Source: Sipunculus nudus (Eukaryota > Annelida > Sipuncula > Golfingiida > Sipunculidae). Taken from it: a stretch of 64,000 bases of DNA. The position numbers and the translations under genes are program-made. Numbering within the stretch: position 1 is the stretch's first letter; each line of letters begins with the position of its first letter. Under the pieces are notes generated by a model. That model ran no database searches and was not told where the DNA came from. It worked only from the letters and a program-made list of their open reading frames with translations. Positions 1-64,000 of this stretch are shown in pieces. The stretch is taken from NCBI GenBank assembly GCA_026874595.1, contig CM049309.1:70042926-70106925 (forward strand). The letters are read 5' to 3'.

Positions 1-585
1 TATATACGCTATCCTGCGTGGTTACGTCATGAGAAAACATCTAGGCTGTTGCAAGGTATACATTTAATAAATGTCTTAATAGTTCAGTCTCTCTTGCTGG
101 AGTTCACATTATGTTTTGCCATTCTAAAGTTCTAGACAGAAATAATTATTTTGAAAAACTCATGGGTGCCCCTTGGTGGGACGGACTATAGTTCAAAATT
201 TGTTTATAAATTGTACCTGTTGTCATACTTTACTAGGGGCTGGTGAGCCTCTGTTTTAGAGATCTCTGTGGCCCTTACAGAAACAGACTATTTTAAAACT
301 AAATATTAATAATGTACTTTGCTGCTTATATGGGAATAGACTGAGGCTGCTTTATGCTGGATAAATAAATGGTCCCAGGTCCAAAGTGAAATTATTTCAG
401 GAGTATAATACAGTTATATGTCATTTTTTAGACAAAAAATTTTCCAATGTTTGATCACCAGTGCATATGAAAACAATATATTGTTAATACATGATTTAAC
501 ACCAGCATGTTCCCATTATATATCATTTCAATAATCTCAGTATAAACCAAATTTAAACCCTTGTACTTTCCTTAACCTTGTATAG
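1..585. other. Intron of the DDX24-like gene (partial)
   Basis: AT-rich sequence before the first recognisable exon. It ends in a usable acceptor (tatag at 581-585). I see no coding segment or recognisable repeat in it. It is taken as intron because the exon at 586 starts in mid-codon. Confidence 0.6.
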
Positions 586-749
586 ATTACATGATATGGG
601 TAATTCTCGGGAGCAGGCTCTGTTGAGAGATAAGCTGCAAGGTTTGAAAGGAGAGCTGAACTCCATGTTACGACAGCCGTTACTGACTGCTCGCTTCTCA
701 GGAAAGTACCCAACCAAGATGGGCAAGCTTACAACTCCATATCTCAAAG
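586..749 (+). CDS. DDX24: DDX24/Mak5-like RNA helicase, penultimate exon
   Basis: Internal exon between an AG acceptor (585) and a GTGAGG donor (750). It enters with one base finishing a codon and leaves one base over. It reads HDMGNSREQALLRDKLQGLK, then a stretch with PLLTARFSGKYPT and MGKL. The run of a charged helix, PLL, a K-Y-P-T segment and G-K resembles the extreme C-terminus of DDX24, a nucleolar DEAD-box ATPase of 60S ribosome biogenesis (yeast Mak5), downstream of the helicase core. The DEAD and SAT motifs lie outside the window, so this rests on tail similarity. The next exon at 3171 matches in phase. A search of this exon plus the next against DDX24 orthologues would settle it. 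Confidence 0.6.
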
Positions 750-867
750 GTGAGGCCTGGTTCATACAGACCCTTAAACACAAACTAGATGTGTCGGAAC
801 GACACGAATGCACCCGCCTGGGGCAAATTAGAAACATTTGATAAATTTTGAAAAAATTTTTAAGTTC

Positions 868-2060
868 AGGAGGTGTCCTATGGTCAAAAGTAGGTCAAAA
901 AGAGCAAAATGCAAACTCGATCTGTAACGGATGATTATCAAGCAACACACCAAAAATGCAGGCATTGTGGAAAAAAATCCATACATGTGCATTTTCCATA
1001 AAAATTTCTGACTTTCATGAAATTTTCCATGTTTAGGAGCCCTTAAACAATCAAAAGTAGGTCAACCGGGACGAAACGCGAACTCCATCTGTAACTGTCA
1101 TTATCTGCCCACACATAAAAAATCAGGGTGGTATCTGCAGGCATTGAGGAAAAAAGTTCGTACATATGCATTTGTTATGAAAATTTCTATTTTCATGAAA
1201 TTTTCTATGTTCAGGAGCAGTCAAATGGTCAAAAGTAGGTCAACTGGGACAAAACAAGAACTCGATCTGTAACTGGTCATAATCTGCCTACACAACATAA
1301 ATCAGGCCCATATCTGCAGGCACTGTGAAAAAAAGTCCCTACATGTTCACTTTTTTATGAAATTTTCTATGTTAGAGCACCGTCAAATGGGCAAAAGTAG
1401 GTAAACTGGGACAAAACATGAACTCGATCTGTAACTGGTCATTATCGGCCCACACACCAAAAATCAGGCCAATATCTGCAGGTATTGCTAAAGAAGTCTG
1501 TACAAGTGTATTTGTCATGAAAATTTATATTTTTCATGAAATTTTCTATGTCCAGGAGCTGTAAAACGGTCAAAAGTAGGTCAACTGGGACTAAACGCAA
1601 ACTCGATCTGTAACTGGTCAATATCTGCCCACACACCAAAAATCAGGCAAATATCTGCAGGCATTGCGAAAAAAAGTCCGTACATGTGTATTTGTCATGA
1701 AAATTTCTATTTTTCATGAAATTTTCTTAGTTTAGGAGCCGTAAAATGGTCAAAAGTAGGTCAACTAGGACGAAAGGGGAACTCAATCTGTAACTTGTCA
1801 TTATCTGCCTACACACCAAAAATCAGGCCAATATCTGCAGGCATTGTGAAAAAAAGTCCTTACATGTGTATTTGTCATGAAAATTTCTATTTTTCATGAA
1901 ATTTTCTAAGTTTATTAGTGTTTAAAGGGTCAAAAGTAGGTCAACCGGGACGAAACGTGAACTGGATCTGTAACTGGTCATTATCTGCCCACACTCCGAA
2001 AGTCAGGCCAATATCTGCAGGCATTGCAAAAAAAAGTCCGTACAACTGTTTGATTTTTGT
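868..2060. repeat. Tandem array, ~180-bp unit, seven copies
   Basis: The phrase caaaagtaggtcaa and its variants recur near 883, 1050, 1229, 1391, 1570, 1749 and 1929, spaced about 160-180 bp. Each unit also carries 'gatctgtaactggtcattat', 'atatctgcaggcattg', a phased A-run, and 'catgaaaatttctat' followed by its near repeat. Copies are similar but diverged by substitutions and small deletions. The array sits inside the last intron of the helicase gene and is followed by a hairpin, so it looks like the tandem core of a non-autonomous element. It is not CRISPR: there are no short identical repeats with unique spacers. Confidence 0.88.
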
Positions 2061-2123
2061 ACTGTTTGATTTCAAAATGACGGAAGGATTGAATGATGGA
2101 ATGACGAACATGGGTAAAACTAT

Positions 2124-2162
2124 ATGCCCCGGCCACTTTTTTTAAATTTGTGGCGGGGGCAT
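2124..2162. repeat. GC-rich terminal hairpin after the 180-bp array
   Basis: 13-base arms, ATGCCCCGGCCAC (2124-2136) and GTGGCGGGGGCAT (2150-2162), pair with one mismatch around a 13-base AT loop. Such a stable hairpin stands out in AT-rich sequence. It lies about 65 bases past the array, so it is probably the structured end of the same element. Confidence 0.75.
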
Positions 2163-3170
2163 AAAAAAACCAGGAATTCAAAACTCTATAAATGAAATAC
2201 ATAAATATCTTCAAATTCCTAAAAAAAATAGAAATGCATAAAAGTCCTACAAATTTTTTATTTCTGCCATTCTTTCAGTTTTACTGCTGGTGAATGCTGT
2301 ACAAAGTTATTTGAACAGTTAAATTCAGACTGCATGGCTCCACAGTGTAGTCCCAAATCCCTATTGGTTTTCTCAAATTATCTGCTGTCCAAGAGACCAA
2401 AATCTTGTCATGTGACTGTCTCCAGTGATCATGGTTAACTTCATGACTACACCATTAAGGGATCGAGAATCAGTTGTTTGCATAAACATTATTTTACTGA
2501 CAGTCGTTGCCATTCCCCAGGAATATTATATCTTAATACAGAGATCCATGACATGTGATGGATAAAATCCTTGAAAGGCCTTAAGGTTTTTAGTGGGAAC
2601 CTGTCGTGACATTGATTATCTGTAAAGTAAGGGCAATGTTTGTTGGCTGCACATGTCAAAGGACCTTGATTTTCTCCAAGGCAAGGGTCTTTATTATCTC
2701 AAATAAGGGCAAATGATTATCTTAAATGGTCTTGATTTGGTCTTGATTAGGTAAGACATAATTCATCAGTTGCACCTCTTTGACCATTGGATGCACATCT
2801 CATGTGTACAAGATTAAATTATTTGTTTCCTACTTCAAAGGAAGGACCTAGATCATTTGCTGCTTATCCAAAGCCATAAACACTCTTAAAATGTAAATAG
2901 CCTTGGGCAGTCATTTATTAATCTCCATTTCCATAATTGAATTCACCAGTGCAGTCATCAATGTTTATTGTACATTGAAGACAGTAATTTCTACAGGTAC
3001 AATAGAATAAGTAGATATTAGAGTCTTCAGACATTCAAACAGTGTTAGAATCATTCATGTTTCAGTCCATTCATATAATATGTAGCCATTAATATTATAC
3101 TGGAGCAAGATATTTTCATTGCAATTGTTTTTTCCTTACATTAAAATATATATGGATCTTTTTTTTCCAG

Positions 3171-3304
3171 AAACAGAGACTGGATCTGCTTTAAATGTGG
3201 TGAGGTTAGAAAAAACAATGAAAATTTCCAAGAAGCAACTGCCAAGAATTCCTAGAAATAAGGTGAAACACAGCAGAAACAAGGCCAAAAGGAAGAAATC
3301 ATAA
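3171..3304 (+). CDS. DDX24: DDX24/Mak5-like RNA helicase, terminal coding exon
   Basis: It follows a long T-tract plus CAG acceptor. The leftover base of the previous exon completes a Glu codon, giving ETETGSALNVVRLEKTMK, then a very basic end (KKQLPRIPRNKVKHSRNKAKR, ending KKS) and TAA at 3302-3304. A lysine/arginine-rich tail of this sort is common in nucleolar helicases and would act in nuclear or nucleolar targeting or RNA contact. That is inference. Phase agreement with 586-749 and a poly(A) signal 28 bases past the stop support this as the last exon. Confidence 0.62.
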
Positions 3305-3332
3305 TAAGTAAATGCATATATGCAGTTGTATG

Positions 3333-3338
3333 AATAAA
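3333..3338 (+). terminator. Poly(A) signal of the DDX24-like gene
   Basis: A canonical AATAAA lies 28 bases after the TAA stop of the helicase gene. The implied 3' UTR is very short. The cleavage site itself cannot be seen. Confidence 0.6.
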
Positions 3339-3339
3339 T

Positions 3340-6300
3340 TTATCTATGTGATGCAGTTTTATGTTCTTTTAATCTAGGATACTTCATGGTGTCGCTGCTA
3401 TAACTTTCCAGCAATATACCGGAATAAATTTTGATCAAACTCAACAGAAATATTAATCAGTATATATTTTTCACTAAGTTGGATTTCCAGCAAAATCCAG
3501 GACAGAGGTCACCAGACTTTGGTGGAATGGTGATGACTTTCCAAAATTCTTATGGATTTTCATGAAACTCATTAGGATTATTAACCATTATAATTTCTCA
3601 CCTGTATTACATCTCAGCAAAATTCACACGTTAAATGAGGTCGGAGGTCACAAGATATCATCGCATATTATGCACTATTTGCGGAGCGCTTGTTCATTTT
3701 ATCATTATCACTGTTATATGTAGGAACTTGGAAGACGTGTCTTTATGGGTAGGTGTGAATATAAATCTTTGACTAAGATGTAGAGGTCACTGGATGAAAA
3801 ACATTCTGACAGGAAAACCTCCGACCTTTCCAACCAATGACTGTGACAATAATGACAGAAAACAAAAAATTGTTCATGATGGTTTATATGGTACATTATA
3901 TATTATGTACAGGTTGATGATATATACTGCAGTGTGCTATCATAACACAGCCATTATCTCTCACTTGTCACCACTACATCAAAAACAACAACATTTCATC
4001 TTCATAGTATATCACTAACAAGTTACCCGAGTAGCTTGTTTCTGCAGCAACATTATCGCTTCGGCAAGACATTCACACAATCCACCAGTGTAACTTATGT
4101 ATGTATGTCATGTGGTAAACATTACATTTCAAACATTGATAGAGTTTTTCATGAATGTTATTACAAAAGGCAGCAGAAGCAAGATGACAGCTCATAGGTG
4201 AATACAGAAACAAGCTGTCATTGCCCCACTGGTTGAGGCAGAAGCAAGCTGCCTTCTTATTGGTTAAGAGAGCAGCCAAGCTCCCTGCCTATTGGTGGAG
4301 GCAGAAGCAAACTGCGTTCTTACTGGTTGATTGACAACTAACACACAGTACACGTCACAATTCCCTAAACATGAGCTGCCTGTCCTAACCTCTTACTTCA
4401 TACTTTTTCAGGCCAAAAATATATCCAGACAACACGAGTAGGGGTTCCAACAGCTTATTTTTTTTTCAGTAAAACCTTAATCCCTCTTTTTTTTATACAC
4501 TCAGTGCCTTGAAGTGGAATCAAAGTAGCCAAATGAGAAGAGCTGAAGATTTGGAAAAACAGAAACAAGTTTAATTGAATCTGCTTTAGCTGTTAACAAA
4601 CTGACTATTTAAAGACGTGGAAAAGTGCTTCTGTGAAGTCGATATAAATTGTGTTCACATTTCCAATACAACTGTTTGACATCTCTCATGTTCATGTGGT
4701 ATATACTCCTAGACAGTAAAATTGGTATGGTAACAAAAGAAATACCATGCCAGATATGTGTGAGGAAAAATACACTGCAAGAAAAAAACATTTCCAATCT
4801 TACCTAAAGGATTATGATGGCGATGAAGCTTGATGCATAAATAACAGTTACCTCTCCTAAGTTACAGTCAACTCTTCAAAATTACAGTGAACTCTTCAAA
4901 ATTACAGTTAACCCTTCAAAATTACAGTTAACCCTTCAAAATTACAGTTAACTCTTCAAAATTACTGTTAACTCATCACAATTAGTTAACTCTTCACTAT
5001 TACAGTTAACTTTTCACAATTACAGGTAACTTTTCACAATTACAGTTAACTCTTCACAATTACAGTTAACTTTTCACAAATACAGTTAACTCTTCACAAT
5101 TACAGTTAACCATTAACAATTACAGTTAACTCTTCACAATTACAGTCAACTCTTCACAATTACAGTTAACTATAAAGTTCCATTCATTTGCAAAATTTAC
5201 AAATGTTCTTTTGCCAAAATAGCTTACATCATCAAAATGAGATGAAAATGCGCCTTTTAATGGAAACACTATTATTTATACATGACATACTTCTGAATTA
5301 TTGATACACACACTTGGTATAATATCCTTATTAGCTTCTAGGGAGCACCTGAATATCATATATTATTCCAAGAATATTTAAAGTCACTATAAAGAAACTT
5401 CACATTACAATGATATTTTGTGCATTTTGTCCAATTTCAATAGGACTGTGTTTTTCATGATACAAGCCACTATTTTCCTCTCAAACACAATAGAGTTCTT
5501 TAAATTATAAGAAATCGTCATGAAACAAGGATCGTAGGACTACCTAAATGTTAATCATTTTTGTATAATCTTATTGGGCCATGATTATTCTCTCACACTC
5601 TGGACTTCATTAACTTAACATAATCTGTCTGTCATATAGCAAAATACAACAAAACTTTCCTGCACCTACCTCAGTCTTTATCATGATGGTATTATCTTAT
5701 GCCATGGATAAATCACAAGCAAATATATTAGTATGGATAAAGCTGAATGATCATCTCACAATATTCAAATACAAAAATCAGCATACAGGGAGTCTTCACA
5801 ACCAATATAAAATGTCTGTTCATCTTGCAATCCACTTTTCATACCCCCCCCCCCCCTTTTCCGGACTGGATGACCTTTTTTTACTGCTTCTGTCCACTTG
5901 GTAACCAAAACATCATTTTCACTCTCTTTTCTTCCCACATCCCTTTTCAAATAAATATTTTAAACCTCTTTAAACTGAAACAAAATATCTATTGAATTAT
6001 ATCTCAGAAGTGAGCTTGTGAAAAAAAACAAGTCTTTATATAAAAAAGGCATTTTATGATTAAGCTTATCATAAGCTCTACAAAAAAGCAAAAAAATAAT
6101 ACTCCAGGTATTCTTGATTATTAAATACCAGTAATGTTGCCATGGCAACCCATGCATATTTTTATATGTTTTATATACACTGGCAGTATATTGGATATTT
6201 ATGCATTTATATTCACAATATCTCAAATGATCAGTGAGGACTTTAGGCTACAATTTCAGTTTTTTAGCTATCACAGTGGTGTCAAATGCCCCTTAGACTT

Positions 6301-7608
6301 AAAGGCCACTGTTTTGTGATCTTCTGTTGCCTTGAAGATATCAAGTATAAATGGAACAGGATACCAAAACTCCACCTGGGGGTCAAAAGAACAACCATTT
6401 CTGGTTCATAGTACGACTGACATACCTCACACACTTCCCATCACCCTCGTCTTGAAAATGCCTCTACATTACAGCCTGTGTCCTAACTGTTGCAAAATCA
6501 TTTAATCTTGACAAAGTTATTTTACTTCTGCTGTTTTAGAAATTGAAATTGTACAGGGCTAGCTGTCATGTGGGAGGGATAAAAAAATGTTCTTGAAATG
6601 GTGTACCTATATAAACCACACAACTTTAATCCAGTTTCATAAACACTTGTAATGAATGAAACTTTTGCATTTTTGTTCCAGTCCAATGTTGAAATGTCTT
6701 ATTATTAGTACGTATATATATAGTTCCCTGCTTATGTTCACCAGCAGTGTATCTGATACACAGCCACCATGTTCACATGATATCATTTACCATGAATGTC
6801 TTCCTGGAAAATAATTTTTTAACTCCCCAGACACTACTTTGAATATGATTACTGTCGTGTCTGTGACATTTGTGCAGTAAACCATGATTCTGACACGTGG
6901 TATGTAAAATCTTCAATGTAACTTCCTGTCGAACAGGACAGGCTAGTCACAAAGTTATAATCAACAGTGGCTTGTCACTATACCTTCTGTCCACTACGGT
7001 GCAGAGCATGGACCAAGACTCCACCACTTGCTTTCTTGAATCTGTCCATTCATCAGACCCAGCAGTTAGTTTTGGTGTACCATCTCAACTGATGGACATG
7101 CAAAGAATTGTGCTCTATGCCTTAACACCAAACACCCCTGCTATTCACCTAATCACAATTCAGCTGGTAAAATATTATAAATACGTTATAACTGCAAATG
7201 GATGATCACATCTGTTTGATCAGATCTATAGCAGACATATTAGGTAATATCTTTGGTACATATATATATATGTACTTTATCCTCCAGGACGTTCCACCAC
7301 GCATTCTTGACTCCAAATTATTGGCCCTGTACAGTAGTACCAATCATTATATGACCTCCACCCCCAGGTGTGAGAGAGCTCCTGAAGATTGAGTGTTTCT
7401 TCAACATCCCCAGACCATGAAACGGCCTGATGTATAACGTATAAAATCTGGTATACTGTTAACAGTGGCATATATAAGTTCCCGATCAGGAGTGACAAAA
7501 CACGGCAGCATTGCTGGCGGATTGCCTGTGTGTGTTAAGTCGGTAAAAACGGGACAGATCACAGAATTATGTACAGAGTATATAATATGACTAGTACATT
7601 GCTGAGTG
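3340..7608. other. Region between convergent genes, includes dystrobrevin 3' UTR
   Basis: About 4.3 kb between the helicase poly(A) signal and the dystrobrevin stop codon. The right part must contain the dystrobrevin 3' UTR, but I found no clear AATAAA on the - strand (only ATTAAA-like sites near 6507 and 6623), so its end is open. The region holds a degenerate dispersed repeat (about 3360-3680), short direct repeats around 4220-4330, the 20-bp minisatellite, a C-homopolymer near 5846-5859, and a GTTGCCATGGCAAC palindrome at 6136-6149. The open frames here look like chance. Confidence 0.6.
4860..5175. repeat. 20-bp minisatellite (AATTACAGTTAACTCTTCAC)
   Basis: About 16 units of a 20-bp motif in register. 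The left part carries ...CTTCAAAATTACAG and the right part ...CTTCACAATTACAG, so two variant blocks are visible. Most units contain the palindrome GTTAAC. One unit (near 4981) is shortened. Confidence 0.92.
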
Positions 7609-7752
7609 TTATCTGTTCACCCAACGCCTCATGGCCTCCTCCCACTCTGTATTCCCACCTTCCTCGTCATCTGTGCGGATGTACGACTCCTGGTCCGTCT
7701 CCAAACAGCTTTCCTCATCTGTCGTGTAGCGACTGTGGTAATGCAGCAAATC
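7609..7752 (-). CDS. DTNA: Dystrobrevin terminal coding exon
   Basis: 144 bases ending in TAA at 7611-7609. The acceptor is GTATTTCAG. It reads [34 protein letters not shown] and [13 protein letters not shown]. The S-R-Y-T-T-D-E-E-S and [10 protein letters not shown] strings repeat the motif of the preceding exon, which strongly ties the two exons together despite the 3.5-kb intron. The end is a short Trp-containing amphipathic segment without a classical PDZ ligand. Confidence 0.85.
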   Translation of the reverse strand, partial: DLLHYHSRYTTDEESCLETDQESYIRTDDEEGGNTEWEEAMRRWVNR

Positions 7753-10700
7753 CTGAAATACAAATTTATAAATCATTAAAATCAAGAAATTATATAACCT
7801 GGTTATGGGGTTTCACCTTGTCAGCTAAAAACAGATCTGCTATTAATATCTGAGATGTTTAACAAAATAACAAATGACGTTATGATTTTATTCTGTATAA
7901 ATTCTCACACCTCGGTTTGATACTCCAATTAAGCAACGAGCAAATGATGCACTCTTGCAGTGCTATTGTTTAAGGATTCTTTCTAGTGCTACCAGATGAG
8001 GTCTCTATTGTCGTTTATTGGTATTAGGGGCTGCCTTTGTTTTGGCAAGCAGAACTGACCTGTGATGCAGTCATCAAGTTGGTGAACTGTGATACACCTT
8101 TCTCTCATCATGGATTAATATAAGTTTGATCAGGATCTTGGATTTATTTCTAAATGACCAAGAGTGTTGGCAGAGGTTTATTACAAGCAGTCTGACTGGT
8201 CTAAATGTCCTTTCTATTATTTATTCTTATCCTTGAAGACAAAGAACAAAAAGCTAACTAGACATTTCTTGGCACCGAGGGGGCCAGAGTATCCCCAGAC
8301 ATAGTACGCCCCCCCCTCCCTTTAAGAATAGGCCCCCATTTTTAGCAGCATATACTGACTCTTGGCAAGCTATTTTTGTTTCTTTCAACTATCAATCCAC
8401 AATCTTTCTGAAGATGTTGGTCCTGTGACCTTGACCTTTTGGCACTTCACAAGGCTATCCAAGATCTTCTGTCACCTTGATTTTGGGACCAATCCATGCA
8501 AACGATCTTGAGATATTTAAGAGTTTGTGTAATTTTCAGCAGAAATGGACCTATTCAAGGTCAAGGTCACTCTCTTAGCAAAGGTCATGACCCCATTATA
8601 AATAGGCTTTGTCCTTTTATCTATATCTATACATATTTAAAGTTTGATAAAGATCCGTGAAATTTCTTTTTGACAGATGGCTCCTGTGGCCTTGACCTTT
8701 GACCTTGTGACCCCAAAATTGATAGGGGTCTTCCTTTCTTGGCAGGTGAACTATATGTGCAAGATTAGTTCTAAGATGAAATGTTTGGCTGAAAATGCAT
8801 CCACAATCTTTTTAAAGATGTGTCCTGTGACCTTGACTTTGACCTCATGACCCCAAAATCAATTGGGGTCTTGCTTTTTCAATGGAACATATATAAGTCA
8901 AGTTTGAAATCTATACATCAATAAAAGCAGGAATTATCATCCAGAAACTATTTTTTTGACAGATGGCTCCTGTGGCCTTGACCTTTGACCTTGTGACCCT
9001 AAAATTGATATTGATCATCCACTTTTATATATAAATCAATAGAGGTCTAGATTTATTGATGGGCCATATATAAGTCAGGTTTGAAATTCATATATTAATC
9101 CAAGCTTGAATCATCATCTCGGGAACTAATTTTTGGACAGATGGCTCCTGTGACCTTCACCTTTGACCTTGTGACCTCACAATTGACAGGCCTCTTCCTC
9201 TATTGGCAGGGGAACTGTATGTGCAAGATGAAATGTCTGCGATGAAATGTTTGGTTGAAAATGCATCCACAGTCTTTTTAAAGATGTGTCCTGTGACCTT
9301 GACCTTTGACCTCATGACCCCAAAATCAATTTGGGTCTTGCTTTTCCAATGGGACATATACAAGTCAAGTTTAAAATCTATACATCAATAAAAGCAGGAA
9401 TTATCATCCAGAAACTAATTTTTGGACAGATGGCTCCTGTGACCTTCACCTTTGACATTGTGACCTCAAAAATTGATAGGGTTCTTCCTCTCTTGGCAGG
9501 TGAACTATATGTGCAAGATGAAAGATCTGAGATGAAATGATTGGCTGAAAATGCATCTGCATCATTTTAAAGATGTGTCCTGTGACCTTGACCTTTGACC
9601 TCATGACCCCAAAATCAATTTGGGTCTTGCTTTTCCAATAGGACATACACAAGTCAAGTTTGAAATCCATACATCAATAAAAGCAGGAATTATCATCCAG
9701 AAACTAATTTTTGGACAGATGGCTCCTGTGACCTTCACCTTTGACCTTGTGACCTCAAAATTGATAGGGGTCTTCCACTCTTGGCAGGTGAACTATATGT
9801 GCAAGAAAAAAGATCTGAGATGAATTGTTTGGCTTCAAATGCATCCACAATCTTTTTAAAGATGTGTCCTGTGACCTTGACCTTGACCTCATGACCCCAA
9901 AATCAATCAGGGTCTTGCTTTTCCAATGGGTCATATACAAGTCAAGTTTGAAATCCATACATCAATAAAAGCAGGAATTATCCAGAAACTAATTTTTGGA
10001 CTTATGGCTCCTGTGACCTTCACCTTTGACCTTGTGTCATCAAAATTGATAGGGATCTTCCTTTATTGGCAGATGAACTATATGTGCAAGATGAAAAGTC
10101 TGAGATGAAATGTTTGGCTGAAAATGCATCCACAATCTTTTTAAATATGTGTCCTGTGACCTTGACCTTTGACCTCATGACCCCAAAATCAATTGGAGTC
10201 TTGCTTTTTCAATGGGACTTATATAGTTTGAAATCAATACATTAATAAAAGCAGGAATTATCATCCAGAAACTAATTTTTTGACAGATAGCTCCTGTGGC
10301 CTTGACCTTTGACCTTGTGACCCCAAAATTGATATGGATCATCCACTATTGGCAAGTGAGCTATATATACAAGATGGAAGACCTGGGATGAATGTTTGGC
10401 TTAAAATGCATCCACAGTATCTTTTAAGATGCGAGTCCAGTGACCTTGACCTTTGACCTCATGACCCTAGAACCAATAGGGTTCTTACTTTAGTGGTGGG
10501 CCATACAAAAGTCACTTTTGAAATCCATATGGCTATCAACACTGGAGATATCATAAGAGGTGTGTGATTTTCACCAAATATAGACACATTAAAGGTCAAG
10601 GCCACTCATTGTAAACGTCATGACCCAAATGTAAATAGACCTCATCCCATAACCCATCTCTCTACATGTGCATAATATGAAAGAAATCTGTCCATTAGTT

Positions 10701-13700
10701 TTTGACTTATAATGCTTACAGTACTGTCAAGTGGCAATTATGGGGGTATTAAAAGGTGTAAAAACAAGAAAAGGATAATAGGTGGCGCCACCAATTTCTG
10801 GTATATCACAAGGCTATCCAAGATCTTCGGTCACCTTGATTTTTGGACCAGTCCATGCAAGCTTACTTGAGATATTTAAGAATTTGTGTTATTTTCAGCA
10901 GAAATGTACCTATTCAAAGTCAAGGTCACTCTCCTAGCATAGGTCATGACCCCATTTTAAATATGCTTCGTCCCCTTACCTATATCTATACAAATGTAAA
11001 GTTTGAAAAAGATCAGTGAAATATTTTTTGAGTTATCCCGCTCACAAGGTTTTTCTGCGGCGGTAGCGGCGGGACCCTCATGAAACTATAGTATCCCGAC
11101 TTTGTCTGGGGATACAATTATGACACTTTACCTATTGTCTAGTTATCAGAAGGCCAGTCGCTTTTCCTTAAAAAGGTTAAAAACTAGATATGACAAGTTT
11201 ATGAATTGCCCTTATTGTCTGTAACTTTACAAAGCAAGCAAAATAAGTACACACTGAAGGCTAACAGGTGTGTGAAGGGTGATGTATGATGCATGACCTT
11301 TCTGACCTTGGATTGCGTGTATATCTCCACCATCTCCTCATCATCTGTCTTCATGCAGCAGCTTTCATCATCAGTTTTAATATAGGAATCAGCCTCGTCT
11401 GTGTTCAGGAAGCTCTCATCATCAGTACGTACATATGACCCATCTCCTTCATCTGTAGACATGTACCTGTACACAACAGAAAACAAGTGATCCATGGACT
11501 TTCTTGACAAAGAGACATTTGGCTAGACAATGCAGGTAATGCCATTAATATTTTTGATCAAATACAAAAAAAAAATATGAAAACAAAATAAAATATATTA
11601 TAATTCTTTATCTTACAGCTTACTGAAATTCTTTCAGGTTTACCAACCAGTGTGTGGCCTAAAGGCCTTTGGGATTTATAGCCCTTGAGGGATGAAAACA
11701 TTTGTTTCCAGGCCTTAACTTAAATATAAGCTGTCTGTGTCAGTGTTATTATATATTTGTATGTTGCACACAGGGGTTTTTGTACTTCATTGGTCCCTGG
11801 TTTGAGAGAACCCTGGATAAAAACAACCACCTAATATTATAGTTTTACAGTTAAAATGTACCTTGATCAATTGGCCACTGCCACACGCGACCCCTTGCTA
11901 CCAAATTTTAATGGTCAAAATTCACCAATATTTTCATAACAAACTGACCACTACCCGGAAGCAGGGACCAGTGTATATTATACACAGAGCTGAGTCCATG
12001 ATGTACCTATATCTCATATAAATTTATTGTAAAGATTTTCAAGAGACAAAAAATGTAAAACCTCACCAAATGACCACCTCAGTTTAGTGAGCACCTCAAA
12101 ATTATGACAATTTTTTCACGGTCCCAGTTTCTTTTCTGGATCTTCATATCAGACCTTGCTTTGACTACCTCAAAAATGCTACCACTTTATCAAAGCCCTG
12201 TTGGTGGTCATAATTTCGAGGTTTCACTGTATAATAAGCACATTCCAGTACTGTTTTGTCAGTCATACTGTTTATCTTTAATGGTTCAAGAGTGAGGAAT
12301 CATCTGTGTATTACCCTCTACTAAAGCATTGTGTGTTTGTGCTTGTCTAAGTCTCACCTCTCTTGGTCTGTATCTGACGAGTAATGTCTGCCATTGAGCC
12401 GTGACTTGCGTGACCTTAGCTCTGCTATGAACCTGCTCTCCTCCTGTAGTCGTCTCTGGATCTCCTCCTGCCAGGCATTTAACTCTGCTGCATTCACATC
12501 ACTACCACCAGCTGCGAGATATTAACATGTTTAATGACAGTGCACTACCGACTGCTCCTTTTTAACTTGCCGGTTTACAAATACAAGCGAGTAAGACCTG
12601 TATGGGAAAACATTTTTACAAAGTGCCTCCACCTAAATTGTTCATGTGATCTTATGAAAAACAGGGATTCCTTACTTTAAAATAAGATTTTTATTTAATT
12701 TTGTTTAATCAATATTATTTATTTAAATATATGACTTTCTTGATAAAATGAACCTGATATTATACATGTATTTCAACCGTGAACTACACATACTTATGAT
12801 GATAGTAATAATAAATATATTAATAATAATAATAATTATTATTATTATAATAATAATGTTATAATTAACTTCTGGAAGCAAAGACTACATTTTGGTTTGT
12901 AATTGTGTGATTGAATTATAAACCAGGGCTAATAAATTTGCTTCATTCAAATACATCAGTGTATGTTAATATTCCTTTTTCATTTATCCATATTTTGTGG
13001 TATTTCTTCTCACCTCGTGCTTTTGGCATTTCTTCGTCCTCATCTTCACTGCCACTTGAAGCTATGTGTGGAAAAACAAAATCTGTATTAAAGTCACCAT
13101 CAATAAAGAACAAACATTAGTTGTAAACTCAGTCACTAGGTGGCAGTCCAACACCATATGCAAGAGCGTCTCATTTGTATCATATTTTGATGAGACTCGC
13201 CTTATATGCTTCAGTAGTGCGAGGTCTGGACCCACCCATTATCTGCTGTCTCAATCATTTCAAAGGGTTTCAAACCAATTTTGTAGGCAATGGCCCTCCC
13301 CTTTTTCCCAAACTGAGGTCTCCTTTAAATGTTTTCTCATCATTTTTCCTGGCTTGGGCCCTCTTTTCCAACATCCTCGACCCGCCCTTGTGATCTGCTC
13401 ATACATCAGAACTGTATCATTGTTCTTGGTTTATATGTTTACCTTCTTGTTACTTCTGTATGTTAATTTAAATTTAATTAATCCAATTCCAGCACAGATA
13501 ATCAATAACTGCAGAGATGTTTTCTTCTACTGATTCAGACAATAAAAGATAAAAGTTATTTTTAAATATGGATCTCTCTAACTCATACTTGAGACTGGTG
13601 GTGCCATCTACAATGAGTTTTGTGTGAGGTATATCCCTGTTTTTGCCATCTGTTCATCTTTGTGCTGAGTTCAATGCATTGGCCTGAAACTGTGAATGTC

Positions 13701-16700
13701 CATTGATCAAAGGGTTTCAAATGCCCTTTTCATCCATCTCGTACTCAAGAGTGATGTCACCATATGCAAATTATTTCTTGTGGCACCATCCGTTCATTTC
13801 CTTTGGGTGAAAATTGCTCATGTCTCAATAGTGGTTCAATTCATTGGTCTGAAATTTAACATATTTATCCATCGTGGAGAATAATCCCATAGTCCAGACA
13901 GGTGACACCAGCTACCTTACCATTTGTAGAATTAATTAATGCCCTTTTCTCAGGAGTAGTTTCGGTATTGGCCTGAAATTTTGCAAGTCCATAGATCTTG
14001 GATACCTCCACCTCAAACTCAAGACTGGTGGCACCATCTGTAATTGTTTTTGTGTCATGTCCATCTGTGAGTCTGCTTTGGGTGAAAATTGCTTACATGT
14101 CAGGATAGTTTCAATGTATTGGTCCGAAATTTAGCATGTGCAGCCGATCTTGGATAGTATTATTGTATACCAGACAGGTGGCACCAACTGCCTCCTGTTT
14201 TCATAGAATACATTGATTCATTTTTTTTCAGGAACGGTTTGCAGTATTGGGCTGAAATGATGCGATTAAGTCCTTAGATCTTGGATACCTCCATCTCAAA
14301 CTCAAGACTGGTGGCACCATCTGTAATTGTGCTTGTGTGGTTTCCATCTGTGCGTCTGCTTTGAGTGAAAATTGCAATATGTCAGGAGTGGTTCAATGTA
14401 TTGGTCTGAAATTTGGTATGTGTATCCATCTTGGAGAGTAATGTTGTAAACCAGACAGGTAACACCAACTGCCTTCTGTTTTCATAGAATACATTAATGC
14501 CATTTTCTCAGGAGTGGTTTGCTGTATTGGGCTGAAATTTTGGGTGTCAATAGATCTTGGATACCTAAATCTCATATTAAAGACTAGTGGCACTATCTGC
14601 AACCGTTCTTGTGTGGCATCTATCCGTGTGTTTGCTTTGGGTGAAAACTGCTCATATCTCAGGAGTGGTTTGCTGTATTTGGCTGGAATTGAGGATGTCC
14701 ATAAATCTTGGATTCCTCCATCTCATACTAAAGACTGGTGGCACTATCTGCAAATGATCTTGTGTGGCATCCATTGGAACATTTGCTTTGGGTAAAAATT
14801 GCTCATATCTCAGGAGTGGTTCAATAAATTGGTCTGAAATTTGGCATGTCCACTGATTATTGGGAAGGTTTCCTTGTTGACCAGACAGGTGGTGCCACCT
14901 ACATTTCCCATTTCTGTAGATTACATTGATGCCCTTTCCTCAGGAATAGTTTGCAATATTGGCCTGAAATTGTGTATGTCCATAGATATTGGATACCTCC
15001 ATCTTGTAATTAAGACTGGTGTTGCCATCTGCAACTGTTTTCATGTGGTGTTCTTCTCTCTGTTTGCTTTGAAAAAAAACTCATATCTCAAGAGTGGAAA
15101 TATGTATTAGCCTGAAATTGTGCATGTTTATCCCTCTTTAGTAGCTTTGTTGTAGACCAGACAGGTAGTATCTAGTGGCGCCACCTGCTGTTCCATTTTT
15201 ACAGAATACATTGATGCACTTTTTCTAAGTAGTGGATTGGTGTCTCTGCCTGAAATTTTGCATGGTATCCATCTGTAGATCTGTTTCTGTAGAAAATTGC
15301 ATTTATATGAGGAATTTAATTGGCATCACTGATGCCACAAATCTGGAGTCATGTCATGTCAGGAACATTCAATGCCTTACTTTACCCATGCCTCTGTGAC
15401 CTGGCAGATACACAGTCACTTGTCGACTACCTGTATCCTAATTTATTTTAATATTGACTTGTGTCTAAACTGATTTTTATGGCTAATATGTGTTTCACTC
15501 CTAAAATAAGTACAAAATATTAACATGGAATTTTCCAGAATTCATCAGGGAAAATCAGAGAATTTTGTCCTCATGTAATACTGAGATTGTTAAATAACAC
15601 TGCTGTATATCCATTTATACATGAGAGGCCATCCACACAGACAAATCATGCTGACAGGTCTAGTTCATGATGGAATACATACAACCTAATAAACTATATG
15701 GGAATTCATGTCACAGGGCTGATATCAGATCAGTATAAATGCATGATGAAGTATAATGGCATTCTAGCATGCTTACATGTTATGTATAGTGTCCAAAGAG
15801 TGTATATTTTTTTTTTATAATTCTAATCTTTCTATGGCCTGTTGGAATACTGCATATTTTACATGTCTATGTTATGTAGTAAAAAGATGACCTTAGTTCA
15901 AAAGCTGGCTGATCATCTATAAGGAAGAATTAATATACAAAAGTATATATACTAGCTTAAAACTGAACTTTCTGGCATGGGTTTTAAAATACTCATTTTT
16001 AGCTCAGCTGACTATAAGTCATCTGAGCTATAGCGATGTCCCTTTGTCCATCGTCCGTATGGCATACGATATAACGTTGTATATTATACAACAGCTCATC
16101 TCCACATTCTTCCTTTTTCTATATTTTACACGGTTTCATATATTCCCAGTGATAATTTTAAACACATATTACTTTCACATAGTTGAAATATTAAAATTTT
16201 ACAAATATTTGATCATGAGAGACTTCTGCATCTTTGATGTAGTTCATAAAAGTACACATGCAGTATTTCTTGTGCATTCATATATTTATTATTTGATTAT
16301 CATCAAATAGCAGGATCCTTTCCTCTTTGCTTTTCAAATGTTAATATTTAGAAAATATACAATAGTTGTATATATGTATTATATATATATCAGACACTTA
16401 ATCATAAGTATCATGCAAATTCCATGGACAAAGAGAAAAAACACTACTTTTTCTTATTTTCCAGGCCATGAACACAGGAAGAACTAAGAGTCTTTTAGAA
16501 AAAATGCAATAAGAAACAATGTGATAAACTGACAGCTGAAATTGTCAGAAAATAATTAGTGATCTTGCAAATGATGTATAAAACAGCAGCTACTGAATTA
16601 AAAAGCTAAGATATTGTTTCAACTTTTATACTGAAACAACAAATCCAATGATTATATAGTCATTATATATCAAAAGCTCACCTGAATTAAGTTCTTTAAC

Positions 16701-19700
16701 TAAAGATGACATGGCATTGGTAACAGAGTCAGCCGCTATCAGCAGGTCATTTCGAAGACTGCGGAGATTAGATGATGACCCTGTGCTGCCTGTCGTGCCA
16801 AATGCTTGCCGCACCTCCCCTCCAACCCCCGCCATAGAATCTCCTGGAGTGCTGGGACTACTTCCTCTTCCAGCAGCCATTGGTGGTGACTGTCCACTCC
16901 GCGATCTCGGACTACTATTGGGTGTCGACCTTGGTGAGCCTTGACTCTGAAAAATTGACAATGATACACGTTACTTTGATTCAAGTGACATTTTTATTCC
17001 AACTGATGGCTACTGCATCAAGTAATTTGTAAAGATGGTCTACTTCATTACTTTGAGCTAGAGGTATATATTTTGGTTAACCTTACAAATTTAAGAACAA
17101 ATATAGTTAGAAATGATTCAGGAAAACTGTCCTGTCACTTCTAGTTTGAACATAATCCAGTCATCAGTAGGACTTATCTCTTATAAGCTACAAGCCACTT
17201 TTAAGTGTAGCTCATGGTCAGCAGAATTCAGAATGAACATTGTTACTCTTCTCCTTTTAGCTCACAACGTGAAGTCCGACTAACAGAGCATTACAATAAT
17301 TTCCACAAGTGTACCTCCACTAGCAGATCGTTAAACAGTCTCCCTATAGATTATTTAAGCTTCCCCAGCTTCTGTATCCAATTTATTTTTTAGGATGACT
17401 GTACACGGCAATAAGCAATAACTGACTACATCCCCCTGATCCTGATCAATACCAGATGGATATTATACTAATGCGCGACTAACTGACGCTAACATCCAGT
17501 AAATCACCAGAATATCATCGAAAGTTGATTCCAATCAGTCTCATATCCATAATTCCTTGTTTATTCCTATGAATTAATCCACCCACATGCTGTCACCAAA
17601 AAGTGCTTATGTTTGGAGAATAGTGCTTAGTCTCCACCACAGTGGATATGATTGTGGCCTTATGATGGATGGTTGTTCCACTCAATAATGTAATTATGCT
17701 CCCCGACAAGCAACGAAACCAAGTATCACGGTATCAGTCCCAGACCAACCCTGACAGACAGGATCCAATCACAGAGAATAAACGGCAGACTCTTATCCAT
17801 GTATTTTCATGGCAGACAGAATACAGTCTGCAGTATGAATTGTATACAGAGTTTGCCAAGCATACAATTAATGCTTGCAATGTGATCTGTATTGTGTTGA
17901 ATAAAATACAGCCCTATAAACCTGACCGGCAGTGTCTGGAAAAGACTAAACCCTGCAACATCATCTGTATAATGTATGAGAAGTATACCGCCTCATATTC
18001 AATTGTGTTGAATAAAATACAGCCCCAGACCTGACCAGCAGTGTCTGGAAAACACTAAACCCTGCAACATCATCTGTATAATGTATGGAAAAGTATACCA
18101 CCTCTGACTCTATCCTTATTCATAGTTCTGACAGAAGAAAAATTGCAAGTCAAGTACCTCAGAGACTGGAACTTCCTGGCAGCAATATACTTGAAACTGA
18201 TATTTGATGGGTTTGCTTAAAATTGGCAAAAATGAGGTTACCAGGCAACAGCACTGGCATGTTAGGACAGCTGATAATTTTTTTCTAGGATTTTATTTTA
18301 CACAGCTTCAACTGAATTTGGCTCTGTCAGGTCATTTGGTGCGGTCCTGCTCTGATCTCCAAAGACCGATCGTTCATATGTACGGCACTGACACCCCAGA
18401 CTAACCAGGTCAGACAAAACTATTAAGGAAGGCTGCCCACAAAAAACGAAATGGTAGATCAAGGAAATAGCAATATCATAACTCCAGCCAGACTTCAAGG
18501 ATATCTTATTTGATGGGCCGATCCTTTCAAGTAAGTTATATGCCAGAAGAAAGGCTTTGTGAAAATGCAGCCAGCCTCCTTTTCTCAAAAGTGGATATTG
18601 TGTGTCTGGAATTTTATTACTTTAATCTTTTGTTACATCTTCATAGCACTTTTGATTTTAAGACATTACATCAAATATTTGGAAGATGTTTTCTTACTGA
18701 TATATTATTCAAGAAGATGTTATCATTCATTTCAACAATGTTATGTAGTTCCACATCCAGTAACAAACACAGGAGATCACATTGTCATACCTACTGTTGA
18801 TAACAAGTATAAACTTAATATATTAATTATATATATTTGGTAAGGAGGGATGACAAATAGACTAAGGGCATCAAGTTTTTGCTAAAAATTCAGATATTAT
18901 AAAGTATGCTCTGAACACATAAAGCAATAAGGCTTCCATTTAGTCCCACTACTATCTTCCATAAGTTTAATACATTTTAAGTATACTTAATACATTATGA
19001 AGACTAAAAATGAAGTGAAAGATCACATATTCTCCTCTCCCTGGTGTAGTGCTATAGTTATTGTAATTATAAGCCAAGTACATGTACTCTAAAATAAGGA
19101 GATAAGTAACTTGTATTTTTGCTGCATTTTGTTATTTTCAATTTATGCACTTATTTATGGAGTTATTAATTAAGCCTGTGAATCTGATTGTTCCTGATCA
19201 ATATTTATAGTAACACTGTACTTGCAATGAAGAGTCACAGCACCCCTTCAGGGGCATACTTATGTTCCCCAATACCATTGTTCCCCGGTACCTTTGTTCC
19301 ACAACTCATGCTGGATCTTATTATGAAAAGTTTCCATACCTTATAATACATATTCATTGTATGTCCACAAATCCCAGCCACGAGACAGGTCTGATAACCC
19401 AATGAATCCACGTTGAAATTTTTTTTTAAGAAATGTATTTTCCACTTTAGATGTCCACAACTTAAACAATTATTGCTAGTTATTTTTTGCTCTATTTGGG
19501 GCTGCAATGTGTTTGTTTAGTCTAAAAAAAGACCTTGTGATTTTTATACGTAACACCAATGAATGTATTTAACAATTCAGTAAAAAAAATCTATACAGAT
19601 CCCAACATATGTACTTGGGATCATAGGGTTGAACCCCCCCCCCTAACCTCCCATAACTATGCACTAGCTGTAATAGTTTATATCCAAAAAGTACAAGGGT

Positions 19701-22700
19701 CTCTTGCTAATAAAGATGTTAAATTCACATTTTATGACTTTTTATGGTTTTCTGTACGGTTTCACCATGGTGAGGATCATTTGAGTCCAAGTTCTATAGT
19801 TCAAAATGAGCAACCTGTTTATTCACTACACTGATGAGGAAATCCGCTATTTACTGGAAAACATAAAAAGGAACTACATGGAGAAACAGATGAATTAAGA
19901 AAATACAGGCTTTCTCTTTAAATAAGTTCTATCACTTAAAATATCTCTTGAAATATCATTCCTTATATTTTAGCCAATTTGTTAAAATCTGCTAAGTTAA
20001 TGAACTGCCCATTGGTAAAAACTGCCTAGTTTGAATTTAAAGCTTTTAGTGGAACAGCTTTATGACTTCACAAATAAAAGTGTTTTAATGTTTATTTTAC
20101 TGCCATTGGAAACATTATTGATCTCATCTAGATGTAATTGCAATGAGAAATTCAGGTCACTAACCCGATTAAAATAAACATTGACTGATCCAAATTTAGT
20201 TTGAAAGTACTCTCCTGACACCAGTGACTTTGGTGACAGAAACAGACTTTTATGGGAGATACTTCAAGGTGTTCTCTGTCTAATTAACTCCTGTGACTGC
20301 CTCCTGCATATCGTAAAAAAAAACATCCAACTGCAAAATCAATGAACGAAATGAGCAGCTCCCAGCCAGTGACAGGGCAGTATTGTCTTAGCAAGTGTGC
20401 AATGAAGGTGTCATTTTCTGGTGTTTATATCTGAACCGTGTGTTATTTCTGGATATTTTTTAGACTTGTTGTATGTCATAAAACTTTGGTCCTGGTATGA
20501 AATGTTTATATGGCATGGACAAGCAACTTTAAATGACACATAGCAAAAAATGGCACATGTATATAAGGAACAACCGAGAGAGTAAAACAGGCTCTAGACT
20601 TCAAAATTACATATTCACTTACCCATCAGAAACATAGCAAAGGAAAAGAAAGAGTAAAAATCTGTGACAACTATCAATTTAATTATTACATGGAGAAGGG
20701 GATTTCAGTCACCTCAAACTGAACCATGACAGATTACAGTAATTAAGCTTAATCCTATTATTTTTTATTGATGTATTATATTTTCTCTGCTGCAACTGTG
20801 ACACAATTATAAAAGTCTGGCCAGGGCAAAGCCTCAAGTTGTTAAATAGTTACCGGCAACTCATTTGTACTGGCTAAGTGGTTAATATCTTTAATGCACA
20901 TTATAACAATGACATTATCTCTTGCCAGACTCCATAACTGAAGTGTGACAGGTATGAATTGTTTTTGTAATATTACAGATTAGTTGTAATAAACAAGGGT
21001 GGTTATCATGGTACATGTTAACAATGAGCATCAGGCCATGACACCAACAGATGCTTTCTAGAAGGAAGCACACTTGTCACTTGGTGTATAGTGATCGTCA
21101 AATGAACCAATATTGGGTGTTTCATCAAACACACTTAATCTTAATTCATTACAAGATAAGTGTTCAGAGAGGAACCTTATCATTAGAAATAAAGAAGAAT
21201 TTTTACATTTATCTTTCGAAAAATGACAAAGTAGGATCTTTCCTGTTCATATAACAGACCTAAATCCTCAGTGTCAATCAGCAGTGGCAAAACAGAGGTG
21301 GGAAAGGTCTATAAAAAATATTCTACAACTATTTTTACCACTCTATGGAAATAGTACTTACTTATTATTTATAACAACTCTGGTCTTAGAAATCAAAAAT
21401 TGTATTGGTTCTTGCCAGAGCCATCAATAATTGGATTTTTTCTTAAATGTTAATGTCATTCTAAATGTCAGAGCCATCAGTAATTACATCAGTTCTTTGC
21501 ATTGACCAATGTATCAATATACTGCCCCTGCCCTGCTAGTAGGTAAAGGACAGTGATCAGGTACTTTGGCAGTAAAAGATTAATTCTCAGGGCTATCTGA
21601 CTCCCTAAACCAGGTCAAAGTTCATTTAAAAGAAGAGTTAAGGAACATGTAAATCAGCAATGATTACCTAATGCCAGCCAGACAAACAGAAAAAGTACAG
21701 GAGCAACATTTCTGAAAACTATTAAAATGATCATGACAAAGAGAAGATGATAACTTTGGCATGTCCTGCTTAAGCAAGACTTATTTTGGCAAATATAAAA
21801 TAATCCTATTAATTTTGATTGATTTCTAGCAAATACAGTACTTTATGAGAAATAAACACTTAAGTTTTGACAGTGCAATTTGATTATATTATCATCAAGT
21901 GATGAAAAGCTCACACAATACTGTTTTGATCCTTAACTTGGTCTAGGTACATGCCCTGTAAACTCACCATTGTGGTAGTTAGTGGAGAGTATCAGTTGAA
22001 AAGTCTCACAGAAGACACTGACACTATGAGAATATCCTGAAAGTGATCCAACGGTCTGATATCCACCAACTGTAGCAGGCAGTGTATTTGGGAGACATAA
22101 GACACAGAATCAATACTGGTTTTGAGAGAAAACCTGCATCTGTACAAGCTGGTCATTTGTCAGCATAGACTGGTCTCTTCCTCTAAAAGAGGATCACTTT
22201 GTGGACAGGACGCCTCTCTTTCATCAAGATCTAGCTGGCTTGTTTTGCCTGTATTGATCGGCTAAATGCCTTCAAAGTCGCTGGGTTCTGATAGAGGCTC
22301 AACTGTGATCGTGATATATTTGTCAGGGAGCAATCCCTAATGAAGCGACTCCTCGTCACAAATGACCTCATTTATAGTCTGTCCTTGAAAGAGGTCATAC
22401 TCAATCAAGGAGAACCAGGAATGTCATGCATATTTCTGCATGAAAACATTGAAGTTTTCCAGTTTGTTGGTGATTTTATGTATTCACTGATGAATTCTGA
22501 ATACATTCGCAGTCAGCTAAATAGAGAAACTGCAAAAGATGCACCAGTTTAATTCAAAGTTACAGATTTTAATTTCATCTTCATTAAAGGTGCCCTTTCA
22601 CCTACCTTTTGAAACAGAATTTATGTGATTTCTGGCTTCCTCTCTGTAAATATTAATGATCTAAGGGTAATTTTGGTAGTGAAAAATTTTTATAATGCCA

Positions 22701-23994
22701 TGTGATGGCTGTATGAACTTGTTTATCAACATGTTTGTAAACACAGCAATGTTGACAAACTGGAAAAACATGAAACCTAAGGTGGAATGCCTATAAGCTT
22801 ATGTAGAAAGGTAACTTGTTAAAGATGCCATTTGCATAGCTCTGGCTTATCTGACTTGCTGCCAGATGCCCTTGTTGAATTTGTTTTGTATATTTTGGTG
22901 GGCCCCCAAATATTATATACACCTTGATATAAATAAAACAAGCAGCCTGTGTGCAGTGATATCCATATTTTCTGGCCAATTTTTATATAAGCTCCAATGG
23001 ATTACCTTTAGTTTATAAAGGTCAGATAGGTGATTGGGCCCCTTTAAGCTTTTTTTCTGTAATTCTTGATAAAATACAACAGGTTCAAATTTAAAATAAT
23101 ATTCTGAACTTTCTCATGAAAGTTATATGGTGGAGCGTTTAAGGTAGACAATCTAGATTAAAGACAACTGCTAATTATAGAGAAGCCAATTATGGATACG
23201 CAATTACAGACACTTTGTGTAGGACATCTTGGCATTACAGACATCTCCCAGCTACAGATAGCTCCCATTACAGATAAGTCCAATTACAGACATCTCACAT
23301 TACGGAACCTTCAAACTACAGGAAATGGTCACAGACATATCTTCAATTTTCACAACCTCCACATAACAGAAGCTTCCCAATTATAGATACCTTTTAGTTA
23401 CAGATTATCCCAATTATAATCATCACCCAATTACAAAAACATCCCATTTACAGTCAGCTCTCAGTTATGGACATACCTAAATTACAGACACCTCCAAATG
23501 ACAGAAACCTCAAAATTATAGACTGTTTGGTTGGGCCTTTTAATGATATTTGCTCTTTTTTTAAGATTCCAAAGTATTCACAGGAAGAGAAGTCAACCCA
23601 CTATAGGACAAGGATAAAGCTGATAAATTTAAAATATTTTTTTTTTTCTATATTTTATCCAAAGGCAGATTCAAGTTTGCTTTAAAAACTCACCCTTTTA
23701 CATAAGTTTATAGCAATATTTTATAATCCTTTTGTGCATTATAAAATCTTAAAACTCTTGTTAATGTACCATTTGTAAAATTACCCATATTATATATGTG
23801 CAGTATAATTTTAGTATATCTGATATTATGATTTTATGTGAAGTTTTAATATTTATGATTTGTGTATAATCAATGGAGTTTTTTTTTTATCTTGAGTGTT
23901 TTTATCTAGTTTATCATGTTGTGTCAGGCTTGTTCCAGCAGAATATTTAAAACTCCTGATGCATGTGTATTTTAAGAAAATATTATTATTATTA

Positions 23995-24046
<52 letters not shown>

Positions 24047-27000
24047 GACACCTACCTTGAGTAACTTCATAAGTCCTTCCAGCTGTACCATCAAGTCCTT
24101 CCGGCTCTCTTGGAGAGCAGACATTCTGGCTTCGAGCTCATCGCGGCGCTGTCGTAGAAGTCGGAGCTCAGCGAGCAATGTGGGATTCCGCTGTTGTGTG
24201 TCTGGACTGGCCTTTGCATGTTGTTCCTGTTCTATTTTCAATTTCTGGATCTCATGCATGATTTCCCTAAAGGGACAAAATCAATTAGATTAGTCACAAA
24301 TTGTTCTCCCATGATGACCTCTCCCGAGGAAGTATAATACCAGCCCAGCTTTAAGCACCTCCCTGGGGATCCCACATTATTTCTTTTTTTATCCCCAAAA
24401 GATTCCTTTCCTCGACATCCTTGAGACTAGACAGGGAATAAACCACAGCCAACCACAATTACAAGTCTGAAACCTTGGAAAATAAATGTTTGACTAATAT
24501 TCAGGCTGTGACCCCTATACCAGATACAGGTTCGTATTCCCAAATGGTTACTTCAATTACTTTATCTGATTAGCAGTCTGTGGGCTTTATAGGAATATCT
24601 CCACAGTAAATTGCTCCTGCAATGTCTCCATCAGGACTGATAGACAAAACTTATCCTATCATGAAGATGAATATTACATATTATTCTAACTCAAGGATAC
24701 ACTATTTCACCCTAAGATTAGAAAATATGGCAATATGACCCCTCAGATCATGCTAATTATTGAAAAATATAGGGTTGGTGGTCTTGCTTATATACCATGC
24801 ATCACATCAATAAAATCTGGTTATGTTTATCCATAATCTTTGGCCAGCAGTAATATATATTTAGACAAACAACTGTGAAGAAATTAATCATGTGTGTACT
24901 GTGGTCCGTTCCTTTTATATCTGACAGTTTAATTTTAGAAAGATGATAATTGGTTTCTGGTGATCGAGTTTGTGTTGCTTGGATGAATATGCATCTGCTC
25001 TAATAATCTGGGATAGCTGGGTGACTGGGCTCATTTGAGAGAACAAAACACAGAGAAGCCCTGCTCAATGACCACCTCTGTAGCAAAAACACCACTCTAA
25101 AACAATTATTTCTATAGGTATGAAAGGTTTGCCATGATTGTGAGGTTTTACTGTATAATTACTGTATAACCTCCCTTATATGGCCATCCCTTGCTTTAAT
25201 TGGTCTTATGACATGTCTATAGATCTATAATGTTATCCCTCTCTAATACAAACACCTCTCTTTTACAGGCAAGCCCCAGGTCACACCCTTGTACATAATT
25301 TACAAGATTTTACAATTGCACAAATATGCTGCATTCCATTGTATCTATCATATACTGTTCATTAACTGTTATGCATTGTCTACCAAACACCCTAAAAATG
25401 CCAAAGGGCATTTTACTTTTTATACAGGAAACTACGGTTAAATTTACTCACAAGTCATTGCAATATGACCTGCCTGTCACATATACATTAATCATACAAT
25501 ATGAATGTCACATACCAATCTATAGATATACAATGCAATTACAAGTCTCTATAAAGCGATCTGTCTTAAATGCAAAGAACGAAAGTTCAATCAGAGTGAG
25601 CTTGTTATTTACCTCATCTTTATGTGATACATACACAAAAAAGGCAATTTTTTTACATATCTAATGCTATACCTGAGCTTATTACAACCCACATCTCAAT
25701 GTGATACAAACATAATGATATCTGTAGTAGTGTGCTATACTTGGAGACTGTTCTTTTGATTGCTGAACAATGCATTAAAATCTCAGTGGTTTCTTATTTT
25801 AACACATGACACAGGTTACATATTCTACCAACATAGATTAAGTAAGTCATTTATAATGGGATATATCTTAACCCTCCTCCTGCGGGACCCGTATATATAC
25901 GGGCGACGCGCCGCATCCCCGCCATGCGGGATACGTATAAATACGGTTTGGGAGGGTGCTAGATTTATAGGCCAATAAAAAAAATCTTATCCCGTCAGTC
26001 CGTATGAAATTTTATGCGGGATCACTAAAGGGGATTTCCATTCGAATGGTTTCGTTTTCCCGGAAGGTTATTTGACAAACCGTGTGCAAATAGCGATGAC
26101 ATTTTTATCATGTGTACGGGACATGACCGGTCATGACCCGCGAAGTAGGTCAATCATGGCGGCGTCTGTTATTGTTGACAATGAGAAAATAGCGCAATTA
26201 TTTCTGGATTCTGGTCGACTAATGGGAAAAGTTTTTCTTATTAACTCAATGAAAATGACAGCCAGTTTCATTATAGATCTTGAGGAACTGACTGATCTGT
26301 TACGGGAGTGGGCAAACGGTGATGTTACGGACCGGACTGCGCGGTGTCGGCCTTCAAACCGGCACGCGCACGTCAGCCATGTTTCAAATTCAAGACGTGA
26401 TGAATTGATGAAATATATATTTGACTAGAAAAGAGCATGAAATCAATGTTAACTGTAACAAAAAAATGTAAAAAAACGTATATGTAAGAGGTAAGACAAG
26501 TTAAAAGTAAAAAAGTCACTTGAATAATAACGTGTAGAGAAGTTCTCTCACATGGGTGAACATTATTGGAATGATTTAGCGATTTAATCGTCACGTTCCT
26601 TGCATGTCAACTCATGCCGCAAGTTGTAGTCCTTGCATTATTATTTTATTTATATAAATTTTCTTTAATATTAACTGTTTATAATGAAGTTTTTTACATT
26701 TTTAATGAAGCTTACACATTTTTACGATGTCCTGTAAGCAAAGTATTTTTTTTTTTTAGAAAAAAAGTAAAAAATAAAAACCTTCCAAAACTGTTGTCTC
26801 CCATGTGTTCCAAGTAAATTTATTCATATTTATATAGATAAAATAATTCTTTCCACTCTCTTCCACAAAAAAAGAATATTCAAAGACCTACGTTAAGAGG
26901 TTGATGACTTAAAAAGACAGCACAACACAACTACTGCGAGAAATTGTTAGAGTGACACAAAGAACATTTGTTTTATATCTCACATTTCAATTGGTTGCCA

Positions 27001-30000
27001 TGGCAACCATATATATATATATAAGGATATCTTATCAAAGACATATGTTAAGAGATTGAAGACTTAAAAGACAGATAACAACTTCTGCAAGAAATTGTTT
27101 AATTGGAATGACAAAAAAAAACATTTAAACGTTTTATTTCTCACATTTCAGTTGGTTGCCATGGCAATCATATATATATATATATATAAGGATATCCTAA
27201 AATTTCTCACTTTAGCAGTCTTGATTCAGTCTGGTATACAATACTACAGGTATTGACCATTGGGACCAAAAAAGAGTACATACAGATGCTACAAATAAAG
27301 CATCCATTCAGCACTTTTTCTAAGGCAAAAAAACTGCAAACAATTCAGTATACAGCACATATAAGGAAAAAATCAATTCAGCAGGAGGAGGGTTAAGCAC
27401 AGGTGTAGATACAAACAGTATCTGGTAATAAACTGGTATATATTAATAATGAGCTTGTCAAAATATTTGTTAGATCTACTCAGAACAGAGGTAAAATTTA
27501 TAATGTTTTATACCCATCAAACACAGGTTTCTAGCAAGTTACACAACACACGGCTATCCATTAATCTTATGCAGGATGAAAATCAAAATGAATCTGCTGG
27601 TCAAAGTGAGGTAAAAATACAAGAAAACAACTCAGAGGTGTCGAAATAATGGTTTGTTCCTTAATTATTCACTCCATGGAGATAATTTGAATAAAATATA
27701 TCCAAAGTGTAAATCTAATCATAATTTTGTCCTTTTTTTATTACTATTTCAAACCTGTGATACAATTATAAATAAATTCCTCTTTAATTCATACGGATGA
27801 GACTTTGCTACTCTTAAAAGAGTTAATTTAATATAAACATATGGGAAAGGGAACACCCTTGTTTACTTTCCTCCCAACAGATGGTGCCACACATCAGGAT
27901 TTGTATGGGTGAGTATGTACAGGCATTGTGATGATTGATAAAACAATCTCGACATCATGTTTGACCATTCATTCCACACAGTCATTAATACATTGTAACT
28001 AAAAGTACTGATATAACAATCTGCATTTCATGTACTCCATGTGTAATATGGCCACAGCTTCACAGGTTGACTGCATCAAACCTGGCTGTTTTAACATTGA
28101 ATAAAGAAACAAAAGAATGACCAAAATGGGGTTTCCTAAATCTGTTTTCTTTAAGTCCTCTTGTAAATTACCATAACTATACATACCAGTAAAATGCTGC
28201 AATAATATAGATTTATATATCTGTCTTAAAAAATCTTATTAAATAAAATTTCCTTGCTAAGACCTAATTTCTGCATGGGTCACCATAACCAAGCATACAG
28301 AAATCCAAAGATGATTTTGTTTTATAAAATATTTTATCATTAATATGTCTATTCAAACATTTAATTCAAAAACATAATTTATTTATTCCACTTCACCTTA
28401 TGTATAGTATTACAATATTTTAAAAAGAAATTTTATTGGGTTGCAGTATCGTATATCTGTCATTTGATCACATGACCTTTTATCACATGACACCATAATG
28501 ACATACCTACTGTTAATATGATGGAGATGGACCAACTTCATCTTCTTTCTATATAGCCTATATAAATTGTGTCCAGTAGGTATAGGAGACTACAATGCAG
28601 ACATGAAGGATGTATGTGGCAGAAATGATCATAAACCCCAGCTAGAGTCGATATATATGAGGCTTATATCACGCTGAACTGAGCAATAAAATAAACTGAC
28701 GTTTTATGTCAGTTGGTTTGCAGGAAGGCTACTTTGGCGATCGACATGCCATGAATCCATCAAGAGACCAAGGTATTATAATGGCTAAACTTATTTTTTT
28801 CACATACTGTTTTGGCTATGCCTATTTTTTCACAGACTGCTTTGGCAATATACCTATTTTTTCACAGACTGCTTTGGCTATACTTCTTTTTCACAGACTG
28901 TTCTTTTTGTTAGTATCTTCAAGGATAGTGTGACAAGGATAGTGTGACATCTCTGATGGACCAAGAAATATGACTGTAATATTTCAAGGTATAAATGCCT
29001 GGCACTGTGATATATATGCATACAACTGAAATTGTAAAATTTTTAGATTGGCAACCCATTCAAGTCACATATATTTAATTCCCCTTATTCAAAGATTAAG
29101 TTGACCTTGATTTTGAATATTTTCTGACTTATTCAGGAATAAGAACACTTCACCTTACAGAGAGTAAGCAACCACAGGTGGCACCATTTGCATGTAAAAA
29201 TCATGAGGGCAGACATGTCATGTCAACTATGTTATAAATGGTAACAGATTTTGCACAATATATGCAAAGATCTGAAATCTAAATTTCCAGATGAAAGTAA
29301 ACAATGCAAAAGCTAGAATCTTAGGAGTGAAGCACTTTAGCAGCACTTGGGTTCAATCAAATATTTTTGTTGGGGATTTTCAGCCCCAAATTCCAGCACC
29401 CTACTTACATGGTATCCATGATATGTTTAAGTAGCCATTAAATCTACACTTTTTGGTTTACTGGCTGAGTGATCTGTGTGTAAAGCAAAAGCTAACTACC
29501 ATATCAGATTACGGTGACCTAGTAAACTACCAGGCATTATATATGACATATAAAAATCTGCATTGCCTGGGATGGGGGATACAATCAATTTCCCAATCTA
29601 CAGTTCCATGTGACATTTAATCCTTCAGTATTTTATCACTGACAATGTGACTAACAAGGGCAGGAAGGGGCTTCCTTTCTGAACCAGACGAGTGTGTCAA
29701 AGACATAAAGTTATGGATTTTACAGCAAAGTGTTTATCTGATTACTGTTTTTTGCCTCTTTCAATATTTAACTTTCTTTATATCTACCAATTTTATTTAA
29801 ATTTCAGATTATTTCAAAATGTCCAAAATAAAAATTATATTAAAACACCAATCCTGATAACCATTTTGTCTGACATTATCCCAGCTTCATACATTAATCA
29901 TGACTCACAAGAATGAAAATATTTACTTCTCTCAACAGAACAAATTAATAGCCTCTCTATCCACAAGAGATAAAAATACAATCTGGGCAACAATTTTTTT

Positions 30001-33000
30001 TTATTTATACAATCAAGATATCTCACAGTTGATTTTTCAGTATCTTCAATCCCAATTTCAATAAGAGAAATCAGTGGACCATAAATCTATATATAAGAGA
30101 TCTCAGGTCACATTTAGTTAAATTTTTGTTTGTCCTTAATTTATCTTCAGCTAGAAAATCGGTCAACCATAAATTTGTCAATCCTGAACCAGAATGAAAC
30201 TTCAGCATTGAGATGGAAATTTTTCTGTATATTCACGTAATGGAACTTAAGTTTTTCAGGTTTGTTTCATTAACACAAGCATCTGAGCAGAACTTCCTGT
30301 ACCGGACCCTCCCACTCACTCCAAGCACCAAATCAGAGATCAATAAATTGGAGATCTTTTTATTATATACCAACCATATACCCATAACTCTGACATGATA
30401 CCTGTAACATCCAGGATTTAGTGTATAATTTGAGCCCCTATGAGTAGTTTAGAGAAACTGAGAGAAATAAAGCTATCAAGATTCAAATCTAGCATGGCAA
30501 TTCAACATAAAAAGTACTCTGAGGACAACACCCAGGCAAAAATCTATCTGTGAAGAAAGTTAGGAGGGAAGAGGACATTAAGGAGCAAAGTTTAGAGTGG
30601 CATAACAGTTTTTTGGACCACATCCAAATCCTCAAATTACAGTCCTATTTCTATTCTATCCTGCTAGAAAACCTCCATTCTTGTTGATATTTATCCATTT
30701 TGGAACTGAACTTGTTATAGTATATTTCATTACAACCACATCAGGGGAAAACTTCCTAAATTGGAACCTCCAACATTGACATCTCTGACTTTTTCTTGCT
30801 GGCTGTCTTTTTTTCTCTGCTTTTCATTTTAATAAGCCTTTGTATGGAATTTGGTAACCTCGTGGTAAGTGTCTCTGACCCTATTAATGGAGAGGTGAAC
30901 TCCAAATTATCATATGTTTAATTGACAGGAGTACTGTTTTTCTGTCCCAAAGTCCAATGTGTTAACCAGTATGGCACGTCCTACCCCTGATACACAGACT
31001 GTTTATGTGAGTTAACTATTTAATGATCACGCAGACTTGTCTCACAAATACTACTGCATTACTGGTACATGTAGACCAGACAATGTTCCCCTGGTGAGTG
31101 TGATGGAGGTGTTTTGTCTGCCTACCTGGCAGGAACAGGTGTGATTGATAGGATGGAGATATCAAATTATAAACAGGTTACATCAAGGTAACTTCCTTGT
31201 TAGCAGGTGGGCTTGGTCTAATATTAACGTAGTAGACACTCCAGTGCAGAGGTTTATTGAATTCTAGACAACTTCCATGATCTGATCAAATGATTATTAA
31301 ATTATGAACCATTATTTAAAACAAACTGATTTGTATTTCACCAAGCATTTCTCCATCTTTGTTGTAAATATTTGATTGACATTTTGGTTGGCACAATATA
31401 CTTGTAACGGTGTACCATCTCTTCTATTTATGCAATTAATGTCATAATCATAGCTTAACTGCTGTTTCTACAGTTTTCTTTTCAACTACTCTTCAACTTT
31501 TTCTTGACAACTATCTGATTTCCTATTTAAGATGTTGGCAAAATCTTATATTTATTCCATCTACTAAACTAAATCATGTATTAATCCAGAAGTAGTTGCT
31601 AAAAATTCATCAGTCACTCTACATGAACTGCTTCATCAGGTATGTAAGCTAAATATATTTCTTTATAATTATCAGCATATCATAGTGATCAACCATCATC
31701 CATATTTACATATGGAAATTCAACTAACAGAAACTCGGAAAATCCCTTGACTTGGTGAACTAATGAAAAGAAGAACTACCTTGAAATTTCAATCATGATG
31801 ATTTCAGGGTTAAACATAATTATATCTGTGCAAAGTACCCTTAAGCACAAATGAATTAAATCATCCTCCTTGGCATATGCAACATTAAACTGCCATACCA
31901 TTCATACATTCTACCATTAAGAATAAAAGAAACACTTACCTATTTCAATAGCTCTACCATAAAGAATAAATTAAATGCATGTACTTACCTAATTCAATAG
32001 GTCTACCATAAAGAACATACCAAAAACTTGAATATTTCATAACTTGTACCACAAAGAATAAACTAAACACCAATTTCATAAGTTCTACCATTAAAAATAA
32101 AATAAAACTTACCTATTTTTTGCCTCAAGCTGAGCGATGAGCTCCCGCTGCTCTTGATTTGTGTCCAGTGTGAGCTGGAGCTCTGTCGGACTCCTTGCCT
32201 GCAATAACAGTAACATCCGACAATTAGACGGACTCCCCACCGATTAAGATCACAACTGCAATACACTAGTGATCTCTGGCTTAAACACCACAACAGAGGC
32301 TGGTGTATATCTTGATTCATTAAGGGATGGTCACTCTCGGGAAACGGAGTGCACTGACCCCTACCCATCCAATCCTGTACTGGTACACTAGCGATGTGTC
32401 TAGTGGTCAGAGAGATGATAAATACTATTAGGTTAATACCACCAGGGAAAACTAAGTGCTGATACAGATAGGAGGTACTTGATGAATGCCCTCAGCATGG
32501 ATTACTATTTGTAAAGGCAATTCTTCGTCACTATCATTAGCTTTTAGAAGAATCACTCCTATTTATAACATTTATTTATTTTTGCATCAATGCCAACAGC
32601 AAATTTACAAAACAAAACTTTATATATTAAGTATGTTCCACCATGGCACAGGTTGCCCATAAGTTTTTATGATTATTTTTTTGTTAACAGTGAATTTATT
32701 AAATTGATAAATTACCTATCAGTGAAAAAAAATCAAGTAGTATAAGGAAACCAAATACTTGAGAGATTTGCCATTTTTTTTATATGCTGACAAAACTAAC
32801 ATGGCAAAAGATACAATGCTGATACTGTAAATATGATAAAATACTAAAAGATAATATCCAAAGCCATCACTCCAAGAAAAAGCATCTAAAACTAGGTGAG
32901 GTATAAAGTCTAGAGATCTTAGTCAAACATTTCATTCTCTACAGCCATAAATTTCTAATGCAATTGTCATTGTCACTATGTCACTTTTAAATAAGTATTA

Positions 33001-36000
33001 TTTTTTTATTATTAGCTTTATAAATATAAAAGTAAAACATGGTAAAGGTGAAACAAAATATCTTAACACCATGATGATTTTCCTAATTCTTCATCTAAGT
33101 CAAACTAGAAACAATCTATTTAAGAAAATTTATTATTTTTATCTTGCCACAATTTCAGTATAAGAGGTTAACCTAAATACTGGGAGCTTCATACAAGTCA
33201 TGCATTATGCATGTGCAGGATTGACCAATCAGCTCACTTCCCATTGGGAGCCTACATGACTCCCAGGAGACATATGAAAATGAATTATCTGAAGCAACCA
33301 ATCAGAGCCAAAGCTTTCATGTTCCTAACTGTAATATCTGTATGGCTCATTTTTGTACCAAAGAATGATATCAACAATGCACTATTCTTCCTCATGCATA
33401 TGCAAATGTTAACTCTGACCTGTAAATCAAGGCCTTAAAATAGTCTTATGCATCTTAAATACAAACTGACCAGTTTCTTATAATCTTACAAATAAATCTG
33501 TAATTTTGCAGATTTCTTAACACTTGGATATATTCAATATTGTAAATTTCCATATATGTTGAAATTTGGCAAAAGAATAATTGACTGCACTCATCAATTG
33601 TATATAAACTTATAGGATTGCTGGATTTTCACAAAAAAATGTCATGTTTTAGCTTAATTAGCTTCTTTTCATATCATAATGTGTAAAAAATAACAATATT
33701 GATAAAGAAATTAGAGTAAGGAACACATTGATAAAACTATGCTTAATATTCAAGAAACCTGACAGATCACAGAATTAAAATTATTAAGATTTCCCTTCAT
33801 GATGGAAAAACTATATACATAATATGAAAAAAAAAATAAAGCTACATTTTACAGCAATGCAGCAATGTTTATGACCATGAATATTTTCATAGAAAATACA
33901 AACAATTCAAAGAATTGTGCATTTTAAGCTGACCTACCATTGCTGAGGTTCTCTGCAGAGTTGAAGTGACAACTGAACATATATTCAAACAATACAAGCA
34001 CCCTTGGTGTAAAGTCTTACACTAGTCTTCAATCCCAACCATTACACCATTCGTCCCCTCTCAAGTAAAATGGGCAAATCCAAGACCTAAAAGAGGCCAC
34101 ATCCAATGTCAACCTCAGGGGTGGCAGACTGCTACTTTGGGACCAATCAATCAGCTCGCAGTCAGGTCAAATCTACAGTTTGAACTTGGGCTATTTCATC
34201 AATATGTTACCGTAAGCCGTTGCTTCAATGACAGGGGGTTACAAGAAATTAAACCATACAGATGAAGAATACAGGATTATTTGACCTGCTGTTTAAAGGG
34301 AATTGCAGCAATTGGACCCTCACTTAATGTGCTAATCAATTACTCCCACAATATGCATAAAATGAACAGTTACCGCGTCATGGGTGTCTGCCGCGAGTCG
34401 GGCAGCATAGCGGGCGATAAGACGGTGTTCCTCGTCTGGGCGGCTCGAGTCCACCGAGGATACAGCACACTTGCCTGGACTGAAATATGATTAGTTATCA
34501 ATGAAAAGTTATTCAAAATGTGTCTGTGTCAATGTGCAGTGTTGTCTTCATGAGTTAAACCATTGACGCTTATTGGAGATTGAATGTTTAATAAACAGCA
34601 CCAAGGCCATTGATCTTCCTGCGTTCTTGAAATGAATTAAGCTTATTCCGTTTGATCCCGGCTCTTCTATAAAGCTAGCATTCACTGTGACAGCCTCATC
34701 AATAAACTTGCTTGTGTCGTTAATCTTAAGAAGTCAAGAAGTTTTGTCCATTGCACAATATATAAGCCACTGATTGAATGATGTTTCAAGAACCATTGGT
34801 GCTAACTCTATTCATAAATCAGTTTAAATTGGTTATTGGTAAAAATATCTGTCCTTCCAGCTGTGTTTAATTCATACTTCACATGGCCACTTTGTTTTTA
34901 ATGAAATGATTTATTAATGATGGTGACATAAACCTTGCATTCACTGTTTCAAATCCAACAAACTTTTATGCTCTAAAACTACATTGAACTTGGAATACAT
35001 TTGCTGGATCTAAAAGTTATTGAACACTTTAAGAATACTGACCTTCTGTTTGTCCCTGCACTGTCCAGTGAAGACAGATCTACTGATCGTTGACTGTTCA
35101 TCGTGGAGTCAGGGAACCCATTGTGAACAGGAACAGGTGTGGCAGGGCTGAGCAAATAAAACAATTTACATAACACATATATATATATATCATATATATA
35201 ATATACCTTACTCAAAATCACAGCAAAAATGCATAACATATTCATCAGATGTCATACTTAACCTGAATAAATGGTTGGGAAATTTTTTTTCCATGATAAC
35301 ACAGCACAAAAGAGTATAATAGGCATTTTTTTAAGGTGCGGCAAAAAATAACATGACCATAAAAAAAAATAAGACAAACTCTCTTAAAAACAAACATATT
35401 ATCTACAGAGATTATTTCTCTGTAAACCGGAATAAATCACAGTATTACATACGTTACACTGTAAAATAAATATGTTTTAAAAAAACTGTTTATTTTCATG
35501 AACTCCATGATGAAATTTTTTAATGCATGTAAATCGTATGTAAATAAAATTTACAATTTAAATTACAATTTCAACTGTATGAAATATGAGGTTTACACTT
35601 GAGTAAAAGTGTAAACCGAATGCCATGGAAATCCTTGTTTTTAATCTGTGATCAAATCAACAGAAACTGTTGACCATTAATGATAGCACCCCTTCACATC
35701 CTTTTCATAATTATATATGTTACAAACTTGCTTCTTTGCTATTGCTTTCATACTGGCCCAAGGCCAGGGAATGAACCTGATTCCTGTGGGGCAAATGGAC
35801 AACACAGCTGCCTGAAAGCCAATTGGTAGCCAAAAGTCCCGACATCCACTTTTTTTTTAAAACAGTCACGCATGTCACTAACATATCACTCAATTTTCAG
35901 GCAATATTCAAGTTAACCGCCAGTTTAAAGTTCAAACATTAGGCAAATTAATTTTCCTGAGAGTCCTGAAAACTGTTAGCAAGAATGCTGGAAAAGGATT

Positions 36001-39000
36001 GATTTTTACATGAATTTGGAAACTACATGAAACAGCCCTGCTAGAAACAATATCTGAAACGAAGAGTATAAAGCATTTTTTTGGTACTGATCTTTGTACA
36101 GGGAGCTGGAAGTCACAAAACTGAGTAAAGCAGATTTTTTACAAATGCTCACAGCAGTTCTGTCTTTGGAGTTTTAACACAAAAGATGAGACCATTCCCC
36201 GGCCTGGCATATTTGACTTCTATGCAGGGCTACCCCAGTACTGGTTTATTACCTGGCAGGCTGTACCTTCAGGAATACTTTAACTGACAGTCTATGTGAC
36301 AAGTATGTCACAGCCTCCTTGGGAGCAACTGGTGTCAATGCTAGGGTTGGCTGGCCCAGGTGACAGGTTGCATGAGACATGAGAGACCTGGGACTCACTG
36401 GTAACAACACTCTACACCTTGTATCCAAAGGGAATGTACTTAACTGAGGAATAACAGCAGCACATAACCAGGACACCCAGCACACAAGTGACCCATGGAT
36501 CATAGACACTCTGCTTACCAGTTGGGTTTGTAAGGGAAAGTGCTATTTTTGCAACCAAGGTTGTATATGGGTTTATCAGCTGGGCCAGGTGGTGGAATAA
36601 AGATACGAATGTTATAAACTAGAAACTTAAAAATACCTATCAAAGAGTTTGTACTTGACAGCACATTTAACAAATTTCATCTGATCCATGAGTCTTATTA
36701 ACATCCCTTTGGATACAAACTTATAAAGAGACATGCAGCCTAGCAAAAGTGTCATTTTGCTCCTCAGATATAAGAGTCTATGGAAGGGATTCCAACATTC
36801 AGAACTGCACGGTAAATATTGATGGGGATTCAAATATTTATGTCATTGTTTAAAATACCTCACAGCCAACAATTACACTGTCATTTAAGACAGACCACAA
36901 CAAAACTATTAGGAATATTTCCATGTAGAAAAAGATTATGTTTTAGCTTAGCATACAGTTAAATCTCCCTGCAAGTTAGTTTAATTTCTAACAGCATGCA
37001 AGCATATCTCTAACATGGTTTATGTAATTGATAGACAAGTCATGTGAGAGATAAGAAATTATGATAGTTATCACAGAGATGGGAGTCACATTTTGGTTTG
37101 TACATGTTTTCATGTGTATTCTGTTTTGTTAATTCCTCATTTGCAAACTAATATTAAGATTAATGGCTGCTTCCAACTTAATCTTAACATTAGTTTGCAA
37201 ATGAGGGATTAACAAAACAGAATACATGTGAAAACATGTACCAGGGCTGCTTCCAATTTTACAGTAATGAGGATGAAATATGATATGGATGCACATTGCA
37301 ATGCAGTTCTCTGTATGACTTGTGTTTGTTTGAAATGATTTATTGACACAATACATAGTAAGTACATTCATGTGGTATCCTACCTAAGCACATAGGCCTA
37401 TATAAATATAAACATGTATCAATAGATTGAGCGCAAGCTACTTAAAGCTTATGAATTCTAAAGTGATAATTTTCTGATGCATGGCAGGAGGGGTGTGATG
37501 TTAATACGTTAAAACATCAATATGATTATTGAGTTTTCAATAACGTTTGCTACCGATTCGAATATTTCCTTGTTTGATTTGTCATCTATTTTTGGGTCTC
37601 AATAGTGTAGAACTATTAATGGGGTATCACTAGGTAAGTATGTTTTCCTAGTGGATTTATAGAGGTGGCATTGCAGTAGGTAGTGGTTGGGATCTTCTGA
37701 TGGGCAGCCACATTGACATTTTTTGGTGTTGCTAATATGTCTTGTGTACATGTGATAAATTATATCACAATATTACATTCTCATGCGTGCATGGATTATT
37801 TGTGATTTTCTGGTTCCTGAGTTGTAGTACCTAGGTGTTTTAGTTCTCAGAGCTGTTTTTTTTCAATTAGTAGTTTAATTAAGCACTTGTTAAGCAAGCT
37901 TTCATATCAAGATCCATTTGGTTCCATAATCTGATTGATTTTGGGAGAAAAGAGTTGAAATATAAATCAGTTCTTGCTTGTATTGGAGTTAGGTTGTGTA
38001 TTACAAATCTGGTTTCATATGTTACTATGTGGAGGTGGAAGAAGAATGTGTAGATACTGTGGACTTTCATTGTTATCATTTTATGTACAAGGAGGATTTG
38101 TTTGTTTTCTCTTCTCTTTTGGAGTTTTCCATCCTGATTCAAGATATAAGAGTTCATGTGATGTTCCTTTTACCCCTCCCGTTACTATTCTTGCAGCCGT
38201 CAGTTGTATTTTTTCAAGTGTCTGGTCTTGTTCCTGGTTACAGTTGCTCCATAAAATGTTTCCATATTCTAAGAGAGGACTGATATATGAAAAATATATA
38301 TTTTGTAAGGTTGTTCTATCTAGGAGATATTTTAACTTGCTTAAGATTAGAAGTTTGTTCATTGCTTTTGCTGCAATGTAGTTTATGTGTTCTTGCCACT
38401 TGCAATTATGGCTAAGGATGATTCCTAGATGCTTGTACATTTTGAGTCTAGTTATTTTTGTTTTATTTAGGTATAAGTCAGGGAGGTTTACAGGTGCTGT
38501 TTTCCTTGAAAAGAGTACCGATTCAGTTTTTCCTGCATTGAAAGTGACTAGCCACTTCCTTGACCATTGGTAAATCTTTTCAAGGTCAGCATTCAGTATC
38601 TGGGCTGCTCTGATGGGATCTTCTATGGCTTGGTATAACATTAGATCATCCGCAAAGAGATGAATATTACTTGTGAGTTTTTCTCCTATGTCGTTGATAA
38701 AGACTAAGAAGAGTAGGGGTCCTAGGATCGATCCTAGTGGTACCCCTGCCTGTAGGAATTTCCAATCCGACTTGTGTTATGACTCACAGCAGATTATCAA
38801 TCATATACAAATAACTACCAAGTGGGGTTTTCACTGTTTCATTAATTGCTACAAAGATCTAGATTTCATTTATTTGTATATTCCAATTAATTTTCATTTA
38901 CAGATGTAGAATGACTTCAAACCATGTGCTCTCCTTCTGCGGTAACACTATGGTCTTTTGTGGGATTTAACTGTGCTTGCAGCTTACAAATAAGAAATGG

Positions 39001-41788
39001 TATGACCAGGAAACCATACCAGAAGATCAAAAGGCCTCGATATACAGCATTCTTTAATGTATATACCCATTCAAGAAATCTGCAATCTATCATACACCCA
39101 TTTCTGTCAATGTTATGATTATGACTATGCTTAATACATTCTCACTGTACTGACATGGCTCATATGTCATCCATATTTTTACTGTTATGTTTTAAGTATT
39201 TATTTTAGGGCAGTCCTATTGGCCCCGGACTCATAGGGATGAGGGACGTAATGGCTGCCTAAAGGTCAATATGGAAGACAATACCGATGAAGCTAGTTAC
39301 AAATATTTTATTAATTAAATGACTACGCATATGTTATCAACACAACCAACTGTGTATAGTCACTCTCTTTTCATAAAGTTCTCAAGCAAAACATGTAACA
39401 GTGCACACTGGGGTGTTGTATCATTGAGGGTGAGGCTGAAATGAGCTTGCTGTGTTAAAATGTACAAGCCATATCACCCAAGCGCATTGATATGGCATGT
39501 CATATCATGTGCACCAAGGCATCAGGATACGGCCAGGTGATAACATGCTTGGGCAGTTCATAATTTCCAATATATTACTTTCTCGTGTCAATTAATTATA
39601 TAGTTTACCATTTCACATGGCAACCAGCCTATGTATGGTATTTTTCATATCTTAAAAGGTTTTCATTTATTTTCATAAAAATATTTATTTTGCCTCCTAC
39701 ATCCAATTAATGCTTTCCATATCAAAGAGCTAGGAGTCTGTCTATAGAAGTTGGCAAACTGCCAACTATAGGCCAGACAGAGTTATAACATGGCGGAATT
39801 GGCTCACAAAAGCATTATATATTTGTTATGAGAAGCCACGATAAATCTTCAAAGCCCAGACAGAAAAATTCCCTACCCGTTTTTTTTTTTCTGTGAGTTA
39901 TGTTGTCTTAAATGCCAGTTTATATTTATATATGATGTTTTATAGCATAAGCAAGATGATCATAGATTCTGATCTACTCAATGTATAGTGACTTGTGACT
40001 CCTGTTAATGAATTCCCCCGGCAATGCCAAACCAGTTATTACGCACAGATTACATTGGACAGTTAGACAGTAAGATTGTCAGAGATTCTCTTAAGTAATA
40101 GTTATATCAGTTATAGGTACATTACAGTTTCTGTTGTGATTTTTCCATTGTCGTCAAATTGCTACATTCTTGATGACTGATGTTCTTTCTACCTATGTTC
40201 AAATTTTTAAGGTGATAATTTGTAAACAGTTTGATAGAGAATGTACATTTGGCTGCCATTTTTATAGTTTTCTTCAATCTGAACTCTTTTTCAGCTGCCT
40301 GCATTAACATTTCAATCAGCAGCTTTAAAATTTGTTGGTTTTGCATGTGACCAATGATCTTGACTTTCTTCAGCGAGGTTTAAATGGTGTTAAAAATGTA
40401 TTTTAAAAATGGTTCTCACACCTGAAACTTCATAGATTACTTTAACTCTCAAAAACAGGTCCTTTGTTAATTTTTAATGCACTCACTACATGGGAGTGTA
40501 GTATTTTTGCAGTTTCCAAAGTTGACACATGCTCACTACAGGAGAAAAGTACACACAAGTCTTCATTTAATACCAGTGTTGTGCCAATTGATCTTTTTCA
40601 TCTATTATATAGGCTGCCTTTTTAAGGTATTAATCATAAATATAAAGTCATATATTTGGGAAAAATGTCATAAGTTGGTCAGAAACCTATAGAAGGTGGG
40701 GCACAATGATTCAACAACCTTGTATGATTTGCCCAGTATGAACACAGTTCTCAATGCCATATCAGCATGATTTGCCAAGTCTTTGCATGTATGATTAAAG
40801 ATACAGATACAAGTATGTCAGAGTTGTTTACAAGAGTGGCTGCAGGCCCCACAACAATGCAAATGTAACAACTAGAACAGATATAGGAAATAATTGACTC
40901 ATGATTGATAATCAGAAATATTTTTCTTACAACCATCAAACATGATTAAACAACAGATTTGTAACACTATTAATTGCAATATATGGGAATGGCCCAGCCA
41001 TTTTTAGGGGATAGGAGAGTATTTTACATGAATTACATATGCTTCACATTGGAAGCTCCCTGGTCTGTGCAACTAATGCATAGATGCTAAATGAGAGAAC
41101 TAATATTTACCTGGGCCAACCGACAGGGGTTATGTTTTTGGTTTTATTGGTTATTCTGTTAGCAACATTGCTCAAAATTTATTAACAGATTTTGATGATA
41201 ATGTATTTATAGTCGGGAGCAGCAATACAATGACCTCCAAGGACACTTTTCAATTATTTTAATTAAAAAGGTCTCATGAAAAACAAAGGTTTAATAAACA
41301 TTCCAGGGCACCAATTTTGATCACTATGTTCGGAGCAGGGTTTTTTTTTATCTCTGCAAAGAGGTTGTGATAATGTTTTTACAAGCTTTGATTTGTTTGT
41401 TTGCTTGATAGTTAGTTAGTTAGTTTGTCTGTTAGCAACATTTCTCAAAAAGTTATCAACAGATTTTGATGAAATTTTCAAGATAGCTTGGCAATGGTAC
41501 AATGAAGAACTGATTAAATTTTGGGAGTGATTCTGATCTGTAGTGACCATCTTGGTCCAGGAATTTTTTAAAGGAAAGTTGCTGCATTTTTGAAAATGCC
41601 ATATGGGGGTAATGAGCTGCACTCTCTGAGCACATTTCTAGTTTAACATGTAATACTTACACTATATGAGAGAGATCCAGTGTTTTTTCAGGCATGTCAG
41701 GAAACTGTGGAATGCGGTGGTTGGCTTTGCTCGGTTTGCAGCGGAATGACTTTCGAAGTGAATGGCCCAAGGATTTGGCTGGAGACTT
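7609..41788 (-). CDS. DTNA: Dystrobrevin, C-terminal half (ten exons; 5' end outside window)
   Basis: Coding parts, in order of translation: 41788-41661, 35147-35043, 34479-34374, 32198-32113, 24266-24056, 16946-16682, 13061-13014, 12511-12358, 11466-11307, 7752-7609 (1407 bases, 468 residues plus TAA). Every junction is GT-AG and all phases fit. The order matches dystrobrevin: an SPAK...H(S/A)L segment just after the ZZ finger, P-E-K-x-L-x-L-x-HIV, [16 protein letters not shown], then the paired coiled coil with [14 protein letters not shown] and [13 protein letters not shown], then a Ser/Pro linker and [20 protein letters not shown]. Dystrobrevin binds dystrophin through this coiled coil and syntrophins just before it, at the inner face of the membrane. 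The EF-hand-like and ZZ regions are missing from the window. Invertebrates usually have one dystrobrevin, so the vertebrate symbol is only nominal. Confidence 0.93.
8258..11117 (-). mobile_element. Helitron-like non-autonomous element with ~287-bp tandem core
   Basis: Read on the - strand it starts with TTGTATCCCC (plus 11117 downward), has a GTATCCC/GGGATAC hairpin, a CCGCCGC-rich patch, then a tandem core, and ends in a GGCCCCC...GTGCC hairpin followed by CTAG (8261-8258). The flanking bases are A before and T after, with no duplication. An A^T target with a 3' hairpin and CTRR end is the Helitron signature. The start TTGTATCC is shared with the element at 58393. The core has about seven units; 'gacagatggctcctgtg' variants recur near 8671, 8957, 9135, 9425, 9714, 9998 and 10281. 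About 225 bp at 8448-8672 recur directly at 10808-11032. No transposase gene is present. Confidence 0.72.
8671..10560. repeat. ~287-bp tandem core with clustered TGACCT half-sites
   Basis: Each unit has two halves. One carries 'tgtgaccttcacctttgacc' and the other 'TGACCTTGACCTTTGACCT', followed by 'catgaccccaaaatcaat'. One unit near 8957-9135 is shortened to ~178 bp. Chance ORFs of ~65-75 codons arise on both strands from the periodicity and are not genes. Confidence 0.9.
11307..11466 (-). CDS. DTNA: Dystrobrevin exon: acidic tyrosine repeat
   Basis: 160 bases, phase 2 in. It reads [36 protein letters not shown] and [17 protein letters not shown]. Asp/Glu-rich units of the form S-Y-[VI]-[RK]-T-D-D-E-S repeat twice with a related partial third. 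The unit is not one I know from vertebrate dystrobrevin. The donor AAG|GTCAGA is weak but leaves phase 0, which fits the next exon. The frame stays open past this donor to a TAG at 11199, so an intron-retained ending is possible. Confidence 0.82.
11467..12357 (-). other. Dystrobrevin intron
   Basis: 0.9 kb of AT-rich intron. I see no repeat array or coding segment in it. Confidence 0.7.
12358..12511 (-). CDS. DTNA: Dystrobrevin exon: C-terminal amphipathic helix
   Basis: 154 bases. It reads [20 protein letters not shown], then [18 protein letters not shown] and [13 protein letters not shown]. The E-L-x-x-x-Q-E-E-x-x-x-x-L-Q-E-E pattern predicts a helix, and its position corresponds to the vertebrate segment ENELQxEEYLKQKLQDE near the end of dystrobrevin. 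Acceptor CTCGCAG, donor GTGAGA, phase 2 out. Confidence 0.9.
12512..13013 (-). other. Dystrobrevin intron with AAT/ATT microsatellite
   Basis: 0.5 kb. It holds an (ATA/TAA)n-(ATT)n tract at about 12800-12856 whose two halves are complementary and could form a hairpin. Confidence 0.7.
13014..13061 (-). CDS. DTNA: Dystrobrevin small acidic exon
   Basis: Only 48 bases: [17 protein letters not shown] with split codons at both ends (phase 1 in, phase 1 out). Acceptor CACATAG, donor GTGAGA. Because both junctions have the same phase and the length is a multiple of three, this exon could be skipped without a frameshift, so it is a candidate cassette. The assignment rests on phase and splice sites. 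The acidic stretch occupies the place of the Glu-rich segment after LVKELNS in vertebrates. Confidence 0.8.
13560..15441 (+). mobile_element. Helitron-like tandem-core element, 5' end not recognised
   Basis: Units of ~280 bp, each of two ~140-bp halves, carry 'gactggtggcaccatctg', 'catatctcaggagtgg' and 'tctgaaatttggcatgtcc'. Copies begin near 13590, 13750, 14025, 14305, 14583, 14732 and 15017. The right end (15406-15441) has AGATACACAGTCACTTGT, then CGACTACCTGTATCCTAA, and is followed by T. This end is clearly related to that of the 58393-59736 element, which ends ...CGACTACCCGTATTCTAG. The units are also related. I could not find the TTGTATCC start, so it may be truncated. Confidence 0.65.
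16001..16037 (-). repeat. Solo 3' hairpin terminus of the AGCTCAG repeat family
   Basis: On the - strand it reads CTATAGCTCAGATGACT, then TATAGTCAGCTGAGCTAA: an inverted repeat whose arms are AGCTCAG(A)TGACT and AGTCAGCTGAGCT. The same terminus is present at 58218-58252 and, in part, at 60893-60912 on the + strand. Here it stands in inverse orientation without a tandem core. Confidence 0.7.
16682..16946 (-). CDS. DTNA: Dystrobrevin exon: Ser/Pro linker and conserved helix after the coiled coil
   Basis: 265 bases. The first half is rich in Ser, Pro, Gly and Arg ([19 protein letters not shown]...) and likely disordered. Then come the conserved pieces [18 protein letters not shown] and [18 protein letters not shown] with LVKELNS. 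In vertebrate dystrobrevin the same order occurs ([41 protein letters not shown]). It ends in phase 1 at a GTGAGC donor. Confidence 0.96.
17888..18110. repeat. Two-copy tandem duplication, ~112-bp unit
   Basis: The string 'attgtgttgaataaaata' occurs near 17891 and 18002. 'cagtgtctggaaaa', 'ctaaaccctgcaacatcatc' and 'tgtataatgtatg' follow in the same order in both copies, with only a few differences. The high identity suggests a recent event. Confidence 0.88.
23195..23530. repeat. Degenerate ~20-bp minisatellite
   Basis: Short units of the form 'caattacagacatctccc' recur with many substitutions. The ATTACAG core is like that of the 4860-5175 minisatellite, but the rest of the unit differs. 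Confidence 0.7.
23984..24043. repeat. (ATT)n microsatellite next to a splice donor
   Basis: About 19 nearly perfect ATT units, about a dozen bases from the GTAGGT donor (24055-24050) of the coiled-coil exon. On the transcribed strand this is (AAT)n at the very start of the intron. Confidence 0.95.
24056..24266 (-). CDS. DTNA: Dystrobrevin exon: core of the dystrophin-binding coiled coil
   Basis: 211 bases. It contains [56 protein letters not shown] and LEGLMKLLK. This is the best conserved block in the window and is nearly identical to vertebrate dystrobrevin and dystrophin helices H1/H2, which form the dystrophin-dystrobrevin heterodimer. Leucines follow heptad spacing. It ends in phase 0 at AAG|GTAGGT. 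An (AAT)n microsatellite begins about 12 bases into the following intron. Confidence 0.97.
26156..26428 (+). CDS. Unidentified short ORF inside the piggyBac-type element
   Basis: The first ATG at about 26157 is in a GC-rich patch (atcATGGCGGCG) and opens ~90 codons: [20 protein letters not shown]... then ...[16 protein letters not shown]. The frame is open upstream to 26072 without another ATG. I recognise no domain. It could be an N-terminal remnant of a transposase, a captured host 5' exon, or chance. The GC content differs strongly from the AT-rich right half of the element. Confidence 0.25.
   Translation: MAASVIVDNEKIAQLFLDSGRLMGKVFLINSMKMTASFIIDLEELTDLLREWANGDVTDRTARCRPSNRHAHVSHVSNSRRDELMKYIFD
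26880..27195. repeat. Two-copy ~160-bp tandem duplication with TGGTTGCCATGGCAACCA palindrome
   Basis: Both copies run 'aaagac.ta.gttaagag.ttga.gactta', '...gagaaattgtt', 'ctcacatttca.ttggttgcc', then a (TA)n tract and 'aaggatatc'. In the first copy TGGTTGCCATGGCAACCA (26994-27011) is a perfect 18-bp palindrome. In the second the last arm has one change (GGCAATCA). Confidence 0.85.
28786..28905. repeat. ~36-bp tandem repeat, 3-4 copies
   Basis: 'cctattttttcacagactg' and 'ctttggcaata' type units repeat three to four times with small changes. Confidence 0.8.
31900..32112. repeat. ~55-bp tandem array copying a splice-donor region
   Basis: Units on the - strand look like ATAG|GTAAGT, a T-rich stretch, then TATTCTTTATGGTAGA. 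They lie directly downstream of the real donor at 32112. Donor-like GTAAGT copies occur at 31989-31984 and 31942-31937; a third copy near 32075 has decayed to GTGTTT. Confidence 0.78.
32113..32198 (-). CDS. DTNA: Dystrobrevin exon: start of coiled coil
   Basis: 86 bases, phase 0 in, phase 2 out. It reads [20 protein letters not shown], then IAQLEAKNR with the last Arg codon split over the junction. The D-x-N-x-Q-R-x-L-I-A-x-L-E-x-K-N-R-E-I pattern matches the first dystrobrevin coiled-coil helix (H1). The donor is AATAG|GTAAGT. Copies of this donor with its flank are duplicated in the intron immediately downstream (see findings). Confidence 0.94.
32199..34373 (-). other. Dystrobrevin intron
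   Basis: 2.2 kb of AT-rich sequence. I see no repeat array, coding exon or structured element that I can support. Confidence 0.7.
34374..34479 (-). CDS. DTNA: Dystrobrevin exon: [16 protein letters not shown] (syntrophin-binding region)
   Basis: 106 bases, GC-rich relative to its introns. It contains [19 protein letters not shown] and [27 protein letters not shown] is a signature shared by dystrobrevins and lies in the helical segment implicated in syntrophin binding, just before the coiled coil. It ends in phase 0 at a GTAACT donor. Confidence 0.95.
34480..35042 (-). other. Dystrobrevin intron
   Basis: 0.56 kb, AT-rich, with nothing else recognised. Confidence 0.7.
35043..35147 (-). CDS. 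DTNA: Dystrobrevin exon: variable Ser/Pro linker
   Basis: 105 bases, phase 2 in and phase 2 out. It reads [18 protein letters not shown], then [16 protein letters not shown]. The sequence is low-complexity Ser/Pro/Asn, as expected for the poorly conserved segment between the PEK...HIV motif and the DEEHRL segment. The donor is GTCAGT, weaker than the GTAAGT used by the neighbouring exon. Identification rests on position and phase rather than on sequence. Confidence 0.85.
37100..37241. repeat. Large fold-back: 64-base arms, 14-base loop
   Basis: The left arm (37100-37163, starting gtacatgttttcatgt) and the right arm (37178-37241, ending gaaaacatgtac) are near-perfect reverse complements with only a handful of mismatches. 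The loop carries 'ggctgcttccaa', and 'ggctgcttccaa' also follows the right arm at about 37246-37257. Confidence 0.92.
37480..38780 (-). mobile_element. Jockey/CR1-like non-LTR retrotransposon, 5'-truncated and frameshifted
   Basis: On the - strand it begins within reverse transcriptase: SDWKF, then [20 protein letters not shown] and [11 protein letters not shown] (the catalytic pair is in FADD). An open 186-residue stretch follows (38641-38081) with [28 protein letters not shown] and [12 protein letters not shown]. The reading moves to another frame near 38140 ([18 protein letters not shown]...) and then to a Cys/His end with [18 protein letters not shown] (about 37730-37680). These are the thumb and C-terminal zinc-like segments of Jockey/CR1-group elements. 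The fingers domain and endonuclease are absent, so it is a dead 5'-truncated copy in the sense orientation of the host gene. Confidence 0.88.
38081..38763 (-). pseudogene. Reverse transcriptase fragment of the Jockey/CR1-like element
   Basis: The longest open part of the fragment. It contains RT blocks around [10 protein letters not shown] and FADD and the connecting thumb region, but not the upstream fingers motifs. In family terms it is the C-terminal third of the pol protein, unable to work alone. The Q of the usual GVPQGS is L here. Confidence 0.85.
41140..41620. repeat. Dispersed repeat, two partial copies
   Basis: 'ctgttagcaacattgctcaaaa.ttattaacagattttgatga' occurs near 41156-41200 and again near 41428-41474 ('ctgttagcaacatttctcaaaaagttatcaacagattttgatgaaatttt' in pieces). 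The second copy continues with 'gattaaattttgggagtgattctgatc'. I know this wording as a common dispersed repeat of invertebrate genomes, but no terminal structure is visible here. Confidence 0.55.
41661..41788 (-). CDS. DTNA: Dystrobrevin exon: post-ZZ SPAK segment
   Basis: 128 bases, acceptor TTTTCAG, donor GTAAGT. It reads [15 protein letters not shown], then a basic/Cys stretch, then [15 protein letters not shown]. In vertebrate dystrobrevins the same order (SPAKKL..., FPDxPEKPLxLxHIV) directly follows the ZZ zinc finger, so this is the first exon C-terminal to ZZ. It ends in phase 2. It is the most 5' exon recognisable here, and the intron upstream runs to the window edge or to an undetected small exon. 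Confidence 0.93.
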
Positions 41789-43260
41789 CTGAAAAGAATG
41801 TAAATCACCTTAACCAAAATTTGTAACCATAGAAACCAGATCTTTGTGAACAGAGGATGTAAATGCCAAATAATAAGTGATGACTAAATCAAAGTCCCTT
41901 GCATATGATTATTATATCTGTAATGCTGTCCAAACTATGTGCCTTATATCAGGCCTACCTTCTCATAATAGTGTCAACCAGTAGAGTTTTCCTTTTTTTT
42001 AATAATATAGAATAATATCATACAAATGGCGTGAAAATGAAATGAAAGAAAATGTTTGACCACAAAATTCATACCATAAATATTGTGTTCTGAACCCCCT
42101 GATTTTAATTTTTTTGGTATTGTAATCAAATATAAAAAATCACCTGTCATAGCTTTCATGAACACAGCAGTGTACACCATTCTATCCCTGTACATTCTAT
42201 TTAAACAATTCATTTTAACCTTTCATTATTTAATAGCTAGCTTCTTACTTTAGCATAAAACACATCTGAAATTGAACCCTTTCACAAATGTACAAATCTC
42301 AGAATATATTATGTTATTATCTAAGAGTAAGAACCTTTTAATTGTTTCTTGCCATTTCTTTTAACTTTGCATCAACTTGTGCGAGTAGTTCCTTTAATAG
42401 TTCTTGTATATCATGCTATAGCTTTGGCTAGTGCTTCAGAGCTTGAAATAAAGCTATCAGGCATATAGTCATAATAGTCACCTGAGATTAAGTGTTGTTT
42501 CTGATGCAGTAAATGAAGTTATTAACAAAGAATATTAAGACTACACTGGCACTGTTTAAGGTTCTGTTAGATCCTATACCCATGAACAGTTTTCCCCATA
42601 TTGTACCCACATGTCCTGTCTGTACTTAATATGTGGCTATTACCTCATACAAGACCATACATAATAAGGGGCGGATCCACACGGTTAAGGGTTGCGGTGG
42701 TTTAAACGCTCTAATGGAAAATTTTCCTGTTTTTGCTTTAATTGTTTAACCAAATGTATCATGGGTAACCCCATCCCTTCCACTACCCCACTTTGTAGGG
42801 GATATCAGTATCTTAGTGTTAATGGTAAATGTCTCCTTTACCAAAATTATGGATAAAACCCTAGTATAAAAATTATATGTTCCATCCACTTGGTCATCAT
42901 ATGTGCCTCGGTTATTACACTGTCAAAAAATATGGGGGTGATAAAACACTGAACAATGGTAGGGGTACCATGAGCTGCACTGTAATCCACACAAAATAAA
43001 CTAAGTTTATCTACCATGTCAGTAGCACCCATAACTGATGTTCCTACACATGGTACCGGCCTGTTTTGTACACATCATTGCAACATTTGGCACCCAGACT
43101 ATCCCAGGGAGAATGTTGGTGGTAATTACCATAAATATGCTAGAAATTACCATAATTACACACCCCAGCCTGACTGTGTTTTAACAGAGCTGAGTATACT
43201 GTAGAGAACAGGGTAATCAAGATGATTCTGGTATAGATTTATGTTTATATTCCAGGCCCG

Positions 43261-43263
<3 letters not shown>

Positions 43264-43316
<53 letters not shown>
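43264..43316. repeat. (TA)n microsatellite
   Basis: An uninterrupted TA dinucleotide run of about 53 bases. Confidence 0.98.
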
Positions 43317-43318
<2 letters not shown>

Positions 43319-46300
43319 TTAATAACAAAAATATGTATGTAGAAGGTGTAAGGTGTTTCTGACAAGTTACATCAAATAACCAACTGACAAATTATTCAAG
43401 AGATTTTCTTATTAAAATATTCAAACTACAGACAGACAGGTTTACCTATTTCACCCATTAAATATCTCATACTTCTGTTTCATTAAAGTCATTGACTGAA
43501 CATAAAACGACAAAAATAGGGTCACAGGCAACTGCGTGTAATGTGGATTGAATGAGAGCTAATGGGAAGACAATCCTTTAATAATGGATGATGCCCTCTG
43601 TACTTTCTGTATATGATTGAATTATTCAAGCATCTGGAGGTCTCTGGAAATGGTATCAATTGTCCATTTGCCAAGACTGTACTTCAATACCAGACCTTTA
43701 ACTTAATTCAAGACCAAAGAATATAATCAGGACTATGGCTGGACAGGTAGCAAATATGTAAGTGCTCAGCGGCTGTTACCTGATGTGATCTGTTTAACAT
43801 ATAATTATAATAGATAATTTAAAATGACAAGGACATCAAGAGATGACATTTGAGACCTTTAATTCTAATACATATATATATATGTGACACAAATGAATAA
43901 CAAGCACATGCATGGACATACAACATCTCTGGCTGAAGGAAATAACATGACTGGATTACATTTATAAAACGTGTAAGTACCGTAGTCTTCAATTATAGAG
44001 AAACAGATAACTATCTAATAAGGCAATGAAAACAGCTATATTATAATTGTCTTTATCTTTAAGTCTTAATAATGGAAGTCCTCATTTTTTAGTCTAAATA
44101 TTAGTGAAAATGACTCAGATTCAAGCACTTTTTTCAGCACCCTCAATGACTCAAATAAAATCCTGCAGGACCTGATAGTGGAGTAGAGCAGGTAACTAGC
44201 AGCAATTTATTAGCTGCAAATTTCCCCTGTGGGGCTTGATTTTACAATCAATTTATCATGATTTTGCCAGTTACATCTGTTTTCCTCTTTTCAAATCAAC
44301 ACCGAGACGATCTGTTGATTATGGATCACTCAGAACAGGTCGATCTTGTGACTCTTTTAAGATCACATAAGTGAATATGAAGTGGCACCTTAAAGAAAAG
44401 ACAGCTTACAAACACCAACAATGTTCACATGTTGGGGAAAACCTAGGCCAGTACACTGCTGAGGCCAATAGCATGTCTTCAAAGGATTTCCAGCAAGCTA
44501 GCCCGCGATTGATGACTCCGTACACGCTGATACACTCTCAAAGAATCAGGCGTTTCAAAGAGTGGCCAGGTCGGAGAGATATAAATGGCACTGGGTTATC
44601 GCTGTTGGAGTATCAAGACTGCATCCACTGCAGACATTTCTTCATACTGATATATTTTACTTATCGCAGCTTCAATAAAAGGCCATCAGTTTATATAAAA
44701 TTGGATTCCTGGGGATTTTACATTAAGTCTAACAATCTCTTCCCCTGGCTGCTTATTCCCTCCAGGGCTACTCTATGGTACCACCGAGGTGCTTATCCTC
44801 CGCCATGTTACTTTATAACAAAGTGCTGTTTCTTCTACTTTTCTGCTTCTGGCACTTTATACAGTCATTCATCTAAAAGGCCATACAGTTGCTACAAAAT
44901 GACAAGGCTGTGTTTTGCCAAAGTAATGAATACTCTAGAGGGGCTTGGGATGTTCTCCTCTGAAATTGTTTTCTAGCACTTGTCAGGATTTTCATTTCAG
45001 TTTTTCCAGTACTCAAATTAGAGAAGTAAAGAAATATTGTATCATGTTCTATCATTCATGGGGTATACTGCCAATGTAAGGGAAACATATGAGCCATACA
45101 TGATGAATGATTTCAGAATCTACCTGTGGGCAGCAATGCTGTATCCAGTTGTCAACTGCTCGATAACTATCTAGTACAATCTGTAAAATGCAGTTTCAAC
45201 TATATAAGTATGGCAACTTCCTCATAAAGAAATTTCAAACAAGCCAAGAAGCTATTCATAATTCATAACAGAATACGCTTCCTCGCAAAGTTTTACTGGA
45301 TGTCATTAGAAACCTATTGAGATACCCATATATAATCTGTTCCACCCAAGGGTTCCCATTGAAATTTTTTAGTATTTATAAACTGGCTGATCAGTGACAA
45401 AAGTAAGCTACCATGAAGTGATGAGGTACAGGCCTAATTAACTGTGAGTTCAAAACTATACTTTGCAAAATATTTTAGATATTAAATAAAATACAGTAAA
45501 ATCTTGCCTGATGTCCACCCTGCTATGACAACAACCCCTGCTAAGACCATCACATTTTTAGGTTTTATGCTTATCTGACTTACATGACCACCCCTCTAAC
45601 AAAACCACTTTGGCTGATCAAACATATTTCACTGTATCTAAGAAAGCTGTATATTCAATCCCTCTAATAATGGTCCTATTCATTGGTGAAATGCCAAAAG
45701 GAACCATTCAAAAGCTGTTGGTTGGTCGTTTAGTGTCATAACTATTCCACAGAATAAGTGCCATATTGTGTGATCATATTTAAGTTTGATTTAAGTTTGA
45801 GAAATAATTGCAAAATTTCAATAATCACCCACAGGAGGAACATAATACAGTTCTTAAGCTGCAGCCTGAAATAGAGGAAATACAGTATCTCATGTGCTCA
45901 AACAATTAACAGTATAGATTAATTCTGCTGGCCAGTTCACTGGCTCATCTGTTCAGCAAACAGTGTAACTGTCCTGCCTTTACTGACACATCTGTTAAGT
46001 AGATGGCATGACTGTCCTATATTTGTGTGAATGCTACACACAAGTAGTTGTCTGGTATTGGGACCATAATGCAATAAGTCCTAAATACTTCCTGGCATAA
46101 CATCATAACAACTTCCTGAATGCCATGATACAGTTAGGGTTTCAAGAGAGCTCCCTATGTAGTCAGCTTTGAAATAAAAGTGACCCACGGGTCATGAGGC
46201 TCAGCAGATCTAGCTTTGTTAATAAGTCAGAAGTGTTTGAGCTTCCACCTTGTTAGCTGCCACAGCTAGTCAGGTAAAAATCACATATGTCCAATATTTG

Positions 46301-46724
46301 TGTAAACACTAAATTTCTATCACTGAACACATAAACTAAATTTAGTTTAAGATGTAGTGGACAAATATTTTGGCATCAGACATTATGTTGGGTGCTTCCT
46401 GGAAAAGAATGTTTTCTAATTTTTTTCAGAGAAAATGATGCACCCTTGTCAGAAATCTTAGATATAGCATATCTACACATTAGTGTAAGTGTTTTGGTTA
46501 TGATTTATTTGGAAAGAAAATTTATTTAACCTCTCTTGAACAAATTTAAATTTCTGTGTTGACCCCAGTCAATTTGAATAGAATTGTTGATGGCACACAA
46601 ACTCTTGATGACAATGGGCATATGGTATTATCTTTCGGCTGATTCCACCCAAATTTCATGGGTCTTATTTTCATCTAATCCCAGCCCTGATCCCACCATA
46701 TAGGTTTTCCAAATCATGATGATA

Positions 46725-46915
46725 GTGGGCTGATGGTTTTAACAAATATTGCTGAAAGTGGGCTGATATGGTTTTAAAAAAAGCTTAAAACCAGCTGAGC
46801 TGATGCTACAAACAAAATATTGGTGCCAGTGGGCTGATGGTATAAACAATACAGTTGGCTGACTGTGTCAACAAAATCTAGATGATTACTGGCAAACTGA
46901 TATAACCTTGGGCTG
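46725..46915. repeat. Degenerate minisatellite with GTGGGCTGATGGTTT units
   Basis: Units of ~45-55 bases, each with 'gtgggctgat.ggtt.taaacaaa.at', repeat four to five times with heavy divergence. Confidence 0.65.
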
Positions 46916-47535
46916 ATTTTACCCTAATTTCTTTTACCTATTTTTCACTCAACTCTACCCCTGGCCTAGCATCACACAATGTATTAGATGACTCTAGATG
47001 ATCAAAGCCTTAAGGTAGGTATCATTTATTTATTGGATCTAATATGAATGTAAACCACTTTTGGTTTGATTTTAGATATATGGCTTTTAGACAATATTGT
47101 TGCCTCAAAAGTATCTTTCCCTAGTGACACCTGCCAATGACAATTCACACTAAGAGTTCAGATTCATAAAATCAACACAAAAGGATCTTTATTTTTAAAA
47201 AAAATTACATTTGATGCACTACAAAGCCTGTTCCACCTTGAACACAAAAGTTTCTGGCTTTTATCTGATTGAAGTGACCATGTCCGAGGTTGGTGGTATT
47301 CTACAAGGCCTCTGGTTTCCTCCAAACTTACAGACTACCAAAGCCAACCACCTGAGCGTGCCTTTCTTTACATATCACAGTTAGTTGTACAATCCAAGTA
47401 AGAAAAAAAAACAGAGTTATGAAATCATTTTTAAATTATACTGGACAAAGTCTGCAATGCTTGCTCAGTCAACCTGAACAGCAGAGGATCATTATGAACA
47501 AAGCACGTGACCATGGAAAAGGGTGCATTACTTAC

Positions 47536-47556
47536 CACTATGTGAAATGCAGGATC
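47536..47556 (-). CDS. Candidate 21-bp microexon (dystrobrevin?)
   Basis: On the - strand, CCTTTTCAG | 21 bases | GTAAGT: an acceptor and a perfect donor enclose exactly seven codons, DPAFHIV. The next recognised exon (41788) starts in phase 0 and a phase-0 insert of 21 bases would keep the frame, so it could be a cassette between the ZZ exon and the SPAK exon. There is no homology to support it; transcript data would decide. Confidence 0.25.
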
Positions 47557-49325
47557 CTGAAAAGGTTCTGTATTCTCCTGTAATCAGTGGGTTATTTACT
47601 TACAAATTCAATCCAAAATCCTTGAGAGATATTCTTTATCAATCAGCTTGTCAAATTGACACGTGAAACATTTCCACATAGACCTCTGAATGGATCAGGT
47701 TTATGAACTATACAAGCATCCTGGCAGGTAAATGTACAGCGCATTTCCTTAGCCCTGAAGGAAGTGGATAACAAAAATTCATATCCGAACCCTGAGACTG
47801 ATACAGAGGTCAGCACCAAGGCAAGTATAAACCCAATTAAGAGGTTGTCAGTCTCAACAGGGGTGGCGACCTTAACTATCCGAACACTGTTCAAATCTCA
47901 CTTGATGTCGGTTGAAAGTTAAGGGTCAGCTGCTCTGTCAGACCTCGAGGCTTGAGAGGGCTGAGACAAGAATGTCTTAGGATCAATAGCCTCTGGAGTG
48001 ATGAGACAGATAGGGAGTCGATTTAACCAAGACAACTTCGCTCATTCATCACACTTGTTAATGAAGTGGTCATGATTATATGCAATATGCTGATGTCGTT
48101 AAACCCCCAACTCATGCAGCACTCAGGACAGTTGCCGCAACTGAATCTCAATTCCTTGGCAGTTCCTATGCTGTTTGTTCTATATTTTCTTGATAAAACT
48201 GACCAGTTAATTATTTAATTCCTGATAGCACCAACTTGCTATATTTTTATGATGGAAATACATCCATACTTGTTTTCTTTGATTCCAAATAGCAGGAACA
48301 TTAATTAATTAATCTACTAAGAAAATGTTTTACATACTCTTAATATCTCCTGATGTCACAGTCTAGATGCATAAAATCAATTAGATATAAACTGTGGATT
48401 TTCAAATATCCATACAAATTTTGATATAAGAGATGAATTAAATTTATTTTGTTTAATCTCATTGTTTCTTATATACCCTGATTTGTTGATATTAGAGGTA
48501 TTTGAAATACATTTGATATATTTTCCTTATAAGTATTTTAATGATAAAATCCACAACAATTAAATGAGGTTTCTCAAGTGTTCAAGTAAGCATGCCAATA
48601 AAACAAGAAAACAAATAAGTAAATGCCATGCAGAGCTCACGTCAATCCATATGCCCACAGTGACATTTTCTTCTTTGACCATATTCCATCCGGAACTTTT
48701 GTCAATCTAACTAATATTCTTTTGTCACACTGATGATCAAGTGAAATCTTGAAAATAAATCTCACACACATTTTACTCCTGCTCATTTCAACTGAAATCA
48801 AAACAATATTTTGATTGGTCAGCATGAGTCAGCTATTTATATCCCAATGGTTCTGTTGATGAACAGTCTGTAAAAGCCACACATACAGGTATAAACTTCA
48901 CTCATACTGGTCCCTTAACACTTCCAGTAAATGGACACCAGAAGCAGAATAAGCCATAGTCATCAGCAACTTATGCTAACTGATGAATCTGATGACATGA
49001 TAAAAAGTTGCAAAAGGATATCACTTACATACAGCTATAGGTATGGTTTGTCTTCACTGTACATTGCCAGGTCTTGGATACAGAGATGTAGCACCTGACT
49101 TGTTCCTTCTCCTTTTCTTGGCCTCGACTAGATCTGACTTGTGTGTACACACATTCAGCCAAAAACACAGAAGGTTGATATATTTTACACCTGTGGTCGC
49201 ACACTTATACACAGGAACAGGGGCAAACCCAAGGTCTCTTTTCTTATAAGAAAAGTAACTCTACCAAGCATCTGTGCATCATTTGTGCTTATGAACAACA
49301 TGTGTGTATCATATAGATATATATA

Positions 49326-49344
49326 TGTGTGTGTGTGTGTGTGT
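49326..49344. repeat. (TG)n microsatellite
   Basis: A short run of TG dinucleotides next to a (TA)n stretch. Confidence 0.9.
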
Positions 49345-49869
49345 TAATCAAATCATTATGTTGGAGAGAGACAAACTTTTTATGAACCAACAAAGAAGGT
49401 GAATGTCAAAGGTCACACCAACTGACTTATGGAATACTGGCCATGTTTCTTTACCCATACTGCTCAAGCTTAGTACTACTATGGACCAAAGGTCAGAAAC
49501 AAAACAGAAAATCCACCAAATTGGTAAAGAAACAAATAATGAAATATGAAAAGATACATCTTTATATAAAATAAACATGAACTGCTTATAAATGAACCCC
49601 TGATGAGTTTAATTTTCAGAAATGTTGATTTTTTTCCATCACAGATATCCTACTTTACAATTTTTGTAATAAATGTTTTTGTCGGAGGTAACCACCTCCC
49701 ATTTTTTATTACTAGCTAAACTATCTACATTTGCAGAATACCATTCCAGTTTCAAACTAAGTGACAGGGCAATATCACATTTTCTCTCATTATATATGCT
49801 GGTGTTAATCAGGCCTGGTGACAACTGCACCTGCAGGCCCTGGGTTTGTAACAATCCCCACTGCTGGGT

Positions 49870-50073
49870 CAAACCACAAGGGACCCCAAAAAGGTGCACT
49901 CACAAATGAGTGAAAGTGAAACATGGCAAAGGGGCACAGCCTTCCCATTAAGCCTGCAGAGCACTCATGCTGGGTGGGGGGATGGCCTTGAAAAATCTCA
50001 CCAACTCAACTGAGATTCAAACTCATGATCTCCCAGCTTTGAGCCCTGTGCTCTACCCTCAGCCACAGAAGCT
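49870..50073 (-). mobile_element. tRNA-derived SINE
   Basis: On the - strand the head has an A-box-like TGGCTGAGGGTAGAGC (50065-50050) and, about 30 bases later, a B-box-like GAGTTTGAATCTC (50024-50012). This is the spacing of a pol III type 2 promoter. It begins GCTTCTGTGG, like a decayed tRNA 5' end, but there is no intact cloverleaf, and a non-tRNA body follows towards 49870. The left limit is uncertain. Confidence 0.65.
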
Positions 50074-52292
50074 GTTTGAACCACAGAATAAATCATACAG
50101 CATGGATGCAGCACAATTGTGATTAAGAAGATAAATGATAAATACTATACCGGTACTCATTTTAAACCTTATACACTATGAAATATATGAACACCCTGAT
50201 ATTTGATAAACAATTATTGAAACTTATTTATGACTCATCAATTGTTAAAGGTAAACAGAAAAATGTACTTTTTTCATTGGGTATTATGAAATGATTTTAT
50301 CCTTGGGTCTTTCTCAACTGAATTTTACAATTAAATAGTTTATTCTTGAAGTTTTTTTAACTCTGTTACTGCTTCAACTGGCCATTGTAGGAACCAAGGA
50401 ACTGTCTGTGATATATATCATGCCAATTGCCCATGATCAATATTGATTTAATCCTTATTGAAGAAAGTACACCCTTGTGCTAAAGACTTTGGCCAGGGGT
50501 TTCTTACAAAGACAGGTATCAAACATCTTAGAAGTTATATTATATTCACAATGAGAACTAATGTCCTGACCATTACAGAACTATGCCAAACATTTACTAT
50601 ATGTCAGAGTCTAAAATTGTTAAATACACAAAAAAATTAACACTTATTAAAAACACCATTAAGCCTGTATTGAAGAACATGTAAAATATATACATATAAG
50701 AGCTGCCAACCTTGAAAATATGTGTCCTGAACCATTTCCCTGCAGTGAGTGCTGGATTCCCATCAAAATGGAACATGACAACTTGGTAAACATGGCACTC
50801 CAACAGGCAGCAAAGTTTGCTCAACAGTAGCAGTGATATCATTTAAACGCGGTATATATGCCGAGAAATGTTTACACAACAAAAATCATCAGACTAGGCC
50901 CGCAATAGTTACTTTACCAATAAGAGCATAAAAACATAAAGCTTCACAATGGGCATGAACTGGCCTGCCATCACAGCTAAATTCTGTCCCTGTTTGAAGG
51001 TCAAAACGATGATAGGAAAGCCATTAGATTTCCCCGGTGTCTATCAAGGCTGTCCATGCATATGGTGCCTGTGACAAATGCCAAACAAACAGAGAGAAAT
51101 AGCTGTTAAATACAACTTCTCTTGTTGAAACCCAGCCCTACACACATCAAACCTAACCTGATACTTTAATTCATCGAGAGTTAAGATGCCATTTAAATCA
51201 GGAAAGTTACAATAGGAATGCCTATAATACCAATATCTTGACAGATATTTTTTCATCAGCTCGGGAATAATACTGTCAAGTTTTTGGGTTGTGTTTAGCT
51301 TTAATGAAACCCAAGAAAAAGTCGAATTAATTCTTACCAATTTCAACAAAACTGAACATATCTATACACTGACTTTTAAAATTAAATGGGAGTGTAGAAA
51401 GGAAAAGTTCAAATTCATGCAATTGATACTGAAAGACTTAATTTGGCTTGTTTATAGGTAGTTAAGTTACATTCTAGATCTACCTTGTCTGTTGAATGAA
51501 ATGAAATGGCAGCTATAAAAGTAATTTCTGTAGGAATATCTCCTTTACTAATGACTGTTCATGAATCATTAAAATTTATGTGATGGGCCATATGATACAT
51601 TTATTAATCAACCTTTTTATTTTAAATTTAAACTGCATGTTTTATATCTATTGTGTCAATATATCTATTAGGCAATTGTATTTTATATTTCAACTGGAAA
51701 GTGCCTTAGAGTCAGCTGTGTCAGGAAATAGTTGCTATCCAAATGCTTATATATAATTATAATAATAGTAATAATATAATAATAATAATAATAATATGAC
51801 AATCTATGTTAAATCTATCTCCTATGTGTTTATTAGGCTTTTCTTTGACAGATCCAGGGGTGAATGTTCAGGTGTTTGAAGTTTTGAACCCCTTACTGGG
51901 AGAAATTACATTGAACTGTTGTGATTTTTTCATTTTTAGGCCACCCCCTGGATTTGTGGATTATTTATGGTAATATTCTCTTAAGTTCTTGTAAAACAGG
52001 AATCCCTACTTTCAAAAATCCTGGTTGTATCCTATTGTCAGATGTTCAAATGTCATTCTTGGGCTGCAGTATCTTTCAGACACTTGTCATTTATAATTAG
52101 ACTTTAGATAATATTTTTTCATATAAGCTCTGTCATATTATTGTATAAATAAATAAATATTGACTGTGCAATTGTGTGCTAAAAGGCTAATGTATAAAAT
52201 GACTGCTTTATACAAACCATTTACCTTATAAAAAATGTGTAATGTATAAGTGTAACATTATTTGCGTATCATAAAAATGAAAATATATGTAA

Positions 52293-52576
52293 GGCCAAAG
52301 AAAAAAAGGTATGGTTCTCTGGCACTTTTTTTCAGAAATCGGTGCGGGCGGGCGGTATTTTATTTTTGACCTTTTTTTGAATGCTCCGATAAAATGTCAT
52401 ATGATCAGTGAAAAATATGAAAATAACAAATATTTTTGCTAAACAGGTAAAGGCACTACATAAATTGTATTATTTATCTACTTGAAAGATAAAAATCAAA
52501 ATAAAAATTTTTGATGCGGGGGTTGAAAATTGACGCGGGCGGTGCCTGAGAACCACACCTTTTATTTTTTTTGGCC
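52293..52576. mobile_element. PIF/Harbinger-like MITE, 284 bp
   Basis: The terminal inverted repeat starts GGCCAAAG...AAAAGGT(A/G)TGGTTCTC(T/A)GGCAC and extends ~36 bp with small gaps (52293-52327 and 52543-52576). Flanks are TAA on both sides (52290-52292 and 52577-52579), a three-base TWA duplication typical of PIF/Harbinger. The interior carries 'gtgcgggcgggcgg' and its inverse 'gacgcgggcggt', with no coding capacity. Confidence 0.78.
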
Positions 52577-53169
52577 TAATAAAAATAAAATATATTTAAA
52601 ATATATTTAATTAGCATAATAATTGATACTGCAAAATTACATAAGAAATGAACGTATAATATCATGATTTTTTTTTTTTTTGCAAACAACAATCTACTTT
52701 CTCCTCCATGCTTTTTTAACATACTCATAACAGACTTCATAACAATTTGACATGCACAGCTACCAACATATGCCTTAAATTATTTAAACAGTAGATAAAG
52801 TGAATCCTTTATCAGCAGGAATGCTGGGCTGTTAAGTAGCATACCTGTACTGGCAGACCTGTGCTTGGTGCTGTTACACTGTGCGAGAGACTGTTTGCTC
52901 ATCTGAATGGTTTTATATACAGTTACTCTGCGCATGTTTGTAAGGTGCAGCTTCACCCCACCCTTCATCTGTTTACATGCCAGAACAGATAGACATATCA
53001 TATACATCAGGAGTAAACATGATGTATACAACAGCTATTCTGGGCATTAAAGGTGGGAGGTAATTTTATAGTCCAACGCCAAGGTGCTCACATGCCAGTG
53101 CGTCAAAATGCTTGTTTATGACAGCAATTGTTTTCTGGTGGCTGATTCTCAGGTCTCCTTAATGACTAC

Positions 53170-53530
53170 TGGTAGGTCAAATCCCAGCCATTCTCATGAC
53201 ATCATGTTGAAGGCATATGCAATATACCATCCATTCTTATGATGTCATCTTAAAAGCATATGTGGTATAGCATTCAATATATTCTGTGATCCCCTAAATG
53301 ACTAGGTCAAATGCCAGTCAATCTTCTGATATGTCATGACTTCATGTTAAAAGGATATGTTATATTGCTAATTATATTCAGTTGCAAGAAATTATGCGAT
53401 ATGCATTAGGCCAACCACCCATTCTTAGGATATCATGTTAAAGGCAATATGCATAAGGCCAACCATCCTTTATTTGTGATATCATGTTATAAAGGCAATA
53501 TGCAATACCAGCAATTTGTGCGACCTCATA
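53170..53530. repeat. Degenerate ~65-bp tandem array
   Basis: 'gatatcatgttaaaggcaatatgcataaggccaaccatcc' type units repeat five to six times with substitutions and indels. Confidence 0.65.
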
Positions 53531-55279
53531 ATAAAAGAATATGCTTAAACTTTTTAAAAATTAAGGGTACATATTATCTTAAACTTTAAACTGATACTAA
53601 CTTTTATTTAGATAATAACTATAATAACCATTTAAACCTGTATAACCTGTAACATACAACAGTTAAAGTGAAGTCATCAATAGTGTTATAATGAACCACT
53701 AAAAATAACAACCTGAATAAACGTGAATCCTAATGACTAAAACCTGCATTCACTCAGCATGAAATTATCCTATGTAAACCATTCCCACAATAAATAAATT
53801 TCAAGTTATGAATATTAATCAATTACATTTGCTAATAAGCCATGAATTTATGCCTGACGATCCTGCTATGACTTATTGGCATTTTTATGACTACAGTGAC
53901 ATTGTCTGATTTATTGGTAAACTAAATGAGGCCATTATTATTGTCATCTGTTTACACAACCATGTCACTTGTTCTTTAATAATGTGTTTAGTAGCTATAT
54001 ATGTCATAATTGCATCAAAGGCAATGTGCTTTCAAAGATAACATTCAAGCCTTTTATAACTCTCAACTTTTCTATTAATAAGTTTACACTATCTAGTGTG
54101 GGTATTTGGTGTCTTTATGGTATTGACAATGTATTTTTAGACAGCCAGACATCAAGTCTGTTTCCTTTTTATCCAGTGTTTGTTTAATTCCTTGTGGTGT
54201 GGTTTGCTTTTTGTCACTGCTAGCACCAGTAGTGTTTAACTTGGTTTTTGGTGTCAACTCATATTTGATGAGAGCACTGAATATAACAAACATAAAATAT
54301 AACACCAAACAATGGTTTGTTTAGTCAGTGGATTAGCTCTATTGGAGGATTAATGGGTTCAGAGACATTTTCTGCAGGAGTCTGAAACATCAATTGATGA
54401 AAGTTCTATATATAGCTCTAGGTCTCCACAGAAATTGTTATGTTTCTGAGTTTCTGTGTCGTTCATACTCATATAAATCAATCTGAATGGGAGACTCATG
54501 AAAGTCTCAGCTAGTTAGAGGCTTTGTATAACTGAATATAAAATGATCAATGCAACTTTTCTAGTTTGACTGTCTGGCTTTAAATGATATCAGGTCCCAG
54601 AGCTGTCCAAGGAGTCTCTCCACAAATTGTTTCACTTTTTTCTAAATATTACTAGAACTTTTGCTCTCAGACCATTTGACAAGTATACATATTCTGAAAG
54701 CTAAAAATATTCTCGAAATATTGCATGTAGAAACTATGGGATTTCCTAAAACTTGTTCAATTTTTAAACATTTGAGAACAATTGTACTAGTTTTATATAT
54801 TTGAACTTTTAATTAATATTTTAAAGCTATTTTATTATGTTTCAAAACATTCCATTTTTCTCCATATGGAGTCATAAACATGTTTTGTAGGTTTTTTTGT
54901 CTATATTTAATGGGAAACCTTTTATAGCTGAAAACTTTAAAAAAAATTATTTTTGTACATTTTAAACTTTAATAACTTCAATATTTTTTAGAGTAAACAT
55001 CCCAAAGAAAAAAAGGTATTTAAAGGTTTTTACCCATACATTAACATGATGGCATGAGATATTCTGTAGTTATTACAAGTTTGCTAGATTAAATAAATTT
55101 AAGTGAAAGATCTGAAATTCATTAAAATATTTTAAAATCTAAACAAAATCCACCAGTATCAAAGAACCTAAACTTTCAATATAAAATACATGGAACATAT
55201 ACTGAGCTTTTAGAATATGTACATAACAAAGGTTCCTGGTCAAGCAGTTTGTAAAATATTGAGAAAAATCCAAAACATT

Positions 55280-55290
55280 GTTTACACATG
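55280..55290. repeat. Left target-site duplication of the L1 element
   Basis: GTTTACACATG, identical to 63827-63837 right after the A-tail. Confidence 0.9.
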
Positions 55291-55693
55291 ACCTTGCCTG
55301 GTGGTCACTGAATGGGGAGGACGTGTTTTGTTTTGGCTGCAGACCTTGCTTTAATTTTCAACCTAAAGGGATATTTCTGGCTCACAAATTTCATCCAGAA
55401 GGGGTTGGTAGGTGATGTTGCTTCTTTAAACCCCTCTGGTAAAAATTCTGATTAGATAAATTTAATTTTAAGTGAAAATATAATAATTCAATAGCCTGAA
55501 CAAAAGGCTTTCAAAATTTTGGTGAAACCCACACCTGCAGGGTGCAAGTGTACTACACCAGGCAAGAGCAAGTTTGTGTCAATGTTCAGTGGGCCTTGTG
55601 AAATGATGCGGAACATGTAAACTTTGTACTGTGGCTGGCCAAAACTTGAAATATATAGATATGTTATTATGAAAAAGGTCACAGTCTGTTTCA

Positions 55694-56475
55694 CCACGGG
55701 ATTACAAAAAAGCAAAAGGATTTTTAGAGGGGCTATCAGAAGAAGGGGATAGTGAAAGTGAAAATAAAACTACAGAGATGGCTGGTATAACAGAGGAAAC
55801 ACTCAAAAAACTACTTTCAGAGCAAAAGGAGGACTTAATTAAATAATTTGATGAACGGTTGAGAAAATGTGTTGCAGGCTTGACTCAGAGGGTAGAAATT
55901 CTTGAAAATAAGAATGAACAATTAATAGCTGAAGTGAAATCCCTGATCAAAAAATAATGGTTGCAGAAGAAACTGCTAAACAGGCTGAACTTAAGGTAAC
56001 TGAATCCTTGAGGAGAGCTGTGGATAATGAACAATATAGCCGGCGTTCAAACCTCAAGGTTTATGGTATCCCTTAAGGGGGACAAAATGAAAACTGCAAA
56101 AAAGCTGTCCTTGATATGATTAGACATATATTAAAAACTGCAATTAAGGACAGAGACATTGATATTGTACATCGTGTGGGAAAATATATGAAAACTGGAA
56201 CAAAGGAGCCAAGGCCAATAGTAGTCAGATTTGTGCGTAGGGAGGATAAATTGGCTGTCATGAGGGAAAGACGGGCCCTGAAAGGGACCAAAATGCTTAT
56301 TGTGGATGATTTGTGCTATGCTTGCTTGGAGTATTTCATAGGGTCAAATCAGACCCAAGAGTGGAGAGAGCATGGACATGGGACTCGAATATTTTTGTTC
56401 TTAATAAGAATAACCAGCGTCAATACAAAGTTGGGTAAGGTGATGTCCTTGATGATGTTTTTAAGGAATAAATAA
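55694..56475 (+). pseudogene. L1 ORF1 remnant (RNA-binding protein)
   Basis: A likely start is ATG at 55778. It reads AGITEETLKKLLSEQKEDL, a TAA, then a coiled-coil segment (GLTQRVEILENKNEQLIAEV). After a frame change come VDNEQYSRRSNLKVYGIP, a stop, and an intact stretch from 56098 with DIDIVHRVGK and RPIVVRFVRREDKLAVMR, ending LKGTKMLIVDDL. The E-Q-Y-S-R-R-[SN]-N and H-R-V-G...R-P-I-V-V-R-F wording is typical of ORF1 proteins, which coat the element RNA and act as nucleic-acid chaperones. The C-terminal piece (SNIFVLNKNNQR) lies in yet another frame. At least two stops and two frameshifts make it non-functional. Confidence 0.85.
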
Positions 56476-56730
56476 AGCAAGAATGTAATCTGTATAACAG
56501 CGTTTGGTAACTAATGATGACTGTGAAATTCTGTTTTGAGTTTTGGTCAGCATACATAATATATCACATGTTGACTCATTGGTTCACACACACACACATT
56601 GTTACAGTTATGTCATTCTTGTATGATGTTCTGTTTTTCTTGGTCATAAATGTACACATTATTTAATGCTACTTCAAACGACCAGAATATTAAAGGAAAG
56701 CCAACATGTGATTATTGTATATGGAAATAG

Positions 56731-57720
56731 ATGATCTATAAAATTTTTCTGTACACTTTAAATGTTTTAGGTATTCAGGACTATTATAAGAGAAGAAAAA
56801 TGTGTTTATCAAATTTGTTATCAAAACAGGGTATGGCCAGGGGAATCTCCATGATACAGGAAACCCACTCAGTCGAAAAAAATGAAAATGTTTGGAAGAA
56901 TCAGTGGCGAGGTAAGAGTTATATTGCCCATTGTTCATCTAAAAGTGCAGGAGTAAGTATATTAGTTGGAAGAGACCTTGATTTTGAAGAGATTAGTAAA
57001 TATATAGACCCAAAAGGGAGGGTTATAATTATACATTGTTTAATCCAAGGAAGCCAATTTCTTATTGTTAATTCCTTCGCTCCCAACACAGAGCCAGAGC
57101 AAGTACAGTTTTACTGTGATCTTTTACAGAACAAAAATAAATTTAACATAAAAACTGATATAAGGTTGATCTGGGGAGAAGACTTTAACTTCCACTTTAG
57201 TGAAATAGATGGGGATGGTGGTAATGTACATAACTTTAAAATAAAGTCAATTCGTGCAGTTCTTGCAATGATGGACCAACTCAATGTATGTGATATATGG
57301 CGAGTTAGGAATAAAAACTTGAAAAGATTTACATGGCGATCTTCGCGTCCACTTATACAAAGGCGTTTAGATTATTTCTTAACATCTTCTAATCTCCAGT
57401 CAGTTGTAAAAGATTGCGATATAATACCGGCAGTAGCTACCGACCACTCTGCTATAATTCTTATTATTTACTCCTACCCTGTGCAGAAACATGGTCCCTC
57501 ATTTTGGAAGTTGAACTCTTCACTTCTCAAAGATGAAAGTTATGTAAAAAATATTAGGGACAATTTAATACACTGAAAGCAAAATTATGAAAACAATAGT
57601 AATGCACAGATGCTATGGGAATATTTAAAATTTAAAATAAGAGAATTTACTATAAACTATAGTAAGAAAAAAGCTGTCCAGTCTAGGAAATGACTTAAAC
57701 AACTGGAGGAAAATGTAACA
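56731..57720 (+). pseudogene. L1 ORF2, endonuclease part
   Basis: From ATG 56731 the frame is open to a TGA at 57574-57576 (281 residues). Endonuclease motifs are in order: TLNVLG (usual N), MIQETHS (catalytic E), GVSILV, VNSFAPN, GEDFNF (usual G-D-F-N), RRLDYFL and TDHSAI (catalytic D-H). The frame resumes after the stop with WEYLKFKIREFTINYSKKKA and runs to 57720, with one more TGA, where the nested element breaks it. The protein would nick target DNA to prime reverse transcription. Confidence 0.92.
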
Positions 57721-58217
57721 AGTGACCCATGGGTCATGACGCTCAGCTGACTGGGAAGAGATTCGCAAAAGGAAATTTTTTCATCTGAATGGTAGTATAT
57801 ACCCATTCAACTGAAGCATCAAACAGATTAACCAACAGGGCAAAATTGTGTCTGTATTTTTAAAGGTCTCAAAAATAGAGAAAAAAATTAGTAAAAAATA
57901 AAAAAATACAGGTGGCGCCACCAGTCTGCAGGAACTGATGGAACATCTCATGATCAATATCCATGCAAAAAATCATGACCATCAGTAATGTAGTTAATGA
58001 GATATTGAAGTTTTTGTATGAAATTTTTTACTTTTCTGGGGGGTACTTTGGGGCCCCATAGCTCGAAGGATATGGGTAACAGAGACCTAATTTCTGGTTT
58101 CCAAGGAGATTTTTCATGGACCTCTCAGAATGCCAAGTTACAAGGTTCTAGGTCCAGTGGTTACGATTTGTGCCTGGTTAACAGATGGACAGACAGACGA
58201 CGGACAAAGAGTGATCA

Positions 58218-58252
58218 CTATAGCTCAGATGACTTTCAGTCAGCTGAGCTAA
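58218..58252 (+). repeat. Internal hairpin terminus of the AGCTCAG family
   Basis: CACTATAGCTCAGATGACT, then TTCAGTCAGCTGAGCTAA: long inverted arms with a 3-base loop and a CTAA end. It is preceded by 'gacagacagacgacggacaaagagtgat'. The outer end at 60912 has the same last 20 bases. Confidence 0.8.
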
Positions 58253-58392
58253 AAATTGAAAAAAATACAGATGGCGCCACCAGACTGCAGAAACTGATGA
58301 AACACCCCATGATCAATATCAATGCTAAGAATCATGGTGATCAATGCATTAGTTGTTCAGATACTTGAGCTTTTGTATCAAATTTTCCATTA

Positions 58393-59736
58393 TTGTATCC
58401 GCCAAAACAGAGTTTTGCGGATACTATGTTTTCAGCTGCACGCCGCCGCCGCCGCCGCCACCGCCGCCGCGTAGGTTTCCGGAGAACTCCTCCGTAACCG
58501 CTGGGCGGAATTTTACGAAACCCGGGATTATGTTCGGGTCACATGTGAACTGCTGCGCCCCGATTTTGTTTTGACCTCTGACCTTTCCTCTGCACTCTGC
58601 GTCTGTTTGTGCGTCTGTTTCCACACATAAACCCACATATCTGGGGAACCGTTTGACGGATCAGGAAAATTTTTTTGCACAAATGTAGCTCTTGGAGAGC
58701 TTTATAACATACACAAAAAATGGTGGCGCCACCTGCAACCATGTTTGCACAGTGTCCATCTGTTTGTCTGCCTTGGGTTAAAATCACTCATATCTCTGCA
58801 GTGACTTGACTAATTCACCTGAAATCTGGCATGCGTATACATCCTGGATAGCTTTTCTGATTTTGTGACAGGTGGCGCCACCTACATTCACTTTTACGCT
58901 GCAGACATCCAAGCTCATATCTCGGGAACCGTTTGACCGATCAGGAAAATTTTGTTGCACAAATGTAGCCCTTGGAGAGCTTTATAACATACACAAAAAT
59001 GGTGGCGCCACCTGCAACCATGTTTGCACAGTGTCCATCTGTTCGTCTGCCTTGGGTTAAAATCACTCATATCTCTGCAGTGACTTGACTAATTCACCTG
59101 AAATTTGGCATGCGTATACATCCTGGATAGCTTTTCTGATTTTGTGACAGGTGGCGCCACCTACATTCACGTTTACGCTGCAGACATCCAAGCTCAAATC
59201 TCAGGAACCGTTTGACCGATCAGGAAAATTTGTTTGCACAAATGTAGCCCTTGGAGAGCTTTATAACACACGCAAAACTGGTGGCGCCACCTACAGCCAT
59301 TTTTGCATAGCTCCTGTCTAGTTTATGCAGCAGACATCCAAGCTCATATCTTGGGAACCGTTTGACCGATTGGGCCAAAGTTTTGCATGTGTATAGTTCT
59401 CACATAGCTCTTTATCATACGCAAAACTGGTGGTGCCACCTTCAACCATTTTTGCACAGCGTCCATCTGTTTGTCTGCCATGGGCTAAAATCACTCATAA
59501 ACATGTAGTGGTTTGACTTATCTGCCTTAAATTTTGCATATGTATACAACTGGGATGGCTTTCTGGATTTTGTGGTGGGGGGGCAACCTTCATACACAAT
59601 TTGGCTGCAGACATCCATGCTAATATGCAACACTTCACTCTATTTCCCCTTGCCACTTAATCCATGCCTCACTTCACCCGTTCCACTCTGATTTAGGCGG
59701 ATACATGTAGTCGCTTGTCGACTACCCGTATTCTAG
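58393..59736 (+). mobile_element. Helitron-like element nested inside the 57721-60912 repeat element
   Basis: It starts TTGTATCCGCC, forms a GTATCCGC/GCGGATAC hairpin, and has a (CCG)n-like patch at 58441-58471. Three to four ~280-bp units follow, with 'ggaaccgtttgac.gatcagg' near 58645, 58925, 59203 and 59347 and GGTGGCGCCACCT palindromes. The 3' end has a GTAGTCG/CGACTAC hairpin (59708-59726), then CCGTATTCTAG. Taking it out joins ...ccatta to ttctg.ggtactt, exactly the sequence found uninterrupted near 60356 and 60697. So it went into an A^T site without duplication and ends in CTAG, as Helitrons do. It has no coding capacity. Confidence 0.82.
58441..58471. repeat. (CCG)n tract near the element's 5' end
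   Basis: CGCCGCCGCCGCCGCCACCG-type run. The corresponding place in the 8258-11117 element (- strand) has a shorter CCGCCGCTACCGCCGC patch. Confidence 0.95.
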
Positions 59737-60912
59737 TTCTGAGGTACTTTTGAGCCCAATAGCTCGAAGAATATGGGTAACAGAGACCTAATTTGAGGTT
59801 TCCAAGGAAACTTTTTATGGGCTTCTCTGCATGTCAAGACAGAAGATTCTAGGTCTAGGCATTACGATTTGTGCCCTGTAAAATTCGTAAAAATCGAAAA
59901 AATACCAGTGGCGCCATCAGACTGCAGAAACTGATGAAACATTCCAAGATCAATATCCGTGCAAAGAATTATGGTGATCATTGCAATAGTTTTTCAGATA
60001 CTTGAGCTTTTGTATCAAATTTTCCATCATTCCGGGGGGTACTTTGGAGCCCCATAGCTCGAAGAAAATGGGTAACAGAGACCTTTTCTAAGTTTCAAAG
60101 GAGACTTTTAATGGGCCTCCCTGCATGTCAAGAGAGAAGATTCTAGGTCCAGGCGTTACGATTTGTGCCCTGTTAACAGATGACCCCATCTTAAGGTCTC
60201 ATAAATAGAGAAAATAATTCGTAAAAATTGAAAAAATACAGGTGGCGCCACCAGACTGCAGAAACTGATGAAACATCCCATGGTCAATATCCATACAAAG
60301 AATCATGGTGATCAATGCAATAGTTGTTCAGATATTTGAGCTTTTGTATCAAATTTTCCATTATTCTGGGGGGTACTTCTGAGCCCCATAGCTCAGAGGT
60401 TATGGGTAACAAAGACCTAGTTTCAGGTTTCCAAGGAGACTTTTCATGGGCCTCCCTGCATGTCAAGAGAGACGATTCTAGGTCCAGTCATTAGGATTTG
60501 TGCCCTGTTAACCAATGACCGCATCTTTTAATGTCTCAAAAATAGAGAAAAAAACACGTAAAAATCGAAAAATACAGGTGGCACCACGAGTCTGCAGAAA
60601 CTGATGAAACACCCCATGATCAAAATCAATGCAAAGAATCATGGTGATCAATGCAATAGTTGATCAGTTACTTGAACTTTTGTATCAAATTTTCCATTAT
60701 TCTGGGGGGTACTTTGGAGCCCCATAGCTCAGAGGTTATGGGTAACAGAGACCTAATTTCAGGTTTCCAAGGAGACTTTTTATGGGCCTCCCTGCATGTC
60801 AAGAGAGAAGATTCTAGGTCCAGTCGTTACGATTTGTGCCCTGTTAACAGATGACTGCATCTCCAGAGGTCTCAAAAATAGAGAAAAAAATTCTTTCAGT
60901 CAGCTGAGCTAA

Positions 60913-62670
60913 TAAAAATTAGAAGATAACTCTCAAACTACAGAAAATAACCAGTCCAATTACATTGAAGCTTAAGCCGGGCTTGAAGAATATTATGATA
61001 AATTAACCAAGGGGATTATTGTGCGATCACGGGTACAATGGATAGAAGAAGGGGAAAAGTCTACACATTATTTTCTTAATTTAGAAAAGAGAAATAAAAA
61101 TAAATCTGTAATAAGAAAACTGTTACTTGATAATAAAGAAGTGACTACTAATTCAGAAATTTTGAAGGTTTTAAGACAGTTTTACTCTGAAAAATATACA
61201 AGGAAATCATACATAAATGAATATGAATGCTTAACTTTTTTAAGAGATATAGACTTGCCTAAACTTAAAGAGTCAGATGCAGAAAAATGTGATGGTATTA
61301 TTAGAAAAGGGGAAATTCATAAAGCACTTCTTGAGATGAAAAATAATAAAGTCCCTGGAAATGACGAGTTAACAAAAGAATTTTACCTGAGCTTTTTTCC
61401 AGAGATTGGCGATCTTTTATTACATAGTATAAATAAAGCTTATGAGACTGGTGAATTGAGTTTAAGTCAGCGTCAAGCAGTTATAATCTTTATAGAGAAA
61501 AAGGGGAAAGATAATAGATTAATAAAAGCTTGGTGGCCTATAAGTTTGCTGAATGTGGATACTAAGATTATTAGCAAAGTATTAGTCAAAAGATTTATTA
61601 ATTTGTTACCTGGTATTATTCACACGGTTCAAAGTGCTTTTGTCAAAAACAGATTTATTGGCGAACCTGTTCGGTTATTATCAGATATTTTATATTATGC
61701 AAACAAAGACAATATGGGTGGGCTTCTAGTAGGAGCAGACTTTAAATCTGCTTTTGATAATTTAGATCATAATTTTATGTTTTCGGTATTGGAAAAATAC
61801 GGTTTTGGAGAGTCCTTCCGTCGATGGATTAAACTTTTGCATAACCATGTTCAAAGTACGGCGTTAAATAATGGATTTAGTTCAGAATATTTTACTCTTA
61901 GTAGGGGTACCCGTCAGGGTGACCCTTTAGCACCATATTTATTTGAACTCTCACTGGAAGTATTAAGGGAAATGATAAGGAAGAATGAAAGGGTAAAAGG
62001 AATAAAGTTAAATAACTTAGAAGTAAAGATGTGTATGTACGCTGATGATACAACCTTGTTTTTAAAAGACCTTGATTCTTTACATAATGTTCTCGCTATA
62101 TTTGATGTATATTCGACATATTCTTCATTGAAAATAAATCTGGGTAAGTCTGAAATTGCATGGATGGGAAAATGGAAAAATAAAGCTGATAATCCATTCC
62201 AACTTAAATTAGTAAATTTAAAACAGGACGCCATGAAAATACTTGGTATATATTATCCATATAACCAGAAAATAGTGGACGAGCTTAATTTTAACAGATG
62301 CCTTGAAAATTTGAAGAAGGTATTAAATATATGGAAGGGTAGATCACTCACCGTTTACAGACACATAGAGGTATCAAGATCACTAGCTGTTTCTAAAGAA
62401 CTATATGTAATGAATATGCTTGAACCTAAAAGATTTTGTAATGAAGTACAAGATACTATAAATAAATTTGTTTGGAAAAATAGTAGGGCTAAGGTAAAAT
62501 TTAGCACAGCAATTGGGTCATATACTTTGGGCGGATTAAAGCTACCAAATATTGATATACGACATAAAACACAAAGAATAATTTGGGTAGCTAATCTTAT
62601 CACGAAATTTAAAGGAACAGCTAGAACCCGACTTGATATGAAGTGTAAAGCTATCGGGGGTATAGACTGA
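60913..62670 (+). pseudogene. L1 ORF2, reverse transcriptase part
   Basis: It continues the frame of the endonuclease part. After stops at 60913 and 60973 it is open for more than 560 codons to TGA 62668-62670. RT motifs in order: SRVQWIEEGEKSTHYFLNLE, MKNNKVPGNDELTKEFY, KKGKDNRLIKAWWPISLLN, SAFVKNRFI, GADFKSAFDNLDH (first catalytic Asp), RGTRQGDPLAPYLFELSLEV, CMYADDTTLF (catalytic Asp pair), SLKINLGKSEIAW and ILGIYY. The usual N-W-R-P-I-S is A-W-W-P-I-S here. The core is otherwise well kept, so the copy decayed rather recently. Confidence 0.94.
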
Positions 62671-62693
62671 ATACACCAGAACTATGATATTAA

Positions 62694-63670
62694 ATGTTTC
62701 CAAAGTCCTGTGCTCCATTTTATTTAGCATGTTTTAGAGAATGGTGTAACTATGCTAACAATCCACCAACAACTTTAGCAGAGATAACAAGTCAATTCTT
62801 ATGGAATAACAAATATATATTGGTTAATAATCAATCAGTATTTTATCGCAGTCTCTTTGACATGAATGTAAAATATTTAAGGGATATAATTGATGAAAAT
62901 GGTAATTTCAAAGCATTTATGGACCTCGATTTTGACAAAAGAAGTGCATCGTTAGAACTGACTATGTTTTCATTGAATAGCCTTATATGTGCTATACCAA
63001 GTGATTGGAAGAAAAAACTCCAAGTTGATGTTAAGATTATGAATGGCAATAAAGAAGAAAATTTGTTAAAATTAGATAGTAGAACAGTGTATCAAAAGCT
63101 GGTAAGCTATTTGTTTAAAGAACCTGCATGTGTGAATAGACTACGGGATAACGGTCTGGAGCATTGGCAACAAGCATATGAAGGAATCTATAGGTGCACT
63201 AATGAAACATACCTTCATGAGTTTCAGTTTAAAATTATAAATCATTATCTACCCGTCCACAAGAATCTTTATTGATGGAACTTGATAGACTCTCCAAGGT
63301 GTAATTACTGTTTTGTCTATAATGAATCAATTGCTCATTAATTTTTTACTGTAATACAGCAAGGAACCTCTATATACAAATGAGAGAATGGTTGAAAGCA
63401 GTAAATCTTATTTTGCCAGACTATAATCTATGTAATATTTTAAATGGTTGTTTTCCTGTGACCTTGGATAATGTGTTGATAAATACTGCGATTCTTGTTT
63501 ATAAATATGTACTATATAGTAAAAGATGTGAAAAACATGGAAATTTATTTCAGATAGTTAAAAGTAAATTAAAAGACATGCAAAATACTGAATATCTCAT
63601 AGCATGTAAAAATAATAAATTAAACCTTCACCTTAAAAAATGGTCACCATTTAGGCAGCTCTTGAGCTAA
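62694..63670 (+). pseudogene. L1 ORF2, C-terminal part, frameshifted
   Basis: After the stop at 62670 the protein goes on in a second frame (62694-63275; WCNYANNPPTT, FLWNNKYILVN, VYQKLVSYLFKEPA, YLHEFQFKIINHYLPVHKNL). It passes a TGA into SPRCNYCFVYNESIAH, then changes frame to NTARNLYIQMREWLKAV (63380-63670). The C-x2-C-x7-H arrangement is the usual cysteine-rich end of L1/Tx1-type ORF2. The stop-frameshift-stop series excludes function. Confidence 0.88.
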
Positions 63671-63826
63671 TGTGTATTTATGTAATTACGTTTCCCTTCA
63701 TGTAAGATGTATTGAATGTCAGGTTTGTATGCATGTCCTTGTCATTACATGTATCTATGTTACATGTGTGTAAACAACATCTGTATGTGGTGCAATAAAA
63801 TGTATAAAAAAAAAAAGAAAAAAAAA
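63671..63826 (+). other. L1 3' UTR and A-rich tail
   Basis: About 120 bases of 3' UTR, an AATAAA at 63794-63799, then an A-run broken by a single G (63806-63826). The right target-site duplication follows directly. Confidence 0.88.
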
Positions 63827-64000
63827 GTTTACACATGCTCATAGACATTTCTGAGGCCTGAAATGTGGTTAAAATGATCATAATCCATTATATCAAGGCA
63901 AACAAGCAAATTCATGGAATTTATGTCCCTCGCTTCTGCCTCTTGTTGTCTTTCATGCTTGCCTTATCAATGTGTTTTAGTTTTTATGTTGGCCTAAAGA
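63827..64000. other. Flank right of the L1 element
   Basis: It starts with the right copy of GTTTACACATG (63827-63837). The rest is AT-rich with no gene seen, presumably still the upstream dystrobrevin intron. Confidence 0.6.

Follow-up and report, generated by a model that had tools for sequence, protein, structure and literature searches.

A HINE and a second HINE-type element nested within an L1 retrotransposon of Sipunculus nudus

Three transposable elements lie one inside another near the right-hand end of a 64,000-nucleotide stretch of the Sipunculus nudus genome (GCA_026874595.1, contig CM049309.1, positions 70,042,926 to 70,106,925 of the forward strand; hereafter the window), which raises the question of what these elements are and in which order they arrived. 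The outermost layer is an L1 retrotransposon, split by an outer HINE insert that is in turn split by an inner insert of HINE type. The genome searched comprises 1.43 Gb in 153 contigs, and empty sites were found for all three layers, which confirms the three-level nesting proposed in a preliminary description made from the sequence alone. Such transposon nests are common in animal genomes. The present one is real but ordinary, both inserts fitting a type of element known before from oysters and fruit flies. It is highly probable that the L1 was inserted before the outer HINE, which came via a Helentron, and that the inner HINE-type insertion was the last. The L1 would have been copied in by target-primed reverse transcription, leaving an 11-bp duplication. 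The Rep/helicase/endonuclease protein of a Helentron would then have brought a HINE into an A/T run of the L1 ORF2 on the opposite strand, and a second HINE-type family would subsequently have entered a T-rich site in one outer unit. Rolling-circle transfer as the mechanism, as well as the protein moving the inner family, is what we infer from these sequences.

The host L1 consists of the following parts:

55280-55290, no strand: left 11-bp target-site duplication, GTTTACACATG (from the sequence and the L1-free relatives L047 and L048)
55291-57718, plus strand: left part of the L1 with the 5' region, a broken ORF1 and the endonuclease part of ORF2
60911-63826, plus strand: right part of the L1 with the reverse transcriptase, the 3' region and an A-rich tail
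63827-63837, no strand: right 11-bp target-site duplication, GTTTACACATG (from the same evidence)

The presence of GTTTACACATG at both 55280-55290 and 63827-63837 agrees with the 11-bp target duplication reported earlier. The 5' start falls at 55293-55294 in 9 of the 12 other copies matched at the 5' end. The target without L1 is represented by two relatives, L047 (84% identical) and L048 (78%), which span the site with one diverged word, their alignments extending just 17 and 10 bases beyond the L1 junction. The reverse transcriptase is nearest to the LINE-1 ORF2 protein (1.7e-58 with 9k6g versus 2.1e-16 with R2), and an Exo_endo_phos match in the left part reaches 23.3 bits, slightly below the cut-off of 24.5. 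The copy is like LINE-1 in this reverse transcriptase, in its target duplication and in its A-rich tail, but differs in being broken by stops and inserts; it is dead. At C12:8632806-8637109 (G000) two L1 copies were found in opposite orientation about 3.8 kb apart.

The outer element interrupts ORF2 of the L1 and has the following features:

57719-60910, minus strand: outer element, a HINE (non-autonomous Helentron) in its long form, 3192 bp including the inner element
57719-57753, minus strand: 3' terminus with a palindrome (57723-57736) and the 3' subterminal repeat (57741-57753)
58222-58250, minus strand: internal 5' module with the subterminal repeat (58237-58249) and its complement (58222-58234), the end of the 532-bp short form
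59886-60890, minus strand: central tandem repeat, 336 bp x 3.0
60897-60910, minus strand: outermost 5' end with the subterminal repeat (60897-60909)

Comparison with other L1 copies, a check suggested in the preliminary description, yielded the empty outer site: the insert is absent from all 14 copies fetched, which are 14 of the 15 best matches to the left flank (C8:74740804 was left out), 24 weaker matches lying beyond. Copies L003-L014 align across the site as one main piece, and L015 and L016 align in pieces because of small local deletions. When the left L1-outer junction served as query, 625 candidates came up, and none of the 40 scored joins the two elements at a second place. In L003-L012 the target consists of ~6 to 10 consecutive A. 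For this reason the exact base and any 2-bp change at the outer site are undecidable, contrary to the earlier claim of a site resolved to the base. AA (TT on the element strand) adjoins the outer 3' terminus in 35 of the 39 outer copies, and at the L1 site a 2-bp change is hidden by the A-run. The length of 3192 bp given before was retained and the ends were shifted 2 bp to the left, from 57721-60912 to 57719-60910, as fixed by the start word in 39/39 copies and by the 3' ends of Helentrons. The argument that ORF2 stays in register on removal of the insert is correct arithmetically (3192 = 3 x 1064). It weighs little, since the L1 ORF2 frame has stops on both sides of the insert (57574, 57691, 60973 and 62668) and a TAA at the junction as placed in the preliminary description.

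All 39 fetched outer copies have the 3' terminus in common. A subterminal inverted repeat of 13 bp stands 1 nt inside the 5' terminus and 22 nt inside the 3' terminus, and the 14-bp palindrome is located 4 nt from the 3' end. The complementary repeat at the outermost 5' end is missing in the window copy and present in other outer copies. No ORF of at least 150 aa occurs in the outer or the inner insert. Both had been termed tandem-repeat elements of no named class; the tandem cores are indeed present, but a class can be given, as both inserts have HINE anatomy, which would also explain the lack of ordinary target duplications.

According to PMC7492417, Cg_HINE of the Pacific oyster has subterminal, complementary and satellite-like central repeats, a microsatellite, a palindrome and a TT target. 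The HINE plan is also given in PMC4067079 (subterminal repeats, 3' palindrome, TT preference and a variable terminal T). The feature set of Cg_HINE is found here as well, the likeness being one of described structure; the TT target and the absence of an ordinary target duplication are seen in the inner element, whereas at the outer site the A-run would hide a 2-bp change. Relative to Cg_HINE, the outer family differs by the second, internal 5' module and by a Helentron gene that shares its 3' terminus. HINE-Mo and DINE-1, as described in PMC4067079, resemble the present elements in their subterminal repeats, their 3' palindrome, their preference for TT, the variable T at the terminus and the Helentron partner motif. 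The distance from the 3' subterminal repeat to the 3' end is 22 nt in the outer and 32 nt in the inner element, versus ~38-60 nt in the mite families described there. At least two HINE-type families carry satellite-like tandem repeats in this genome, one of them with Helentron genes bearing its 3' terminus.

These genes were found through the Helitron Rep domain, for which 143 genome matches were listed, some being two pieces of one gene; 18 loci were sampled. The outer 3' terminus is situated downstream of Rep at 8 of these 18 loci (9 hits), on the strand of the gene in 8/8. There are 9 hits in the 117,218 bases of the 18 Rep loci versus 1 in 92,658 bases of control loci (an outer-type terminus in L023), the counts of the fuzzy matcher being lower bounds in both. 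The terminus follows the start of the Rep match by ~4.5-5.3 kb at 7 loci and by ~8.2 kb at L056, and three loci (L052, L063 and L066) that are ~98% identical diverge directly after it. The ORF of L057/L052 is 2342 aa long. In the L052 protein (1866 aa scanned) Helitron_like_N and PIF1 score above the cut-off, and an endonuclease match has 20.6 bits, below the Pfam cut-off of 24.5. The Helentron motif (V/I)ExQxRG-S-PHxH, with S between G and P, is present in 8/8 proteins read, and three of these (L052, L054 and L056) are encoded at loci bearing the outer terminus. Such a gene can be regarded as the Helentron partner of the outer element, the 3' terminus being common to both; the 5' end of the partner is tentative and comes from one imperfect match. 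L065 counts among the 8 loci through a separate outer-type terminus beyond the gene's altered own: in this locus (340-580) the gene's 3' terminus is unlike that of its relative L054, and the outer-type terminus, ~145 bp further on, may be due to insertion or to read-through. In L112, the upstream piece of L065, the 5' end is not reached. In the window itself, a diverged outer-type Helentron 3' end (28/35 bases) is located at 46177-46211 on the minus strand.

The inner element is built as follows:

58393-59736, plus strand: inner element of a second HINE-type family, 1344 bp, with termini common to 12/12 copies
58395-58424, plus strand: 5' subterminal repeat and complementary repeat (hairpin)
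58441-58470, plus strand: CGC microsatellite adjoining the 5' module
58636-59307, plus strand: central tandem repeat, 279 bp x 2.4
59696-59736, plus strand: 3' subterminal repeat (59696-59704), palindrome (59707-59725) and CTAG end (59733-59736)

The 12 inner copies fetched, of 39 listed, vary in length from 921 to 1764 bp. That the insert at 58393-59736 breaks a repeat unit of the outer element was borne out by other copies: of 7 other long outer copies (9 were fetched at >3 kb, 2 of which are short forms), 6 have the corresponding unit intact, and the seventh, L022, has no such unit. The left flank of L022 has an outer copy within an outer-type unit (89% over 153 bp). The earlier statement that the inner site bears no target duplication needs a qualification, as a single TT is present in the empty unit whereas the filled site is flanked by TT left and right. 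TT stands at both ends in 12/12 copies, preceded by A in 11 and by T in 1; this is the known HINE T ambiguity, as set out in PMC4067079.

The inner element can be called HINE-type only; it may instead be a Helitron or an intermediate. Its CTAG end and its position between A and T fit a canonical Helitron, which ends in CTRR and lies between A and T, but it starts with TTGTATCC and not with the TC of canonical Helitrons. That a canonical Helitron, or an intermediate of the type described in PMC4067079, mobilised it rather than a Helentron is a reading with evidence on both sides. The 3' CTAG, with A before the element in 11/12 copies and TT after it in 12/12, argues for it, as does the fact that no Rep or Helentron gene with the inner termini was found at the 18 sampled loci of the 143 listed Rep matches. 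We nevertheless consider it unlikely, because the start is not TC and because the 5' subterminal and complementary repeats, the microsatellite, the 3' repeat and the palindrome occur as in Cg_HINE (PMC7492417). The L049/L051 group was tried as the inner partner and rejected, as the ends differ.

Placing the inner insertion last also has to be weighed against the possibility that the outer element reached the L1 already holding the inner one, the inner insertion having happened elsewhere. The same base of an outer-type unit is occupied by the inner family at C8 (L113) and C17 (L115, right junction only), which favours such a pre-loaded arrival; at C14 (L114) an inner-family element is 3 bp off that site in an outer-type unit. 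Compared with five empty copies, however, the outer flanks in the window agree in 128-130/130 and 143-145/148 positions with four and in 125/130 and 123/148 with the fifth, L017, as against 117/130 and 120/148 for the filled locus at C8. Because the flanks are nearer to the empty copies, the insertions in the window, C8, C17 and C14 were read as separate ones. In addition, a query with the left junction gave 872 candidates, and the 40 that were scored contain no second close composite; arrival of the two elements together is very improbable. Still harder to believe is local growth of satellite arrays, or an artefact of assembly, as the origin of the inserts: tandem cores in both would suit this, but each recurs at scattered places with constant ends, and at the empty sites the flanks meet neatly. 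Insertion of the inner element into an outer HINE already present in the L1 is thus preferred. Targeting of the inner family to a hot spot is unproven. If TWATT is the target, a motif with no further occurrence in the one 336-bp unit examined, 0.9 to 8.6 hits are expected at the site by chance; if any ATT suffices, the expectation is 0.17 to 1.65 and the probability of three or more is 0.0008 to 0.23. The copy numbers behind these values are first-look candidate counts (3049 and 5170) and assumed larger values, and the queries, being aimed at this junction, could not show insertions elsewhere in the unit.

The order L1, outer, inner is upheld by the nesting itself. The comparison of ages by divergence proposed in the preliminary description was run on all three layers and cannot order them, so that dating in this way was rejected. 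Changes seen in no other copy number 13/1571 in the L1 (7 copies), 4/532 in the outer (39 copies) and 3/425 in the inner element (12 copies), and differences from simple majority sequences number 32/1571, 8/532 and 5/425, respectively; L071 was excluded from these sets and L074 kept despite poor alignment (46% different). In C4:91133474-91134300 (L081, L036) the reverse nest was found, a short outer copy within an inner-type core at 91133474-91134180, with flanks 90-96% identical to the inner element. As the two families nest both ways, their activity periods overlapped.

As can be seen from the coordinates above, the outer element of the window encloses a complete 532-bp short form. Among the 39 outer copies, 11 stop at the internal 5' module (515-540 bp), 24 continue beyond it and 4 are unclassed; these copies are the best matches to the window, and the proportions of short and long forms are not genome-wide ones. 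All 24 longer copies pass through a nearly identical junction at the internal 5' module. It is possible, though we hold it with less than even confidence, that the outer family has one 3' terminator and two usable 5' ends and spreads either as the 532-bp form or as the longer element enclosing it. If so, the family would naturally document the choice that a Helentron makes among 5' ends preceding one common 3' end or, alternatively, rolling-circle runs past a terminator that give head-to-tail copies. Within the 3.8 kb retrieved for one copy, L020, four 5' modules accompany a single 3' terminus. PMC7492417 describes Helitrons in head-to-tail arrangement in which the internal copies have no 3' end, and taken with them the modules of L020 suggest that rolling-circle runs may be recorded here. 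The paired short and long outer forms could help to test the choice of 5' end by Helentrons.

The two families also have a short sequence in common. The 12-bp palindrome GGTGGCGCCACC, which recurs in both family cores, is found at 57911, 58722, 58871, 59001, 59150, 59280 and 60241, as well as at 10781; other matches between the families are short (12-22 bp) and mostly on GGTGGCGCCACC. The 9 outer loci (32 kb) contain it 23 times and the 12 inner loci (25 kb) 56 times; in 165 kb of Rep-gene loci it occurs 3 times and in 19 kb of L1 loci 0 times.

Several other features of the window were observed. A tandem array at 13801-15440 is followed, within 15995-16055, by a match to the inner 3' end (77%) and a match to the outer 5' module (88.5%); these are perhaps older HINE relics. 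Satellite-like tandem arrays are present at 957-2044 (units of ~180 bp) and 9059-10529 (units of ~289 bp). The ORF at 38081-38641 on the minus strand resembles, by eye, a fragment of another LINE reverse transcriptase.
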